DNA of 64,000 nucleotides from Flavobacterium alvei (GTDB lineage Bacteria > Bacteroidota > Bacteroidia > Flavobacteriales > Flavobacteriaceae): NCBI RefSeq assembly GCF_002920895.1, contig NZ_PQVG01000004.1, positions 248,001 to 312,000 on the forward strand. The letters run 5' to 3'. Below, piece by piece: positions 1 to 64,000 of this stretch. Each line of letters opens with the position of its first letter. Within the stretch, counting starts at the first letter, position 1. The position numbers and the translations under genes were made by a program. The notes below the pieces were generated by a model. It was not told the DNA's origin and made no database searches. It was given only the letters and a program-made list of their open reading frames with translations.

Positions 1-134
1 TGAATATTCATTACAGAAATGCAAAGACAATTCAACTACTCGTTGATGGAAAATGGAAAACTTTGAAGGCATATAAAGGACAATTTGTATTGCCAAAAAA
101 CAAAGCAAAGCAACTATTTGAATTAAAATTTTAA
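1..134 (+). CDS. C-terminal end of an unidentified protein (partial)
   Basis: An open frame enters from the left edge (codons in phase from base 3) and stops with TAA at 132-134. It gives about 43 residues ending KQLFELKF. The tail is basic and has beta-strand-like alternation (LLVDGKWKTLKAY, GQFVLP). I do not recognise the family and no motif is visible. The intact frame and the terminator-like hairpin that follows suggest a real gene end, but the piece is too short to be sure. Confidence 0.45.
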   Translation, partial: NIHYRNAKTIQLLVDGKWKTLKAYKGQFVLPKNKAKQLFELKF

Positions 135-143
135 AGTCCCGAT

Positions 144-312
144 CGCTCCCGCACGAATCCTTTTGTGTGGATATTACAAATATGCAACTACAACAAAATT
201 AAGCTTCTGTTTTCTTTTTAACCAAAAAACTACACCTTTTTATTGATATAGTTTTTTTGATTTGTTTTGTCTGCTCTCGTTATTGCCACACGAAAGGATT
301 CATGCGAGAGCG
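144..312. repeat. Inverted-repeat intergenic element, about 169 bp
   Basis: Two 27-bp arms, 144-170 and 286-312, are reverse complements with three mismatches. The shared core is GAATCCTTT flanked by CGCTC and GTGTGG. The arms are more G+C-rich than the surroundings and enclose 115 bp of AT-rich non-coding DNA. There is no ORF inside. The layout fits a small non-autonomous element or a Flavobacterium-type intergenic repeat; which one cannot be told from a single copy. Confidence 0.45.
224..257 (+). terminator. Weak AT-rich terminator-like hairpin
   Basis: The 9-bp arms AAAAAACTA (224-232) and TAGTTTTTT (249-257) pair across a 16-nt loop and end in a T run. The hairpin sits about 90 bp after the partial gene at the left edge and could end its transcript. 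The stem is almost all A-T, so this is weak. Confidence 0.3.
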
Positions 313-362
313 GGGAAATTATTGTATATCTGAGCGCTTGTATTTATCTCTCCATCCCTCTT

Positions 363-1340
363 TTAATACCCCCAACCGTGGTGATCTACAGATTGAGTAC
401 AAGGACAGTCGCTAATTCCTTGAAGGAAATCCAAACCAATTGTAATCATATGTGTTCCTGAATTAAAGGAAGCCATTTCATTAAAAGTCATTTGATAGGA
501 ATATCCAAAATAAAAGACCGACTTCTTGAACCCAAACATTGGCCCTAAATTCAAGGGTTTTAAGACCTGATCGTTCAGAAAACGATAGGATGCTCCTACC
601 CAATAATATTCGTCTCTGTTGTTGTATTTTCGATATTTAAAATTCAAATCGGTACTCGAACGGCCATCACTAGCAAAGTATTGAAAAAATGCCGAAGGTT
701 CAATTTCGGAGTAGTTCGCAGTTTTGATAACATATCCGGTATAAACTTGATAATTTAAAAGCAAATTAGGTTCTATTTTATATCCTGAAAACTGGTCGAT
801 GTTTTTACCTAAAATATTAGCTCCATTTACGCTTAGGTAAAATTGATCCCAACGATATAAAAAGCCAACATCGAAGTTGTTGTTTGTCGTTCTCCTGTCG
901 TTTGTAATGCCGTAATCAGGATCAGTAGGGCTTAATTTTGCGATATCAATATTAAAAGTATTGATGTTGAAAGACATCCCAAAAGACAAATACTGCTTAG
1001 AATAATAATCCAATATGATATGGTGTGCAAAAGTGAATTTAGCTCCAGCCTGATTGGTATATCCATTTTTGTCATTGTAAAACGAAGCTCCAACTCCGGA
1101 TTGATTTGCAATTCTAAAATCGGCATACACGGATTGATTGTCTGGTGCGTCTTGTATTCCGACCCATTGGGTTAATCCATTGGCTCTTATCCTTAAATTA
1201 TCACCAATTCCAGCATAGGTAGGCGAAATAACGAAAGGATTATCGGCTAGATATTGCGTAAAAACGGGTATATTCAGCTCTTGACTATAACTCGAAGTTA
1301 GGGTCAAGAATAAAAAGGATAGTAGTGCTATTTTTTTCAT
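363..1340 (-). CDS. sprF: SprF, PorP/SprF-family outer-membrane protein for SprB export
   Basis: A 325-residue PorP/SprF-family protein. The start at 1340 gives MKKIALLSF..., a clean signal peptide ending near SSYSQ; an upstream in-frame start would add eight residues before it. The mature N-terminus (ELNIPVFTQYLADNPFVISPTYAG) is the family hallmark: a short strand, then the N-P-x-x-x-x-P-[AS]-x-A/G signature of PorP-like barrels. The rest alternates in beta-barrel fashion. In Flavobacterium johnsoniae, SprF is needed for secretion of the SprB adhesin, probably as an outer-membrane partner of the type IX secretion system. Here it lies 42 bp downstream of sprB, last in the operon, exactly as expected. 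Family assignment is firm; the specific name rests on position. Confidence 0.9.
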   Translation of the reverse strand: MKKIALLSFLFLTLTSSYSQELNIPVFTQYLADNPFVISPTYAGIGDNLRIRANGLTQWVGIQDAPDNQSVYADFRIANQSGVGASFYNDKNGYTNQAGAKFTFAHHIILDYYSKQYLSFGMSFNINTFNIDIAKLSPTDPDYGITNDRRTTNNNFDVGFLYRWDQFYLSVNGANILGKNIDQFSGYKIEPNLLLNYQVYTGYVIKTANYSEIEPSAFFQYFASDGRSSTDLNFKYRKYNNRDEYYWVGASYRFLNDQVLKPLNLGPMFGFKKSVFYFGYSYQMTFNEMASFNSGTHMITIGLDFLQGISDCPCTQSVDHHGWGY

Positions 1341-1382
1341 TTGAAATCTTTTAATTGGAAGCATTGTTTTCCGTCTTTACTA

Positions 1383-4300
1383 TTATCTATACAAGGTGAA
1401 ATGTCCAACAAATTCACGGGCATCTTTTTCATTTCGCAATTTAATAATGTACCAGTAATCGCCTGTTGGTAACTCATTACCATTGTATTTACCATCCCAG
1501 AATTGTCCTTCTCTGTAGGTACCCACTTTGCGTCCGTAACGATCAAAAACATAGAATATCAAATCTGGATAATTCATTGTATTTGTTGGTGTCCATCCAT
1601 CATTGTCGCCGTCACCATTTGGTGTAAACACATTAGGAATTTTAATATCGACAAATTCAAAATATCTGGTAGCCGATGCCACACAACCATTGGCATCAGT
1701 AACCGTAACCGTATAGTCACCCGATTTGTAATAAATAAATTTATTTTGACTGCCCATTGAGTCACCATTTAGCGTGTATTGATATCCGCCTGCTCCACCA
1801 GTTGCTGTTGCCACAATTTCGTTCAGTCCTCCATCTGTCAAAGTTAATGTTAATGGCAGAATTTGTACAATCGTGAAATCGGGTGTGTCTTTTTCGCAAC
1901 CATTGGTATGTCTTGCTGTAATATGATGCACTCCAGGAGGCACATTGGTAAACACATTACTGGCTTGATAAGGGGCAATTCCGTCTAAAGCATAATCGAC
2001 ATCGGCAGGATTTGTAATACTGGCATCAATCGTTACTGTAACTGTTAAAGTAGGTGCATTATTACTACAGCCATAATCAACAATCACTTGTGGATTTAAT
2101 TTTACGGATTCTGGTAATGGAACATCAAATTCATACGAACAGAAATTGGCATCACGAATGTACACCGTATGCATTCCTCCTGATAATCCTGTAAAATCAA
2201 AATCGGTTTGAATTAACGTGCCAGTTGTGAAAGTTCCTCCATCTATACGAACGCTGTACGGAGCTGTTCCGCCACTAACCGTAATGCTAAAAGCACCATC
2301 TTTGTCACCAAAACAGACTTCAGGTATTAGAGTTCCCGTAATTACAGCTGAACTTAATGGTGTTGGCTCTGCAATGATAATTCCTGTTTCATATACATAA
2401 CATCCGTTTTGGTCTTGTGTAATAATATCATAGCTTCCTGGTACTAAATTATCAAAAACACCTGTATCAAAAAACTGGTTCAAATCGGGCGAAATAGCGT
2501 ATTTGATTTTACCTGTTCCTCCAGAAGCGGTAACCACAATTTTTCCGTTATTCAAGCCATTACAAGTGGCATTCGTAGGAACTGATATAGCAGATAATGC
2601 AGTGGTTGGTTGTGTAATGGTAACAGGTATTGAAGTTGCTGAACAATCGCCACTTTCAACATATACCATATAAGTTCCTGCTTTCAATTGAGTGAAATTA
2701 CCCGGTGTGGCTTGTACCACCCCAATAACATCATATCCTAATCCGTCTTGCAAATAATATACATAATTACCTAAACCTCCAGTTGCTTTAGCTACAATAA
2801 CTCCCGTAGTTTCTCCATTACAATTAATAGTTGACGTAAAATAATCTGTTTGAACGGTCAAAGCTGGCAAGGGTTCCACCTCAACATCATTAGAAACCAC
2901 ACTTTTACAACCATTGGAATCTTTCACATAATAACGATTTGTTCCAACTGGCGCCGAAACCGTAACTGAGCTATAAAACACTGAGGAACTAAATGTTATA
3001 TTATCTGTACTATAAGTATATGGTGCTATACCTCCTTTGGCAGTAAGTATCAATGTTGAAAGTACTGTACAGGTTTGTGAAGTTGATTTTACTAGACTTG
3101 CCTGAACTAATTTGGGTTCATCGATTGTAATTATTCCAGAAGTAGTTCCGCTACAACCCCAAGTGTCTGTTACAGTAACGCTATAGGTTCCAGCTCCCAA
3201 ACCGGTGAATACATTTGAAACTTGAGGGCCGTTTGAAATAGCTGGTGTCACTGACAAATAATTCAAGGTATATAAATAATTACTTCCTTGACCTCCAGTT
3301 ACCGATGTAGCCGTAATAGTTCCCGTTTTGTCTCCAAAACATGAAATAATTAAAGGACTTGCAGCAGCTGTAACTGCAATTGGTGTTGGAACTACTAAAT
3401 TTACTAGAACAGATTTCACGCATCCGCCTTGATCTTTTACATTAACTGTATAAGAACCTGCTGTTAAATTTGTAAAATAGGTTTGAGAACCATAGGCTAC
3501 ATTTACTGGGCCAACTAATTCATATTGATACCCACCTGGCCATCCTCCTGTTGCTGTCACAGAAATACTTCCATTATTACCTGGAACACAAGTGATTTCA
3601 GTATGGGTTTCACTAATTACCAAATCAGCTGGTGCTTGAGTTATTGTGAAACTAGTTGTAGCTGAACAAAAAGGACTGTTTTGCAAAGTTGCTGTTACAT
3701 TGTATAAGCCGGCTGTTAGACCTGAAATTGCCCAAGGTCCAGCAGTTGTTGAAGTACCATTAATTGGCGTTGCCAAAGCTGCACTCGTAATTACATAATT
3801 GAAAGCGCCAGCATCGTTTGTTGGTGTCAGTTGATTATCTACTATTGTCAATTCAACCCTTCCTTCATTCGATGCATAACAAACTACATCGTTTGTTTTT
3901 ACTGCTTTTAACTCGAAGGTGTTTGGATTGTTTACAAAGTGAATTGCTGATAAACTACATCCAGTAACCGTATTCAAAACGTCGATTTGATATTGACCTA
4001 CAATTAAATTATTGAAAATTCCTGTTGTATTCGTAGCATTATAAACGGTTCCGTTCAATCCAGAAACTGTATAACTAAGTGTATTTGCAGCTGGAATACC
4101 TCCTGTAGTAGCAACTGTAACGGCTATGCTTTCGTTATTAGAACAATTAATTGCAGCAGTAATCGCAACATTTATTTTGTCTAAACTAATAAATGGATTG
4201 ATAATGATTGGCGCAAGTGTACTGCCCATACAGCCTTTATTATCAAAAACATTGATAGTGAAACTTCCTCCTAATAAATCGGATTCGATATACGAATTAG

Positions 4301-7300
4301 AAGCTCCACGTTGCACTAATACACCATTTTTGATAAATTCATAAATAGTATAAGTTCCTGAGGCACCAACCACGGTGTTTGCTGTAATGCTTGCATAATT
4401 CGTACCGTTAGTTCCAGCGGTACAACCAAATTGTACTACTGTTGATGCTCCCAAATCGATTACGGCCGGCTGAATTACATCTATCAAAGCCGTTGCTTGA
4501 CAACCTCTTGCAGAAGTAACTGTTACAGAATATCCTGTGGCCGCTGTTAATCCTGTAAATATATTGGAAGCTTGAGGCGTTCCACCATTCAAACTGTACA
4601 TATAAACAGGGTTGTCGTTTATTCCCACTGCTGGAGTAGCCATTGTTGCTGTAATCGTTCCATCGTTTCCGCCGTTGCAAGTCACTGGGGTCGAAGTCAA
4701 TGTAAAACCAGTAATTGTTGTGGCTGGAGTTATAGAAATTGGAACATAAAACTCGCATAAAGTAGTCGTATCGCGAACACCCATCGTGTGATTTCCTGAT
4801 GTAACTCCCGTAAATGAAGTGGTTGCCACAAATGCGCCTCCATCAATATTGAATTGGTAATTCGCAGAACCTCCTGTTGCCGAAACATTGACAATACCAT
4901 CATTATTGGCACAACTAGGAGTCGTTGCAACTACTGCTGTTAAACTTAACGGTTGCAAAATAGTTACTGGAGTCGTTGTTGAAAGACATCCATTGGCATC
5001 TTTTACGGTTACATTATAAATTCCCGGAGCATTTACCGTAAGGATATTGCTGGTTTGGAAACTAATTCCATCCACACTATATTCTAATGCTGGACTAAAT
5101 CCGGTTGCGGTTACGGTAATAGTATAAGAACCCGTTGCACTTGGACATTGAGTTGCCACGGCAGAAGTTATTGTTGGATTAGTATCTAATAGAATGTTTT
5201 GTGGATTATTCATAGAACATCCTTTAGAATCAATTACATAAACCACCCAATTCATATCGGCTCCGTTGTTAGTATCTACGACTAATTGGTTGCTCAAAAC
5301 AAAACTTGTTGGAACAGGATCTGAAGCTCTAGCAATTGCATATTTATACGGTGCTGTTCCACCTGTTGCAGTAATAGTAACTGTGGCAGTATCATTATTA
5401 CAATTAATATTAGTCGCTGCTGAAATGGAACTTAAAGCTGCCGATGGTTGTGTAATAGTTAGTGAAGCATTAGCCGAACAGCCTGTCACATTATCCGTAA
5501 CAGTAACGGTATAATTTCCGAAGGCTAATCCTGAAATGGTAACTTTATTTCCGGCTTGTACCAAAGTGCCTGTACCTGTTGTTAATGCAGCGGTATAAGT
5601 TCCTGCAAAATTTTCAACAGTGAATTCAGCCGATCCATTGGCTAATCCAAAACAAGTCACTTCGCTAGTGATTAAACCAGAAACTGTGATATTATTTATT
5701 GGTTTAACTTGATATGCTTTTTCGAATGAACAGCCGTGAGCATCGGTTACTTTAAATAAATAAGTGTTTGGAGCCAATGAAGTGAAAACAGGATTTGTAC
5801 CATTATCAACACTAATTGGCGAAATAATTTCATATTTAGCTATTGGCGTATAACCTCCAACCACTGTCAAAGTCACATCTGAAGTAGGTACTGGACAAGT
5901 TGGAGCAGTTCCCACAATGGTAATGTCGGTGATTTTTTGATACGGATTTACAGTCGTACTACCGTTAAAAATACAACCATTTGCATCTTTTGCAGAATAA
6001 TTTATTGTTTGAATCGTACCATTATCTACCACATACAAAAGATTGGTTGCATAATAATTAGCCGAACCATCAAAATTATAAGTGTAAGGCGCTGTTCCTG
6101 TTCCAACAGTAGCATTTACTGTCACTATCGCAGTTTGAGGAATGTTACTTGCATTACAAGCAAAATCAGTAACAACAGCCGTTGCATTTAATAAAACTGG
6201 ATCTATAAGGGTTTCTGAACCGTTGAATAGACATTGTTTGGAGTCTCTTACAATGTAATTCACTAATCCAGCTCCTAATCCTGTAAATGTATTGGAAGTT
6301 TGCCAAGATGTTCCCGCATTAATACTATATTCATAAGGAGGAATTCCAAGAGAAGCCGTAATAGTAAGCGTTCCATCTAGAACCGTTGGACAAGAAGGTT
6401 TTGTATGTGTTGAAGTAGCCGTTGGATCTACTTTTGGATTGACAGTAACCACGGTTGTTTCGACCGAACAGCTATTTAAATCGGTGATTCTGAATTGGTA
6501 GGTTCCTGCTGTACTTGTGGTATAAGTTGCCGTTCTAGAATCATTAGCAAAAGGAACAGCAGCGCCATACGGAGAACCGTTTATAGCAACTTCATAAGTA
6601 AAATCGGGTGTAGCATTAGCAGATGTAAACAATCCATCAATTGCATTTAATGTTATAACCGCATTTGGAGAAACTGTACAATCTATTTCTTTGGTTAAGG
6701 CAACATTTATGGATAGTTTTTTATCAATAGTGATGGTTTGCTCACTGAAACATCCATTGGCATCAATCACTCTAACCGTTTGCAATCCTGAATTTAATCC
6801 CGTAATAGTATAAGGGAAAGCAGCAACATTTTGAGAAGCCCCTCCATTGACCAAAATGGTGTAAGGTGCGATTCCAGAAGTTGTTAAACTAACATTTATT
6901 CCAAAAGTTCCTTCGTCCACACATTTATCAACAATGGCTAAAGCAATTACTGGTTCAGGATCTTTGGTTAAAACCACTACCGTACTTGGTTGAATACAAT
7001 TGTAGGCGTCTTTTACGTGAACATAATAACTTCCAGCAGCAACATTAAAAGTACTTGACGAATTCCAAGCAGGATCATTTGCCAATGGCGCAGTTGCTGA
7101 ACTGGTAATCATATACGAATATGGAGCCGTTCCGTCTTTTGCCAAAGCATTGATAATTCCTAGATTATTACAATTTTCGTTTTGGACAACCGCAGCAGAA
7201 ACCGATAGAGGAATTGCCGATTCTTTGATTTCAAAAATAGCCGAAGCCGATTGACAACCATTGAATGCTCCAGTTCCATTTTCAATAAATTTGATATAAT

Positions 7301-10300
7301 ATTGCCCAGGAGATAAAGTTCCAGGAGATGGAACGGTTAGAGTAAATGGCGGAACACCTAGAACTGAAATATTGCCCGAAGTACCCGCAACTGCCACATT
7401 TGTATAAGCTGTGAATATTTGATAATCTACACTAGTAGTTGTAGTATCGAATCCAGTTAAGGTAAAAGTTGCACTACCATCATTGGCTCCGATACAAGTA
7501 ACATTGGCAGGAGTAACGGCTGCTGTAAGCAATGATGCTGCTGGAATTGGCTGGTTGGCAGCTTTTACATAATAGCAATCTGTAGTTAAATCGTGAACTA
7601 CAAAAGTATAAGTTACTCCAGGAACAAGATTGGTAAACGTTCTAGTGTCGCCACCAGGAGCATCAGGCACGAACCAAGTTGAGGTGTAAGGATTAGTATT
7701 GGTTTCTAAAATTCCAAAAGCATAACTACCACTTCCTAATGTTGAAATCGCTTTGACAATCGCCGTACCTCCGTTTGTACAATCGGATGTTATCGTAGTT
7801 ACATCTATCGTTAAATCAGAAGGAGGAGAAGCAATGGTAATTTGTTTGGTTAAACTACAACCATTAGCATCGATAACATTGATGGTATAAACTCCATAAT
7901 TAATAATGGAGAACGTATGATCTTCTCGAACTGTAGCCACATAAGGATTACCTGCAATTATATCTCCAAAATTGTTAGTGATAAAATACTTAAATGGTGC
8001 TGTTCCGCCCAAAACATTTTCTACAGTTATAGAACCTAAACTTGAGCCTCCCGGATTGTTACAAGTAATATCAACTTTAGTCAAATCAAAACTAATTGGG
8101 TCAGGTTGTGCAATTGTAATACTTGCAGGAACAGTATTGATACAACCTTTACTGTCTTTTACGGTAACGGTATAATTTCCAGCTGTAAGACCAGTAAATA
8201 CATTCGAAGATTGATAATTAGTACCATCTATGCTGTAAGTAAATGGAGCAACACCTTTGGTAGCATCAATCGTAACTTGTATTCTTCCATTAGCATCGCC
8301 ATTACATTTGATAGATTGTGTTTCTGTTAATGCCGTAATTACTGGATAAACTATCGGATTTACAGTGATAAGATTAGAAACTTTTGTACAAGCAGGAACA
8401 TTCGAATCGGTGATTAAAAACTGATAAGTATTAGCCGATGTTACTGGATAGGTAAAGCTTGTTCCTACTATTGGAACGGCTATTCCATAAGCACTTCCAC
8501 CAATACTCGTTTGATAAGAGAAAGGCGCTTTGCCACCAGTTATTGATACCGTAATTACGGCATTTGGAGAAGCTGTACAATCTAAATCTTTTGTCAAAAC
8601 AGCTGTTGCATTTAACACTTGGTTTACTGTAACCGAAGTGGTATTGGTACAGCCATTGGCATCTTTTACGGTTATGAAATAAGTTCCCGGAGCTACAGTA
8701 AAAGTATCAGCAGGACTTGGCGCTACACCAGAATTTATAGTGTAAGTATAAGGCGCAACACCATTGGTACCTACAGCTTTAATTTGGAATGTACTTCCCG
8801 AAGCAGAACATTGATTGGTAACTGAAGCCGTAACCGTTGGAATAGGATCTTTGGCAATAGTAACATCTGTTTTAGTGGTACAACCATTGGCATCTTTTAC
8901 ATAAACATCCCAATTTAGATTTATTGTAGGATCAAGATTGCCAGTATTTGAACTAGAGTAAGTTCCTGCTGCAAAACCATCTTGTACAAATGAATATAAA
9001 TATCCAGGAGTTCCACCGCTTGCCGTTGCTGTAACTGTTGCTGTTGCTACATTACAATTAGCATTAACATTCACAACTGAAAGACTCAACGGAGTTGCTG
9101 GGCCTGTAATGATAACATCGGTATTGGCAGTACAACCTGTGGTATTATCGGTAACTCTTACATTGTAAGTTCCAACGATGAGGTTGGATAAGGTAATCAC
9201 ATCATTAACATTGGTAAAAGGAACTGCTGGTGTTACCACAACCGCATAATTTCCTGTGGAACTAAATCCAGAAACAGTATATTTTGCAAGACCAGTATTG
9301 CCTCCGTTACACAAAACATTCGAAATATTTTGACCAACAATTGCAATTGGTATTACTGGCGCAACGGTATAAGGTTCTGAATAAAAACATCCATTAGCAT
9401 CCGTAACTTTAAAAACATATGTATTTGGTACTAATCCTGTAAAAACACCTGTTGTATTAGAAGTGGCTGAAGCAATTGGAGAAACAATTTCATAAGTCAA
9501 TCCTCCCACTCCATTTGTAGCCGTAACTGTTGTTGAAGTAACCGTACAACTTATCACATTGCTCAAAAAAGCCAAATCTGTTGGTGGATTTAATGGTGCC
9601 AAAACAATTTGTTGCACTGAAGACAAACAGCCATTGGCATCTTTTACAATAATATCAAATGATTGGCTACTTCCGTTGTCATTTACCGTCAAAGTATTAC
9701 TTGGAGTAAATGAGATTCCGTTATTATAGCTATAAGTATAAGCCCCTGTTCCTCCAGAAGGTGTAACGGTTATTGTTGCCGATTGTTTAGTATTTGTTGG
9801 GCTACAGCTAAATGTAGTTGCCGTAGCATTGGCAATAATTGGATTTGGATTCACAATAGTCACATTAGAAACTGCCGATTCACAACCTTTGCTATCAATT
9901 ACTTTAATGTTGTAAATTCCAGCTGTTAAACCAGTAAACACATTAGAAGCTTGGGTAGTAAACAAAGTGGCGGTACTTAACTTAATAGCATACGTATAAG
10001 CCGATGTAAAACCATTAGCTGCTGTAACTGTAATAGTTCCATCATTGGCATTATTACAACTAATATCCGTTTTAGAAGTGGTCATTGTGGGTGTCGTTTT
10101 TGGAGAAACTACAATAGCACTGCTTTTGGCCGAACAACCTTTGCTATCTGTTACCGAAAACACATAACTACCTGCAGCAGCTGTTGTATATGGGAAAGAT
10201 GCAACCGCAGTTGGCGTTCCTCCATTAAATGCGACGGTGTAAGTATAAGGAGCACCGTTACCTCCAGCGACAGTAGCGTTTATGGAAGCATCAACTAAAC

Positions 10301-13300
10301 ACGTTAAATCTTGAGTCAAAGCAGCATTCAATTGCAATTGTGGTGCAATAATGATATTCGAAATCGTGGAAGTACAATTTTTACTGTCGGTAACAACTAT
10401 GGTATGCGTTCCAACGCCAACGTTTGTAAACGTATTGCTGTTTTGAGCTGCTCCTCCGTCTAAAGCGTAAACAAATGGACCCGTTCCACCAGTTACATCT
10501 ACCACTAAAGTTGATTGATTTACTGAATCATAACACAAATCCGAGGAACTTGCCAAAGTAGCTACTGGAGCTATTATTGGACTCACAATTACAGGAGCGC
10601 CAACATTAGTAACACATAAATTGGCATCTCTTGCAAATACTGTATAATTACCCGAAGACACATTGGTAAATTGACCATTGGTTTGATAAGGACGAACAAC
10701 AGCTCCTCCCGTAGTATTTCTTAATTCGTATTGATAAGCTGGTGTTCCTCCGCTTCCTACTGCATTTATTGTTGCTCCGTTGGAACAACTTGGCTGTACA
10801 GTTATCGAAGCCGTTACGGTTAATGGTGTTGGCGCAGTAATAGCTTGAGGCAATGTAAACAAACAAGGACTTGCCGACATATCATATTGCACTCTTATAC
10901 TATGAGACCCTGCTGACAAGCCACCAATTGTCAATGGAGAAGTAGCGCTTAAAACAAAAGCTGCTCCGTCTAACGAATAATAAAAACCTGTTGGTGCAAA
11001 ATTTTGTACTGCAATGGTAATTTCGCCATCGTTATTTCCAGCGCAAGTAATGTCTTTATGTCCAATTACTGCTGCTGTAAAAGCTTTGTTAGCATCAATA
11101 ATTAAAGGAAAATCTTTTTGTGTAATACAGGATTTTGGCAGTTGATACACCTTGATGTCATCAATTAAAGCATCATTTCCGTTATAAAGAATACTACCTG
11201 ATTTGATTCTAAAAGTAAGATTCGTATTGTTACCAGGATTTAGGCTTAATGCTTTGAAAACCCATTTGTTTCTGTCAGGATCATTGATAGGTCCTGCAAT
11301 TACACCTGTAAATTGTGAGGCAACCACTGTTCCTGAAGGATCTACCAATTCTATAATAAAATCTGGAGAGGCTCCGTTAATACCCAATTTTAAAAGATTA
11401 GCAAGATATACTTCGACTTTAATGGGCTGATTTGGAATAACATCTACAATAGGTTTGCTGTATAAAACACCGTAAGGACCTGCAGCACTTCCTATATTCA
11501 CTAATAAAAACCTTCCATCGGCATCAGCGCCATTAGTAGTATGGTCTTTAAAATGATACCAAGCACCTGAATTATTACTCAAAGGGTCATCACTTCTCCA
11601 AAAGAAACTAGCAACCGAATAAGCATTGTCTTCTACAGATCTACTTGGCGTACCATTCGGATATTTACATAAATAAGGAGGATTTACTCTTTGATCATTA
11701 AAACAATAAGCAGAAGCGATTCCTGAAGTGGTTGTTGGTGCTCCCGATCCAAAATCTTCTTTCAATAAATTGCTATAAGTTGGCACTGATAATAATTTAT
11801 AGGTAACACTTACAGTATGTGAGCCTGAAGGCACATTTACAAATACATTTGGTGGTGTATTGGTATTGACCACTCCATCTAATAAATATTCATAACTAAA
11901 ATTGGCTCCTCCATTATTGGTTACTGTTACGGTGCTTGTTGCGGTTCCATTGCAATTAAATGCTGGAGAATTTACTGAAATAGTTGGATCTGATGGTTTT
12001 GGATCTAAAACATTACCTGGCATTGGAAAAGTACATCCCAAAGCATCTTTGACCATTAAAGTATAGGTTCCAGGTGCAACATATTTTTCATTCGAAGCTT
12101 GCCAAGTTAACCCTCCGTCAAAACTATATTGGTAGGGTGCAGTTCCTCCTTGTGCATTAGTAATTCGTAATTTTCCTTCTGTACCAGTAGGGCCACAACC
12201 TGCCAATTCTGCCACTCCTCCAGAAGCAGTAACAGCCGAAGCTGGCCCTGTAATTGTTATGGTTTGTGCTGGAAAAAAACAATCAAATCCTCCAAGACTG
12301 TATTTTAAAATCGCATTATAATTGGCTGCAGCTAAATTTGAAAAAGTAGCATTTGCTTGATAGGTTACTCCATTATCAATACTGTACATTAAAGTATAGC
12401 CATTGGCATTGGTTACATTAAATTTAATTTCCCCCGAATTGACGCCGTAACAACTGATATTAGTAGATGAAACAGTATAAACTGGTTTTGGGATTTCGGC
12501 AACGGCTATTGAAGTTATTGCTTCACATTTATTTAAATCAACAACTTTTATATCATATGTCCCAGCTGTAGAAACTGGATATTTAATTGATGTGGAAGGT
12601 GTATTTAATGTAATAGCAACCCCATTTACATAATAATTATAATTGGGAGTTCCTCCTTCAACAGAAATAGTTATTTCGCCCGCACTACAAGTCAGTGCTT
12701 TACTAAGAGTGGCTGTGACTTTTAACAAAGCAGGATCAATAATTTTTTCTATGGCTGTGTAAGAACAATTTGCTGGACTTGTTGAAACATTTACCGTGTA
12801 ATCACCCCAACCTAAATTAGAAAAAGTGTACTCATTAGCTAGTATTGGTCCAACGCTATTGACTAAAGTTGCTCCCTTATAAATACTAAAATAGTATTGA
12901 GGTTCAACGTTTCCTGCAATCAGTTTAATGGATCCATCTGCAACACCATGACAAGAAGGCTGTGTGAGAAAGGTTTGAACTATTAAATCCTTTTTAAAAA
13001 TTTGAATGTTGGGTACACTAAAAATACACGGATTAGAGGTTACCCCAATTTGCTTGATAAAAACCGTATAATTACCAGGAGTCGTTATGGTAAAAACTGG
13101 GCTATTGGGTATATAATTAACACCGTCTATGCTATATTCGTATCCTGTAGGCACATTTCCAATACTAATTTGACCAGGTGCTGAACAAATAATATCCTTC
13201 TTAGTGAAAGTAGGATTTAATAAATTTTGATACACATTAAAATAAAAAATACTTTGACAACCACCTGTATAATTCAGTACTAGCTTAAATTGTCCAGAAA

Positions 13301-15575
13301 TATTGGCTAAATAATCAGCTCCTGTACCTACTAATTTCCAACAAGAATTTGCAAAATTTTCATTGGCGCAATTATCTACTGCTGTAGAAGGACAAATTGA
13401 TTCATCTAATTTATACCAATTAATAGAAAGTGCATCTGTAATTCCTGTTTTTATCAAACGAGTATCATTGGCTCCACACAAGAAAAGATAAGGCAACGGT
13501 TTTCCGTTATTTGGACAAATTACCACTTCACCTATATAAGGCGCTTGAGCATAAGGAATTACTGGATTTGTATTGGTCACCCCAAAATTAGAAACGGTTA
13601 TTGTTTCTACGATGCTTTTACAAGTAGCCGCAGCGGTGTTATGAACGTAATAAACTCCGGTTTGTGTTGCAGTAAATGTTTGTCCAGTACCAATAGGATT
13701 ACTTCCATCTGGATTCTTTGACCAAGAATAAGTTGTATAACCATCGGAAGCTTTTAAAACTACGCTTGTACCACACAAAATTACATTTTGAGTAAATTTA
13801 CAATTGGTGATATCTACTAAAAAATTTGTGGACTCAGGCGAACCCAATTTACAAGCCGTAGAGGCAAAACTTCCCTCTTCTTGAACAACCGTTGGGTTAA
13901 TAACACCTTGATAAGTGGCAAATGCTTGATTCTTTATTTCATTGGAACAAGCAGTAACTAAACTATTGCAATCAGGTACCACTTGAACTGATAATCTTAT
14001 GGTATAAACCCCACCGTTGATGAGTACAGAAGTATCTGGAATTTTAAAAATTAATGTTTTTGTTGCACTATCATAGGATTGAAGCGTTGCTCCACCTGAA
14101 TTACTGTAATCAATTCCAGTGGTAGCATTAAAAATAACATTTTGAGGAAGCACATCTTTTATTGTAAAATTGGTCACATTATCATTACCAACGTTTTGAT
14201 AACTAATTTCGTAGGTTAAAAACTGTCCTAAATTAACGTTAGCTCCTCCAACATTAACTCCACTAGTATTTTTAACCAATTTGGTCAAATCAATTTTTGG
14301 AGCAATAATATCTACTGCATAAGCGGAAAAAAAGGCAAATATTGGATCAGATTGACCTTTGGCAACTTGTAAAGTAAAGCTTGTAGATGATTGATTATTT
14401 TTAATGTATTCAGGATCTGCTCCCTTTATTTCAAGAGCTCCTGTATCATAACCCAAAGTGTTAGAACCCGAAGGGTTTCTTGGAGTTTGAACTCCATTAG
14501 TGTTTTCGATTGTCGAGATAAAAAAGTTGTTTGCAGGTCTAAGTGGCGTTGTAACTTCTTTCGAGCCTATTTCTAACTTTGTTCCTCCCTTTGGTTTATC
14601 GCCATCCAAAGTTGCATAAGCAAATTGTAAATCAACTGGACCCGATGGTGGTGTTTTAAACCCAGAAACAGGTATTAATGTAAAATGACTATCATCAATA
14701 TAACTAAATCCATCAAAAACAGTAAACGACTTCATATGAAGAGTTGGATCTTCATATATCACAAAAAGAGTCCATCCAGCTGATATTCCAGTTGATTGAT
14801 TTGAACCTTGACTAGCAATAACATCTGCAACCGTATAGGTTCCAGATAAACTTGATAATCCGTTCAATAAGTTAGTTACTTCTGCATAACAAGCATAGGG
14901 CGTATTCGGATTTTCAATGGGTCCACTCTTAACTGGAGCAGGAATTGGAGCAGTAATAGCATCATAAATTAGCTGACCTGTTATTGTATTATAGGTTGTT
15001 GCACCTGGTAACTTTAATTTAATTTTGGCAATATTAGCTCTACTACCATCTGTACTTTTTAGCACGGCGCCCCAATACAAAGCGGCATACTGAACCCTAT
15101 AACAAGTTGTTGGGCTACCATCAGCTTGATTTGGAATTGCCAAATCGGCACTGCTGGAACTAAAGGTAGTTGGATCGCCATCAATATCAATGTATTTCAT
15201 TGATATGTCCTCATTTGATTTTGTGTTGTCGTTAAAAGGGAGATTATCTTTTCCGAGAATAGTATTCCCTGCCACAATCATTTTTCCCCTAGTTTCTATA
15301 TTTTTTCTTATGGAAAATGGCTTATAATTTTGGGCATAAGAACCAATAGTCCATAAAATCATTGCAACAACAAAAAGTGATTTTATTGTAAAACTACTTT
15401 GCGCTAAAAAAGAGCCTTCTCGAAAAAGACTCTTCTTTTCAGTTTTTACATATCCATCTTCCCTCTTATTGTTAATAATTTCAGAGGGCATATTGGCAAA
15501 AGAAAGAACTCCTTTCAATAACTTCTTTATAATGTTAAAAACCAAAACATTGGTTAGTAAGTAGTTGTTTTTCAT
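1383..15575 (-). CDS. sprB: SprB, giant repetitive type IX-secreted gliding-motility adhesin
   Basis: A roughly 4730-residue surface adhesin, the mobile filament protein that cells use to glide. Domains in order: a basic N-extension with a hydrophobic export segment at about residues 62-81 ending GSYAQ; an N-terminal region; a DUF11-like beta domain near 420-590; an Ig-like segment near 590-680; SprB repeats; a jelly-roll-like insert near 1268-1482; then several dozen SprB repeats (typical pieces: CNGxxDGxI, APYxYSxDG, GNYTVTVxDxxGC). It ends in a CHU_C-type gliding-motility C-terminal domain (IPNVFTPNGDGDNDGW...), the T9SS sorting signal. I chose the ATG at 15575 (MKNNYLL); the frame is open to 15608. 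It is shorter than the ~6500-residue F. johnsoniae protein, which is common for this repeat-driven family. It sits between sprD and sprF. Confidence 0.93.
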   Translation of the reverse strand: MKNNYLLTNVLVFNIIKKLLKGVLSFANMPSEIINNKREDGYVKTEKKSLFREGSFLAQSSFTIKSLFVVAMILWTIGSYAQNYKPFSIRKNIETRGKMIVAGNTILGKDNLPFNDNTKSNEDISMKYIDIDGDPTTFSSSSADLAIPNQADGSPTTCYRVQYAALYWGAVLKSTDGSRANIAKIKLKLPGATTYNTITGQLIYDAITAPIPAPVKSGPIENPNTPYACYAEVTNLLNGLSSLSGTYTVADVIASQGSNQSTGISAGWTLFVIYEDPTLHMKSFTVFDGFSYIDDSHFTLIPVSGFKTPPSGPVDLQFAYATLDGDKPKGGTKLEIGSKEVTTPLRPANNFFISTIENTNGVQTPRNPSGSNTLGYDTGALEIKGADPEYIKNNQSSTSFTLQVAKGQSDPIFAFFSAYAVDIIAPKIDLTKLVKNTSGVNVGGANVNLGQFLTYEISYQNVGNDNVTNFTIKDVLPQNVIFNATTGIDYSNSGGATLQSYDSATKTLIFKIPDTSVLINGGVYTIRLSVQVVPDCNSLVTACSNEIKNQAFATYQGVINPTVVQEEGSFASTACKLGSPESTNFLVDITNCKFTQNVILCGTSVVLKASDGYTTYSWSKNPDGSNPIGTGQTFTATQTGVYYVHNTAAATCKSIVETITVSNFGVTNTNPVIPYAQAPYIGEVVICPNNGKPLPYLFLCGANDTRLIKTGITDALSINWYKLDESICPSTAVDNCANENFANSCWKLVGTGADYLANISGQFKLVLNYTGGCQSIFYFNVYQNLLNPTFTKKDIICSAPGQISIGNVPTGYEYSIDGVNYIPNSPVFTITTPGNYTVFIKQIGVTSNPCIFSVPNIQIFKKDLIVQTFLTQPSCHGVADGSIKLIAGNVEPQYYFSIYKGATLVNSVGPILANEYTFSNLGWGDYTVNVSTSPANCSYTAIEKIIDPALLKVTATLSKALTCSAGEITISVEGGTPNYNYYVNGVAITLNTPSTSIKYPVSTAGTYDIKVVDLNKCEAITSIAVAEIPKPVYTVSSTNISCYGVNSGEIKFNVTNANGYTLMYSIDNGVTYQANATFSNLAAANYNAILKYSLGGFDCFFPAQTITITGPASAVTASGGVAELAGCGPTGTEGKLRITNAQGGTAPYQYSFDGGLTWQASNEKYVAPGTYTLMVKDALGCTFPMPGNVLDPKPSDPTISVNSPAFNCNGTATSTVTVTNNGGANFSYEYLLDGVVNTNTPPNVFVNVPSGSHTVSVTYKLLSVPTYSNLLKEDFGSGAPTTTSGIASAYCFNDQRVNPPYLCKYPNGTPSRSVEDNAYSVASFFWRSDDPLSNNSGAWYHFKDHTTNGADADGRFLLVNIGSAAGPYGVLYSKPIVDVIPNQPIKVEVYLANLLKLGINGASPDFIIELVDPSGTVVASQFTGVIAGPINDPDRNKWVFKALSLNPGNNTNLTFRIKSGSILYNGNDALIDDIKVYQLPKSCITQKDFPLIIDANKAFTAAVIGHKDITCAGNNDGEITIAVQNFAPTGFYYSLDGAAFVLSATSPLTIGGLSAGSHSIRVQYDMSASPCLFTLPQAITAPTPLTVTASITVQPSCSNGATINAVGSGGTPAYQYELRNTTGGAVVRPYQTNGQFTNVSSGNYTVFARDANLCVTNVGAPVIVSPIIAPVATLASSSDLCYDSVNQSTLVVDVTGGTGPFVYALDGGAAQNSNTFTNVGVGTHTIVVTDSKNCTSTISNIIIAPQLQLNAALTQDLTCLVDASINATVAGGNGAPYTYTVAFNGGTPTAVASFPYTTAAAGSYVFSVTDSKGCSAKSSAIVVSPKTTPTMTTSKTDISCNNANDGTITVTAANGFTSAYTYAIKLSTATLFTTQASNVFTGLTAGIYNIKVIDSKGCESAVSNVTIVNPNPIIANATATTFSCSPTNTKQSATITVTPSGGTGAYTYSYNNGISFTPSNTLTVNDNGSSQSFDIIVKDANGCLSSVQQIVLAPLNPPTDLAFLSNVISCTVTSTTVTATNGVGGLTYEIVSPIASATSNTTGVFTGLVPNTYVFKVTDANGCFYSEPYTVAPVIPIAIVGQNISNVLCNGGNTGLAKYTVSGFSSTGNYAVVVTPAVPFTNVNDVITLSNLIVGTYNVRVTDNTTGCTANTDVIITGPATPLSLSVVNVNANCNVATATVTATASGGTPGYLYSFVQDGFAAGTYSSSNTGNLDPTINLNWDVYVKDANGCTTKTDVTIAKDPIPTVTASVTNQCSASGSTFQIKAVGTNGVAPYTYTINSGVAPSPADTFTVAPGTYFITVKDANGCTNTTSVTVNQVLNATAVLTKDLDCTASPNAVITVSITGGKAPFSYQTSIGGSAYGIAVPIVGTSFTYPVTSANTYQFLITDSNVPACTKVSNLITVNPIVYPVITALTETQSIKCNGDANGRIQVTIDATKGVAPFTYSIDGTNYQSSNVFTGLTAGNYTVTVKDSKGCINTVPASITIAQPDPISFDLTKVDITCNNPGGSSLGSITVENVLGGTAPFKYFITNNFGDIIAGNPYVATVREDHTFSIINYGVYTINVIDANGCSLTKQITIASPPSDLTIDVTTITSDCTNGGTAIVKAISTLGSGSYAFGILETNTNPYTSTWFVPDAPGGDTRTFTNLVPGVTYTFVVHDLTTDCYYVKAANQPIPAASLLTAAVTPANVTCIGANDGSATFTLTGFDTTTTSVDYQIFTAYTNVAVAGTSGNISVLGVPPFTLTVPSPGTLSPGQYYIKFIENGTGAFNGCQSASAIFEIKESAIPLSVSAAVVQNENCNNLGIINALAKDGTAPYSYMITSSATAPLANDPAWNSSSTFNVAAGSYYVHVKDAYNCIQPSTVVVLTKDPEPVIALAIVDKCVDEGTFGINVSLTTSGIAPYTILVNGGASQNVAAFPYTITGLNSGLQTVRVIDANGCFSEQTITIDKKLSINVALTKEIDCTVSPNAVITLNAIDGLFTSANATPDFTYEVAINGSPYGAAVPFANDSRTATYTTSTAGTYQFRITDLNSCSVETTVVTVNPKVDPTATSTHTKPSCPTVLDGTLTITASLGIPPYEYSINAGTSWQTSNTFTGLGAGLVNYIVRDSKQCLFNGSETLIDPVLLNATAVVTDFACNASNIPQTAIVTVNATVGTGTAPYTYNFDGSANYYATNLLYVVDNGTIQTINYSAKDANGCIFNGSTTVNPYQKITDITIVGTAPTCPVPTSDVTLTVVGGYTPIAKYEIISPISVDNGTNPVFTSLAPNTYLFKVTDAHGCSFEKAYQVKPINNITVSGLITSEVTCFGLANGSAEFTVENFAGTYTAALTTGTGTLVQAGNKVTISGLAFGNYTVTVTDNVTGCSANASLTITQPSAALSSISAATNINCNNDTATVTITATGGTAPYKYAIARASDPVPTSFVLSNQLVVDTNNGADMNWVVYVIDSKGCSMNNPQNILLDTNPTITSAVATQCPSATGSYTITVTATGFSPALEYSVDGISFQTSNILTVNAPGIYNVTVKDANGCLSTTTPVTILQPLSLTAVVATTPSCANNDGIVNVSATGGSANYQFNIDGGAFVATTSFTGVTSGNHTMGVRDTTTLCEFYVPISITPATTITGFTLTSTPVTCNGGNDGTITATMATPAVGINDNPVYMYSLNGGTPQASNIFTGLTAATGYSVTVTSARGCQATALIDVIQPAVIDLGASTVVQFGCTAGTNGTNYASITANTVVGASGTYTIYEFIKNGVLVQRGASNSYIESDLLGGSFTINVFDNKGCMGSTLAPIIINPFISLDKINVAITAAINCSNNESIAVTVATTGGIPAANTLSYTVSGLNGTVYNATNTTGIFNNLIVGQYQIDVLNTVTGCSLSAIHFVNNPNTFELKAVKTNDVVCYASNEGRVELTIVDNQLTPTNDAGAFNYVITSAALATPINGTSTTAGPWAISGLTAGLYNVTATLQNSPFCSATTSFTITQAPADLVISETHTEITCVPGNNGSISVTATGGWPGGYQYELVGPVNVAYGSQTYFTNLTAGSYTVNVKDQGGCVKSVLVNLVVPTPIAVTAAASPLIISCFGDKTGTITATSVTGGQGSNYLYTLNYLSVTPAISNGPQVSNVFTGLGAGTYSVTVTDTWGCSGTTSGIITIDEPKLVQASLVKSTSQTCTVLSTLILTAKGGIAPYTYSTDNITFSSSVFYSSVTVSAPVGTNRYYVKDSNGCKSVVSNDVEVEPLPALTVQTDYFTSTINCNGETTGVIVAKATGGLGNYVYYLQDGLGYDVIGVVQATPGNFTQLKAGTYMVYVESGDCSATSIPVTITQPTTALSAISVPTNATCNGLNNGKIVVTASGGTGKIKYAISPDLNQFFDTGVFDNLVPGSYDIITQDQNGCYVYETGIIIAEPTPLSSAVITGTLIPEVCFGDKDGAFSITVSGGTAPYSVRIDGGTFTTGTLIQTDFDFTGLSGGMHTVYIRDANFCSYEFDVPLPESVKLNPQVIVDYGCSNNAPTLTVTVTIDASITNPADVDYALDGIAPYQASNVFTNVPPGVHHITARHTNGCEKDTPDFTIVQILPLTLTLTDGGLNEIVATATGGAGGYQYTLNGDSMGSQNKFIYYKSGDYTVTVTDANGCVASATRYFEFVDIKIPNVFTPNGDGDNDGWTPTNTMNYPDLIFYVFDRYGRKVGTYREGQFWDGKYNGNELPTGDYWYIIKLRNEKDAREFVGHFTLYR

Positions 15576-15624
15576 TTGAATAAATTGTTTGTTGTAAACA
15601 AAAATCAATTTTAATTTTTATGCT

Positions 15625-15662
15625 TTTTAAAATTAGCTAGTGGCCAGTACCTAATTTTAAAA
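15625..15662 (-). promoter_or_regulatory. Stem-loop between sprD and sprB
   Basis: A perfect 12-bp stem (15625-15636 with 15651-15662) encloses a 14-nt G+C-richer loop. It falls in the 125-bp gap between sprD and sprB, about 50 nt upstream of the sprB start. No T run follows in the minus direction, so it does not look like a full terminator. It may be an mRNA processing or stability element that sets sprB expression apart from sprC-sprD. That role is inference. Confidence 0.4.
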
Positions 15663-15700
15663 TAAATTGTGCTCCATTTTTTCAATTATAAATTGAATAA

Positions 15701-18643
15701 TTAGTTCTCTATTTTAGAGATAGACATCTTACCGTTGTAAGAGGTGCTGCCTTTAGTTTCCAAAGCTTTTTTAGCTTCTTCAATATTGTCAAATTTATCA
15801 TAATAAATATAGTATTTACTAGTTGTAACGTCATAAAAGAAGTTAATATTGTTTTGTCCTGCCGCTACTGCTTTTGTTAAAAATTCATCTCTTTTGGCTA
15901 CATCGCTATGCACGGCCACTACTAAATAAAATCCTTTCGGTACACTTTTATCCTCTTTCAATATTTGCATATTAGGTTGCTCTTCACCATAATCAAAATC
16001 TGTTGATTTAATTGGAGTGGTGCTAAAAGGAGTTGTTTTTTTAATACGTTCCAATGCCGCTTTGTCTTGTGAAAGTCTATCTTCTGCATTTACAAAAGAA
16101 GCTCGTTTTATTCTTCTTTTTTTCTCGATCTCGGTGGCAATTTTAATCTTTTCTAATGATGAAACCAAATCTTTGTTTGATTGTATAGCTTGTGATTGTT
16201 CTGCTTTTAATGTTTCAATAGCTTTCAAATAATATTGGTTCAACGGGTCATTTTTATCCGAAACTTTTTGGATTCTTTGATTGTATATTACTTCAATCTC
16301 TTTAATTTTTTCTGTTTGAATTTTGTTTACCTCAGCTATTTGAAGAGTTAAACTTTCTAATGCTGCATTTTCTCCAGCAGTGCTTTTGAATGGTTTTGGT
16401 TCTTTATAAATACCTTTATCACTCAAATCATTTTCCTCCTTCATTTCCTGAAGGTCTTTTTCTTTAGCTGATACAGTCGCGTTCAAATTAGTCAATAATT
16501 GTTGTTGTTTCTTTTTCGCAGTCTCTAATGATACCGCAATATTATCCATTGATTTTGTGTACTCATCTTTGGCTTTAGCTTTGGCGTCTGCATCCGCTTT
16601 TGCTTTAGTGTCTGCTGCAAGTTTGGCTTTAGTGTCTGCTGCAAGTTTGGCTGCAATAAGTGCATCGGCTTTAGCTTTCTCTTCGGCTGCTAGTTTTTCT
16701 TTAGCAAGAAGGTCTGCTTTAGCTTTGGCGTCTGCATCCGCTTTTGCTTTAGTGTCTGCTGCAAGTTTGGCTGCAATAAGTGCATCGGCTTTAGCTTTTT
16801 CTTCGGCTGCTAATTTTTCTTTAGCAAGAAGGTCTGCTTTAATTTTGGCGTCTGCATCGGCTTTGGCTTTAGTGTCTGCTGCAAGTTTGGCTGCAATAAG
16901 TGCATCGGCTTTAGCTTTTTCTTCGGCTGCTAGTTTTTCTTTAGCAAGAACATCGGCTTTAATTTTGGCGTCTGCATCGGCTTTGGCTTTAGTGTCTGCT
17001 GCAAGTTTGGCTGCAATAAGTGCATCGGCTTTAGCTTTCTCTTCGGCTGCTAGTTTTTCTTTAGCAAGAAGGTCTGCTTTAGCTTTGGCGTCTGCATCCG
17101 CTTTTGCTTTAGTGTCTGCTGCAAGTTTGGCTGCAATAAGTGCATCGGCTTTAGCTTTTTCTTCGGCTGCTAATTTTTCTTTAGCAAGAAGGTCTGCTTT
17201 AATTTTGGCGTCTGCATCGGCTTTGGCTTTAGTGTCTGCTGCAAGTTTGGCTGCAATAAGTGCATCAGCTTTTGCTTTTTCTTCGGCTGCTAGTTTTTCT
17301 TTAGCAAGAAGGTCTGCTTTAATTTTAGCGTCTGCATCGGCTTTGGCTTTAGTATCCGCAGCTAATTTTTGTTTAGCAAGAGCATCGGCTTTGGCCTTAG
17401 CATCTGCATTCAATTTTGCTTGGGCAGCTGCATCAGGTTTAGGTTTAGTATCGACTACTTTAGCATCTGCAGCTAATTTTGGTTTTGGAGCATTAGCTTT
17501 GGCTAATGCAAGCGCATCCGATTTAGCCTTAGCATCAGCGGCTAGTTTTGCTTTAGCTTTGGCATCGGCTTCTAATTTTGCTTGAGCTACTTCTGCTCTT
17601 CTAGCTTTAACCTCAATAGCTTGTTCTTCTTTTCTGGCTTGTTCTTCTGGAGTTAGTTTTTTTACTGTTGGCGCTACCGTTCTTTCATCAGCAGGTAAAA
17701 TGATTGATCCTTCTTCATTGTCATCTGCATAATCGTATTTTTTGTTTTTGAATTTATAGGCTAAAGCTATTTCGTGTGAAGCACCAAAATTGGACAAATT
17801 GCCCATCCCTTGTTCGTAATTGTATTCGAAAGAAATATTTTGCGTCAAGTTAACGCCAAAACCTCCTGAAATTCCGTGTAAACTGTTGTAACCAGCTTGT
17901 GCCCAAACTCCAATTGGAATACTAAACATGGCTAAACCTGACACAACGGTTTTGTCTTTTTTAAATTCTGTTCTGAGTATGCCTGAAAACTTACTTTGGT
18001 CAAAAAATCCATAACTTTCAATATATCCTGTATGCATAATGTGAAGTTGAATCGCTTTTTCAGGATCGTCTGCTACTATTTTTGAATTTTGGAGATTGTA
18101 TAAAACCAAATTATTCAGAGACAAACCAAAATCAAGAAAATCCAATCCGTAATTGATTCCTGGATTTATGGTAATTAAAGTGCTAGAAGGAATGTTATCT
18201 AAGGATGGATCTGGGTAATTTGTGATTATTTTTGAATCGTTTAAACCACTTTTGTAAAATCCTAAATTGAGTCCAAAAGTAAGGTTGCTGTCATTTCGAA
18301 GTTGTACATTATGAGCATAATTGGCCACACCACCAAAAGTGGTTAACACACCATAATTTTGCTGAAATAAACTAAAGGCAATGGCTTCATTTTCTTTAAA
18401 TCTTCCTGAATAACTAAATAAATAGGTTTGCGGAGAATCCTCAAATTGAGTAAACTCTCTTTTATTATAAATACTTACATAAGGATTTTGCTCTCTAACG
18501 AAACTAAAGGTTGGATTGAGAATGTATTTATTGAACTTTAACGAATTTCTTACGGGTAGTGAAAACGAAACAACTCCATCCTCTTGAGAATGGAGTATTT
18601 GCATCGCAAATAAAAGAAAGATAATAGGTAAAATTCTTTTCAT
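15701..18643 (-). CDS. sprD: SprD, PorP-like barrel fused to a Lys/Ala repeat and SPOR-like tail
   Basis: 980 residues. A signal peptide (MKRILPIIFLLFAMQILHSQ) is followed by a PorP/SprF-like barrel to about residue 300. A Lys/Ala/Asp-rich repeat of 40-residue units runs from about 350 to 690 (KADALIAAKLAADTKAKADA type), then a coiled coil to about 880, and a SPOR-like domain in the last 85 residues (GFYLVVAVHSDVAKRDEF...). SPOR domains bind denuded peptidoglycan, so the protein may tie the outer membrane to the wall. In F. johnsoniae SprD is encoded just upstream of SprB and supports SprB-dependent gliding. The sprC stop codon lies one base before this start, so the two are probably translationally coupled. 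The name rests on position and architecture. Confidence 0.85.
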   Translation of the reverse strand: MKRILPIIFLLFAMQILHSQEDGVVSFSLPVRNSLKFNKYILNPTFSFVREQNPYVSIYNKREFTQFEDSPQTYLFSYSGRFKENEAIAFSLFQQNYGVLTTFGGVANYAHNVQLRNDSNLTFGLNLGFYKSGLNDSKIITNYPDPSLDNIPSSTLITINPGINYGLDFLDFGLSLNNLVLYNLQNSKIVADDPEKAIQLHIMHTGYIESYGFFDQSKFSGILRTEFKKDKTVVSGLAMFSIPIGVWAQAGYNSLHGISGGFGVNLTQNISFEYNYEQGMGNLSNFGASHEIALAYKFKNKKYDYADDNEEGSIILPADERTVAPTVKKLTPEEQARKEEQAIEVKARRAEVAQAKLEADAKAKAKLAADAKAKSDALALAKANAPKPKLAADAKVVDTKPKPDAAAQAKLNADAKAKADALAKQKLAADTKAKADADAKIKADLLAKEKLAAEEKAKADALIAAKLAADTKAKADADAKIKADLLAKEKLAAEEKAKADALIAAKLAADTKAKADADAKAKADLLAKEKLAAEEKAKADALIAAKLAADTKAKADADAKIKADVLAKEKLAAEEKAKADALIAAKLAADTKAKADADAKIKADLLAKEKLAAEEKAKADALIAAKLAADTKAKADADAKAKADLLAKEKLAAEEKAKADALIAAKLAADTKAKLAADTKAKADADAKAKAKDEYTKSMDNIAVSLETAKKKQQQLLTNLNATVSAKEKDLQEMKEENDLSDKGIYKEPKPFKSTAGENAALESLTLQIAEVNKIQTEKIKEIEVIYNQRIQKVSDKNDPLNQYYLKAIETLKAEQSQAIQSNKDLVSSLEKIKIATEIEKKRRIKRASFVNAEDRLSQDKAALERIKKTTPFSTTPIKSTDFDYGEEQPNMQILKEDKSVPKGFYLVVAVHSDVAKRDEFLTKAVAAGQNNINFFYDVTTSKYYIYYDKFDNIEEAKKALETKGSTSYNGKMSISKIEN
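16622..17341 (-). repeat. 120-bp tandem repeat in sprD with a 360-bp higher-order duplication
   Basis: The sequence repeats with an exact 120-bp period (40 codons) about six times. At a higher level the block 16622-16981 recurs as 16982-17341. The first 285 bp of the two blocks (16622-16906 and 16982-17266) are identical, whereas adjacent 120-bp units differ from each other. This shows a recent duplication of three units at once. The repeat encodes the Lys/Ala-rich linker of SprD and stays in frame. Confidence 0.9.
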
Positions 18644-18644
18644 A

Positions 18645-20120
18645 TTACTTCACAATCGTTATTGAACCCTTTTTAGTTGCCCCATCTTGCGGCTTTATGA
18701 AATAATAAAAAACAGGATTTATTTGCTTAAATTCAATTGGACTTTCGGGCCAGTTGTTCAAGTAATTATCGGAGGTAAATACAAGTTCGCCATTCGAATT
18801 CCGTATCTCAACTTTGGTATTACTGCCTACTGAAAATTCTTGTGGGATAACCCAAGTATCATTTATACCATCGCCATTCGGGCTAATCAAATTTGGAATC
18901 TTGACAACATTAAGATCTATGACAGAGTTCACAAGAAAAGAAACTTCGTCAACAACTGCACATCCTGATTGTTGGGTTATCTTAACTTTATAATTTCCTG
19001 TGCTAGTTACATCATAGGTATTTGTCGTAATGCCTGAAATTAAAGTGTTGTTTTTATACCATTCGAATGTTGGACTTGCCGCATTTGTTGTTACTATAAC
19101 TTTTATGATTTCTCCATCCGCAATAACGTTTGTATCAGGAATGTTGATAGAACTTACTGTTTTTAATTCTTTTAAATCAATTGTAAAAGTGCTGGAACAT
19201 CCTCCAAAATCAACAAAAACGGAATAGAATCCTTCTTGGTTTGCTAGTAAGGTTTTAGTAGTAGCTCCATTTATTTTCACGTTATCCTTATACCATTGAT
19301 AGGTATTTCCTGTAACAGAACCCAAACCAAGTGTTGTAGCACCGCCAGCTGAACAAAAAGGATTTCCAAGACTTGAAACAACTGATGCCGAAGTTCCTCC
19401 TGAAGATTGAGTTACTGTTACCGAGTTGGATCTAAAATTAGAATCAGTACAAGTTCCATAATCAAGCATAACATAGTAAACTCCGGCTGACTTTGCTATT
19501 AAAGAGGAAGAAGTCGCTCCAGAAACAACCACATTATCTTTGTACCATTTATACTTAATACTCGAATAATTTACTGGAGAACTGTTGGGAATAGTTGGGG
19601 TTGAATTATCGATTGCCAAAGTAACGCTACCGCCAGTACAAATACTAGCTGTTGCTTGTTTGTTATTTATAAAAAAAGATTCTTCGTATGGTTTGTAATA
19701 AGCTGGAAAATAGGTTAAAGTTCCGCCAACATTAACAGCGTCTTTTACAAAAAAATTACTGCTTATGAATCCTGTAGAGCTTTTTACTCTTAATTTATAT
19801 ACATCAGATCCTATTAAAGTGGTTGGAACCGCAAAAGTTATTTTTTTTTGACTAGCCGTTATATCTGTAGATGATACAATTGTTGTGCTAATTGGATTGG
19901 TAAAACTACCTGTATTATCTGAAAGCTGTACCTCAAAAGTAGTTCCAGCCGGAAAACCCGAATGATTAAAAGTAGCGTCAAATTCATTAAAAGTCCCTGC
20001 ACAAATTTTATCAAACGGTAAGATTTGTGGTGCTATTGTTTGTCCGTAAACGATTGTGGTTAAAGTCGAAACCAAAATCAAGAAACAAAAAAAATATTTA
20101 TTTAAAATAGGGAATTTCAT
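18645..20120 (-). CDS. sprC: SprC, secreted Ig-like protein with gliding-motility C-terminal domain
   Basis: 491 residues. A signal peptide at about 1-27 (ending IVYGQ) is followed by an N-terminal beta region, then three Ig/PKD-like segments each carrying YKWYKDN or TYQWYKDN motifs with paired cysteines. The last ~85 residues form a CHU_C-type domain (IPNLISPNGDGINDTWVIP...), marking it for export by the type IX system. The neighbourhood (upstream of sprD-sprB-sprF, one base from sprD) matches sprC of F. johnsoniae, where it contributes to SprB-mediated gliding. Its molecular task is not known. The family is clear; the gene name relies on synteny. Confidence 0.85.
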   Translation of the reverse strand: MKFPILNKYFFCFLILVSTLTTIVYGQTIAPQILPFDKICAGTFNEFDATFNHSGFPAGTTFEVQLSDNTGSFTNPISTTIVSSTDITASQKKITFAVPTTLIGSDVYKLRVKSSTGFISSNFFVKDAVNVGGTLTYFPAYYKPYEESFFINNKQATASICTGGSVTLAIDNSTPTIPNSSPVNYSSIKYKWYKDNVVVSGATSSSLIAKSAGVYYVMLDYGTCTDSNFRSNSVTVTQSSGGTSASVVSSLGNPFCSAGGATTLGLGSVTGNTYQWYKDNVKINGATTKTLLANQEGFYSVFVDFGGCSSTFTIDLKELKTVSSINIPDTNVIADGEIIKVIVTTNAASPTFEWYKNNTLISGITTNTYDVTSTGNYKVKITQQSGCAVVDEVSFLVNSVIDLNVVKIPNLISPNGDGINDTWVIPQEFSVGSNTKVEIRNSNGELVFTSDNYLNNWPESPIEFKQINPVFYYFIKPQDGATKKGSITIVK

Positions 20121-20211
20121 TGACTAAAATATTTGCTTAGCCGAAATTAAATAAATATCTTTATAAAAATCGACTTAATTAATTCAAAAAGTTCATTTTA
20201 TTTGGTTTTAT

Positions 20212-21501
20212 TTAATCTTCGTTTGATACGGTTATTCTTCCTATACGCAATCTAAAATCGGGTCTTTTATCATTCATAAAATCTATGAATGTCTCACTGT
20301 TTTCGGCTTTGGAGTAAACATTAGCAAAACCCACATTTCCATACCAATTTTCTAAATCTTCATTATTAGAATTGTTTTCAACAAAAATATTGCCTTTGCA
20401 AAGATTGAAATACATTTGCTCTAATTTTACTTTTTTAAGATTTAAATCATTAATTGCAATTTCTTTGCTCAACAATATAGCTGGATTAAAACCAGAAATA
20501 ACACTTTTCTTAAAGTCAATTGAAGCATTTTCGGCAACATAAACACCCTCTTTAATAAGTCCTGATTCTATATCCACTTTAACATTTTCACTATTGTTGA
20601 CCAATGTTAAATTTCGTGCTGAAACTAAAGTTTGTTTTTTAGTGAAATCTACCTCTTCTTGTTTGTCATAAGAACGGACATTCATGCATCTTGAACCGTT
20701 AGTACTAGTCAAATAAGAAGAGCGAATTGCCAATGAATTTTCGATAGTACATTGTGTTCCATAATTAAATTTATAGTCATCATTACTCGATTTAAAAGAG
20801 ATCAACTTGTTCAAATTAACTTCTCCTCCTAATATTTCAAATGAATCACCAGCAGAATAACTGACCATTATGTTTTCAAAGATAGTTTTGTTACCAACTC
20901 CCGCCAACAACAATCCATTAAAATTATTGAATCCCTTAATTTTAGCACCTGCATATTCTATTCTCACAAATCTTAAAACACCTGAATTGCTAGCTGAATT
21001 ATTACCACCATAATAAGATAAATTAGCATCTGTATCAAAATTTATTGCTGCCAAATTTCCAAATTTGTTAATCGGCGCATCACCAAGAATAATCACTCCA
21101 CCCCAATCACCTGCTTTTCTAACTACTTTATTAGACGTAAAAACTATCGGATCGGTTTCTAAACCATCGGCAACAATGGTAGCTCCTTTGGTAACGATTA
21201 GCGACGCTTTAGACTCGCTGTCTGCCATTATAACTGTTCCAGGCTCAATTGTTAAAACGGCATTGTTCATTAGATAAACATTACCTTGTAGTAAATACAC
21301 ATTTCTTTTATACAGTTTAGTATCAACCTTTATATAACCTGTTAGAATTTGACTTACATCATTATAAACCACTTTGTTTGGTTTAAATTCGGTCCAATTG
21401 TTTAACCAGCTTTTAAATCCTGTTATTCCTTTTTCTTGTTGTGCATTCATATCACAAACCACTAAAAGAAGTATGACGATTATTTTAATTAATTTTTTCA
21501 T
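20212..21501 (-). CDS. Secreted right-handed beta-helix protein of the spr operon
   Basis: 429 residues. It has an N-terminal signal peptide (MKKLIKIIVILLLVVCDMNAQ) and a long run of short strands with turn residues. Motifs include VLTIEPGTVIMA, GATIVADG, PIVFTSN and GDWGGVIILGDAP, typical of the T9SS-associated parallel beta-helix lipoprotein-like family found in Bacteroidetes. No enzyme active site is evident. It lies 91 bp upstream of sprC on the same strand, so it probably belongs to the spr transcript. A surface or periplasmic structural role is likely, but nothing in the sequence states it. No sorting domain is seen at the C-terminus. Confidence 0.75.
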   Translation of the reverse strand: MKKLIKIIVILLLVVCDMNAQQEKGITGFKSWLNNWTEFKPNKVVYNDVSQILTGYIKVDTKLYKRNVYLLQGNVYLMNNAVLTIEPGTVIMADSESKASLIVTKGATIVADGLETDPIVFTSNKVVRKAGDWGGVIILGDAPINKFGNLAAINFDTDANLSYYGGNNSASNSGVLRFVRIEYAGAKIKGFNNFNGLLLAGVGNKTIFENIMVSYSAGDSFEILGGEVNLNKLISFKSSNDDYKFNYGTQCTIENSLAIRSSYLTSTNGSRCMNVRSYDKQEEVDFTKKQTLVSARNLTLVNNSENVKVDIESGLIKEGVYVAENASIDFKKSVISGFNPAILLSKEIAINDLNLKKVKLEQMYFNLCKGNIFVENNSNNEDLENWYGNVGFANVYSKAENSETFIDFMNDKRPDFRLRIGRITVSNED

Positions 21502-21581
21502 GACTTATCAACTTTATATTTTCAACACTTACTCCTATTTTTTTAAATTCTAATAAGTGTTTTAATTTCGTTTTTTTCGTT

Positions 21582-22028
21582 TTACATATCATCAAATTCG
21601 TGTAGCGATTTCAATATGTTTTCATAAAACAGAATGGCTTTTATCAAATCGTCTTTATCACCATAAGGCAATATCTTTTTTTGATATTCGGCTGTATTAT
21701 CCAAATACTCTTTTGTATTCTCCTCTTGCCCTTCAAATGCCTTTCTGTATTCAGAGGTTTTTGGAATTCCAAAATCTTCCAAAGTAATACCCGGTTTTGT
21801 AGCCAATGAAATATAAGGCAATGTTTTAGCCAAAACGGCTACACGTTCTACGCACAATTCAATCAACTCTCCTTTTGGCAAACTGGACAACTCATTTTTA
21901 TCGTAATATTTTTTAATTATTGCTGTTCTGCTTATAATACTTAATGGAGCCTTCTTTTTATCTTGAGCAAAAGAAGCTGTTGAAATAAATAAAAATGCGA
22001 TACTGATATAAAGAATTTTAGCTTTCAT
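21582..22028 (-). CDS. Small secreted protein, first gene of the spr operon
   Basis: 148 residues, starting with a signal peptide (MKAKILYISIAFLFISTASFAQ). The mature part is mostly helical and charged (KKYYDKNELSSLPKGELIELCVERVAVLAKTLPYI). I do not recognise a named domain. A promoter lies 26 bp upstream and the next genes follow on the same strand, which makes it the leader gene of the spr operon. F. johnsoniae also has small genes of unknown role ahead of sprC, so this may be their counterpart. One cysteine in the mature part rules out an internal disulfide. Confidence 0.7.
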   Translation of the reverse strand: MKAKILYISIAFLFISTASFAQDKKKAPLSIISRTAIIKKYYDKNELSSLPKGELIELCVERVAVLAKTLPYISLATKPGITLEDFGIPKTSEYRKAFEGQEENTKEYLDNTAEYQKKILPYGDKDDLIKAILFYENILKSLHEFDDM

Positions 22029-22053
22029 AATTAATTAGATGTTTTATTTTAAA

Positions 22054-22083
22054 CAAATTTACAAAACAAAATTTAATCTGCAA
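22054..22083 (-). promoter_or_regulatory. Promoter of the spr operon
   Basis: Read on the minus strand, TTG (22081-22083) is followed by a 19-nt spacer and TAAATTTG (22054-22061). This matches the Bacteroidetes -33 TTG / -7 TAnnTTTG consensus perfectly. Transcription would start near 22048, giving a leader of about 20 nt before the ATG at 22028. Confidence 0.65.
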
Positions 22084-22145
22084 TTTTATTTAACACTAAA
22101 AATAAATAAATTACTACAAATGCTGAAAAAAAATACAAATAATCG

Positions 22146-22329
22146 AATAAATATGCTTTTTATCGGATATTTTGCGCCGATCTAAAAATAATTTAATAAG
22201 TTTAATTTGATTAAAAAAAATAAACTACTAACATTATGTTTTTAGTTATCAACAAATGTAATTTTAAAGCTACAAATTTTTAAGAAAGAAAAATATATCT
22301 AATAAATATGCGTTTTATCGAATATTTTG
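22146..22329. promoter_or_regulatory. Pair of 29-bp dyad repeats upstream of the spr operon
   Basis: Two direct copies, 22146-22174 and 22301-22329, match at 27 of 29 bases. Each contains the same dyad, AAATAT-N12-ATATTT. They lie 155 bp apart in the 456-bp divergent gap 22029-22484, which holds no gene and is otherwise AT-rich. They look like binding sites for a dimeric regulator or a nucleoid protein. Which of the two flanking transcripts they serve is not clear. Confidence 0.45.
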
Positions 22330-22472
22330 ACTCTATGAAACAAAAATTCAAGTCGCTACAAATCGTTTATTATTTAAAAAAAGATTAATTCATACTTTTT
22401 AGGTTCTAGTATATTAAATCAACAACAACGAAAACTTTGCCATCTAAATTTCGACACTAGACCAATTTCTTC

Positions 22473-22480
22473 TATATTTG
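22473..22480 (+). promoter_or_regulatory. -7 element of the delta-prime gene, leaderless start
   Basis: TATATTTG matches the TAnnTTTG -7 consensus and ends four bases before the ATG at 22485. Transcription would begin at or next to the start codon. No good TTG is placed at the usual -33 distance, so only the -7 box supports this site. Confidence 0.5.
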
Positions 22481-22484
22481 CCTT

Positions 22485-23633
22485 ATGCAGTTTTCAGAAA
22501 TTTTAGGGCAGGAACACATCAAAAATCATTTGACACGAAGTGCCGATTTAGGTAGAATTCCACACGCCCAATTGTTTGTCGGTCCCGAAGGATGTGGCGC
22601 TTTGCCAATGGCGATTGCCTATGCACAATATATTTTGTGCAACAATCAAAACGGAGAAAATTCGGGTGCCAACGAAAGTTGTAATGTTAAATTCCAAAAA
22701 TTATCGCATCCCGATTTGCATTTCGTTTATCCAACAGTAAGCACCGAAGATGTAAAAACAAAACCCAAAAGCATTGATTTCATTGCCGATTGGAGAGAAT
22801 TTGTAGCCCAAAATCCTTACGGAGGACTTTTCGATTGGTATTCTGTTTTAGGAGTTCAGAACAAGCAAGGCGAAATTCGGGTAGATGATGCACAGGAAAT
22901 CCTGAAATCACTTTCGCTAAAATCCTACGAAGGCGGTTATAAAATTATGATTGTTTGGATGGCCGATAAAATGAACACAGCAGCCTCCAACAAATTATTG
23001 AAATTATTAGAAGAACCGCCAGAAAAAACCATTTTCATCCTCATTTCCGAAAACGAAGAAGATATTATTCAAACGATTCGTTCGCGTTGTCAAGTTTTGC
23101 ATTTTATCGGTTTGAGCGAAAGTGTGATTAGTGAAACCTTAGTTTCTCGTGAAAACATCGATCCCAAAACGGCTACAAAAATCGCCCATCAAGCACAAGG
23201 AAATTTCAACAAAGCCTTGCATTTATTAAAAGACGACAACGACGAATTTCCGTTCGAAGAATGGTTCGTGGTTTGGGTTCGTGCGGCTTTCAAAGCCAAA
23301 GGAAATGCAGCGGTAATTGCCGATCTGATTCAATGGAGCGAACAAATTGCCACTTTGGGAAGAGAAACCCAAAAGAAATTCCTGCAATTTTGTATCGATA
23401 TTTTTCGTCAAGCTTTGCTACACAATTATGAAACATCGAGTTTGGTATATATGGAACCCGCCGTCGAAGGCTTTACAATTGCAAAATTTGCACCTTTTGT
23501 AAACGGAAACAACATTCACGAAATATTTCAAGAATTGTCTGATGCCATTTATCATATCGAGCGCAACGGAAATGCTAAAATAATCCTGACCGATTTATCA
23601 ATAAAATTGACTCGTTTAATCCACAAAAAATAA
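22485..23633 (+). CDS. holB: DNA polymerase III clamp-loader subunit delta-prime
   Basis: 382 residues. The N-terminus (FSEILGQEHIKNHLTRSADLGRIPHAQLFVGPEGCGALPMA) is that of the clamp-loader AAA+ family. The P-loop position reads GPEGCGALP without the catalytic Lys-Thr, as expected for delta-prime, which does not hydrolyse ATP. Other visible marks are KIMIVWMADKMNTAASNKLLKLLEEPPEKT and TIRSRCQ, the SRC motif of delta-prime. The C-terminal third is the collar domain. The protein helps open and load the beta clamp. It is the first of a run of three closely spaced plus-strand genes and appears to be transcribed without a 5' leader. Confidence 0.92.
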   Translation: MQFSEILGQEHIKNHLTRSADLGRIPHAQLFVGPEGCGALPMAIAYAQYILCNNQNGENSGANESCNVKFQKLSHPDLHFVYPTVSTEDVKTKPKSIDFIADWREFVAQNPYGGLFDWYSVLGVQNKQGEIRVDDAQEILKSLSLKSYEGGYKIMIVWMADKMNTAASNKLLKLLEEPPEKTIFILISENEEDIIQTIRSRCQVLHFIGLSESVISETLVSRENIDPKTATKIAHQAQGNFNKALHLLKDDNDEFPFEEWFVVWVRAAFKAKGNAAVIADLIQWSEQIATLGRETQKKFLQFCIDIFRQALLHNYETSSLVYMEPAVEGFTIAKFAPFVNGNNIHEIFQELSDAIYHIERNGNAKIILTDLSIKLTRLIHKK

Positions 23634-23636
23634 GTT

Positions 23637-24020
23637 ATGAATAATACTGCCTCCATTTTGCTTCTCGTTTTTTTGGCTCTTACTTTTATACAATCGGCTT
23701 ACGAAAAAATATTTTATTGGCAAGAAAACATCGATTGGCTCAAAGAACACTTTTCTAAAACTAGACTCAAAAATCTAGTCAATCCCTCGCTAATTCTTCT
23801 CGTTATTTTTGAACTTATTTCAGGTATTTTATCTGTTGTAGGTATCATCGAACTTTTAGTCAACAACGGTAGAACTTTTGGTTTTTATGGAGCCATTTTT
23901 TCAAGTATCACCCTACTGATGATGCTTTTCGGTCAGCGATTAGCCAAAGATTATGACGGCGCCAGAACCATCGTTATTTACTTTATTCCAGCAGTAATGG
24001 CGGTCTATTGGCTGAATTAG
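23637..24020 (+). CDS. DoxX-like inner-membrane protein
   Basis: 127 residues with four hydrophobic segments (about 5-20, 48-72, 80-98 and 108-126) and an early QSAYEKIFYW stretch typical of DoxX/DoxD-like proteins. These are small integral membrane proteins, sometimes linked to redox or thiol stress; their reaction is often unknown. The gene begins three bases after the delta-prime stop codon, so it is probably co-transcribed and coupled to it. Family assignment is from hydropathy and the N-terminal motif. Confidence 0.65.
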   Translation: MNNTASILLLVFLALTFIQSAYEKIFYWQENIDWLKEHFSKTRLKNLVNPSLILLVIFELISGILSVVGIIELLVNNGRTFGFYGAIFSSITLLMMLFGQRLAKDYDGARTIVIYFIPAVMAVYWLN

Positions 24021-24047
24021 AAATTAATTTAATTTACCACATAAACT

Positions 24048-24557
24048 ATGACTCCAAAACATCCTTCAGATTCCTTGACGATACTAACGGATTTAGTTTT
24101 GCCAAGCGAAACCAACGCTTTGAACAACCTTTTTGGTGGCGAATTATTGGCTCGAATGGATCGTGCTGCCAGTATTTCAGCAGGAAGACATTCGCGCAGA
24201 ATTGCGGTAACGGTTTCGGTAAACCACGTAGCTTTCAACAAGGCCATTCCACTGGGAAGTGTTGTCATTATTGAGGCAAAAGTATCCAGAGCTTTCAAAA
24301 CTTCGATGGAAATTTATATTGATGTTTGGATTGAAGACCGAGAATCTGGCGAAAGAATCAAATCGAACGAAGCGATTTATACTTTCGTTGCCGTGGACGA
24401 AACCGGAAAACCCGTTGAAGTTCCGCACATTATTCCCGAAACCAAACTGGAACAGCACCGTTTTGATGATGCCTTGAGAAGAAAACAATTGAGCCTCGTC
24501 TTGGCCGGAAAATTGAATCCTCACGAAGCCACGGAATTGAAAGCTTTGTTTATATGA
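24048..24557 (+). CDS. Acyl-CoA thioesterase, hotdog fold
   Basis: 169 residues. The signature NALNNLFGGELLARMDRAASISAGRHS, followed by VTVSVNHVAFNKAIPLGSVV, is that of the YciA/BACH acyl-CoA thioesterases. In these the N-x-x-x-x-x-FGG-x-x-x-x-x-x-D segment forms the catalytic helix. They hydrolyse acyl-CoA to free acid and CoA as hexameric hotdog enzymes. Length fits a single-domain family member. It is 27 bp after the DoxX gene and probably ends that operon. Substrate chain length cannot be read from sequence. Confidence 0.87.
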   Translation: MTPKHPSDSLTILTDLVLPSETNALNNLFGGELLARMDRAASISAGRHSRRIAVTVSVNHVAFNKAIPLGSVVIIEAKVSRAFKTSMEIYIDVWIEDRESGERIKSNEAIYTFVAVDETGKPVEVPHIIPETKLEQHRFDDALRRKQLSLVLAGKLNPHEATELKALFI

Positions 24558-24564
24558 AACCTTA

Positions 24565-24572
24565 TATATTTG
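24565..24572 (+). promoter_or_regulatory. -7 element upstream of the HEPN-like gene
   Basis: TATATTTG matches the TAnnTTTG box. A TTG at 24546-24548 is the best -33 candidate, although the 16-nt spacer is short. The expected leader is about 40 nt before the ATG at 24616. It suggests that this gene is transcribed on its own rather than with the thioesterase operon. Confidence 0.4.
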
Positions 24573-24615
24573 TTAGAGCTATAAATTAATTTATAATTAA
24601 CCTAAAAAATTAAAA

Positions 24616-25161
24616 ATGCCTAATTTATTTTTTGCTAAAGAAGAATTAAAATTTGCCAAAGAAGCTCTTGAACAATTTAAAAACACCAAAGAATTTTTAC
24701 CCAATAGTAAACATTGGACAGATTTTTTAATACATTTAGAATTATCATTTATAAAAGCAGAAAGAGGTTCTCAGGATATAAAAAATATTTTTATTCCTTT
24801 CCAAGGAAAATATAAAAAAATTAGAAAAATTGACCCTGTTCTTTCTTACTTAAAGAATGCTAGAGATGCTGTATCTCACGGATTAGAAACAATAGTGGAT
24901 TTAGAAATTGTAAGTAAAAAAGTTGTAGATAAAATACAGTTATCAAGACTTGATGAAAATGGTAATGTTATTGAAATTACTGAACATCCAATGTTTCCTG
25001 CTAGAATAAAACTCAAAACATTTACTATAAACGGTCAGATTTGGAATCCTCCTACATATCATAGAGGAAAAAGATTGATATATGACAAAGAACCTTTAGA
25101 ATCTGCAAATTTAGCACTGCACTTTTATGAAAATTTTATAAATGAAATTGAGAAACTTTAG
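24616..25161 (+). CDS. Uncharacterised HEPN-like protein
   Basis: 181 residues, more AT-rich than its neighbours. The first half is all-helical (FFAKEELKFAKEALEQFKNTKEF) and leads to DPVLSYLKNARDAVSHGLE at about residues 75-93. The RDAVSH piece fits the R-x4-H motif of HEPN ribonucleases, and the surrounding helix resembles that of HEPN-like hypothetical proteins. The second half is beta-rich (KIQLSRLDENGNVIEITEHP) with no recognised domain. HEPN proteins often act in RNA cleavage in toxin-antitoxin or defence systems. No antitoxin partner is next to it, so an orphan or housekeeping role is equally possible. It is wedged between the thioesterase operon and recA and may be an acquired gene. 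Confidence 0.5.
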   Translation: MPNLFFAKEELKFAKEALEQFKNTKEFLPNSKHWTDFLIHLELSFIKAERGSQDIKNIFIPFQGKYKKIRKIDPVLSYLKNARDAVSHGLETIVDLEIVSKKVVDKIQLSRLDENGNVIEITEHPMFPARIKLKTFTINGQIWNPPTYHRGKRLIYDKEPLESANLALHFYENFINEIEKL

Positions 25162-25250
25162 ACTCTTTTTGATATATAAAATTGCTTGTCATTGCAAAAA
25201 TGGATATTATTCCCTCATTTAAATTATTAAAATTCCCCAAAAAATTCCCC

Positions 25251-25280
25251 TTGCTTCTTCCAAAAAAAGAAGTATTTTTA
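25251..25280 (+). promoter_or_regulatory. Probable recA promoter
   Basis: TTG (25251-25253), a 19-nt spacer, then TATTTTTA (25273-25280), one base off TAnnTTTG. This leaves a leader of about 30 nt before the ATG at 25316. No SOS-box-like palindrome is obvious. Confidence 0.4.
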
Positions 25281-25315
25281 CCAAAGATAAGTACCAAAAA
25301 TAAATCAAAGAAAAG

Positions 25316-26320
25316 ATGAGTTCAGAAAAAGAAGCCAAATTAAAAGCGTTACAACTTACCCTTGACAAACTAGATAAAACCTACGGAAAAGGCACCGTAA
25401 TGAAAATGGGCGACAAAGCCATCGAAGAAGTAGAAACCATTTCTTCAGGTTCATTGGGAGTCGATTTGGCCTTGGGAGTTGGCGGTTATCCAAAAGGAAG
25501 AGTGATCGAAATATACGGTCCAGAATCTTCAGGAAAAACAACCTTGACATTGCACGCCATTGCCGAAGCTCAAAAAGCAGGAGGAATTGCCGCTTTTATA
25601 GATGCTGAACACGCTTTCGACAGAAATTATGCTGAAAAATTAGGCGTTGACATCGAAAACTTAATCATTTCGCAACCAGACAACGGAGAACAAGCCTTGG
25701 AAATTGCCGAGAACTTGATTCGTTCCGGCGCCATTGATATCGTCGTGATTGACTCGGTTGCTGCATTGACTCCAAAAAGCGAAATCGAAGGCGAAATGGG
25801 AGATTCTAAAATGGGTCTTCACGCTCGTTTGATGTCGCAAGCCTTGAGAAAACTAACTGGAACCATCAGCAAAACCAATTGTACGGTTTTCTTCATCAAC
25901 CAGTTGAGAGAGAAAATTGGCGTAATGTTCGGAAATCCAGAAACGACTACGGGTGGAAATGCCTTGAAGTTTTATGCTTCGGTACGTTTGGATATTCGTC
26001 GTTCAACACAAATCAAAGATGGCGAAAACGTATTGGGTAACAGAACAAAAGTTAAAATCGTTAAAAATAAAGTCGCTCCGCCTTTCAAAACTGCCGAATT
26101 TGATATTATGTACGGCGAAGGAATTTCGAAAACAGGAGAAATCTTAGATTTGGCCGTTGAATTTGAAATCATCAAAAAAGCGGGTTCTTGGTTCAGTTAT
26201 GGCGATACCAAACTAGGGCAAGGTCGCGATGCCGTGAAAGCTTTAATAAAAGACAATCCAGAATTGGCCGATGAATTAGAAGAAAAAATCAAAGCTAAGA
26301 TTAAAGAAAATAATGCTTAA
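25316..26320 (+). CDS. recA: Recombinase RecA
   Basis: 334 residues, the usual RecA length. Visible landmarks: Walker [10 protein letters not shown] at about residues 62-70, [10 protein letters not shown], Walker B-like [24 protein letters not shown], the L2-region [20 protein letters not shown] and [12 protein letters not shown]. RecA forms filaments on single-stranded DNA, catalyses strand exchange and stimulates LexA-type cleavage. With dprA nearby, it would also act in natural transformation, where DprA loads RecA on incoming strands. It is a single gene with its own promoter and a strong terminator directly after it. Confidence 0.98.
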
Positions 26321-26326
26321 AATTAG

Positions 26327-26360
26327 AAAAGAGTCTCGCAAATGTGAGACTCTTTTTTTT
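26327..26360 (+). terminator. recA terminator, bidirectional
   Basis: An 11-bp stem (AAAAGAGTCTC at 26327-26337 with its complement at 26346-26356), an 8-nt loop and a T run to 26360. The A run on the left also makes it work for the convergent plsC gene on the minus strand. Confidence 0.85.
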
Positions 26361-26363
26361 ATT

Positions 26364-27110
26364 CTATTTCTTCTTCTGAAAATCCAATAATTGTGTGTGA
26401 ATGGTATTCCAAGATTGGTCTTTGAGACTGTTTTTATCTGCCATTGTTTTTCCTTCCGTTTCAATAAAAGAATGCACTTTTACCCTCATAATTCCTGGAC
26501 TTCCACTCAAAAAAGTAAAAGAAAAACGTTCTTTATTGTCTCCAAAAGTCATTGGGACAATAGGCAATTGATGTTCGATAGCCAATCGGAATGCACCATC
26601 CTTGAAATAATCTAAAAGTATCGATTCGTCATTAGGAACACCTCCTTCGGGAAAAATACAAATACTAAGTCCTTGATTAATTCTTTTTTGGGCACGTTCA
26701 AAAACGCCGTGTTTGCTTCTGGAACTCAATCTATCGACCAAAATGCAGGTTCGTTTGTAGAAAAATCCAAAAATCGGAATTTTGACCAACTCTTTTTTTC
26801 CCACAAAAACAAAGGGTTTTCTAACCGTAGCAAGCATCAGCATAATGTCAGCCATCGAAGTGTGATTGGCGATAAGCATATAACTTTGATTCTTTTCGAA
26901 TTCCTGTTCTCGTTCGATTTTATAATAAAACCCCATTCCGAAAAGAATAAATTTTGCCCAAATTCTCGCCATTTTAAAGAAGTAAGGATAACCCCTTTCA
27001 GTCAAAATAGACAACACCAAAAAAGGAAGCATCACCAAAATAGGAATAGCCATCAAGACATAAAACCAAACCCGCCAAAGCGCCCAAAAAACAATTTTTA
27101 TTCCTCTCAT
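26364..27110 (-). CDS. 1-acyl-sn-glycerol-3-phosphate acyltransferase (PlsC family)
   Basis: 248 residues. An N-terminal membrane anchor (VFWALWRVWFYVLMAIPILVMLPFLVL) precedes the acyltransferase motifs NHTSMAD (NHxxxxD) and FPEGGVPN (the FPEG box). The enzyme transfers an acyl chain to lysophosphatidate at the inner membrane to make phosphatidate. The frame could begin nine bases upstream at a TTG, but the ATG at 27110 (MRGIKIVFW) is preferred. A -7 promoter box lies at 27117-27124, which would put that TTG upstream of the transcript. It is convergent with recA and shares its terminator. Confidence 0.88.
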   Translation of the reverse strand: MRGIKIVFWALWRVWFYVLMAIPILVMLPFLVLSILTERGYPYFFKMARIWAKFILFGMGFYYKIEREQEFEKNQSYMLIANHTSMADIMLMLATVRKPFVFVGKKELVKIPIFGFFYKRTCILVDRLSSRSKHGVFERAQKRINQGLSICIFPEGGVPNDESILLDYFKDGAFRLAIEHQLPIVPMTFGDNKERFSFTFLSGSPGIMRVKVHSFIETEGKTMADKNSLKDQSWNTIHTQLLDFQKKK

Positions 27111-27116
27111 AGTTTT

Positions 27117-27124
27117 CAAAAGTA
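27117..27124 (-). promoter_or_regulatory. -7 element of plsC
   Basis: On the minus strand this reads TACTTTTG, a perfect TAnnTTTG box, ending six bases before the ATG at 27110. The transcript would be nearly leaderless. No TTG is seen at the right distance. Confidence 0.4.
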
Positions 27125-27155
27125 AGTAAAACTATGCTATTATTTATAAAAGCAT

Positions 27156-27163
27156 TAAATTTG
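27156..27163 (+). promoter_or_regulatory. -7 element of trpS
   Basis: TAAATTTG fits the TAnnTTTG consensus and would give a leader of about 55 nt before trpS. No TTG is placed well for -33. No leader peptide or tryptophan-codon attenuator is visible in the leader. Confidence 0.4.
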
Positions 27164-27225
27164 AAAACTTTTAAGAAATTAAAACAATAATCATTGCAAC
27201 CTTTGCGGTCAAGAAAAAAAATATA

Positions 27226-28197
27226 ATGGCAAAAATACTCACTGGCGTTCAAAGCACCGGAACACCACACTTAGGAAACTTACTGGGCGCAATTATTCCC
27301 GCTATCGAATTATCCAAAAATCCCGCAAACGAATCCTTTCTTTTCATCGCCGATTTGCATTCGATAACCCAAATAAAAGATGGTAAAACATTAAGAGCCA
27401 ATACATATAGCACCGCTGCTGCTTGGTTGGCTTGTGGTTTGGATGTAAATAAAGTAGTTTTTTACCGTCAATCCGATGTGGCGCAAACGGCGGAGTTGTC
27501 TTGGTATTTGAGTTGTTTTTTTCCATTTCAAAGGTTGACCTTGGCGCACTCTTTCAAAGACAAATCCGATAGATTAGAAGACGTCAACGCAGGATTATTT
27601 TCGTATCCAATGCTGATGGCTGCCGATATTTTGTTGTATGATGCCGAATTTGTTCCTGTTGGAAAAGACCAATTGCAACATTTAGAAATCACTCGTGACG
27701 TGGCTTCTCGTTTTAATCATCAAATGGGGGAAACCTTCGTGCTTCCAGAAGCCAAAATTCAAGAAGACAGTATGTTGATTCCGGGAACGAATGGCGGAAA
27801 AATGAGTAAATCGGCCAACAACATCATCAATATTTTCTTGGACGACAAAGCCTTGCGCAAACAAATAATGAGCATCGAAACGGACAGCACACCGCTTGAA
27901 GCTCCTAAAAATCCAGATACTTGCAATTGTTTTACTATTTATTCATTATTGGCCAATGAAGAACAATTGGAACAAATGAGAGCTAATTATTTGGGTGGCA
28001 ATTACGGTTACGGTCACGCCAAACAAGCTCTGTTTGAACTAATCGTAGAAAAATTCAAAACCGAAAGAGAAAAATACAATTACTACATCAACAACCTTGC
28101 AGAAGTTGATGCCTTATTAAAAATTGGTGCCGAAAAAGCTGGAGTTGTCGCCAGTGGCGTTTTGGCAAGAGTGAGAGAGAAATTGGGGTTTGAGTAA
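27226..28197 (+). CDS. trpS: Tryptophan--tRNA ligase
   Basis: 323 residues, normal for bacterial TrpRS. The class I motifs are present: PHLGN, the HIGH equivalent, near residue 15, and GGKMSKSANN near residue 190. GVQSTGTPHLGNLLGA and FIADLHSIT are further TrpRS signatures. It charges tRNA-Trp with tryptophan. The gene stands alone, preceded by its own -7 box and followed by a strong terminator shared with the convergent dprA. TyrRS is excluded by the ADLHSIT and GNxxGA contexts. Confidence 0.96.
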   Translation: MAKILTGVQSTGTPHLGNLLGAIIPAIELSKNPANESFLFIADLHSITQIKDGKTLRANTYSTAAAWLACGLDVNKVVFYRQSDVAQTAELSWYLSCFFPFQRLTLAHSFKDKSDRLEDVNAGLFSYPMLMAADILLYDAEFVPVGKDQLQHLEITRDVASRFNHQMGETFVLPEAKIQEDSMLIPGTNGGKMSKSANNIINIFLDDKALRKQIMSIETDSTPLEAPKNPDTCNCFTIYSLLANEEQLEQMRANYLGGNYGYGHAKQALFELIVEKFKTEREKYNYYINNLAEVDALLKIGAEKAGVVASGVLARVREKLGFE

Positions 28198-28203
28198 AAA
28201 AAT

Positions 28204-28260
28204 AACCGCAGATTCGCAGATTATAATAACAATTTAAAAAATCTGCGAATCTGCGGTTTT
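28204..28260. terminator. Bidirectional terminator between trpS and dprA
   Basis: A perfect 19-bp stem (28204-28222 with 28240-28258) around a 17-nt AT-rich loop, with T runs on both sides. CGCAGATT occurs twice in tandem in each arm. It lies between two convergent genes and ends both. Confidence 0.85.
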
Positions 28261-28262
28261 AT

Positions 28263-29363
28263 TTAAATCGCCTCAAACAATTTACCCGGCAAGGGTCGAA
28301 TCACGCCTTTGAGTTCCATATTTAGTAGCATTCCCGAGATTTTATAAATCGGGAAATCACATCGCAACGCAATAATATCCAACAATTCTTTACCGTTTTT
28401 TAGTAAATAATCATACACTTTTTGTTCGTCGTTTTCGAGGACTACAAAAAGTTGCTTTTGAACAGGTTTAGCTTTGCTTTCAATGTCCCAATTCAGGATG
28501 TAAACCAAATCGGCAGCACTGGTCAGCAGGTTTGCTTTTTGTGTTTTTATCAAATTGTTGCAACCTTGACTGTATTTGTCGGTAGTTCGGCCAGGAACGG
28601 CAAAAACATCGCGGTTGTAATCGTTGGCAATATTGGCGGTAATCAAAGATCCTCCTCTATCGGCCGATTCGATGACTATTGTAGCTTCGGTCATTCCTGC
28701 CACGATGCGGTTTCTACGAACAAAATTTTCTTTTTCAGGATTAGATGTACTCCAAAACTCCGTCATAAAACCGCCATTTTTCTCCACTTTGGCTACATAC
28801 TTTTTGTGATCTTTAGGGTAAATTTGATTCAAACCGTGGGCAACAACACCTATCGTTTGCAAATCATGTTCCATCGCCAATTGATGGGCAAAAATATCAA
28901 CACCATAAGCAAAACCACTTACAATTACAGGATCAAGCGGGGCCAAATCTTCAATTAATTTTCGGCAAAATTCCATTCCGTAGGAAGTAATTTTTCGAGT
29001 TCCCACAATGCTGATGATTTTCTTGTTTTTTAGGTCGATATTGCCTGAAGTAAACAACAAAACTGGCCCGTCGATGCAATGTTTGAGTCGGTCGGGATAA
29101 TTTTCATCTTGAAAATAAGCTACATCAATTTCGTTTGATTTTATGAATTTTAGTTCTTGTTCGGCTTTTTCGAAAACGGTTTTGTCTTTAAGATTTTTTA
29201 AAAGCACCGAACCAATTCCATCAATAGAAGCTAGTTGAGAGCTTTTGGTTTTGAAAACTTCGACGGCATTTCCGCAATGCGTAATCAATTTTTTGGCCAC
29301 AATATCGCCCACTCCTTCTACTTGTTGCAATGCCAATAAATGAAATAAATCCTGGTCTGTCAT
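28263..29363 (-). CDS. dprA: DNA-processing protein DprA
   Basis: 366 residues. A helix-hairpin-helix-like N-terminal part (VEGVGDIVAKKLITHCG, IDGIGSVLLKNL) is followed by the DprA Rossmann core: ISIVGTRKITSYG, VSGFAYGVDIFAHQLA, GVVAHGLNQIYP, RRNRIVAGMTEATIVIESADRGGSLITA, DVFAVPG and SQGCNNLI. The C-terminal ~70 residues form a winged-helix-like DprA tail. DprA binds imported single strands and hands them to RecA in natural transformation. It is convergent with trpS. Confidence 0.95.
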   Translation of the reverse strand: MTDQDLFHLLALQQVEGVGDIVAKKLITHCGNAVEVFKTKSSQLASIDGIGSVLLKNLKDKTVFEKAEQELKFIKSNEIDVAYFQDENYPDRLKHCIDGPVLLFTSGNIDLKNKKIISIVGTRKITSYGMEFCRKLIEDLAPLDPVIVSGFAYGVDIFAHQLAMEHDLQTIGVVAHGLNQIYPKDHKKYVAKVEKNGGFMTEFWSTSNPEKENFVRRNRIVAGMTEATIVIESADRGGSLITANIANDYNRDVFAVPGRTTDKYSQGCNNLIKTQKANLLTSAADLVYILNWDIESKAKPVQKQLFVVLENDEQKVYDYLLKNGKELLDIIALRCDFPIYKISGMLLNMELKGVIRPLPGKLFEAI

Positions 29364-29431
29364 ACTAATCGTTTGAGGCTGAAATGTATAAAAATTTAGC
29401 CGGATTGTTAATAAAAATTGTGAATAAAATT

Positions 29432-29460
29432 TTGATAACTATTTTCAATATATAACTTTG
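29432..29460 (+). promoter_or_regulatory. Promoter of the HU/SPOR gene, leaderless
   Basis: TTG (29432-29434), an 18-nt spacer, then TAACTTTG (29453-29460). The -7 box ends five bases before the ATG at 29466, so the transcript should begin at or within a base or two of the start codon. Confidence 0.6.
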
Positions 29461-29465
29461 TAACT

Positions 29466-30413
29466 ATGAACATCGAACTCTATATCTCGCAACTTTTGTA
29501 CCGTTACCAATGTGTAACCGTTCCAGGTTTTGGGGCTTTTTTGACTGAAATCCAGTCGGCTCAATTAATTGAGAGCTCTCATTCCTTTTTTCCTCCAAAG
29601 AAAATGATTTCTTTCAATGCCCATCTAAAAAACAACGATGGATTATTGGCCAATCACATTGCCCAAGCCGAAAAAACGTCTTATGAATATGCGGTAAGTG
29701 CCATTCAATACGAGGTTTTCAATTGGAAAAAAGCGCTACAAGAAAACGGATTGTTTTCCATCAAAAACGTGGGGAATTTTTCGCTTAACGCTGATAAAAA
29801 TTTGATTTTCACTCCTTATGACCAAACCAATTACTTGACTAATTCTTTTGGTTTGAGTGCTTTTGTTTCGCCAGTTGTAAAAAGAGAAATTTTCGAACAA
29901 AAAATCGAAGCTCTCGAAGAAAATATTGAAGAAAGTGAAGTAATAGAATTCATTCCAGAAAGAAGAAGAACAAGTGCTTATTTGAAATATGCTGCCGTTT
30001 TTGTTCTTGGTTTAGGTTTGGCTGGCGCGGTTGGTTATCCAGTTTACCAACAACAAATTGCCAATGAGACCATTATTGTAGAAAAATCAGTTCAGAAACA
30101 AGTTCAAAACAAAATTCAAGAAGCCACTTTCTTTATTGAAAATCCAGTTCCTGCCGTGACTCTTACAGTGAAAGAGGAAAAAATGTCTTATCACATTATG
30201 GCGGGTGCGTTTAGAGATGAAAGAAATGCCCAAAAGAAATTCGAGCAATTATCCAGCCAAGGGTATAAAGCACGCAGAATTCCACAAAACAAACACGGAT
30301 TATTTCCGGTTCTTTACGGAAGTTACGCCACTTTTGCCGAAGCCAAAAAAGTGAGTCAGGAAATTCAAAATACCGAAAACCCTGATGCTTGGGTATTGAT
30401 TGAATCACTATAA
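29466..30413 (+). CDS. CCDC81-like HU domain protein with transmembrane segment and SPOR domain
   Basis: 315 residues. The first ~130 form two CCDC81-like prokaryotic HU domains (ISQLLYRYQCVTVPGFGAFLTE; LQENGLFSIKNVGNFSL). A single transmembrane segment follows near residues 178-195 (YAAVFVLGLGLAGAVGYPVY), then a linker and a C-terminal SPOR domain (SYHIMAGAFRDERNAQKKFEQL...). SPOR binds glycan strands lacking stem peptides at division sites. The HU part faces the cytoplasm, so the protein may link DNA or another cytoplasmic partner with septal wall. This design is common in Bacteroidetes and unexplained. It is a single gene with its own promoter and terminator. Confidence 0.8.
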   Translation: MNIELYISQLLYRYQCVTVPGFGAFLTEIQSAQLIESSHSFFPPKKMISFNAHLKNNDGLLANHIAQAEKTSYEYAVSAIQYEVFNWKKALQENGLFSIKNVGNFSLNADKNLIFTPYDQTNYLTNSFGLSAFVSPVVKREIFEQKIEALEENIEESEVIEFIPERRRTSAYLKYAAVFVLGLGLAGAVGYPVYQQQIANETIIVEKSVQKQVQNKIQEATFFIENPVPAVTLTVKEEKMSYHIMAGAFRDERNAQKKFEQLSSQGYKARRIPQNKHGLFPVLYGSYATFAEAKKVSQEIQNTENPDAWVLIESL

Positions 30414-30420
30414 ATTACAA

Positions 30421-30448
30421 AAACCTATTCGAATGAATAGGTTTTTTT
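30421..30448 (+). terminator. Terminator after the HU/SPOR gene
   Basis: A perfect 10-bp stem (AAACCTATTC at 30421-30430 with GAATAGGTTT at 30435-30444), a GAAT loop and a T run. It is also usable by the convergent TonB-like gene. Confidence 0.8.
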
Positions 30449-30469
30449 ACATCTAATTCTAAAACTAAA

Positions 30470-30955
30470 CTATTGAATACTGATTGGGAAACTATAAATA
30501 CATCTTACTTTTCTTCCTTTCTGTTCTCCAGGCGACCATTTAGGCATCATTTTTAAAACTCTTATTGCTTCTTTGCCTGTGCCATAACCTAAATCTCTCA
30601 ATACTTTAATATCAGTAAGTGTGCCATCTTTTTCTATAACAAAAGTCACATAAACTTTCCCCTTAATAACTTCTCCTTGAGGTTTTATAAAGTTTTTCTC
30701 TATAAATTCATACATTTTTGTCGGTCCACCGGGAAACTCTGGTTTTACTTCAATTCCTGCTGTATTGTAAATCAGGTTATCATCTTGGTTTACTACAACT
30801 GTTGAAACATCATCTTCAGAATCAGGATTGCCTTTAATAGTATTACGCATAACTTCTTCGTTATCTGACTGTTTTACAATAGGTTCTTTCTTTTTGGTTT
30901 GCCCAAACGAGAATGAAATAAAAAGAATAACGAATAAAAGAGATAATTTTTTCAT
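30470..30955 (-). CDS. Periplasmic protein with TonB C-terminal domain
   Basis: 161 residues with a signal peptide (MKKLSLLFVILFISFSFGQ), a charged linker, and a TonB C-terminal domain over the last ~85 residues (EFPGGPTKMYEFIEKNF, KVYVTFVIEKDGTLTDIKVLRDLGYG, EAIRVLKMMPKWSPGEQKG). No transmembrane anchor remains after signal cleavage, so it is not a full TonB. Such proteins in Bacteroidetes may bind TonB-box partners or act as scaffolds; the role is unknown. It is a single gene with a -7 box about 46 bases upstream. Confidence 0.82.
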   Translation of the reverse strand: MKKLSLLFVILFISFSFGQTKKKEPIVKQSDNEEVMRNTIKGNPDSEDDVSTVVVNQDDNLIYNTAGIEVKPEFPGGPTKMYEFIEKNFIKPQGEVIKGKVYVTFVIEKDGTLTDIKVLRDLGYGTGKEAIRVLKMMPKWSPGEQKGRKVRCIYSFPISIQ

Positions 30956-31000
30956 AGATTTCTGAATTCTGTAGTCACCAATTGAGTACTAATTATTTTA

Positions 31001-31008
31001 CAAATATA
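31001..31008 (-). promoter_or_regulatory. -7 element of the TonB-like gene
   Basis: Minus-strand TATATTTG, a perfect TAnnTTTG match, giving a leader of about 40 nt. No TTG is at the expected distance. Confidence 0.4.
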
Positions 31009-31035
31009 TAAGAATAATTGGAGTATTATTTTTTA

Positions 31036-33303
31036 TTAGTTCAAACTCGCCTTGAACATTCTCAACTCTTCCCAAGAAAATTTATCGCCGTATTTTTCTT
31101 TTAATGGCGAAATCGATTCTTCTTTGTAGCCATAAAAAGCCTCTGTCAAATCCTGGATTTTATCTTCGGGTAAAACATCGTTGATGCTTATGGTTTTTGT
31201 AATAATCAATTTGGTCAAATGGCTTAAAATAGTTTCGGGAGTAAATTTTCTAATAGCTGCTATTTCGGCAATAGTATTGTTTTCGAGCCACAATTCGTAG
31301 GTTTCCTGAACCGTAGATTTTTTGGTTTCTTTCGTTTCTTTTTTCTTTTTGGTATAACGATTTGCATCAGCTTCGTCTTCAATTAGCGTTACATTGAGTT
31401 CCTTGAATTGCTTTTGGATGGCTTCGGTTTTGTGGCTGATGTATTTTTTAATTACATCTGAAGTTAATTTTTCTTTAGAAATCGTTTCTCCGGCCACCAC
31501 GGTTTCAATCAATAATTTGGCTTTCATCAATCGCAAAACGGCTTTGACTTGTAGCTCTTCCAAAACCATTAATTCCTCATAAAACGCTTTAGCTTTGGAG
31601 ACACGTTTGACTTCTTCGACTTTCCAAAGAATTTCAAAAACCAAGTCGTCCATTGGTTTGATAAAATAATTATACGCTGCCGTGAAACGCTCCGAAACGT
31701 GATACAAATCGACGGTTTCTGTGTTAAAAATCTTGTTGAGTTGAACGATGAATTTTTGAGATGGATCCAAAAGTCCGTCAATGATAAGTAGTTGTTTGGC
31801 CGCCCAAGTCGCCTGTTTCGATTTGACTGAAACATCACTGCTTTCGTTGTAACTAAACTTATGATTGCGCCATTCTTGTGCCAATTCTGCCCAATCAAAG
31901 GTGTTTATCAAGTAGTTATGGATGAAATTCTTGGTTTCGAAATGCAAGGAATTTTTCAGCACTTCTTCCGAAGCTTTGTTCAACGAATAATCCATCACGT
32001 CTTGATCGTTCGAAATGCCATTCATTCGCAATGGAGAAAGCAAAATTAAGCCGTTTAACGAACGTAAACGCGATAAAGCCACATAAGCTTGTCCGGGAAG
32101 AAAAACTTGCGAAACATCGAGCGCTGCTTTGTCAAACGTTAATCCTTGGCTTTTGTGAACTGTAATTGCCCAAGCCAATTTGATGGGATAATGCACAAAA
32201 GTGCCTAAAACCTCTTCCTCTATTTCCTTGGTCAATTCATCTACTTTGTAGCGAATGTTTTCCCATTCGTATTTTTCGACTTCGATGGTAGTGTTTTCTT
32301 CGGGAAAATGAACCAAAATCTCGTCTTTCGAAAGGGATTTGATAATGCCCATTTTACCATTGAAATATTTTTTATCAAATGACAAATCGTTTTTCACAAA
32401 CATCACTTGTGCGCCTACTTTCAATTTTAATTCCTCATCAACAGGATAAATTTTATCTGGAAAATCGCCCACAATTACAGCTTTGTAAACCTGTTCTTTT
32501 CCTTCTAAATCTTCTAACGCTTGGGTGTTCATCGCATCGGCTTTGGCGTTATGAGTTGTTAAAGTGATGTAACCTTTGTTGGCTTTCAAATCGAAGTTTG
32601 GATTTACATATTGATTCAAAGCCTGAACATCGGCAGGAGAAATTTGATTGTTGCGCAAATTGTTCAAAATCGAAATAAAAACTTCGTCTCTTTGTCTAAA
32701 AATTTTATCTAATTCAATATACAAAGGCGGATTTTGCTGAATGACATGCGAATGAAAAAAGAATTTTCCTTTGTAATAGGTCTTTAAAGTACGCCATTCT
32801 TCGTCTCGAATTACGGGTGGCAATTGCAATAAATCGCCAATAAACAACACTTGAACACCACCAAATGGAGTCGTTTTTTTGCGAACAGTTTGCATCATAA
32901 AATTCATTGCGTCGAGCAAATCGGCACGAAGCATACTGACTTCGTCAATAATCAACAATTCCATATTTTGAATAACCGATTTCTTCAGTCCACTCATTCT
33001 GAAATGTCTGCGCAAAGTAGCCTTGGTTTCAAACTTGGTGCTTTCCGAGAAATGAGGCGAAGAATTGTCGGGAATAAAACCTCCAAAAGGCAGTTGAAAC
33101 ATCGAGTGAATTGTCACTCCGCCAGCGTTCAAAGCAGCTATTCCTGTGGGCGCCACGACAACAGTATTCTTGTGTGTGGTTTGAATAATTTCCCGCAAAA
33201 GTGTGGTTTTACCAGTTCCAGCTTTTCCCGTAAGGAAAATTGAACGATGCGTTTGATTGATAAATTTCAGGGTGTAAACGGCTGCTTCAGAGATAGTTTG
33301 CAT
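31036..33303 (-). CDS. Pif1/RecD-type DNA helicase with C-terminal helix-turn-helix
   Basis: 755 residues. Superfamily 1B helicase motifs are clear: Walker A LTGKAGTGKTTLL near residue 24, PTGIAALNAGGVTIHSMF, Walker B LLIIDEVSMLRADLLD, FIGDLLQLPPV, and near the end of the core VHKSQGLTFDKAALDV and AYVALSRLRSLNGL. The last ~100 residues (SSxQETYELWLENN..IAEIAAIRKFTPETILSHL region) resemble the HTH_40/RQC-like winged helix found on Bacteroidetes Pif1-like helicases. It probably unwinds DNA in a 5'-3' direction for repair or replication restart. No operon partner overlaps it. Confidence 0.87.
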   Translation of the reverse strand: MQTISEAAVYTLKFINQTHRSIFLTGKAGTGKTTLLREIIQTTHKNTVVVAPTGIAALNAGGVTIHSMFQLPFGGFIPDNSSPHFSESTKFETKATLRRHFRMSGLKKSVIQNMELLIIDEVSMLRADLLDAMNFMMQTVRKKTTPFGGVQVLFIGDLLQLPPVIRDEEWRTLKTYYKGKFFFHSHVIQQNPPLYIELDKIFRQRDEVFISILNNLRNNQISPADVQALNQYVNPNFDLKANKGYITLTTHNAKADAMNTQALEDLEGKEQVYKAVIVGDFPDKIYPVDEELKLKVGAQVMFVKNDLSFDKKYFNGKMGIIKSLSKDEILVHFPEENTTIEVEKYEWENIRYKVDELTKEIEEEVLGTFVHYPIKLAWAITVHKSQGLTFDKAALDVSQVFLPGQAYVALSRLRSLNGLILLSPLRMNGISNDQDVMDYSLNKASEEVLKNSLHFETKNFIHNYLINTFDWAELAQEWRNHKFSYNESSDVSVKSKQATWAAKQLLIIDGLLDPSQKFIVQLNKIFNTETVDLYHVSERFTAAYNYFIKPMDDLVFEILWKVEEVKRVSKAKAFYEELMVLEELQVKAVLRLMKAKLLIETVVAGETISKEKLTSDVIKKYISHKTEAIQKQFKELNVTLIEDEADANRYTKKKKETKETKKSTVQETYELWLENNTIAEIAAIRKFTPETILSHLTKLIITKTISINDVLPEDKIQDLTEAFYGYKEESISPLKEKYGDKFSWEELRMFKASLN

Positions 33304-33489
33304 TTGGCGTATAAATTAAATATGGCTGTTAGAAGAAATTTTTAGCGACAAGTTCACAAATTATTTTGAAAACGAAGTATTAAAATCTCACCAATTCGAA
33401 TCAAAATTAGTTTAATGAAATTAAAAAAAATATCCGTGAATTCCTAGCTAAAAAGAAAAGCTAAAATATTGTTTTTGAAGAGATAAAAC

Positions 33490-33519
33490 AAAAAATGCCT
33501 CCAAAAATTGAAGGCATTT
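33490..33519 (-). terminator. Terminator of the OmpH/Skp-like gene
   Basis: The stem AAATGCCT / AGGCATTT (33493-33500 with 33512-33519) has an 11-nt loop. On the minus strand it is followed by a T run. It lies just after the OmpH/Skp-like stop codon. Confidence 0.7.
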
Positions 33520-33540
33520 GATAAATAAAATTTTACAATA

Positions 33541-34098
33541 TTATTTTTTAGCAGCTGATGCTTTGTATTTTTCGTTCAATAATTTAACAATTTCTTTAGT
33601 AATATCGGCTTTATCTTCAGCATATAAAATAGTTGCATTAGAGTCGCCTGTTCCGTAGATATAAGCATATCCTTTTTCTTTTCCGTACCCTTTAATGAAT
33701 TTTTTTACTCCAACAATTACGCTGTCCATTTCTACACCACCTTCTTGTTGTAACTGTTGTGCTAACATTTGTTGTGCTTGAGCCAACTGTTGTTCTCTTC
33801 TTTGCAATTCAGCTCCTTTTTTTTGAGCCCATTCTTGACCATTGGCTTGTGCTTGTGCTTGAAAATTTTGAGCTTCTTGTTTGAATCTATTTATTTCAGC
33901 TTGAAGCTGTCTTCCTTTCTCTTCACCTTTGGCTTTATATTTTGCTTCAACATCTTTTGCAGCGGTGTATTCTTTCATTAAAACCGAAGTGTCCACATAA
34001 GCTGTTTTTAATTCTTTTACTTTTGTTTCTGATTTCTCTCCGTTATTGCAAGAAACAATTGAAATTGCAATTGCAAGAATTACTACTATTTTTTTCAT
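33541..34098 (-). CDS. OmpH/Skp-family lipoprotein chaperone
   Basis: 185 residues from the ATG at 34098; the frame runs 12 codons further upstream, but MKKIVVILAIAISIVSC is a lipoprotein signal with the Cys at the lipobox. The mature protein has the Skp plan: a short first strand (TAYVDTSVLMKEY), a long coiled coil rich in Q/A/E/K (about residues 50-120) and a closing beta segment (GYAYIYGTGDSNATILYAEDKADIT). Skp/OmpH proteins hold outer-membrane proteins unfolded in the periplasm. The lipid anchor is a variation seen in Bacteroidetes. It has a good promoter of its own. Confidence 0.87.
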   Translation of the reverse strand: MKKIVVILAIAISIVSCNNGEKSETKVKELKTAYVDTSVLMKEYTAAKDVEAKYKAKGEEKGRQLQAEINRFKQEAQNFQAQAQANGQEWAQKKGAELQRREQQLAQAQQMLAQQLQQEGGVEMDSVIVGVKKFIKGYGKEKGYAYIYGTGDSNATILYAEDKADITKEIVKLLNEKYKASAAKK

Positions 34099-34131
34099 TT
34101 GGTAAATTTTCTGATTTTTAAGAATTGGTAA

Positions 34132-34163
34132 CAAAAATATAAAAAAATAAGTAGTATTATCAA
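34132..34163 (-). promoter_or_regulatory. Promoter of the OmpH/Skp-like gene
   Basis: Minus-strand TTG (34161-34163), a 21-nt spacer and TATTTTTG (34132-34139). The leader would be about 28 nt. This promoter places the start at 34098 downstream of the expected transcript start. Confidence 0.55.
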
Positions 34164-34345
34164 AAACGGATGAAAATGCTACAACTATTTACGATATAAG
34201 TTTTCGTTATTAGATTGATTGAATGTATAAACAATCGCTATTAAAAACGATTTTTTTAGCTCATTCCTAATCGATTTTCTCCAAAAAGAGAATATTCGTG
34301 TTCGTCAAGACAAAAAACATTGCTTAAAAGCGCTTAAAATGATTT

Positions 34346-35194
34346 TTACTTGTTTTTTAAGACATAAATGTGTGAAGAATACTCAAAATTGGACTTCGCT
34401 TTCCAATTGGATTGCAATCCTGTAAAAAACGCTTTAACGAAATTCATTTTTCCTGATTTGTATTTTTCAGAAAGCAAACTCACATAAAACGAATCAAATT
34501 TCATTGGCAAAACTTTTTCTAGTTTCATTTCTTCTTTTTCAAAAAGCAATTGTATCGCTGTTTTAGAAAAATGCCAAAAATGAATCGGCACATCAAAAGC
34601 TGCCCAAAATTTTCCGTAATATTGTGCATCGAAAGATTTGAAATTGGGAACCGCCACAATTAAAGTCCCTGTTGGTTTTAATAAACGTTTCAATTCTTTG
34701 ATTTGTTTGTCTAAATCTGGAACGTGTTCCAAAACGTGCCACATCGAAATCACGTCAAAAGAATGACTTTCTAATTCACTGGTTTCTTCCACAAAAGAAA
34801 TGCCTTTGCTTCTGGCAATTCCTTTGGCTCGATCGCTTGGCTCTACTCCTATGGTTTGCCAACCGTCATTTTTGGCAACCAACAAAAAATCTCCTGTTCC
34901 TGCTCCAATATCTAATAGTCTCCCTTTGTTGGATTGTTGCGAATTGATTAAATTGAGCTTATTCTTTAAAGCAATACCTTTTATAAAATGATAGAGTTTT
35001 TCAAACAAAGAACGCTTATTGTCTGTGTGGGAAATATAATCTTCACTTTCGTAGTATTTGCCCAAATTCTCCAAACTCGGTTGCGGATGTGTAATCAGCA
35101 TATCCAAAGTTTCGTCATAATACAAATCGAAAGTCTCTTGCGAAACCGAATAATCTTTTACAGTAAGGAAATGTTTTTTGTTTGAAATGTTCAT
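34346..35194 (-). CDS. Class I SAM-dependent methyltransferase
   Basis: 282 residues. The SAM-binding motif I reads GRLLDIGAGTGDFL at about residues 90-103. It is followed by an acidic loop (TIGVEPSDRA), SFDVISMWHVLEHVPD and LKRLLKPTGTLIVAVPNFKSFDA, the usual Methyltransf_11/UbiE-like order. The N-terminal ~85 residues carry no zinc motif. Substrate unknown; similar proteins methylate sugars, lipids or quinones. It lies downstream of mnmG on the same strand, with 124 bp and one parS-like site between them. Confidence 0.85.
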   Translation of the reverse strand: MNISNKKHFLTVKDYSVSQETFDLYYDETLDMLITHPQPSLENLGKYYESEDYISHTDNKRSLFEKLYHFIKGIALKNKLNLINSQQSNKGRLLDIGAGTGDFLLVAKNDGWQTIGVEPSDRAKGIARSKGISFVEETSELESHSFDVISMWHVLEHVPDLDKQIKELKRLLKPTGTLIVAVPNFKSFDAQYYGKFWAAFDVPIHFWHFSKTAIQLLFEKEEMKLEKVLPMKFDSFYVSLLSEKYKSGKMNFVKAFFTGLQSNWKAKSNFEYSSHIYVLKNK

Positions 35195-35250
35195 TTTTAG
35201 AAATAGGTGTTGGGTACTTGGTGTTAGGTTTTAGTTTGAAAATATTTGAA

Positions 35251-35266
35251 GGTTTCACGTGGAACA
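35251..35266. other. parS-like centromere site (15/16)
   Basis: GGTTTCACGTGGAACA matches the ParB-binding palindrome TGTTYCACGTGRAACA at 15 of 16 positions. It lies between mnmG and the methyltransferase gene, 2 kb from the three sites upstream of mnmG. Confidence 0.65.
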
Positions 35267-35318
35267 AATTAGTAAGCAGTATCCAGCTGCAAACTGAACA
35301 CTGAATACTGAACACTTT

Positions 35319-37190
35319 TTATCTTCCCATATGAATCAAAAGCACGGAAACATCGCTTGGCGACACTCCGCTTATTCTGGATGCTTGCGAAATAGTTACA
35401 GGTCTAATCTTGCTTAATTTCTGTCTCGCTTCAATCGACATTGATTTGATTTTGCTGTAATCAAAGTTTTCAGGAATTTTTACATCTTCGAGTCTTGATA
35501 ATTTATTGGCGTTGTTTCTTTCCTTTTCGATATAACCTGAATATTTCACTTGAATTTCGGCTTGTTCCAAAATTTCTTGATCCAAATTGTTTTCGGCAAC
35601 ATAAGTGGCTACTTTTTCGAATTTGATTATATCCTCCAAATCGATTTGCGGACGAGAGAAAACTTTAAACATTTTATCACCTTGCGTAATCAAAGCTGTG
35701 TCCTTCGATTCTAAAATTGGATTTGCTTCGGCTACTGTTACACTAGTCTCTTTGAAAAAAGCAACCATCTTTTCAGATTCGTTTAACTTGTGTTCCATTC
35801 TGCGCAAACGCTTTTCAGAAGCTAAACCAATTTCATATGACATTGGTGTCAATCTGAAATCGGCATTATCCTGACGCAATAAAGTACGGAACTCCGCACG
35901 GGAAGTAAACATCCTGTATGGTTCTTCCGTTCCTTTCGTAATTAAGTCATCAATTAAAACACCAATATACGCTTCGTCTCTTTTTAAAGTAAAAGGTTCT
36001 CTTTCCTGAGCTTTTAAGGCTGCATTAATTCCTGCCATCAATCCTTGTGAAGCTGCTTCTTCATATCCTGTTGTTCCGTTTATTTGTCCGGCAAAATATA
36101 ATCCTTCGACCAATTTAGTTTCTAAAGTATGTTTCAATTGGGTTGGCGGAAAATAATCGTATTCGATAGCATAACCTGGACGGAAGAATTTCACGTTTTC
36201 AAAACCAACAACCGAACGCAGCGCTTTAAATTGAATATCCTCTGGAAGCGATGTAGAAAAACCATTTACATACACCTCGCAAGTATTCCAACCTTCGGGT
36301 TCAACAAACAATTGGTGTCTTTCTTTATCCGCAAAACGATTAATCTTATCTTCGATAGACGGACAATATCTTGGGCCAAGCGATTTGATTCGACCGTTGA
36401 ACATTGGCGAACGATCGAAACCTTCTCTTAAAACATTGTGCACTTCCAAAGAAGTGTAGGTCATATAACAAGACCTTTGATGAATCAAAGGTTTCGTTTC
36501 GTCAGAATACGAAAACTTATCTGGTTTGGCATCTCCTTTTTCCTCATTCATTTTAGAATAATCCAAAGAACGTCCATCGACTCTTGGTGGTGTTCCTGTT
36601 TTCATTCTACCAGATTCAAAACCGGCATTGACCAAATCTTCGGTAATTCCATAAGCAGCACTTTCTCCTGCTCTACCTCCACCAAATTGTTTTTCGCCAA
36701 TATGAATTAATCCATTCAAAAAAGTTCCGTTTGTCAGCACCACCGTTTTTGATCTGATTTCAATCCCGAGCGAGGTTTTGATTCCTTTTACTTTACCATA
36801 TTCAATGAGCAATCCTTTGACCATTTCTTGGTAAAAATCAAGATTGGGTGTTCCTTCGAGCATCAATCGCCATTCTTCTGAAAAACGCATTCGATCACTT
36901 TGAACCCTTGGCGACCACATTGCAGGGCCCTTGGACTTGTTCAGCATCTTGAACTGAATGGCAGTTTTATCGGAAACAATTCCAGAATATCCACCTAACG
37001 CATCAATTTCACGAACGATTTGTCCTTTGGCGATTCCGCCCATAGCGGGATTGCAAGACATCTGTGCAATGTTTTGCAAACTCATTGTAACCAACAAAGT
37101 TTTCGATCCCAAATTGGCAGCCGATGCCGCAGCCTCGCAACCAGCGTGACCCGCACCTACAACAATTACATCATACTCTTCTAAAAACAT
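35319..37190 (-). CDS. mnmG: tRNA U34 carboxymethylaminomethyl synthesis enzyme MnmG (GidA)
   Basis: 623 residues, full length. The FAD-binding N-terminus VIVVGAGHAGCEAAASAANLG, the CNPAMGGIAKGQ motif, TPPRVDGRS and TGYEEAASQGLMAGINA are MnmG hallmarks. The C-terminal helical domain (RPVTISQASRISGVSPSDVSVLLIHM) contacts MnmE. With MnmE and a folate donor it modifies U34 of certain tRNAs. In many bacteria this gene lies close to oriC, which fits the parS sites on both sides here. It is monocistronic or leads into the methyltransferase. Confidence 0.97.
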   Translation of the reverse strand: MFLEEYDVIVVGAGHAGCEAAASAANLGSKTLLVTMSLQNIAQMSCNPAMGGIAKGQIVREIDALGGYSGIVSDKTAIQFKMLNKSKGPAMWSPRVQSDRMRFSEEWRLMLEGTPNLDFYQEMVKGLLIEYGKVKGIKTSLGIEIRSKTVVLTNGTFLNGLIHIGEKQFGGGRAGESAAYGITEDLVNAGFESGRMKTGTPPRVDGRSLDYSKMNEEKGDAKPDKFSYSDETKPLIHQRSCYMTYTSLEVHNVLREGFDRSPMFNGRIKSLGPRYCPSIEDKINRFADKERHQLFVEPEGWNTCEVYVNGFSTSLPEDIQFKALRSVVGFENVKFFRPGYAIEYDYFPPTQLKHTLETKLVEGLYFAGQINGTTGYEEAASQGLMAGINAALKAQEREPFTLKRDEAYIGVLIDDLITKGTEEPYRMFTSRAEFRTLLRQDNADFRLTPMSYEIGLASEKRLRRMEHKLNESEKMVAFFKETSVTVAEANPILESKDTALITQGDKMFKVFSRPQIDLEDIIKFEKVATYVAENNLDQEILEQAEIQVKYSGYIEKERNNANKLSRLEDVKIPENFDYSKIKSMSIEARQKLSKIRPVTISQASRISGVSPSDVSVLLIHMGR

Positions 37191-37260
37191 TCTTTTATTG
37201 ATTTTTGATTTTTAGATTTCAGATTACTTTCTAAAATCTAAATCTTTAATTTAATATACT

Positions 37261-37276
37261 TTTTCCACGTGAAACA
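37261..37276. other. parS-like centromere site (15/16)
   Basis: TTTTCCACGTGAAACA differs at one base from the canonical ParB site. First of three sites in 138 bp between mnmG and ybeY. Confidence 0.7.
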
Positions 37277-37326
37277 CATTTCATTTTAGATCGTTTCTAA
37301 AACTAAATTTTGACTTAATCCTAATT

Positions 37327-37342
37327 TGTTTCACGTGAAACA
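37327..37342. other. parS centromere site (perfect palindrome)
   Basis: TGTTTCACGTGAAACA is the perfect 16-bp parS palindrome recognised by ParB. It is non-coding, in the mnmG-ybeY gap. Confidence 0.85.
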
Positions 37343-37378
37343 AATATGCATTCTGAAATCTGTATGCAGAAATTACGC

Positions 37379-37798
37379 CTACTGTTCCACGTGAAACATA
37401 GCGATTTTTTCGTCTTCTTTAGTGCGCATCAAAAGAGCATCCGCTTCCGTTTTGTCTTTGTATCCACAGTAATGTAATATCCCGTGAACCATAACACGCT
37501 TCAATTCTTCTTCAAAAGAAACATTGAAATCAATAGCGTTGTCTTTTACTCTTTCAACAGAAATAAACATATCGCCACTTATTTCATTCCCCATCGTATA
37601 ATCAAAACTAATGATGTCAGTAAGGGTGTCGTGGCTTAAATGCTCCAAGTTGATTTTGTGTAAATAGTCGTCATCGCAGAAGATGTAATTTATCTCGCCT
37701 TCTGTTTTATTTTCGGATGTGATTGCTTTGGAAATCCAATTAGCAATAGCTTCTTCGTTGTCTAAAACGAACTCGGTTTCGTAATTAAAGTCGATCAT
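37379..37798 (-). CDS. ybeY: Endoribonuclease YbeY, rRNA maturation factor
   Basis: 139 residues. The metal site motif reads HGILHYCGYKDKTEAD, giving the first two histidines of H-x3-H-x5-H; the usual third His (GYDH) appears as GYKD. Bacteroidetes members may commonly look like this, but I cannot confirm it here. INLEHLSHDTLTDIISFDY and ISGDMFISVERV are further YbeY signatures. YbeY processes the 16S rRNA 3' end and aids ribosome quality control. The start codon overlaps the DUF4175 stop by four bases (ATGA). A parS site encodes its last residues. Confidence 0.93.
   Translation of the reverse strand: MIDFNYETEFVLDNEEAIANWISKAITSENKTEGEINYIFCDDDYLHKINLEHLSHDTLTDIISFDYTMGNEISGDMFISVERVKDNAIDFNVSFEEELKRVMVHGILHYCGYKDKTEADALLMRTKEDEKIAMFHVEQ
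37383..37398. other. parS centromere site overlapping the ybeY 3' end
   Basis: TGTTCCACGTGAAACA is identical to the Bacillus subtilis consensus parS. It is embedded in ybeY, where on the minus strand it encodes the final residues FHVEQ just before the stop. Confidence 0.85.
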
Positions 37799-40700
37799 TT
37801 TTTATTGAAATATTCTTGAACTCTTTGATTAAAATTCGTGCGCAAAGGTAGGGATTGTCTATTTAAAATCTCTACAGAGTTTAAATAATCTAACAAAGCC
37901 GATGGCAAGGGTTTCGATTGGTTTGTAAATTCCTTTTTATTCGTTTCCGCTTGGCGTTTGTTTTCTTGTCCTTGTTGCTGAATGGCGGTGTTTAGTTTCA
38001 GTAATTCTTGTTTTACATTAAGGATGCGTTGCAGGTTTTCATTCTTAAAACCTTTGTTTAATAATTGCTTTTCTATCTGCTTCATTTGATCCAAAGCATT
38101 CTGTCCGTTACCGCCAAGACCACGTTTGTTCAACTCATTTTGCAAGGCTTCACGCAATTGTTTTTGTTCTTTGTAAATTTCCATAATGGCTTGCGCATCG
38201 CCTTCGCCATCTTCTCCGTTCTCGCCTTCCGAACCACTACCTTTTCCTGATTTTCCTTTTTCACCCTTTTCGCCTTGCTTGCCCTGACCGGGTTTGTCGC
38301 CTGGACTCTGCCCTTTCTTCATTCCCTCTTTCATTTTCTCGGCAAGTCCTTCTTGTTTCTTGATAATATCTGGCAATTGCATTCCGTCGCCGTCGCCTTT
38401 TTTTGGTTTGCCTGCACCCATACTTCCCGACAATTGCATTTGCATATTGTTTAAAGCATCGGATAAAAAGTCCGCTAATTTGTTTGCCGAAGCCACCGTA
38501 TATTGCTGATGCGAAACTCCTTTTGCAATTTGAGCATCGGCTAAAGTCTCTAATGATTTGTCTAAATTATAAAGTGCATTACCCACTTCCTTGGTTATAT
38601 TTTCTTCAATTTTAGGGTTGCGCAAAGACATCGCAAACAAACTATCATCCACGTGTTTGAACTGTAATTTCAAATCTTGTTGGTTTTTTAATGCTTTATT
38701 AAACGCAGGATAACCTACTTTATAGCCTTTGAATTTGCCCATCAAATCTTCTTGCGAAAAAGAGAAAGCCAAAAGATTATCCAGAATCTGACGCAACATT
38801 GAAATGTCTTCTTCGAGTTCTTCTTTCTCTCCGCTTTCCATTTCCTGTTCCATTTTTTGGGACATTTGCTTCATCTTTTTGGCAGCACTTTTCTGTTTTG
38901 GCTTGGCAGATGACTTACTGTTTTTCTGTAATTCATCCGAAGCTTTTTTCAAATCTTCATCAATGCTTTTTTCCTGTGCAGGATCATCTAGAATGTACAA
39001 CGGTTTTTTTAATTCCTTATTTTCATTATCCAAGTCTTTTAAATCTTCCTGAATTTTATCGAATTCTTTGTTGATTTCGTCTTGGTTTTCTTTAGTGTTT
39101 TCTTTTTCTCTGTTTGACAAATCTTCTTGCTTGTCGGCGAGTTTGTCCAATTTATCTTTTAGTTGTTCAGCTTTTTTCTGAACATAATATTTCTTGGTTA
39201 GCTCCACCAACTGCTCCAAACTCTTGGTTTGATTTTTGGCCGTTTGTTTGAACTTATCCATTTTCTCCATCAAGTCTTCTTGCTTGATTTTGTCGTTCAA
39301 CTCTTTTAACTCATCTAAAAGTTTCTTATTTTTCTCTAAATCCTTATCGACGTTTTCTAACCTTTTTTGCAATTCTTCTTTAAACTCGTCTTTCTTTCCG
39401 GTTTTGGATTTATCTAAATTGTCTTTCATTTTTTCGGCAAAATCCTTCATCATTTTATCCTGCTGATGCTGACGCTTGATAAAATCATTAATTTTTTGCT
39501 GATCTTTAAATTCGAGATTGTCTTTTTCTTTTCCTGCTTTTTGCAATTTATCCATTTCAGAAATTTGCTTGTCTTGGTTTTTTAATGATTTTTCTAAACC
39601 ATTAATACTTTCATTTTGTTGTTGAAAATCCTGATCTTCTTTCTCTTCATCCGTAGCAATTCGATTCGAGAAAACAGAAGATTTAGTCTTTTTGAAATTA
39701 TGAATAGCATCGTTATCAAAAACCTCAAAATAGTATTCATACGACACTCCCTGCTCTACAGGAAGCGAACTTGGAAAAGCAAAAACAAACTGATCATACA
39801 GATTCGACTTAACTGCAATTGTTCCACGTTTGGCCGATTCTGGTTTGTTTTTAGGATAATAAACTATCTGAAGTTTAGACAATCCATAATCATCTGAAAT
39901 TTGCCCTAAAACATAGCTTTTATCCACTTTTAAACTATCGGGAGCGTTGTTGACATTGATGGTCGGAAATTGATCTTTGATAACTGAAATCTGATAATTC
40001 AGTTTTTCATAGTTTTTTACTTTAGAATTTGAAGTCAGGATTTGATATTCTGTATTTTCAACGATTTGCTTTGATAAAGAAAAATTGTTTTCAGTTTTAG
40101 CAAATGAAGCATTGGAAGAAGCATTTTTCCATACCACATTTTGAGTTGCCAAAGCATTAATTCTCCAAGTTACACGAGTTCCTTCGGGAAGAATGGCATT
40201 TCCATTTCCTTTGATAATTTCTGGCTTTTTGTTTAGATAAGCAGGGAAATTTAAAAGCATTTCGAAATTAGCAATCGATGGAACGCTCACCACATTCAAT
40301 TCATAATCGGATGAAGAAATGGTATTCGCCTCCACGTGGAACAAAATATTGGAAGACGGTTTTTCAATTCGGTATTGAAATTCTCCCGGCTTGGTTGATT
40401 CCATAAAATAACTTTCGTCGCCAATAAAAATCATTGCATTTTCAGGAACAATTTTCCCTTGAGTTTTGATGCGAACGATGAAATCTTGATTTTGTTCCGT
40501 TTGTAAATTACTATTCAATAACACAAATTCAAAAGGAGCTGGTGGCAAAAATTGTTCACGGAAATGCACTACCCTATTCAAACTTTGAGAGATGATTGTA
40601 CTGTTTCCCGAAACAAAGAAGAAAGCAAAAAACAAAATAGGCAAAATCGCCAAAGGCAAATATTTTCTGTTCGTATTAAAATTAATGGCATTACCAAAAT

Positions 40701-41115
40701 GAATTGGTTTTAGTGCGTTGGCTTTTTGTTCTATTGAAGCCAATAATAATTCCGATTGATTTTGGTCATTTGATAATTGGAGGAAATTCGTCAATTTATC
40801 ATTTACTTCCGTGAAATGATTTCCAATGATAGCGGATGCTTCTTTGTAATCAATTCCTTTTTGAAGCTTGAACAATTTGAAAATGGGAAACAAAATAAAC
40901 CCGAACAAAAGGAAAAACTCAACACCTATAAATGTCCAAAACAAAAGGGTTCTTCCCACAGGCTTTAACCAAAGAAAATATTCTACAAAAACGGTAAACA
41001 GGAAATACAGTAATCCTAACCCAATAAAGAAAATCATTCCCCGAATGAGTTCGTTGGTGTAAAACTTCCTGATGAAAAGTTCCAGCTTTTGATAAATGAA
41101 ATTTGATTGCTCCAA
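37795..41115 (-). CDS. DUF4175 membrane protein with long coiled coils
   Basis: 1106 residues. There are three hydrophobic segments near the N-terminus (about residues 24-45, 55-78 and 152-168), then beta-rich periplasmic domains to about 470. A very long Lys/Glu-rich coiled coil follows (about 490-780, e.g. KDLEKNKKLLDELKELNDKIKQED), with a Gly/Lys low-complexity stretch near 930-970 (GKQGEKGEKGKSGKG) and another coiled coil. This matches the DUF4175 family of Bacteroidetes, whose role is unknown; envelope organisation is a guess. It is translationally coupled to ybeY through a four-base overlap. Confidence 0.83.
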   Translation of the reverse strand: MEQSNFIYQKLELFIRKFYTNELIRGMIFFIGLGLLYFLFTVFVEYFLWLKPVGRTLLFWTFIGVEFFLLFGFILFPIFKLFKLQKGIDYKEASAIIGNHFTEVNDKLTNFLQLSNDQNQSELLLASIEQKANALKPIHFGNAINFNTNRKYLPLAILPILFFAFFFVSGNSTIISQSLNRVVHFREQFLPPAPFEFVLLNSNLQTEQNQDFIVRIKTQGKIVPENAMIFIGDESYFMESTKPGEFQYRIEKPSSNILFHVEANTISSSDYELNVVSVPSIANFEMLLNFPAYLNKKPEIIKGNGNAILPEGTRVTWRINALATQNVVWKNASSNASFAKTENNFSLSKQIVENTEYQILTSNSKVKNYEKLNYQISVIKDQFPTINVNNAPDSLKVDKSYVLGQISDDYGLSKLQIVYYPKNKPESAKRGTIAVKSNLYDQFVFAFPSSLPVEQGVSYEYYFEVFDNDAIHNFKKTKSSVFSNRIATDEEKEDQDFQQQNESINGLEKSLKNQDKQISEMDKLQKAGKEKDNLEFKDQQKINDFIKRQHQQDKMMKDFAEKMKDNLDKSKTGKKDEFKEELQKRLENVDKDLEKNKKLLDELKELNDKIKQEDLMEKMDKFKQTAKNQTKSLEQLVELTKKYYVQKKAEQLKDKLDKLADKQEDLSNREKENTKENQDEINKEFDKIQEDLKDLDNENKELKKPLYILDDPAQEKSIDEDLKKASDELQKNSKSSAKPKQKSAAKKMKQMSQKMEQEMESGEKEELEEDISMLRQILDNLLAFSFSQEDLMGKFKGYKVGYPAFNKALKNQQDLKLQFKHVDDSLFAMSLRNPKIEENITKEVGNALYNLDKSLETLADAQIAKGVSHQQYTVASANKLADFLSDALNNMQMQLSGSMGAGKPKKGDGDGMQLPDIIKKQEGLAEKMKEGMKKGQSPGDKPGQGKQGEKGEKGKSGKGSGSEGENGEDGEGDAQAIMEIYKEQKQLREALQNELNKRGLGGNGQNALDQMKQIEKQLLNKGFKNENLQRILNVKQELLKLNTAIQQQGQENKRQAETNKKEFTNQSKPLPSALLDYLNSVEILNRQSLPLRTNFNQRVQEYFNKK

Positions 41116-41253
41116 AATGTGTGACTTGTTTTTATAACCGATAAAAGTAACTATTTTTCAATTCTGTTTCAGTTAAAAATTAATTAAAGGTAAATTCATC
41201 GACTAATTCTCTAAAAACTTCCCTCTTCCCTCTTCTGACTTCCAACTTCTAAT

Positions 41254-41261
41254 TATCTTTG
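41254..41261 (+). promoter_or_regulatory. -7 element of gltX
   Basis: TATCTTTG matches TAnnTTTG. The leader would be about 15 nt before the ATG at 41280. The -33 region is weak. Confidence 0.45.
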
Positions 41262-41279
41262 CACCAAAATTTATAAAAA

Positions 41280-42782
41280 ATGTCAAGACCAATTCGTGTG
41301 CGTTTTGCACCAAGTCCAACAGGACCTTTACATATTGGCGGTGTACGTACTGCCCTATTCAATTATTTGTTTGCCAAAAAAACCAAGGGTGTTTTCTTTC
41401 TTCGAATTGAAGATACCGATCAAACTCGTTTTGTACCCGGTGCCGAAGCCTATATTATGGAAGCTTTGGAATGGTTGGGAATTGCGCCAGACGAAACCAT
41501 CGGGAAAAACGAAAAATTTGGTCCTTACAGACAAAGCGATCGTAAGGATTTGTACGTACAATATGCGCAACAATTAATTGATTCGGATTGGGCATATTAT
41601 GCTTTTGATACTCCAGAATCCTTGGATTTTCATAGAAAACAACACGAAGCCGAAGGAAAAACATTTATTTACAACCATCACAATCGAGAGAAATTAGATA
41701 CTTCCTTGGTAATTTCTGCTGAGGAAACAGCCAAAAGAATTGCCAATGGCGAACATTATGTAATCCGTTTTAAAACTCCTGTCGATGAAACTTTGCATTT
41801 AAAAGACATTATTCGTGGCGAAGTAAAATTTGAAACCAATCTTTTGGACGACAAAGTTTTGTTCAAAAGTGACGGAATGCCAACCTATCATTTGGCCAAT
41901 ATTGTGGATGACTATTTAATGGAAACTACTCACGTAATTCGTGGCGAAGAATGGTTGCCGTCAATGCCTTTGCACGTTTTATTATACAAAGCATTTGAAT
42001 GGGAGGCTCCAGAATTTGCTCATTTGCCTTTGATATTAAAACCAGTTGGAAACGGAAAATTATCCAAACGTGACGGTGATAAATTAGGTTTTCCTGTATT
42101 TCCATTGGAATGGAAAACAGAAGAAGGCGTTTCATCAGGTTATAGAGAAAAAGGATTTTTCCCTGAAACCGTGGTCAACTTCTTGGCTTTATTGGGTTGG
42201 AATGACGGAACGGAACAAGAATTGTTTTCGTTGGAAGAATTAGTGGAGAAATTTGATTTAAGTAGAGTTCACAAAGCAGGAGCTAAATTTGATCCCGAAA
42301 AAAACAAATGGTTCAATCATCAGTATTTAATCAAACAAAATGATGCCGATTTGGCGAAAAGCTTCGCTTCTATTTTAGAAGAAAAAGGCATCTCGACTGC
42401 GCTCGATTTGACAAAAATAGTTTCTCTAATTAAAGAAAGAGCACATTTCGTTTCGGAATTTTGGGATTTGAGCGATTACTTTTTTCAAGCACCAATTACT
42501 TATGACGAAAAAGCGAGAAAGAATTGGAAAGAGGAAACGCCTGCATTAATGCAAGAATTGATTTCGGTATTGGAAGAAATAAGTGATTTTACATCTCTAA
42601 ATATTGAAACCATCGTCAAAGACTGGATGACCAAAAACGAAATTGGAATGGGAAAAGTAATGCAGCCGTTTCGTTTGAGTCTAGTTGGTGCCCTAAAAGG
42701 TCCTCACCTATTTGACATCGTGGAACTCATTGGAAAAGAAGAAACAATTCAAAGAATTGAGAAAGCAATAGCTACTTTATAA
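41280..42782 (+). CDS. gltX: Glutamate--tRNA ligase
   Basis: 500 residues, typical GluRS. RVRFAPSPTGPLHIGGVRTALFNYLFAK carries the HIGH motif, and KLSKRDGDKLG the KMSKS-class loop near residue 260. The anticodon-binding cage fills the C-terminal third. It charges tRNA-Glu. Because glnS is also present in this window, the organism charges tRNA-Gln directly and GltX need not mischarge it. It has its own promoter and terminator. Confidence 0.97.
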   Translation: MSRPIRVRFAPSPTGPLHIGGVRTALFNYLFAKKTKGVFFLRIEDTDQTRFVPGAEAYIMEALEWLGIAPDETIGKNEKFGPYRQSDRKDLYVQYAQQLIDSDWAYYAFDTPESLDFHRKQHEAEGKTFIYNHHNREKLDTSLVISAEETAKRIANGEHYVIRFKTPVDETLHLKDIIRGEVKFETNLLDDKVLFKSDGMPTYHLANIVDDYLMETTHVIRGEEWLPSMPLHVLLYKAFEWEAPEFAHLPLILKPVGNGKLSKRDGDKLGFPVFPLEWKTEEGVSSGYREKGFFPETVVNFLALLGWNDGTEQELFSLEELVEKFDLSRVHKAGAKFDPEKNKWFNHQYLIKQNDADLAKSFASILEEKGISTALDLTKIVSLIKERAHFVSEFWDLSDYFFQAPITYDEKARKNWKEETPALMQELISVLEEISDFTSLNIETIVKDWMTKNEIGMGKVMQPFRLSLVGALKGPHLFDIVELIGKEETIQRIEKAIATL

Positions 42783-42793
42783 AACTAAAAAAG

Positions 42794-42817
42794 CTCCCAA
42801 ATTTGGGAGTTTTTTTT
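42794..42817 (+). terminator. gltX terminator
   Basis: The perfect palindrome CTCCCAAA/TTTGGGAG (42794-42809) is followed by eight T. Its T run overlaps the stop codon of the convergent barrel gene. Confidence 0.85.
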
Positions 42818-43454
42818 ATAAATAAATAATCAAATTGCCATTCAATATTCCGGGATTTCCTTTAAAACTATAACCCAGGTTCTTGTTATTCAAATTACCG
42901 AGCATATTATTTACGCCATATTGATAGGAAACATTGAAACGAACGTGGCGAACACCGGCTGTAACTCCAATAGTTGGATAAAAATTAAATTGTGAAATAT
43001 CCACAATGTCTTTGGCCAACAAAGTAGTTCCAGAAATGATGTTGTTTTCTTTGCCTTTCTCTACATTTAACTTTCCGTTAATTTGAACTAAAGGACCTAT
43101 TTCTACACTGAGATGATTTTCGACAATTTTATAACTAAACAGAAACGATATTTGTACAGAAGATAATTTATAATTGGTGTCTTCTGTTATAAAACCACTG
43201 TTCGTACTAACCGAAAAATTGTTCTCACTGAACTGCATTGCATAAAGTGCATCCCAATTGTCATAGTAATTTCCACGCATAGAAAGTCCGCCGTTCCAAC
43301 CTGTTCCGGGTTTGGTTTGAAAATTATTGGTGTTTAAAGTAAACTGATTGACACCAAAACTTATTCCGATTCGATTAGAATCTCTATACTCATATTGAGA
43401 AAAACAAATCGTCGAAATCAAGGTTAAAACAGAAGTAAGAAAAATCTTTTTCAT
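42816..43454 (-). CDS. Outer-membrane beta-barrel protein, PorT-like
   Basis: 212 residues from the ATG at 43454 (MKKIFLTSVLTLISTICFSQ, a signal peptide); the frame reaches eight codons further upstream without a better start. The mature part has regular amphipathic strands (RIGISFGVNQFTLN, VQISFLFSYKIVENHLSVEIGPLVQING, VRFNVSYQYGVNNML) and a terminal aromatic/hydrophobic strand (GNLIIYL). It fits the small outer-membrane beta-barrel (PorT/OMP_b-brl) families. No specific role is visible. It is convergent with gltX. Confidence 0.75.
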   Translation of the reverse strand: MKKIFLTSVLTLISTICFSQYEYRDSNRIGISFGVNQFTLNTNNFQTKPGTGWNGGLSMRGNYYDNWDALYAMQFSENNFSVSTNSGFITEDTNYKLSSVQISFLFSYKIVENHLSVEIGPLVQINGKLNVEKGKENNIISGTTLLAKDIVDISQFNFYPTIGVTAGVRHVRFNVSYQYGVNNMLGNLNNKNLGYSFKGNPGILNGNLIIYL

Positions 43455-43475
43455 AAATATTGAATTATTCAAAGA

Positions 43476-43483
43476 CAAACCTA
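43476..43483 (-). promoter_or_regulatory. -7 element of the PorT-like gene
   Basis: Minus-strand TAGGTTTG matches TAnnTTTG, about 22 bases before the ATG at 43454. It supports that start rather than the upstream extension. The -33 box is unclear. Confidence 0.4.
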
Positions 43484-43530
43484 AAGTTTTTTTGTAATTT
43501 AACGGTATTTTTTAACCTAAATTATATTCT

Positions 43531-44514
43531 ATGAGTCCTGTATTAATTATTATTTTAGTCTTTGCACTATTTATTTTCTTCTCGAGTTTTTTTACCGTCA
43601 AACAACAAACCGCAGTTGTTATAGAACGATTTGGTAAGTTTATTGGCATTCGACAATCGGGTTTGCAACTCAAATTGCCTGTAATTGATAAAGTGGCTGG
43701 GCGTGTAAATCTTAAAATTCAACAGCTAGATGTTATTATTGAAACACAAACCAAGGATAATGTGTTTGTAAAAATGAAAGTATCTGTACAATTCAAAGTA
43801 ATTCCAGAACACGTTTACGAAGCATTTTATAAATTGGAATATCCACACGATCAAATTACGGCTTATGTTTTTGATGTGGTTCGAGCCGAAGTACCAAAAT
43901 TGATACTTGACGATGTGTTTATCCGAAAAGATGATATTGCCATTGCTGTAAAAAGAGAATTGAACGAAGCAATGACTACTTATGGATACGACATTATCAA
44001 TACGTTGGTTACCGATATTGACCCCGATATTCAAGTAAAAAACGCTATGAATCGCATCAATGCTGCCGAGAGAGAAAAAACAGCAGCAATGTTTGAGTCC
44101 GAAGCGCAAAGAATTAGAATTGTGGCTAAAGCCAAAGCCGAAGCCGAAAGTAAAAAATTGCAAGGTCAAGGTATTGCCGATCAACGTAGAGAAATTGCCC
44201 GTGGATTGGTTGAAAGTGTAGAAGTTTTGAACAATGTGGGCATCAATTCGCAAGAAGCATCAGCATTGATTGTAATCACGCAACATTATGATACACTGCA
44301 AGCCATTGGCGCTGATACGAATTCGAATTTGATTTTATTGCCCAATTCTCCACAAGCCGCCAGCGATATGCTCAACGGTATGGTGACTAGTTTTACAGCT
44401 TCGAATATTATTGGAGAACAAATGAAAAAACAACCCAAACGAGAAAAATCTAAAAATCACACCTCGACAGATTACAATCCGTCAGATACTTCAAATCCAG
44501 CTGAACCAGCTTAA
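43531..44514 (+). CDS. SPFH/Band 7 (stomatin-like) membrane protein
   Basis: 327 residues. One N-terminal transmembrane segment (VLIIILVFALFIFFSSFF) is followed by the SPFH core: TAVVIERFGKFIGIRQSGLQLKLP, MKVSVQFKV, RAEVPKLILDDVFIRKDDIA and a helical tail AEREKTAAMFESEAQRIRIVAKAKAEAESKK. These proteins form large oligomers in the inner membrane (QmcA/stomatin type) and scaffold proteases or lipid domains. No NfeD-like partner gene is adjacent. The C-terminal ~25 residues are Pro/Ser/Thr-rich and low complexity. Confidence 0.9.
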   Translation: MSPVLIIILVFALFIFFSSFFTVKQQTAVVIERFGKFIGIRQSGLQLKLPVIDKVAGRVNLKIQQLDVIIETQTKDNVFVKMKVSVQFKVIPEHVYEAFYKLEYPHDQITAYVFDVVRAEVPKLILDDVFIRKDDIAIAVKRELNEAMTTYGYDIINTLVTDIDPDIQVKNAMNRINAAEREKTAAMFESEAQRIRIVAKAKAEAESKKLQGQGIADQRREIARGLVESVEVLNNVGINSQEASALIVITQHYDTLQAIGADTNSNLILLPNSPQAASDMLNGMVTSFTASNIIGEQMKKQPKREKSKNHTSTDYNPSDTSNPAEPA

Positions 44515-44536
44515 AAACAACGTGTTTTTAAATGAA

Positions 44537-44561
44537 AAAAGAGGCTTAATGGCCTCTTTTT
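44537..44561 (+). terminator. Bidirectional terminator after the SPFH gene
   Basis: The stem AAAAGAGGC (44537-44545) pairs with GCCTCTTTT (44552-44560), with A and T runs outside. The hairpin contains the stop codon and last codons of the convergent 84-aa gene. Confidence 0.75.
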
Positions 44562-44800
44562 CTTTTTGTTATCCAATTGATTAAAATTGGAATGGCAATA
44601 TTAATTATAGTTCCGATATTGTTAGAAACAATTGATTTATAATCACCTAAAAAACTCTTTACTATGTTTTTGGGTAATAAACTTTCTTTTGTCTTTTCGA
44701 CGTTTAAAACGACTCTTTTCAAGTTGAGTTCTCTTTCTATTTTCAAGATTTTTAATTCCAACTCAATTTGTGCGTAGGATGAATATTTTTTGTTTTCCAT
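44546..44800 (-). CDS. Small protein of the holin-like/YtxH cluster
   Basis: 84 residues. The N-terminal half is a charged helix (SSYAQIELELKILKIERELNLKRV). A single hydrophobic segment sits near the C-terminus (IGTIINIAIPILINWI) and ends with a basic tail. It is the last gene of a three-gene minus-strand cluster seen widely in Flavobacteriia (YtxH protein, DUF1469 holin-like protein, this one). The stop lies inside the shared terminator hairpin. No enzymatic motif; function unknown, perhaps membrane stress. Confidence 0.65.
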   Translation of the reverse strand: MENKKYSSYAQIELELKILKIERELNLKRVVLNVEKTKESLLPKNIVKSFLGDYKSIVSNNIGTIINIAIPILINWITKRKRGH

Positions 44801-44803
44801 ACT

Positions 44804-45154
44804 TTAGTCGTTAAAAAAGATTTCTGAAAATTTCTCCAAGATGGGTCCTTCCACCATTTTATCTTTAATTAAAAATAAAAGTCCTGAGAAAACTAAATAA
44901 ATTCCACCTACTATTAAAAATCCTAAGGCATAACTATCCAAGGCATTCCCGATTGCGATGGCTCCTGCTATAGAACAAAACAACAAAACCATCATCAAAG
45001 CAATGGCAATTAAAACAAACTTAAAAATCATCGTGGTAGATTTCATTGCCACCTTAAAACCCCATAACTTATAATAAGCTATACTGTTTTCGATATAAGC
45101 TTGCGCTTCTTTTTGAATGTCTTCGGTATGTTCTTTTAGTTCTTCAAAAGCCAT
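44804..45154 (-). CDS. Phage-holin-like membrane protein (DUF1469/YqjE type)
   Basis: 116 residues with two hydrophobic segments (about 43-67 and 74-94) after a charged amphipathic N-terminus (EELKEHTEDIQKEAQAYIENSIAYYKL). This matches the Phage_holin_3_6 / YqjE family. In most bacteria these are chromosomal membrane proteins, not phage lysis genes, and no prophage genes surround it. It is three bases from the downstream gene and 19 from the upstream YtxH gene, so it sits in an operon. Confidence 0.75.
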   Translation of the reverse strand: MAFEELKEHTEDIQKEAQAYIENSIAYYKLWGFKVAMKSTTMIFKFVLIAIALMMVLLFCSIAGAIAIGNALDSYALGFLIVGGIYLVFSGLLFLIKDKMVEGPILEKFSEIFFND

Positions 45155-45173
45155 AAATTAGTGTTTAAGAAAA

Positions 45174-45524
45174 TTAATTTTCGTGATTAGCTAATTGTTT
45201 TTTTTGAAGTTTGGCGTTTTGTTCTTTCAAATCGGCTAATTTAGTTTCCAAAAAAGAAATAACGTCTTCAGTTTTATAACTCATATTCGAAACCATTTCT
45301 TCGTAAGTTTCTTCCATATTGTGTTTTGATCCTTCAAACTTTTTTCTCAATTGATGCGTTACATCTTCAAATTTATGTTTTAAATTGTCTTTAGCTTCAT
45401 CAAAACCATCTTTAATTTTTTCTCTGGTTTTCGAACCTTTATCTGGAGCAAATAAAATTCCAACTCCTGCTCCAATCGCTGCACCTAATAAAAGTGCCAA
45501 TACTGAATTTGTGTTATTTGACAT
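45174..45524 (-). CDS. YtxH domain protein
   Basis: 116 residues. A Gly/Ala-rich N-terminal hydrophobic stretch ([33 protein letters not shown]) is the YtxH signature. It is followed by a long amphipathic coiled-coil tail ([25 protein letters not shown]...). YtxH proteins are general-stress membrane proteins of unknown mechanism. It is the first gene of the three-gene envelope cluster; upstream lies a 272-bp AT-rich gap without a clear promoter match. Confidence 0.78.
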
Positions 45525-45765
45525 CGTTTTTAGAATTTAAATTAATACTGTCCTAAAGTTAATCTATTTATTAACACAGCAATGTTAACAAGCCGTTAAA
45601 TTGAACTAAAACTTAAAATAAAGCGTTTTTTTGAATCAACTTTTCATTAACAACTACAAAGATGTAAAACTAAAATAATTGCTTTAAAATTAATTTATGA
45701 AAGTTAATTTTAATCAATTAAATTGATATAATTTTAAAAATCTATCAGAAAAATAAATAATAAAA

Positions 45766-45789
45766 AAAAGCGCTTCTAAAAGCGCTTTT
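45766..45789 (-). terminator. glnS terminator
   Basis: The 10-bp stem AAAAGCGCTT (45766-45775) pairs with AAGCGCTTTT (45780-45789) across a short loop. On the minus strand it ends in a T run just after the glnS stop. Confidence 0.8.
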
Positions 45790-45797
45790 GATAGTTT

Positions 45798-47918
45798 TTA
45801 TTTATTTAAAAATTGTTCTATAAATTCCGATTCTCTTTCGGTTGTACTTTTCGGAGGATTGGATTTTAATTTCAAAATTTCCTCTTTAAAGGAATTTACA
45901 AATTCCGAATCGGTTTCAATATTTAGTAAATTTAAAATGGCTCTCAAACGAACAAATGTTGATTCACTTCTTAAAGACATCAAATACAATTTAGTTAAAT
46001 CTTCATTATCAAAATCGGATGATTTCAAACTGGAATATTTCAAAATTAAATTGGCAAACAACAAGGAACTTTTGTTATTGTTGATGTTCTTTTTGAATGA
46101 ATTTTGAAGTAAACTATAATTCGCAATTCCGGCCAAGGTCTCCCCTATTGCTTTTCTGATAGCGATACGTTCTTCTCTTGTGGCAACTTTAAAATATTTA
46201 TTGATGTCTTTCAGTGAATTATTGATGCTGTTTTCTTCTTTTTTTCCTTTTTCTTCCCAGGCATCTTTAAGTCCAACAGTTTTGTTAAAGACTAATTTAG
46301 AAGCAGTTGAATCTTTATCCACATTGAAATAACCCAAACGTTGAAACTGGAATTTATCTCTAGGTTTCACTATAGAAAGACTTGGTTCTACAAATCCTTT
46401 TACGATTTGCAAAGAGTTTGAATTCATAAAATCAAGGAAATTTTTTTCCTTGTGACTGTCTGGTGCTTCGTCTATAAAAAGTCTATCATACAAACGAACT
46501 TCCGCTTCAACAGCATGCTTTATGGAAACCCAATGCAAGGTTCCGGCCACTTTTCTTTTAGAAGCTTCACTACCGCTTCCACTCAAGGAATCGGTGTCAT
46601 AAGTGACGTGAATTTCTGTAATATTTCCTGCTGCATCTTTCACAACACTTTCTCCTTTAATGATATAGGCGTTTTTTAAACGTACTTCATTTCCTAAAGA
46701 CAAACGGAAAAATTTGGCTGGAGCCACTTCTAAAAAGTCTTCTCTTTCTATATATAATTCTTTTGAAAAAGGCACTTTTCTGAAACCTGCCGATTCATCT
46801 TCTTGGTTATTTTCGGCATCTAAAAGTTCTTCTTTTTCTTCTGGATAATTGGTAATAACCACTTTTATCGGATCTAAAACAGCCATAACTCTAGGAGCTG
46901 TTTTGTTTAAATCTTCTCTCAAACAAAATTCCAAAAGCGAAACATCGATGATATTTTCACGTTTGGCCACACCAATAACATCGCAAAATTTACGAATCGA
47001 AGCCGGCGTATAACCTCTTCTTCTCAAACCTGAAATAGTTGGCATTCTTGGATCATCCCAGCCGTTCACTATATTTTCTTGAACCAATTGCAATAATTTA
47101 CGCTTGCTCATTACAGTGTAATTCAAGTTCAAACGCGCAAATTCGTATTGGTTGGGTCTTACTAAAGTTTCATCATAAATTTGATCCAAAAACCAATCAT
47201 ATAATTCCCTGTGCATCACAAATTCAAGTGTACAAATGGAGTGTGAAATTTGTTCGATATAATCACTTTCGCCGTGGGCATAATCATACATTGGATAGAT
47301 TTTCCAATCGTTACCTGTTCTGTGATGATGACGGTGTAAAATTCTGTACATCAAAGGATCACGCATCAACATATTGGTGGAAGCCATATCGATTTTGGCA
47401 CGCAAAACGTGGCTTCCTTCCGGGAAATCTCCATTTTTCATTCCTTCAAACAAAGTCAAATTCTCTTCAACCGAACGATTTCTATAAGGTCCATCTACTC
47501 CTGGTTGTGTCGGTGTACCTTTTTGAGCCGCCATATCTTCAGAAGATTGACTGTCAACATAAGCTTTCCCTTTTTTAATCATCAAAATAGCCCAATCGTA
47601 CAACTGCTGAAAATAATCGGAAGCATAACGTTCTTCGGCCCAATTAAAACCTAACCAAAGCAAATCTTCTTTGATGGCATCAACATATTCCTGCTCTTCT
47701 TTGGCTGGATTGGTGTCGTCAAAACGCAAATTAACTGGCGCATTGTACTTTAGACCCAAACCAAAATTCAAACAAATGGATTTGGCGTGACCAATGTGCA
47801 AATAACCGTTGGGTTCTGGCGGAAAACGAAATCGTAATTTATTCTGGGGAAAACCACTTGCTAAGCTGTCTTCTATAATTTGTTCTATAAAATGGAGTGA
47901 TTTTTCTTCGGTTGACAT
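45798..47918 (-). CDS. glnS: Glutamine--tRNA ligase with a C-terminal extension
   Basis: 706 residues. RFPPEPNGYLHIGHAKSICLNFGLG holds the class I HIGH motif, NLRFDDTNPAKEEQEYVDAIKEDLLWLGF is diagnostic of GlnRS/GluRS, and VMSKRKLLQLV is the KMSKS loop. The beta-barrel anticodon domains end near residue 560. The last ~145 residues are an extra helical domain (KYFKVATREERIAIRKAIGETL...LRLRAILNLLN) that standard E. coli-type GlnRS (~554 aa) lacks. Some GlnRS proteins carry a YqeY/GatB-tail-like extension, which this could be. It supplies Gln-tRNA-Gln directly. A -7 box lies at 47938-47945. Confidence 0.95.
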   Translation of the reverse strand: MSTEEKSLHFIEQIIEDSLASGFPQNKLRFRFPPEPNGYLHIGHAKSICLNFGLGLKYNAPVNLRFDDTNPAKEEQEYVDAIKEDLLWLGFNWAEERYASDYFQQLYDWAILMIKKGKAYVDSQSSEDMAAQKGTPTQPGVDGPYRNRSVEENLTLFEGMKNGDFPEGSHVLRAKIDMASTNMLMRDPLMYRILHRHHHRTGNDWKIYPMYDYAHGESDYIEQISHSICTLEFVMHRELYDWFLDQIYDETLVRPNQYEFARLNLNYTVMSKRKLLQLVQENIVNGWDDPRMPTISGLRRRGYTPASIRKFCDVIGVAKRENIIDVSLLEFCLREDLNKTAPRVMAVLDPIKVVITNYPEEKEELLDAENNQEDESAGFRKVPFSKELYIEREDFLEVAPAKFFRLSLGNEVRLKNAYIIKGESVVKDAAGNITEIHVTYDTDSLSGSGSEASKRKVAGTLHWVSIKHAVEAEVRLYDRLFIDEAPDSHKEKNFLDFMNSNSLQIVKGFVEPSLSIVKPRDKFQFQRLGYFNVDKDSTASKLVFNKTVGLKDAWEEKGKKEENSINNSLKDINKYFKVATREERIAIRKAIGETLAGIANYSLLQNSFKKNINNNKSSLLFANLILKYSSLKSSDFDNEDLTKLYLMSLRSESTFVRLRAILNLLNIETDSEFVNSFKEEILKLKSNPPKSTTERESEFIEQFLNK

Positions 47919-47937
47919 AATTTTCTAAATTGAAATG

Positions 47938-47945
47938 CAAATGTA
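47938..47945 (-). promoter_or_regulatory. -7 element of glnS
   Basis: Minus-strand TACATTTG matches TAnnTTTG, giving a leader of about 15 nt before the start at 47918. A matching TTG is not obvious. Confidence 0.35.
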
Positions 47946-48003
47946 AAAAAATAGATGCAGATAATAGACTTGGATATAATAGACTTTCAATTAAATTTAT
48001 TAC

Positions 48004-48011
48004 TATTTTTG
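48004..48011 (+). promoter_or_regulatory. -7 element of the antitoxin-like gene
   Basis: TATTTTTG matches TAnnTTTG and ends 17 bases before the ATG at 48029. It may drive both this gene and folB. Confidence 0.4.
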
Positions 48012-48028
48012 TATAAATATTGAAAGTT

Positions 48029-48256
48029 ATGAGACAATTAACTATTACAATTCCAGATGATTTTTATCCTACTTTTATGGAATATTTAAAAGATAAACCC
48101 GAAGTTTCGGTTGATGAAGAATTTGAATATTTTGATAAGACAGTTCCTCAATGGCAACAAGATTTAGTTTTGGATAGAATAAAAAATTCGAAACCAGAAG
48201 ATTACAGAAGTTGGGAAGATGTAAAGAAAGATTTGGATAAAAAATGGCTTAAATAG
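48029..48256 (+). CDS. Small antitoxin-like protein, no toxin partner
   Basis: 75 residues from the ATG at 48029 (MRQLTITIPDDFYP); a TTG nine bases upstream is also in frame. A short beta strand (RQLTITIP) is followed by helices ending in QDLVLDRIKNSKPEDYRSWEDVKKDL. That tail resembles addiction-module (Unstab_antitox-like) antitoxins with their W-E-x-V-K ending. No toxin gene (RelE/ParE type) follows; the next gene, folB, begins 19 bp later. It may be a solitary antitoxin or a family look-alike. Confidence 0.6.
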   Translation: MRQLTITIPDDFYPTFMEYLKDKPEVSVDEEFEYFDKTVPQWQQDLVLDRIKNSKPEDYRSWEDVKKDLDKKWLK

Positions 48257-48275
48257 CATTGAAATTAACTATAAA

Positions 48276-48635
48276 ATGGGCATCATAAAACTAAAAAACA
48301 TCCGTACTTATTCCTACCACGGTTGTTTAGTTGAAGAAGGAAAAATTGGTTCAGATTATTCGGTTGACTTAGAAGTAAAAACCGATTTGCGTAAATCAGC
48401 TCTTTCGGATAATCTGGAAGATACTGTTGATTATGTGCTTTTGAACCGTATTGTCGAAGAAGAAATGGCTATAAGATCGCAATTATTAGAACACGTTGCT
48501 CACCGAATTATTAAAAGAATTTTTGATGAAGTGGCCGCTATTTCGAGAATTACCTTGGCAGTTTCAAAATTGAATCCTCCTATTGGCGGTGATGTTGAAG
48601 CAGTTACAATAGAAATGGAAGAATATCGAAATTAA
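48276..48635 (+). CDS. folB: Dihydroneopterin aldolase
   Basis: 119 residues. YSYHGCLVEEGKIGSDYSVDLEV near the N-terminus and VSKLNPPIGGDVEAVTIEME at the C-terminus are the conserved ends of FolB, and HVAHRIIKRIF lies between. The enzyme cleaves 7,8-dihydroneopterin to 6-hydroxymethyl-dihydropterin and glycolaldehyde in folate synthesis, as an octamer. It probably shares a transcript with the small gene 19 bp upstream. The tRNA-Cys promoter begins about 30 bp downstream. Confidence 0.93.
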   Translation: MGIIKLKNIRTYSYHGCLVEEGKIGSDYSVDLEVKTDLRKSALSDNLEDTVDYVLLNRIVEEEMAIRSQLLEHVAHRIIKRIFDEVAAISRITLAVSKLNPPIGGDVEAVTIEMEEYRN

Positions 48636-48667
48636 GCTAATTATGAATTTTTAAATCTTTGTAATTA

Positions 48668-48701
48668 TTGCTTTCCTTTTTTAACTTTTTTAGTATATTT
48701 G
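48668..48701 (+). promoter_or_regulatory. tRNA-Cys promoter
   Basis: TTG (48668-48670), a 23-nt spacer and TATATTTG (48694-48701), followed by the tRNA 17 bases later. Confidence 0.5.
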
Positions 48702-48718
48702 CACACCAATAAATAATT

Positions 48719-48789
48719 GGCGTCGTGGCCGAGCGGCTAGGCTGGGCTCTGCAAAAGCTCCTACTCCGGTTCGAATCCGGACGATGCCT
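48719..48789 (+). tRNA. tRNA-Cys (GCA)
   Basis: 71 nt that fold as a complete cloverleaf. Acceptor GGCGTCG/CGATGCC (one G-U), D stem GCC/GGC, anticodon stem GGGCT/AGCTC with loop CTGCAAA and anticodon GCA, T arm TCCGG-TTCGAAT-CCGGA, and discriminator T as expected for Cys. The 3' CCA is not encoded. The 3' end is repeated twice downstream. Confidence 0.96.
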
Positions 48790-48796
48790 CTGAATT

Positions 48797-48822
48797 AACC
48801 TCTCTTTTTGAGAGGTTTTTTT
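48797..48822 (+). terminator. Terminator of tRNA-Cys
   Basis: The 8-bp stem AACCTCTC/GAGAGGTT with a TTTTT loop and a T run, starting eight bases after the tRNA. Confidence 0.8.
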
Positions 48823-48883
48823 ATGTCTAATTTTTAGGAAAAATTAAATAAAGTTACAGTTCGAATCCGGACGATGCCTTTAA

Positions 48884-48912
48884 AACCTTCAAGGAAACTT
48901 GAGGGTTTTTTT
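48884..48912 (+). terminator. Terminator in the second tRNA-Cys repeat
   Basis: The 10-bp stem AACCTTCAAG/CTTGAGGGTT (one G-T pair) with a GAAA tetraloop and a T run. Its sequence differs from the first unit's hairpin. Confidence 0.75.
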
Positions 48913-48973
48913 GTGGTTAATTTTTAGGAAAAATTAAGTAAAGTTATAGTTCGAATCCCAACGATGTCTCTAA

Positions 48974-49002
48974 AACCTTCAAGGAAACTTGAGGGTTTTT
49001 TT
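48974..49002 (+). terminator. Terminator in the third tRNA-Cys repeat
   Basis: Identical in sequence to the hairpin 90 bp upstream, with the same GAAA tetraloop and T run. Confidence 0.75.
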
Positions 49003-49019
49003 GTGATTAATTATTAAGT

Positions 49020-49406
49020 TTAGTCAATCTTTTTCAAAATATCTTTAGTTTTATTATTTGTTATTGCAATAACAAAAACACCAACTATATTTATTATTAA
49101 AACTAAAATACAGTAAACAATAAACATAAATATATAACTTAATAAGGTTTCGTTTATAATTATTAAAAAGACATTTCTATCAACATAGAAAAATTTTTGA
49201 ATAAAAACCATAATGCAAAATGAAATTATCCAAATATTAAACTGGTATTTTAAGCTTTTGTTTATCGTATTTATAAATTTTAAAACTGTAATTTTTTTAA
49301 ATAAATCTGATTTATATGCAACAATTATAATTGGTAATAATAGTAATACAAAAAAACATAAAATAATATAACTTTCGTACGTTTTATTTATTTCAAAATC
49401 ATTCAT
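49020..49406 (-). CDS. Small AT-rich membrane protein of unknown function
   Basis: 128 residues, with three long hydrophobic segments (about 14-30, 57-72 and 88-115) and little else. I recognise no family. The gene is strongly AT-rich and sits against the tRNA-Cys repeat array, a usual entry point for acquired DNA, so it may be foreign. It stops on the edge of the repeat array and lies 28 bp downstream of the LysE gene on the same strand. Confidence 0.55.
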   Translation of the reverse strand: MNDFEINKTYESYIILCFFVLLLLPIIIVAYKSDLFKKITVLKFINTINKSLKYQFNIWIISFCIMVFIQKFFYVDRNVFLIIINETLLSYIFMFIVYCILVLIINIVGVFVIAITNNKTKDILKKID

Positions 49407-49434
49407 AATCTACGCTTTATAATTATTTAAATCA

Positions 49435-50112
49435 TTACTTATCAATCCTTTCCAAAGCATCTTTCAGTTTTTCTTTTTCCTTTGGAAACCAACCTTGAAC
49501 AATTAAAGCCACGCCAAAAATCATCAAAACAATGCTTATTATTTTCTTTATTTTAAGAATATTACTTGGTGTCATTTTGGTTTTTAACTGCTTGGCCAAT
49601 ACTATTTTGATGCAATCAACCAATAAATAAGATACAATAACAGTTGTGAAAAAAGTTAACATTCTGGAATTTTGCATCTCTAATTTGGGTCCAACTGAAA
49701 TAATTACAGCCAACCAAAATCCCAATACTCCAATGTTGATAATGTTAAGAAAAAAGCCTTTTACAAACAGACCTAAGTAATCTTTTTTTATAATTTCGTT
49801 GTCTATTTTATGGGTATTTACCTTTTTTTCTTTGTGTAAACTGATATACGAAATAATACCATAAGCCAACATCAACATTCCTCCAAAAATAAATAAAGCC
49901 GAATTGTCTTCGAGACTTTTAATGAGTCGATAACTGCCTAAATAAGCAATGGCAATAAATACAATATCACCCAAAACCACACCAATATCAAAAACTAAAG
50001 CAGCCCTGAATCCTTTTATAATACTAGTTTCTAGCAATATAAAAAAAACAGGACCTATCATAAAACTTAAAAAAATTCCCCACGGAATTCCTGATACAAT
50101 ATCGTTAATCAT
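49435..50112 (-). CDS. LysE-family amino-acid exporter
   Basis: 225 residues with about six transmembrane segments. The N-terminal piece IVSGIPWGIFLSFMIGPVFFILLETSIIKGFRAALVFDIGVVLGD has the LysE/RhtB signature (GPVFFxL...G...A...G...GD). Members export amino acids or related compounds. A charged loop (LHKEKKVNTHKIDNEIIKKDYLG) divides the two halves, as usual. Substrate cannot be read from sequence. It is preceded by an intergenic hairpin. Confidence 0.85.
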   Translation of the reverse strand: MINDIVSGIPWGIFLSFMIGPVFFILLETSIIKGFRAALVFDIGVVLGDIVFIAIAYLGSYRLIKSLEDNSALFIFGGMLMLAYGIISYISLHKEKKVNTHKIDNEIIKKDYLGLFVKGFFLNIINIGVLGFWLAVIISVGPKLEMQNSRMLTFFTTVIVSYLLVDCIKIVLAKQLKTKMTPSNILKIKKIISIVLMIFGVALIVQGWFPKEKEKLKDALERIDK

Positions 50113-50130
50113 TTTTTAGTAATTAGTTTT

Positions 50131-50178
50131 TAGTGATTAGTGATTAGCTAGTTACTAAAGGCTAATCACTAATTACTA
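50131..50178. terminator. Long hairpin between the GIN-domain gene and the LysE gene
   Basis: The arms 50131-50148 and 50161-50178 pair over 18 bp with one mismatch, around a 12-nt loop. The stem is built of GTGATTAG-like tandem pieces. It lies downstream of the minus-strand GIN-domain gene and could end its transcript, though no clean T run follows on either side. Confidence 0.45.
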
Positions 50179-50182
50179 CAAA

Positions 50183-50848
50183 TTATTTTTCAATTATAGT
50201 TCCGCCTGCAAAGGTTTCTTGTTTGATTTCTTTTGGTTTGCCATAAATAGAAATAGATCCGCCTGCATTCACTTTGGCATTGACAAGAGTTGTTGCATTT
50301 ACATCGGCACTTCCTCCTGCTGAAACACTCACCGAGGTTTGAGAAGTTACTAAATCTTTAGCATAAAAAAGTCCTCCTGAATTGATAATTGATTTTTGAG
50401 TTACAGCTTTGCCAGTTAAACTAACAATTCCGCCCGAAGAAATCTTAATTGAAGCGTTATCTACATCCAAATCAACTTCAATTTTTGCCGCTTCTTGCGA
50501 AGATAAATCTATAGTTGTTTGTTTAAAAACTGCTGCACAACTCACAATACTACCTTCGTTGGCATCAATACTTTTAATATTTTTGAAATATAAAGTCACT
50601 TTAGTTCCGTCTCCTGATAATATTTTTGCTAATTTCATTCTTAATTTTAGAACTCCATTTTTATTAACAGTTTCAAAACTACTTTCGTTTTTTCCTGTAA
50701 TTTCTACCTTATTTTCTGTAGAAGGTACTAAAGTTACATTCAATTGATCAAACACTTTTATTTCATCAAAATCGTCTAATTTGATGGTGGTTTGACTATA
50801 ATTTAATTGTGTTACTAACACAAATATTACTACAATAATCTTTTTCAT
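50183..50848 (-). CDS. Secreted head-GIN domain protein (DUF2807)
   Basis: 221 residues with a signal peptide (MKKIIVVIFVLVTQLNYSQ). The mature part is the head-GIN/DUF2807 beta-helix: FDEIKVFDQLNVTLVPSTENKVEITGKNE, then repeating rungs (SIDANEGSIVSCAAVFKQ, ASIKISSGGIVSLTG, SVSVSAGGSADVNATTLVNAKVNAGGSISIYGKPK). It is called a putative auto-transporter adhesin in databases but has no barrel; it is probably periplasmic or surface-attached. It follows rnr by 27 bp, so it is likely co-transcribed. Confidence 0.85.
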   Translation of the reverse strand: MKKIIVVIFVLVTQLNYSQTTIKLDDFDEIKVFDQLNVTLVPSTENKVEITGKNESSFETVNKNGVLKLRMKLAKILSGDGTKVTLYFKNIKSIDANEGSIVSCAAVFKQTTIDLSSQEAAKIEVDLDVDNASIKISSGGIVSLTGKAVTQKSIINSGGLFYAKDLVTSQTSVSVSAGGSADVNATTLVNAKVNAGGSISIYGKPKEIKQETFAGGTIIEK

Positions 50849-50875
50849 TTTTTTAAATTTTAATTATAAAAACAT

Positions 50876-53056
50876 CTATTCATTTCTTCTAATAAAGTTA
50901 AAATCCAATTGTTTTTTGACTAAATCAGCATTTTTTACTTTAACGTAAATCTCATCTCCTAATTGCAAAAGCGATTTTGTTGTAGCTCCAACCAAGGCAT
51001 ATTGTTTTTCGTCGAAAGTGTAATAATCGTCTTTAATTTCACGAATTCGAACCATTCCTTCGCATTTATTTTCGATAATTTCTACGAAAATTCCCCATTC
51101 AGTCACACCTGAAATTACTCCTAAGAATTCCTGATCATTATGATTTTGCATGTATTTCACTTGCATATATTTGATAGAATCTCGTTCAGCATTCGATGCT
51201 AAACCTTCCATAGTTGAGGAATGCAAACATTTGGTTTCATAAGTTTCTTCATCGACTGATTTTCCTCCATCTAAATAAAATTGCAATAATCGATGCACCA
51301 TAACATCAGGATAACGACGAATTGGCGATGTAAAATGACTGTAATAATCAAAAGCCAAACCATAATGTCCAATATTATCGGTCGAATATTTGGCTTTGCT
51401 CATGGTTCTAATCGCCAAAGTATCAATTAAATTCTGTTCTTTTTTTCCATTCACTTCCACCATCAAAGCATTCAATGATTTCGAAATATCACCTTTATTT
51501 CTGAAATCTATTTTATAACCAAATTTGGCAATTACGGTTTGCATCGCAATTAATTTATCTTCATTCGGTTCATCATGAATTCTATAAATGAAAGTTTTCT
51601 TTTGTTTTCCAACGTATTCAGCCACTTTTCTATTCGCTAAAAGCATAAACTCTTCAATCAAATGATTAGCATCTTTTGAAACTTTAAAATAAACACCTTC
51701 TGGTTCGCCTTCTTGATCTAAATTAAATTTTACTTCGACTTTATCAAACGAAATGGCGCCGTTATTCATTCTATTTCTTCTCAAAATTTGAGCCAAATCC
51801 TGCATTTTAAGCGTTGCTGCGACAATTTCATCCAAAACTTTATAGGAAGTGCCAGTAATTGAAGTTTCGGCTGGAATAGTATTGTCTTTCGTTTCTATGA
51901 TGTATTGTGCTTCTTCATAAGCAAATCGTTGATCTGAATAAATCACAGTTCTTCCAAACCATTGATTGACCACTTGTGCTTTTTCACTAATTTCGAAAAT
52001 AGCCGAAAACGTATATTTTTCTTCTTGCGGACGCAATGAACAAGCAAAATTGGATAAAACTTCAGGCAACATTGGCACTACTCTATCTACCAAATATACT
52101 GAAGTCGCACGTTGATAAGCTTCATCATCCAAAATGGTTCCTTCTTGAAGGTAATGAGAAACATCGGCAATGTGAATTCCTATTTCGTAATTTCCATTGT
52201 CTAACTTTTTGAAAGACAAAGCATCATCAAAATCTTTGGCATCTTTTGGATCAATTGTGAAAGTTAAAGTATCACGCATATCCCGACGTTTATTAATTTC
52301 TTCTTCGGTAATTGAAGTGTCTATTTTTTGAGCATAAACCTCTACTTCTACCGGAAATTCGGCTGGTAAACCATATTCTGCAAGAATAGCGTGAATTTCT
52401 GTATCGTGTTCTCCTGGTTTCCCAAGAACTTTTACTACGGTTCCAAAAGGACTATCGGCTCTTTTAGGCCAATCTTCAATGTGAACTAAAACCACATCAC
52501 CTTGTTCGGCTTCGCCTAATTTATCTTTTGGAATAAAAATATCGGTGTACATTTTTGGATTGGCAGTCGAAACAAAAGCAAAATTCTTTTGAATATCAAT
52601 TACTCCCACAAAATCAGTTTTGGCTCTTTCAACCACTTCTATTACTTCTCCTTCAGGTCTTCGTCCTTTTCTACGATTATAGACATAGACTTTTACTTTG
52701 TCTTTGTCTAAAGCTCTATTTAAATTATTGGTGGGAATAAAAACGTCTTCTTCAAAATCAGGACAAATAAAATATGCGGTTTTTCGACCAGTCATATCGA
52801 TTGTTCCTTCGTAATAATCCTGGCTAATGGCTTTGACCAAATATTTTCCAGGTTCAGTTTCGATTATTTTTTTGGAGGAAGCAAGAATCTTTAAATCTCT
52901 GATGATTTCGTTTCTGCTTTTGGTATCATCTTTTTCTAAAATGGCAGCTATTTGCTTATAATTAAATGCTTTATTGGCATTTTGAGCTAGTATTTTGATA
53001 ATTTTTTCAGAGAAGTCTTTCTCTTTTTTTACTGGTTTTCTCAGTTTTTTACTCAT
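50876..53056 (-). CDS. rnr: Ribonuclease R
   Basis: 726 residues. An N-terminal winged-helix (KIIKILAQNANKAFNYKQIAAILEKDDTKSRNEIIRDL) and cold-shock domains precede the RNB core. This has RDTLTFTIDPKDAKDFDDALSFK, with the metal-binding aspartates, and HIADVSHYL, FTSPIRRYPDVMVHRLLQ as further marks. A C-terminal S1 domain ends the protein (FLGVISGVTEWGIFVEI). It degrades structured RNA 3'-5' and acts in rRNA quality control. It is upstream of the GIN-domain gene and divergent from the DUF2007 gene. Confidence 0.95.
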   Translation of the reverse strand: MSKKLRKPVKKEKDFSEKIIKILAQNANKAFNYKQIAAILEKDDTKSRNEIIRDLKILASSKKIIETEPGKYLVKAISQDYYEGTIDMTGRKTAYFICPDFEEDVFIPTNNLNRALDKDKVKVYVYNRRKGRRPEGEVIEVVERAKTDFVGVIDIQKNFAFVSTANPKMYTDIFIPKDKLGEAEQGDVVLVHIEDWPKRADSPFGTVVKVLGKPGEHDTEIHAILAEYGLPAEFPVEVEVYAQKIDTSITEEEINKRRDMRDTLTFTIDPKDAKDFDDALSFKKLDNGNYEIGIHIADVSHYLQEGTILDDEAYQRATSVYLVDRVVPMLPEVLSNFACSLRPQEEKYTFSAIFEISEKAQVVNQWFGRTVIYSDQRFAYEEAQYIIETKDNTIPAETSITGTSYKVLDEIVAATLKMQDLAQILRRNRMNNGAISFDKVEVKFNLDQEGEPEGVYFKVSKDANHLIEEFMLLANRKVAEYVGKQKKTFIYRIHDEPNEDKLIAMQTVIAKFGYKIDFRNKGDISKSLNALMVEVNGKKEQNLIDTLAIRTMSKAKYSTDNIGHYGLAFDYYSHFTSPIRRYPDVMVHRLLQFYLDGGKSVDEETYETKCLHSSTMEGLASNAERDSIKYMQVKYMQNHNDQEFLGVISGVTEWGIFVEIIENKCEGMVRIREIKDDYYTFDEKQYALVGATTKSLLQLGDEIYVKVKNADLVKKQLDFNFIRRNE

Positions 53057-53164
53057 AAATCTTTTCTTAAAGGTCTAAAATTACAAATAAGAAAACAGAA
53101 AACAGAAAATAGAGAATAGATTTATCTAAAATATAACTTTTGTATCTTTATAAAAATTTACAAA

Positions 53165-53398
53165 ATGGACCATTTTCAAACCATTGCCTCATTTAATTTT
53201 GCTCATGAAATCATAGTTTTGAAATCTATTTTACAAAATGAAGGAATTCCTTTTTTGTTTCAAAATGAGAATTTAATTTCAATTGATCCATTGGCTAGTA
53301 TTGCCTATGGCGGAATTCATCTGAAAGTTCATAAAAATGATTTTGAAAGAGTTCAAAACATTTTAGACGAATTAAACAATAATTTAAAAATTGTTTGA
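53165..53398 (+). CDS. DUF2007 domain protein
   Basis: 77 residues. FQTIASFNFAHEIIVLKSILQNEGIPFLFQNENLISIDPLASIAYGGIHLKVHKNDFERVQNIL is the DUF2007 (putative signal-transducing protein) fold: a small alpha/beta unit resembling a ferredoxin-like dimerisation domain. No catalytic residue stands out and the role is unknown. It stands alone, divergent from rnr, ahead of a long AT-rich gap. Confidence 0.8.
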   Translation: MDHFQTIASFNFAHEIIVLKSILQNEGIPFLFQNENLISIDPLASIAYGGIHLKVHKNDFERVQNILDELNNNLKIV

Positions 53399-54042
53399 AA
53401 TTTAAAAGTTGTCAACACATATTAAAAACAACAAAAAGAAAAGGAAATTTAAATTAATTTTTTAATGGTTATTATAGCGTGTTAATAGTTAGAATAAAAT
53501 TAATTTAAAATATAGAATTTTGTAGTTATTTGTTTTTATAACGATTTATTAACATAGTTTTAAGAAGGTAAATGGTTTAATTTCAAGCATTTTTTAAAAA
53601 CAATTAACAACAGTTAATAACAAAAAAAGTATTGTTTTTGTAAATAAGTTTCATTTCTATTTTTGTTAATAAAACCTTTATTTCTATCAATAACTTTTCT
53701 AAAAATCAACCAAACTAAATTTGGTTTTTTCATTCCGGTTTTGGATTACATTTTTATTCAATACAAACAAGAAATAGTTCTAATTTTCTATTCAAAGTTA
53801 TAAACATTCTGTGTTAATTTAAGGTTAACTGATTATCAAGTATTTACAAAATGCTATTAACATTACTATTATTTAACATTAAAATTACATTTGAAATAAT
53901 TTTTCAAGTTAATTTTTATAGAAACTATTTTTTTAAAAAGCTATAACATTAAAACTATGATAGTTATATATTTAATTTGATATTAAGAATAATAAGTAAT
54001 TGTTTCAGTAAATTTGCGGCACAAAATTCAATCTAAATTATT
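53399..54042. other. Gene-free AT-rich region, 644 bp
   Basis: No plausible gene on either strand; it is the longest gap in the window. It is extremely AT-rich, with many short TTAACA/TTAATA/AATAAC pieces and T runs. The only signal I can name is the rpiB -7 box at its right end. I found no DnaA box of the TTATCCACA type, no clear hairpin and no tandem repeat. Confidence 0.75.
54009..54016 (+). promoter_or_regulatory. -7 element of rpiB
   Basis: TAAATTTG, a perfect TAnnTTTG match, giving a leader of about 22 nt before the ATG at 54043. The -33 region is unclear. Confidence 0.5.
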
Positions 54043-54471
54043 ATGAAAATCTCTATCGGAAACGACCACGCAGGACCAGAATATAAAAAAGCTATTGTTG
54101 AATATTTAGAATCAAAAGGATACGAAGTGACCAATTATGGAACTGATACCGATGCTTCTGTAGATTATCCAGATTTTGGACATCCAGTAGCTAATGATGT
54201 TTCTGAAGGAAAAGCCGATTTCGGAATTGTAATTTGTGGTTCAGGAAACGGAATTGCGATGACGGTTAATAAACATCCAAAAGTAAGAGCTGGATTGTGT
54301 TGGATAAAAGAAATTGCTTATTTAACTCGATTACATAATAATGCTAATGTTCTTAGTATTCCGGCCCGTTACACATCAATACAACAAGCAATCGAAATTG
54401 TTGAAACTTTTTTGACCACCGAATTTGAAGGCGGAAGACATCAAACTAGAGTTGATAAAATTAGTTGTTAA
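54043..54471 (+). CDS. rpiB: Ribose-5-phosphate isomerase B
   Basis: 142 residues. GNDHAGPEYKKAIVEYLESKGYEVTNYGTD, VDYPDFGHPVANDVSEGKADFGIVICGSGNGIAMTVNKHPKVRAGLCW and LHNNANVLSIPARY are the RpiB/LacAB landmarks. The Cys in ICGSGNG is the catalytic base of the RpiB family. The enzyme interconverts ribose-5-phosphate and ribulose-5-phosphate in the pentose phosphate pathway. The CDF gene begins within a few bases of its stop and is likely co-transcribed. Confidence 0.95.
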   Translation: MKISIGNDHAGPEYKKAIVEYLESKGYEVTNYGTDTDASVDYPDFGHPVANDVSEGKADFGIVICGSGNGIAMTVNKHPKVRAGLCWIKEIAYLTRLHNNANVLSIPARYTSIQQAIEIVETFLTTEFEGGRHQTRVDKISC

Positions 54472-54475
54472 TATT

Positions 54476-55393
54476 TTGGGACAGCATCATAATCACGAGC
54501 ATCACCACCATCATCAAGTAGAAGGTAAAAATTTATTATTTTCTATTATTTTAAATATTGTTATTACGGTAGCACAAGTTGTTGGTGGAATCCTATCTGG
54601 AAGTTTAGCCTTATTGTCAGATGCATTACATAATTTTTCTGATGTTCTTTCTTTGGTTTTTAGTTATGTAGCTCATAAATTAGCTAAAAGAGAAGCTTCT
54701 GTAAATCAAACATTTGGTTATAAAAGAGCTGAACTTATTGCTGCTTTTGTTAATGCAATGACTTTAATCATTGTGGCTTTGTTTTTGGTTTATGGAGCTG
54801 TCGAACGCTTTTTCAATCCAGAACCCATTAAATCTGGTTTAGTAATTTGGCTTTCCATTATAGGAATTGTTGCAAATGGTTTGTCGGTATTATTATTAAA
54901 AAATGATGCTGATAAAAATCTGAATATGAAATCGGCCTATTTGCATTTGTTTACAGATATGTTAGCATCAGTAGCCGTTTTAGTTGGTGGATTATTGATG
55001 AAATATTTTCAGTGGTTTTGGGTCGATAGCGTTTTAACATTGGCAATTGCAATATATTTACTTGTTGTTGGCTTTGATTTACTTAAAGATTCAACAAAGA
55101 TGTTAATGCTTTTTACTCCAACTCATATTGATATAAATGAAATTATCGAAGAAGTACACAAAATTCCAGGTACTGATAAATTACACCACATTCACGTTTG
55201 GCATCTCAACGATGATGAATTGCATCTTGAAGCGCATCTCGATTGTTCAGAAGACATAAAAATGTCTGAATTTAATGAAATCTTGCATAAAATAGAGCAC
55301 GTTTTATTTGATAAATTCCAAATCAATCACATTAATATTCAACCCGAATATAATAGGGAAGAAGCTTCTAAGGATTTTATAGTTCAGGATTAG
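54476..55393 (+). CDS. Cation diffusion facilitator (zinc/metal exporter)
   Basis: 305 residues if it starts at the TTG at 54476 (MGQHHNHEHHHHH...), five bases past the rpiB stop codon. An earlier in-frame TTG at 54425 would overlap rpiB; no ATG is available near the N-terminus. A His-rich N-terminus is followed by six transmembrane segments. The metal-site motif pairs are SLALLSDALHNFSDVLSLV (H-x3-D type) and LHLFTDMLASVAVLVGG. The C-terminal cytoplasmic domain has HHIHVWHLNDDELHLEAHLDC. CDF proteins export Zn2+ or similar ions against protons. The gene appears translationally coupled to rpiB. Confidence 0.9.
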   Translation: MGQHHNHEHHHHHQVEGKNLLFSIILNIVITVAQVVGGILSGSLALLSDALHNFSDVLSLVFSYVAHKLAKREASVNQTFGYKRAELIAAFVNAMTLIIVALFLVYGAVERFFNPEPIKSGLVIWLSIIGIVANGLSVLLLKNDADKNLNMKSAYLHLFTDMLASVAVLVGGLLMKYFQWFWVDSVLTLAIAIYLLVVGFDLLKDSTKMLMLFTPTHIDINEIIEEVHKIPGTDKLHHIHVWHLNDDELHLEAHLDCSEDIKMSEFNEILHKIEHVLFDKFQINHINIQPEYNREEASKDFIVQD

Positions 55394-55431
55394 TCAAAAA
55401 AAAATCGAGGTGCTTCGCACCATAAATAATT

Positions 55432-55460
55432 AAAGCTCGGTCTAAAAACTGGGCTTTTTT
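55432..55460 (+). terminator. Terminator of the rpiB-CDF operon
   Basis: The 10-bp stem AAAGCTCGGT/ACTGGGCTTT (two G-T pairs) with a 6-nt loop, followed by a T run. Confidence 0.7.
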
Positions 55461-55470
55461 AATTTTTTAT

Positions 55471-55548
55471 TGACCAAATTAATGTAAATTTAGTCAATCA
55501 ACTGACCGAATTAATGTAAATTTAGTCAATCAACTGACCGAATTAACG
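55471..55548. promoter_or_regulatory. 32-bp tandem repeats, operator-like
   Basis: Two full 32-bp units (55471-55502 and 55503-55534) and a half unit from 55535. Units one and two differ at a single base. Each holds an imperfect dyad: TGACC..AATT at the left and AATT..GTCA at the right, separated by 6 nt. The half unit overlaps the -33 zone of the promoter at 55558-55565, so a protein bound there would compete with RNA polymerase. These are tandem, without spacers, so they are not a CRISPR. Confidence 0.6.
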
Positions 55549-55557
55549 TTTTTTATT

Positions 55558-55565
55558 TATATTTG
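55558..55565 (+). promoter_or_regulatory. -7 element of the DUF4143 ATPase gene
   Basis: TATATTTG, a perfect TAnnTTTG match, gives a leader of about 22 nt before the ATG at 55591. No TTG is at the ideal spot; the nearest is a CTG at 55534-55536 with a 21-nt spacer, inside the 32-bp repeats. Confidence 0.5.
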
Positions 55566-55590
55566 CATTATAATTTTTAAATAATTAGAA

Positions 55591-56733
55591 ATGCCTAATC
55601 ATTATAAAAGAGCCGTTTTAACTGAATTTGCCCGCAAGTTACTGCCTAATAAAGTATTGATTTTGCTTGGTGCAAGGCGAGTGGGAAAAACAGCTTTTAT
55701 CAAAAATTATCTCGAAACAATTCCTGCAGATTCTTATTTGCATTTGAATGGAGAAGATATAAAAGATGCCAATTTGTTAAAAGAACGTTCGGTAAGTAAT
55801 TATAGACGGCTTTTGTCAAATGTGTCTTTGTTGGTCATTGACGAAGCGCAGCATATTCCTGATATCGGAATGATTTTGAAATTGATAGTCGATTCTATCG
55901 ATGATATAAAAGTAATCGCCACAGGATCGTCGGTTTTTGATTTGTCTAATAATTTGGGTGAACCTTTAGTGGGTCGAAAAAATACGATGTATCTTTTTCC
56001 ACTAGCACAAATAGAGTTTGCAGAGAAAGAAAATTACAAGAAAACCATCGAAAATCTTGAGCAAAGATTGCTTTTTGGAAGTTATCCAGAGCTCGAACAA
56101 TATGAAGATTGGGCAAGTAAAGAGGAGTATATCAACGAAATTATAAACTCTTATTTGCTAAAAGACATTTTGATTTTTGACGGTATCAAACATTCGAATA
56201 AAATTTATGATTTGTTGCGATTAATTGCTTTTCAAATCGGAAAAGAGGTTTCGTTACTCGAACTAGCCACGCAATTGCAGATGTCTAAAAACACGGTAGC
56301 TAATTATTTGGATTTACTTTCTAAAGTTTTTGTTTTGTTTAAAGTAGAAGGTTTTAGTCGCAATCTTCGTAAAGAAATAGTAAAATCATCTCGATGGTAT
56401 TTTTATGACAACGGCATTCGAAATGGTATTATAAACAACTTTAAAACCATTGAAAACCGTAATGATATTGGCGAACTTTGGGAAAATTATCTTGCATCCG
56501 AAAGAATAAAAAAACAGCAGTATCAAAAAATAAATACCAAAAATTATTTTTGGCGCACTTACGACCAACAAGAATTGGATTGGTTAGAGGAAAGAGGAGA
56601 AACACTCGCCGGATTTGAGTTTAAATGGAGCGAAAACAGAAAAGCAAAGATTCCTACGGCTTTCGCTAAAGGGTATCCTGAAGCCACTTTTGAAGTGATT
56701 AACAGGAGTAATTATTTAGATTTTATTCTCTAG
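55591..56733 (+). CDS. AAA_14/DUF4143 ATPase
   Basis: 380 residues. The Walker A VLILLGARRVGKTAF is near residue 29 and Walker B SLLVIDEAQHIPD near 85; KVIATGSSVFDL is the sensor. The second half is DUF4143: DILIFDGIKHSNKIYDLLRLIAFQIG, then a winged-helix-like LLELATQLQMSKNTVANYLDLLSKVFVLF. The end (RTYDQQELDWLEERGETLAGFEFKWSENRKAKIP) resembles the nuclease-like fold with the E-x-K pattern of this family. Its job is unknown; many such genes are variable between strains. The 3' end overlaps the convergent DUF1294 gene by 11 bp. Confidence 0.87.
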   Translation: MPNHYKRAVLTEFARKLLPNKVLILLGARRVGKTAFIKNYLETIPADSYLHLNGEDIKDANLLKERSVSNYRRLLSNVSLLVIDEAQHIPDIGMILKLIVDSIDDIKVIATGSSVFDLSNNLGEPLVGRKNTMYLFPLAQIEFAEKENYKKTIENLEQRLLFGSYPELEQYEDWASKEEYINEIINSYLLKDILIFDGIKHSNKIYDLLRLIAFQIGKEVSLLELATQLQMSKNTVANYLDLLSKVFVLFKVEGFSRNLRKEIVKSSRWYFYDNGIRNGIINNFKTIENRNDIGELWENYLASERIKKQQYQKINTKNYFWRTYDQQELDWLEERGETLAGFEFKWSENRKAKIPTAFAKGYPEATFEVINRSNYLDFIL

Positions 56734-56989
56734 TTAAATAAAACCAAATAATAAAAATTTGAATAGATACGATTCCAAAATATTTCCACAAATAGGATAT
56801 TTTCGAAGTTTTATGTCTGAAAATAAGCATCGCCAAACCCGAACCAATTGTTCCTCCAAAGAAAACAAAACCTAACAAATTACGTTCTGAAATTCTTTGT
56901 TCTTGAGCTTTTGCCAAATGTTTGTCATAAGCTGTTAAGGCAAAAGCGATTCCATTCAAAATCAAAAAATAGTAGAATAAAATAGTCAT
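56723..56989 (-). CDS. DUF1294 small membrane protein
   Basis: 88 residues. TAYDKHLAKAQEQRISERNLLGFVFFGGTIGSGLAMLIFRHKTSK is the DUF1294 signature, with hydrophobic segments at the N-terminus, in the middle and at the end. Function unknown. The 3' end overlaps that of the convergent ATPase gene by 11 bp, and it is divergent from tex. Confidence 0.85.
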   Translation of the reverse strand: MTILFYYFLILNGIAFALTAYDKHLAKAQEQRISERNLLGFVFFGGTIGSGLAMLIFRHKTSKISYLWKYFGIVSIQIFIIWFYLTRE

Positions 56990-57044
56990 TTAACAGAAAT
57001 TAAGTTCCAAAGATATTATTTTAGCTGTTCGAAAAAATCAAAAA

Positions 57045-59168
57045 ATGACCAACCTACAATTCATCTCCAAGTCTGTCAACACAGCACCTATAAACATTCA
57101 AAACACCGTTCAATTATTGCAGGAAGACTGCACGATTCCGTTTATTTCCCGTTATCGAAAAGATAAAACAGGAAATTTGGATGAAACGATTATTGAACAA
57201 ATTGCTAAACTTCAAAAAGATTACGAAACGATTATAAAGCGAAAAGAAGCGATTTTAAAATCAATCGAAGAGCAAAATGCACTTTCGCCGGAATTAAAAT
57301 CAAAAATAGATCAATCGTTCGATTTACAGGAATTGGAGGATTTTTATTTGCCGTTCAAAAAGAAGAAAAAAACCAAAGCCGATGTCGCCCGTGAAAACGG
57401 ATTGGAACCCTTGGCGAAAATCATTATGGCACAAAATAATGAGGATGTTGATTTTCTTTCGACTAAATATATCAATGAAAATGTCATCAATGAAGATGCA
57501 GCTTTACAAGGCGCAAGAGATATTATTGCCGAATGGATTAATGAAAATATCTATGTTCGTAAACAGTTGCGAAGACTTTTTCAGCGCAAAGCAACTATCA
57601 CTACCAAGGTGGTAAAAACCAAGAAAGACGAACCCGAAGCTCAAAAATTCAATCAATATTTTGATTGGTCAGAACCTTTGACCAAAGCACCATCGCACAG
57701 ATTATTAGCAATGCTTCGTGCCGAAAACGAAGGTTTTATTAAGTTTAAAGTGGAGGTTGATATTGACGAAGCTTATGATATCATTGACGAATTGGTTTTG
57801 AAAGGACAAAGTCCAAGTACGCCACACGTTCAATTAGCAATTGAAGATAGTTACAAAAGATTATTGAATCCTGCCATTTCAAACGAAATTTTACAGGAAG
57901 CCAAAGCCAAGGCGGATGCCAATTCGATTCAGGTTTTTGCCAATAATTTGGGGCAATTGTTGCTGGCACCACCTTTGGGCGAAAAACGAATTTTGGCTAT
58001 TGATCCCGGTTTTCGTTCAGGTTGTAAAGTGGTTTGTCTGGACGAAAAAGGCGATTTGCTGTACAACGAAACCATTTATCCGCACGCGCCGCAAAATGAA
58101 ACTGCAATGGCTATGAAAAAGATAAAATCGATGGTAAATGCCTATAATATTGATGCCATTTCCATCGGAAACGGAACTGCTTCCAGAGAAACGGAGTTTT
58201 TTATCAAGAAAATAGCTTTTGATAAACCCGTTCAGGTTTTTATTGTTTCAGAAGCAGGAGCATCTGTTTATTCCGCTTCGAAAATTGCGAGGGAGGAATT
58301 TCCAAATTATGATGTAACGGTTCGTGGTTCGGTTTCTATCGGAAGACGATTGTCGGATCCGTTGGCCGAATTGGTAAAAATCGACCCAAAAGCCATTGGA
58401 GTAGGGCAATACCAACATGATGTAGATCAAACCAAATTGAAAGAAGAATTAGATTCGACAGTAATCCGTTGCGTGAATTCGGTTGGAATAAACATCAACA
58501 CAGCGAGCAAACATTTGTTGAGTTACGTGAGCGGAATAGGAGAGAAGCTGGCCGAAAACATCGTACAATACCGTTCGGAAAACGGCCCTTTCGAAGACCG
58601 AAAACAATTGAAAAAAGTGCCTCGTTTGGGCGAAAAAGCGTATCAACAAGGTGTTGCTTTTATTCGAATTTCGAATGCTAAAAACCCGTTGGATAATTCG
58701 GCCGTGCATCCTGAGGCTTATCCGATTGTGGAGAAAATGGCCAAAGATTTAAAACTTTCGGTAAATGATTTGATTGCCAATAAAGAGAAAACAGCTTTGA
58801 TTAAAGTCGAAAATTATATTACACCAGAAATAGGATTGTTGACTTTAAAAGATATCATCAAAGAGCTCGAAAAACCAGGATTAGACCCTAGAAAATCAGC
58901 CAAAGTTTTTGAATTTGACCCCAATGTAAAATCAATAAAAGACTTGAAAACCGGAATGATTTTACCAGGAATTGTCAACAACATCACCAATTTTGGTTGT
59001 TTTGTCGATTTGGGAATCAAGGAAAGTGGTTTGGTTCACATCTCTCAACTCAAAGCTGGCTTCGTGAGCGATGTGAATGAAGTGGTAAAGTTACACCAAC
59101 ACGTTGAGGTAAAAGTAACAGAGGTTGATGAAGATAGAAAGAGAATTCAGTTGACGATGGTAATTTAG
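57045..59168 (+). CDS. tex: Tex, S1-domain RNA-binding transcription accessory protein
   Basis: 707 residues, in the family range. The order is an N-terminal helical region (QLLQEDCTIPFISRYRKDKTGNLDE), a YqgF-like core (ILAIDPGFRSGCKVVCLDEKG), helix-hairpin-helix motifs (ININTASKHLLSYVSGIGEKLAENIVQYRSENGPFEDRKQL) and a C-terminal S1 domain (GMILPGIVNNITNFGCFVDLGIKESGLVHISQL). Tex affects transcription and RNA metabolism. The last ~126 bp (about 59042-59168) also occur, diverged, at 63061-63186. The downstream minus-strand gene overlaps its stop codon. Confidence 0.95.
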   Translation: MTNLQFISKSVNTAPINIQNTVQLLQEDCTIPFISRYRKDKTGNLDETIIEQIAKLQKDYETIIKRKEAILKSIEEQNALSPELKSKIDQSFDLQELEDFYLPFKKKKKTKADVARENGLEPLAKIIMAQNNEDVDFLSTKYINENVINEDAALQGARDIIAEWINENIYVRKQLRRLFQRKATITTKVVKTKKDEPEAQKFNQYFDWSEPLTKAPSHRLLAMLRAENEGFIKFKVEVDIDEAYDIIDELVLKGQSPSTPHVQLAIEDSYKRLLNPAISNEILQEAKAKADANSIQVFANNLGQLLLAPPLGEKRILAIDPGFRSGCKVVCLDEKGDLLYNETIYPHAPQNETAMAMKKIKSMVNAYNIDAISIGNGTASRETEFFIKKIAFDKPVQVFIVSEAGASVYSASKIAREEFPNYDVTVRGSVSIGRRLSDPLAELVKIDPKAIGVGQYQHDVDQTKLKEELDSTVIRCVNSVGININTASKHLLSYVSGIGEKLAENIVQYRSENGPFEDRKQLKKVPRLGEKAYQQGVAFIRISNAKNPLDNSAVHPEAYPIVEKMAKDLKLSVNDLIANKEKTALIKVENYITPEIGLLTLKDIIKELEKPGLDPRKSAKVFEFDPNVKSIKDLKTGMILPGIVNNITNFGCFVDLGIKESGLVHISQLKAGFVSDVNEVVKLHQHVEVKVTEVDEDRKRIQLTMVI

Positions 59169-59887
59169 TTTATTAAATTAATCCAATAATGATGTAATTT
59201 AATTTTTTCTAAAGTAAGTCTTGAGTGATTAGAGGTATATTTACTTATTTTTATTTGAGAAAATGAATCATCTTTAACAAACTTATCGGCATTTTGCCAA
59301 GCTAAAGATGATTCATTTGGATTTTTATTTTCTTCCTCAATCCAAGAGTTAATTTGTTGGAACCAATGATTCTGGTTTTCACTTTGAATGTAACCAATAA
59401 TTACTGCTTGATTAGATTTAATATCTTGTCCGTGAACTTCTTTTCTAAATCGTTCAACTGCTCCTAAATTTCCAAATAAGTATTCTTTTTTTCTGGAATT
59501 CCCTGGTGTTGGCAGTCTTTTGGCTTCAATAACTAATATTTTGCCTGTATTGTGGGTCTCTTTTCCTAAAATTACACCAATGTCATAACTTCGATGCTTT
59601 TCGCCAGAGGATTGGTTTTCAAATATAAAATGATAGAAATCTGATTTAAGAATTTCATTGTATTTAAAATTTCTTTCTTGGCTATTCAAAAATCTATGGA
59701 ATTGTTCGGTTATTTTATTTTCTCCTTGGATAGTATTTGGTAAATTTTGAAAATCAAAACTTTTTGAAATATATGATGGAAATAAGGAGATTTTTTCTTC
59801 AATAAAATTAAAAAATTCTAATTGATAGGATTTTCTAATAATATCAAACTCTTTTGGTTTTTTATATGTGTTTTGCGCTTTCCTCAT
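59165..59887 (-). CDS. PD-(D/E)XK-like protein paired with the DNA methylase
   Basis: 240 residues from the ATG at 59887, two bases after the methylase stop; a TTG further up is less likely. A helical N-terminal half precedes SYDIGVILGKETHNTGKILVIEAKRLP. The spacing of Asp102, Glu121 and Lys123 (D-x18-E-x-K) fits a PD-(D/E)XK nuclease core. The partner methylase suggests that it is the restriction nuclease of a two-gene restriction-modification or defence system. I know no named family for it, and the nuclease call rests on this one motif. AT-rich; its stop codon touches the tex stop. Confidence 0.6.
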   Translation of the reverse strand: MRKAQNTYKKPKEFDIIRKSYQLEFFNFIEEKISLFPSYISKSFDFQNLPNTIQGENKITEQFHRFLNSQERNFKYNEILKSDFYHFIFENQSSGEKHRSYDIGVILGKETHNTGKILVIEAKRLPTPGNSRKKEYLFGNLGAVERFRKEVHGQDIKSNQAVIIGYIQSENQNHWFQQINSWIEEENKNPNESSLAWQNADKFVKDDSFSQIKISKYTSNHSRLTLEKIKLHHYWINLIN

Positions 59888-59888
59888 A

Positions 59889-62800
59889 TTAAAAACCTGC
59901 TTCAATCATTTCGTCAAAAACATCATCAACATCACGTAAAGCAATTGATTTTAACCAGTATCTTAGGTTTTTTGGTTTTATAAGCGTGATTGTATTCTCT
60001 CCATATATTTTCAACACTCTATTTACTACTGCATTTCTAGAAATATTATTTCTAATAATTTCATCTATCTCAAATTCTGCATTTTTAATAATTTGTTTTT
60101 CATAACTTTCGTTACTATAATAAAATTCTAAGGCATAAAAATCATTGCCAATAAAGAGTTTTCTTAATCGTTGTTCTTTATCTTCTTTTTTATAAATTGA
60201 ATTGAATGATTGGTTGAAAATGTCTTCAAATTCGTTTAATTCAATAATTGTAGCAATTTCATTTACTTTTGGTTTCTTTTCATACCATGATGGATAGATG
60301 TTATCTAAAACATCATTCATTACAATTTTTTCAGCAAATGAAATCTGAATTTCATCTGAATTTAAAGGGATTGTCCAATTGTCAATTTCTTTTTTTGTAA
60401 TTACAGAGGATTTACCAAGAAAAAATTTTGAGCAAGTTGATACTGTTTTTAAGGCATTTATTTTTTCGTTTACTTTTATTTTGTTTTCAAATGAAATAAT
60501 GTCTTTTTTATTTAATTCAGCAAATGAAATACCAACAATTTGCGAGTCATAAGCAACATCACAATTATGAGTTAGGTAAAATAATTTACCATTAAGGATA
60601 TTTTCCCTTATAGTCATTAAAGGTCCTAAAAATGCTTTTTCATTAGGAACATAATAAAAATCGAAATTTTCAGGAAATTTAATTAATTTATTTTCTTTAA
60701 AATTCGAAACGAACAATACGTCTTTATTTGAAGCATAGTCACAAAAGAAATTTTTACCATCAATCTTTCCTTGAGGAGTACCTTTCATAAAACCTTCACT
60801 ATAAGCTCTTTCATCAATCCCTAAATGGTTTAAAACATAATCTTTTAAATTCGTTTGAAAACTGTTTGTAACATTCAATTTTTTTATCAAATGATTCAGC
60901 CTATTTCCTCCTAAAAGGTTAGACCTCCAGATGGTATCATCTTCTAAAATTTGATTTTTTGAAAGTTCATGAAAATCATAATAATCAAATTCAAATGATA
61001 AACCCTCGATAGTATTTTTTAATAATCTAGAAACAATATGCAACGTATTGTAATCTTCTACTTTTTCTTTTTTATAAAAAATTGCACAGGATTCAACAGC
61101 TGTAGAGGCCGTTTTTTTAAGTTTCCCATTTTCATAAATTGGTTTTCCTAAATCATCTACTGTGGTTTTACTTTTAGATTTGTATAAATAATTCTTTAAT
61201 AATGTAAAATCAATTATTTGATGCACATAAAATTGATTAAAAAGACTATTTCTAAATTCTTTAACACCTTTCCCTTTATTAAAAAGTAATGAAGTTGATT
61301 TTTGAATAAAACACAAATCTGCTTTTGGTTTTAGAAGAACGCTACTGGCTTCTAAAAACATCAATGCTAACTGATTATCAGGAATTTTAACAGAAAATTC
61401 AAAATTTATTTCTTGTTTTAATTTTTTTGTTATAGTAGAATATTCGGGTTTTTCTTTATTTTCTGTAAGAGGAAAAAACGGAGGATTTCCTATAATTAAA
61501 TCAAAACTTTCATGAAAATTATGGTATTTTTCTTTGCTAAGAAAATCAAAAAAATCTTCTTGAAAAATATTTTCATTTTCTAAATTTTCAAAAACTTTTT
61601 CATCATTCCAAGTCCATAATTCATCATTTGGAACTAATTGACATAACGCTAATTGCAAACTAAATTTTGTTAACTTTACAGCAGTAGGGTGTAAATCAAC
61701 CCCAAAAATATTTTTAGTTAAAATATCTTTTACTTCTTTTAAAGTTGGATTTGGTAAATAAGTAGGTCTTCCTGCTTCAACCCATTTTCTTACTCTTAAA
61801 CGCTGCACCAAACGTTTAAAAGCAGTAGTTATAAATATACCACTGCCGCAACTTACATCTGCTAATTTTACATTGGTTTTTAAATCTTCTTCATTTGCAG
61901 ATATTGGCAAACACTCATCTATTAATAAATTAACTAAATGGCTTGGTGTGTAAACGGTACCTTTGTTCTTATCTTCTTCTTTTTGAATAAACTCTTCATA
62001 AAAATTACTAATAAGTTCAATTGGCATATATTTAAAAGAATATTCTTGCCACAACGATATTTGATTTCCTTTATCTAAAGTTCCATCTAAATGTTCGGCA
62101 AGAGTTTCAAGACTATTTTCTTTTAGGTAATTTTCTCTCTTTTCTTTCTCAATTAAATCAATATTTCCGTTTTTATCTCTAGGAGAAATTTCAAAAACAC
62201 CACCATTAAAATGACCCTCTAAAGCAGTAAATAAATCAATTATTTTTTTATTAGATAGAATTTCATTTAATGTGTTATAGCCAATTTTGTTTTTTTTGTA
62301 AAATTTTTGAGCGTATTCTAAACCATTTTCCTCTAAATATTTTATAAGAATACACTTAAACAATAAATCTTCGGCAAAGTCTTTTTTTAAGCTTTTATTT
62401 GTAAAATCCTTAATAAATCCAAATTTGATTTTATTTAAAATTTCCACTAGTTTTTCATAAGCAGAAGTATTTTTCAGAAAATGTTTAGAATTATCTCTAT
62501 TTTCCCAAAAAAGACCTGAATTTAATTTTTTTGCATTAAAAAAACCTTTTAAAATTTTTAGTTTTTCTTCTACGTTAAATGGAGTTTCTTTAATTAAGCA
62601 ATTCAGATTAGAAATTTGATTATCAATTAGTTTAACAGATTCTTTTGTGTCAAATAATTGGATTGAAACTGTATCAACAACAACTATTAATGCTACTTGA
62701 TTACTACTATAAACATTTCTATGAATCTCGGCAATTTTGTTTTTATCATAAATTCCATTTGAATTATCATAAAAATAAACTTGAGGAACACAAAAACGAT

Positions 62801-63008
62801 TGTCATCATAATATTTGAAGTAAACAGCATCAGCTTCAAGGTTTTCGGCAAATTCAAGCGCAATATAATGTTTTGGATGAAGGTTTGAAGAAGGATTTTT
62901 AGTAAAAACAATTTCAGGAAAATCATTTTTAATAGAAGGATCAGAACTAAAAAAATCTAATTTTTTTAGTACATCAACTAAAAATTCATTTTCTCGAACT
63001 TTTTCCAT
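59889..63008 (-). CDS. N-6 adenine DNA methylase-like protein of a possible restriction system
   Basis: 1039 residues from the ATG at 63008. The N-terminal ~370 residues form an unassigned domain (AVYFKYYDDNRFCVPQVYFYDNSNG). Then come SAM motif I, LADVSCGSGIF near residue 383, and catalytic motif IV, DLIIGNPPFF near 508, of gamma-type adenine methylases. The C-terminal half would be target recognition (NRLNHLIKKLNVTN...). The N-terminal domain plus methylase plus recognition layout resembles single-chain Type IIG-like enzymes, but I see no nuclease motif in it, so the small partner may supply it. The frame is open 21 codons further, into the copied tex segment, but a -7 box at 63013-63020 supports the ATG. 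The gene is AT-rich and probably acquired. Confidence 0.75.
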   Translation of the reverse strand: MEKVRENEFLVDVLKKLDFFSSDPSIKNDFPEIVFTKNPSSNLHPKHYIALEFAENLEADAVYFKYYDDNRFCVPQVYFYDNSNGIYDKNKIAEIHRNVYSSNQVALIVVVDTVSIQLFDTKESVKLIDNQISNLNCLIKETPFNVEEKLKILKGFFNAKKLNSGLFWENRDNSKHFLKNTSAYEKLVEILNKIKFGFIKDFTNKSLKKDFAEDLLFKCILIKYLEENGLEYAQKFYKKNKIGYNTLNEILSNKKIIDLFTALEGHFNGGVFEISPRDKNGNIDLIEKEKRENYLKENSLETLAEHLDGTLDKGNQISLWQEYSFKYMPIELISNFYEEFIQKEEDKNKGTVYTPSHLVNLLIDECLPISANEEDLKTNVKLADVSCGSGIFITTAFKRLVQRLRVRKWVEAGRPTYLPNPTLKEVKDILTKNIFGVDLHPTAVKLTKFSLQLALCQLVPNDELWTWNDEKVFENLENENIFQEDFFDFLSKEKYHNFHESFDLIIGNPPFFPLTENKEKPEYSTITKKLKQEINFEFSVKIPDNQLALMFLEASSVLLKPKADLCFIQKSTSLLFNKGKGVKEFRNSLFNQFYVHQIIDFTLLKNYLYKSKSKTTVDDLGKPIYENGKLKKTASTAVESCAIFYKKEKVEDYNTLHIVSRLLKNTIEGLSFEFDYYDFHELSKNQILEDDTIWRSNLLGGNRLNHLIKKLNVTNSFQTNLKDYVLNHLGIDERAYSEGFMKGTPQGKIDGKNFFCDYASNKDVLFVSNFKENKLIKFPENFDFYYVPNEKAFLGPLMTIRENILNGKLFYLTHNCDVAYDSQIVGISFAELNKKDIISFENKIKVNEKINALKTVSTCSKFFLGKSSVITKKEIDNWTIPLNSDEIQISFAEKIVMNDVLDNIYPSWYEKKPKVNEIATIIELNEFEDIFNQSFNSIYKKEDKEQRLRKLFIGNDFYALEFYYSNESYEKQIIKNAEFEIDEIIRNNISRNAVVNRVLKIYGENTITLIKPKNLRYWLKSIALRDVDDVFDEMIEAGF

Positions 63009-63012
63009 ACTA

Positions 63013-63020
63013 CAAAAATA
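63013..63020 (-). promoter_or_regulatory. -7 element of the methylase gene, leaderless start
   Basis: Minus-strand TATTTTTG matches TAnnTTTG and ends four bases before the ATG at 63008, so the transcript should be leaderless. It also argues against the longer open frame. No TTG is seen at -33. Confidence 0.5.
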
Positions 63021-63060
63021 ATTTTTTGGATTGAGAAAATCTATTTTTAAGGACTTTATT

Positions 63061-63186
63061 TCCCAACTCAAAGCAGGATTTGTGAGTGATGTAAATGTAG
63101 TTGTGAAATTACACCAACACGTTGAAGTAAAAGTAACGGAGGTGGCTGAAGATAGAAAGAGAATTCAGTTGACGATGGTTTTGTAA
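63061..63186 (+). pseudogene. Second copy of the tex 3' end
   Basis: An in-frame copy of the last ~42 codons of tex, ending with a TAA where tex has TAG. About 88% of bases match; most changes are silent, and only three residues differ over the 36 from GFVSDV to the end. The final 30 bases before the last codons are identical. There is no start codon or upstream Tex sequence, so it is a remnant. It marks the far side of the methylase/nuclease module. Confidence 0.92.
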
Positions 63187-63194
63187 AATAAAAA

Positions 63195-63222
63195 AGCCAG
63201 TTTCAAGATTTTGAGACTGGCT
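63195..63222 (-). terminator. Terminator of the last barrel gene
   Basis: The 12-bp stem AGCCAGTTTCAA (63195-63206) with 63211-63222 has one G-T pair and a 4-nt loop. On the minus strand a T run follows. It lies 20 bp downstream of the barrel gene stop. Confidence 0.75.
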
Positions 63223-63242
63223 ATACTTTTAGAATTACTATT

Positions 63243-63845
63243 TTATAACTGAATTACACCACCAAGATTGAAGCTGTAACCAGCATTGACTACACGAAAA
63301 TCTGTTGCTTTATTTATATTAGTCAAACCATTGAAGAATTGTGCATCAATTAAAATTCCGAATTTTTCTGTAATCCCAATTTTATAACCAATACCATATG
63401 TAAATCCTAACTGAAAAGATTCAATAGCTGATGAAGGAATTTTTTCAGATGTACCATTATATTTTGCAGTTGCTTTTGTTAAAAAAGAAGGACTTAAGCC
63501 AAAATTCAAATTCCATTTTCGTGTGCTACCAAAATGCCAATTGGCATTGATTGGAATGCTTAAATAGTTTAAAATATCCTCGTATTTATCCTCAGCATCA
63601 GTATTTGTTCCTCCCATTTTATCAAATATCAAACCCGAACGTAAACTCCACCTATTGTTAAAATAATAATCAGCAGTTACTCCAAATTGTACACCTGAAT
63701 TGTATTTAGAGGAATCATATTCACTATTTTCATAAAAACTTGAGCTTCCAATTTTTGGAGTAATTTCCATAGTTCCTTTGTTTCTAGTTTGAGCATTTGT
63801 GTATCCCATTGATACTAAAGCTAGTACTAATAATAATTTTTTCAT
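63243..63845 (-). CDS. Outer-membrane beta-barrel protein
   Basis: 200 residues. A signal peptide (MKKLLLVLALVSMGYTNAQ) precedes amphipathic strands (GVQFGVTADYYFNNRWSLRSGLIFDKMGG, KWNLNFGLSPSFLTK, LGFTYGIGYKIGITEKFGILIDAQFFNG) and a terminal strand GYSFNLGGVIQL. It belongs to the PorT/OMP_b-brl type of small barrel. Specific role unknown. It has its own terminator, lies just beyond the tex duplicate, and is probably the original downstream neighbour of tex. Confidence 0.78.
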   Translation of the reverse strand: MKKLLLVLALVSMGYTNAQTRNKGTMEITPKIGSSSFYENSEYDSSKYNSGVQFGVTADYYFNNRWSLRSGLIFDKMGGTNTDAEDKYEDILNYLSIPINANWHFGSTRKWNLNFGLSPSFLTKATAKYNGTSEKIPSSAIESFQLGFTYGIGYKIGITEKFGILIDAQFFNGLTNINKATDFRVVNAGYSFNLGGVIQL

Positions 63846-63870
63846 TTCTTAAATTATAAAAATAATACTA

Positions 63871-63878
63871 CAAAAATA
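63871..63878 (-). promoter_or_regulatory. -7 element of the last barrel gene
   Basis: Minus-strand TATTTTTG matches TAnnTTTG, giving a leader of about 20 nt before the start at 63845. The -33 box is unclear. Confidence 0.35.
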
Positions 63879-63953
63879 AAAATTTTAGTTGAAAAAGAAA
63901 AGAAAAAAATCGATAATTTAAGCTTGTTAAATCTATTTTGAAGATAGAGTAAA

Positions 63954-64000
63954 ATGAATCCAGCTGACGATGATATTATAAAAATATTGATTTCCGTCAG
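63954..64000 (+). CDS. Possible start of a gene cut by the window edge
   Basis: An ATG at 63954 opens a frame (MNPADDDIIKILISV) that runs off the right edge. It is divergent from the barrel gene and follows a 108-bp gap. Fifteen codons are too few to identify it; it may be chance. Confidence 0.3.
   Translation, partial: MNPADDDIIKILISV

Follow-up and report, generated by a model that had tools for sequence, protein, structure and literature searches.

Partial copies of the tex 3' end mark a probable recurrent entry point for gene cassettes in Flavobacterium

The 3' end of tex in Flavobacterium is probably a site at which small cassettes, each with one to three genes, have entered again and again. 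Cassettes can stack at this site together with scars, a scar being a downstream repeat of part of the tex end. Among the explanations weighed, the best was recombination through the tex end, neither specific to restriction-modification (R-M) systems nor driven by an integrase, and we hold it to be the probable one. The evidence came from one 64,000-nt stretch of Flavobacterium alvei DNA, called the window throughout, and from a survey of tex loci across the genus.

Materials and methods

A total of 150 Flavobacterium genomes were screened, and a tex end was found in 138. The DNA downstream of tex from 100 genomes, together with the window, formed a first set of 101 stretches, of which 14 were short. 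These first 100 loci were drawn from the 138 genomes mostly by rank and assembly quality, with second matches already visible at selection. Later loci were added by rank, except that of G391, which was chosen for its second match and in which no scar was found despite that match. The final set, extended with named genomes and further relatives, consisted of 273 tex-end loci, reduced to 206 by dropping duplicates and loci with less than 300 nt downstream; the survey left out several genomes for which a second match had been reported (e.g., G204, G231, G271, G277 and G395). Surveyed loci and genomes are denoted L### and G###. One of the 206 loci, L161, was a piece of tex only 87 nt long at the edge of a contig, from the same genome as L077; this genome thus had two tex ends on different contigs, for which another scar, a mixed assembly or some other cause is possible.

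Under the common repeat criterion, the last 300 nt of a gene were compared with the 5 kb downstream at E 1e-4, and the match had to end within 12 nt of the stop (≤12 nt). In the strand control, the last 21 nt of the tex region of each genome were searched for with at most 4 mismatches. The labels of tatA and of the GH3-family gene were confirmed with Pfam on one copy each; the neighbouring gene c1 had no Pfam match and hence carries a plain label. Cassette sharing between genomes was tabulated for 449 pairs, and the pairs named below are among the matches listed.

Results

The tex repeat and the module in the window

Intact tex (57045-59168, + strand; 707 aa) carried Tex_N, Tex_YqgF, HHH and S1 domains, and its 3' end was the insertion point. 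The original prediction of a tex-end duplication about 88% identical, in frame and with a stop at the same codon was confirmed as a gap-free direct repeat of 122 nt with 88% identity between 59040-59161 and 63058-63179 (blastn E 2e-40). By the repeat alignment, the left copy (59040-59168, + strand) belonged to tex, and with it as the gene's end the 707-aa ORF was complete; tex was unbroken, as had been claimed. The right copy, scar 1 (63058-63186, + strand), kept the tex reading frame, and its stop (63184-63186) was the codon equivalent to the tex stop.

The AT-rich, two-gene, minus-strand module expected between the copies was present, with a G+C content of 25.8% compared with 38.2% in tex and 34.2% in the window. 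No recombinase was found in the window interval, in agreement with the claimed absence of an integrase or transposase. The larger gene (59889-63008, - strand) encoded an N6-adenine DNA methylase of the Eco57I type (1039 aa; PF07669, E 4e-22). Its start is most likely the ATG at 63008, because the homologue in L179 begins at the matching residue, and the gene would therefore not overlap the right tex copy. The smaller gene (59165-59905, - strand; 246 aa from a TTG) was taken as a putative partner nuclease of the methylase from its pairing with the latter and a conserved E-A-K. Because of the methylase domain and the gene pairing, the two are predicted to form an R-M pair. In the putative nuclease, E127-A128-K129 was invariant across 4 aligned homologues; no match was obtained in Pfam, PADLOC or NCBIfam at E 0.001, and its low-confidence fold model (pLDDT 59) had no match at E 0.001, with McrC at rank 7 (E 0.06).

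The putative nuclease gene and tex were convergent and overlapped by 4 nt (59165-59168), the nuclease stop codon lying within the last tex codons. In L179 the same R-M pair lay downstream of tex in the orientation of the window, with no scar found and, unlike the 4-nt overlap in the window, with the nuclease gene ending ~70 nt from tex. In L094 a distant R-M pair lay downstream of tex in the orientation opposite to that of the window, again with no scar found. A relative of the R-M pair in L275 was downstream of the GH3 gene, not of tex, at about +2544 to +6328 from tex.

The barrel gene and the order of arrival

Scar 1 was followed by a terminator-like stretch (63187-63230, + strand) and then by a gene for a 200-aa outer-membrane beta-barrel protein (63243-63845, - strand), which probably entered this site as an earlier cassette. 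The barrel gene lay shortly downstream of tex in 11 loci, as the direct neighbour in 7 and with another cassette between in 4; the intervening cassettes were the R-M pair (window), a DUF433/DUF5615 pair (L114) and a PDC-S01 ATPase (L296, and in pieces in L064). The terminator-like stretch was similar by eye in 5 of the 7 relatives with tex directly before the barrel gene, and differed in L319 and L074. These 7 relatives, all of other species, had the arrangement predicted for genomes lacking the module, a single tex end and then the barrel gene, and they bear out the claim that the right copy is the displaced original end. Because the same tex-barrel setting was found in 7 species, the right copy would have been the working end of tex before the module arrived.

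Behind the barrel gene, and outside the interval first described, there was a weak second tex-end remnant, scar 2 (63939-63981, + strand), with its stop (63979-63981) at the same codon. Scar 2 was not significant on its own by profile (nhmmer E 0.04-0.17), and was one of the tex-strand matches of the strand control. A remnant behind the barrel gene was clearer in L097, at the same place, and faint in L104. Because the remnant behind it ends at the same codon, the barrel gene looks like an earlier arrival than the R-M module.

Frequency and shape of scars

Scars were found downstream of tex in 13 of the 206 loci, the window among them. In the first set, a second tex end was present in 8 of 101 stretches including the window and in 7 of 100 without it. 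Behind tex, the strand control returned 14 matches on the strand of tex, spread over 12 of the 206 loci, and 0 on the opposite strand. Under the common repeat criterion, a repeat of the tex 3' end was found in 13/202 loci, compared with 0/187 for the GH3 gene and 0/186 for c1 (together 0/373; Fisher test, 1e-6) and with 10/1841 for all genes, several of these being apparently tandem paralogues (Fisher test, 3e-8). Removing the window, and also L282, L306, L323 and L334, four loci whose genomes had a second match on report, left 9/197 for tex and a Fisher value of 6e-5. In other genera, 0 of 37 genomes with a clear tex match had a second partial tex end among the matches listed; at the protein level the count for Flavobacterium was 6/100 (P = 0.19 against other genera). 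Where other sequence separated tex from the marker genes, most loci had no scar, including L179, L094, L296, L064 and L114.

Scar 3' ends fell at the tex stop or within a few bases of it, which is also where tex similarity between species stops anyway. Scar starts were spread from about -280 to -26 relative to the stop; L065 and L323 had a common scar junction, and a few other starts were near one another. Later decay of scar starts may be part of the cause of this spread. The weakest of the 13 scars was that of L097 (19 nt exact).

Origin of the copies

Between the two window copies, 13 of 15 differences were at third codon positions (P = 0.004 against 0.5). The third-position share was 0.83 between species (5307 pairs with 10-20 differences), and for a drifting functionless duplicate it is expected, by our own estimate, to be about 0.5. 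The likelihood ratio for two formerly functional ends over a drifting duplicate was 84 in the window, 90 in L137, 42 in L065 and weak in L175 (2.8); a drifting duplicate fitted better in 5 of the 9 countable scar loci (L323, L073, L282, L129 and L306).

The third-position counts of these five loci would suit a tex end duplicated in place long ago in this lineage, the genes between the copies being later arrivals. Against this origin stand the 13 of 15 third-position differences in the window, the genes or gene remnant lying between the two tex copies in each of the 13 scar loci, and the differences in cargo and repeat length among loci; we regard it as highly improbable.

Because of the 13 of 15 third-position differences, a foreign tex end is favoured in the window, from a donor that cannot be placed. 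The claim that the incoming DNA brought a tex end from a relative therefore stood in part: the third positions agreed with it, and against it no nearby donor was found and both copies looked native in L065 and L323. Placing the window copies by similarity was tried and abandoned; with 122 nt and relatives at 84-91%, native could not be told from foreign, and the ten relatives closest in the body of tex averaged 84% to the left and to the right copy alike.

Cargo and layout of the site

The common cassette-free layout in the genus was tex, tatA, c1 and the GH3-family gene. The first of the marker genes (tatA, c1 or the GH3 gene) started >700 nt past tex in 87 of the 191 loci where a marker was found, and different cassettes adjoined tex in different genomes. 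Counted by sequence cluster and named from cluster representatives, the cargo included Septu PtuA/PtuB (4 loci: L276, L087, L088 and L287), a PDC-S01 ATPase (7 loci), a DUF433/DUF5615 pair (5 loci), a DUF6922/AbiEii-type pair (6 loci), an ABC-3C-like set (L103 and L090), an R-M pair (window, L179 and L094), a hydrolase with Yip1 and DUF2089 genes (7-9 loci) and a sigma factor with a barrel (L137 and L239). Cargo of the GH8 enzyme, DUF5122 surface-protein and barrel kinds, common in parts of the genus, may be old. In the window, a PDC-S01 (AAA_14/DUF4143) ATPase was encoded upstream of tex (55591-56733, + strand), and its relatives were cassettes behind tex in other species.

Besides the window with its two scars, stacking was seen in L276, in which three cassettes were separated by two scars, in the order tex, Septu, scar, PDC-S01, scar, a DUF6922 gene with a shortened AbiEii-like relative, and tatA; the shortened AbiEii-like protein had itself no Pfam or PADLOC match.

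Cargo of the scar loci comprised R-M, Septu, ABC-3C-like, DUF433/DUF5615, hydrolase, sigma-factor, surface-protein and other genes, and among the 13 loci R-M cargo was found in the window only. A transposition-like R-M insertion, in which the module itself makes a long target duplication as in Helicobacter pylori, would agree with the long duplication that flanks the R-M pair in the window, and long, variable target duplications have been described for inserting R-M systems in passages of PMC3031569. Like scars, however, lay behind Septu, ABC-3C-like, DUF433/DUF5615, hydrolase and sigma-factor cassettes, and the R-M relative behind the GH3 gene in L275 had no GH3-end repeat under the common criterion, so that we consider such a transposition very unlikely. 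From the original prediction of an H. pylori-like insertion, the insertion with a long target duplication was retained; its R-M specificity was dropped, since the same duplication accompanied diverse cargo, toxin-antitoxin-like and non-defence genes included.

Sharing of cassettes between genomes

L065 and L323 shared a cassette that was 96.5% identical, with the same scar junction, and their tex genes were 86.3% identical. In the interior of the repeat, 9 sites (-171 to -45) grouped by genome and 0 by side; grouping by side was confined to the outer edges (-200, -196, -5 and beyond), and there were 2 crossing sites, at -72 and +44. Apparently, the recipient's own tex end was duplicated onto both sides through two crossovers at the outer repeat edges; later conversion between the copies could have produced the pattern instead.

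Crossovers at the outer repeat edges of L065 and L323 would also be produced by site-specific integration, in which a tyrosine or serine recombinase acts in trans, the tex 3' end is the attachment site and cassettes carry a tex end that restores the gene. Inserts at the same gene end and the whole tex of the window agree with such integration. One fixed recombinase core is disfavoured because scar starts are scattered between about -280 and -26. In addition, no recombinase was found among the matches listed for the 61 cargo proteins searched (254 cargo ORFs, 63 clusters), one cargo Pfam search having listed matches for 25 of 74 families, complete at E 1e-14 or better; and plasmids and phages had no tex end at ≥80% identity. 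Site-specific integration is thus judged unlikely.

Between L125 and L132, identity was 93-95% over the last ~180 nt of tex, 81-95% further upstream and 90-100% across the cassette, and high similarity resumed in tatA after a short gap. As support for spread through the tex end this pair is weak. Such a stretch of similarity, which takes in the tex tail, the cassette and tatA, would also suit a plain double crossover in both flanking conserved genes, with the tex copies as incidental old tandem duplications, and passages of PMC5635113 give such crossovers for many hotspots. A double crossover, however, makes no second tex end by itself, and the two conserved downstream genes had 0/373 repeats; this explanation is unlikely.

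In L169/L175 and in L101/L216, the exchanged block started ~100 nt past the stop and had its borders inside the insert; therefore, some exchanges proceeded without use of tex. The gene shared by L169 and L175, from a DUF5122 surface-protein cluster, was 97% identical over about +106 to +2620, with tex differing by about 15-19%, and the borders of the shared block were near gene ends. Across eight hand-picked cassette families, excluding loci with <900 nt of tex (e.g., L161), the tex tail of cassette-sharing pairs was slightly more alike, by 1.4% identity over the last 90 nt (58 non-independent pairs), a weak overall sign that the donor's tail travels with the cassette; the excess was nil further inside tex, and nil for the pair of the window and L179.

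Discussion

Under recombination through the tex end, donor DNA with a tex end and a cassette would recombine homologously with the tex of the recipient. In a founding insertion, the junction on the far side would be illegitimate and lie within the recipient tex end, the rest of which would become the scar. Once between two tex ends, a cassette could move on to further genomes through homologous recombination at both flanks, duplicating the recipient's tex end, and the cassette adjacent to tex would be the most recent. In the window, the methylase/nuclease pair would then be the newest cassette, placed ahead of the older barrel cassette, with the left copy keeping tex whole. A broader reading is offered tentatively: an integrase-free cassette system, in which cassettes bordered by tex ends, often anti-phage, would cross species by general recombination, be received always at the tex end and stack by order of arrival.

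R-M genes of H. pylori were reportedly found by Nobusato et al. in 2000 to insert with a long target duplication. The features of such an insertion were present at tex, namely a flanking direct repeat and, in 7 relatives of other species, an uninterrupted single target. Both cases have a long, variable direct target repeat around an R-M module; at tex, in contrast, one gene end was struck repeatedly, the cargo was diverse, scars were stacked and copies could be 12% apart. Integrons, with an IntI integrase and attC sites, line up small gene cassettes between repeated sites. The tex site resembles them in its small stacked cassettes with repeated sites between, and differs in cargo without a visible integrase and in a repeat that is the end of a protein-coding gene.

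Hotspots that lack mobile elements and are tied to recombination in the core genes beside them are described in passages of PMC5635113. As portrayed there, they share with the tex site an interval bounded by core genes, varied content and no integrase seen, whereas the tex site keeps partial copies of the flanking gene and suggests the order of arrival. Homology-facilitated illegitimate recombination has been described in laboratory transfer (parts of PMC3240628); one homologous and one illegitimate junction, as in those parts, would yield a scar with a variable start, whereas at tex the process is deduced from natural genomes and would be followed by homologous spread. In pneumococcus, according to portions of PMC3784515, merodiploids arise via natural transformation by interchromatid pairing of repeats, with duplications of about 100-900 kb. 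On that account, recipient sequence is duplicated through repeat pairing in both cases, and the tex duplications differ in being only about 0.03-0.3 kb and in surrounding a cassette.

In a literature search with most subscription journals outside it, none of the papers listed described insertions at the tex end, or one gene end gathering varied cassettes with scars between. Hotspots at core genes and long duplications around R-M genes were already known.

The route by which defence genes enter hotspots without mobile elements is an open question. The tex-end copies are a record of stepwise gene gain without a visible integrase or transposase. Through them some arrivals can be recognized, put in a likely order and traced to a junction, so that the mechanism can be tested on genome data as well as with a strain in the laboratory. 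With some of its cassettes anti-phage, the tex locus is also a place in which to seek new defence systems in Flavobacterium.
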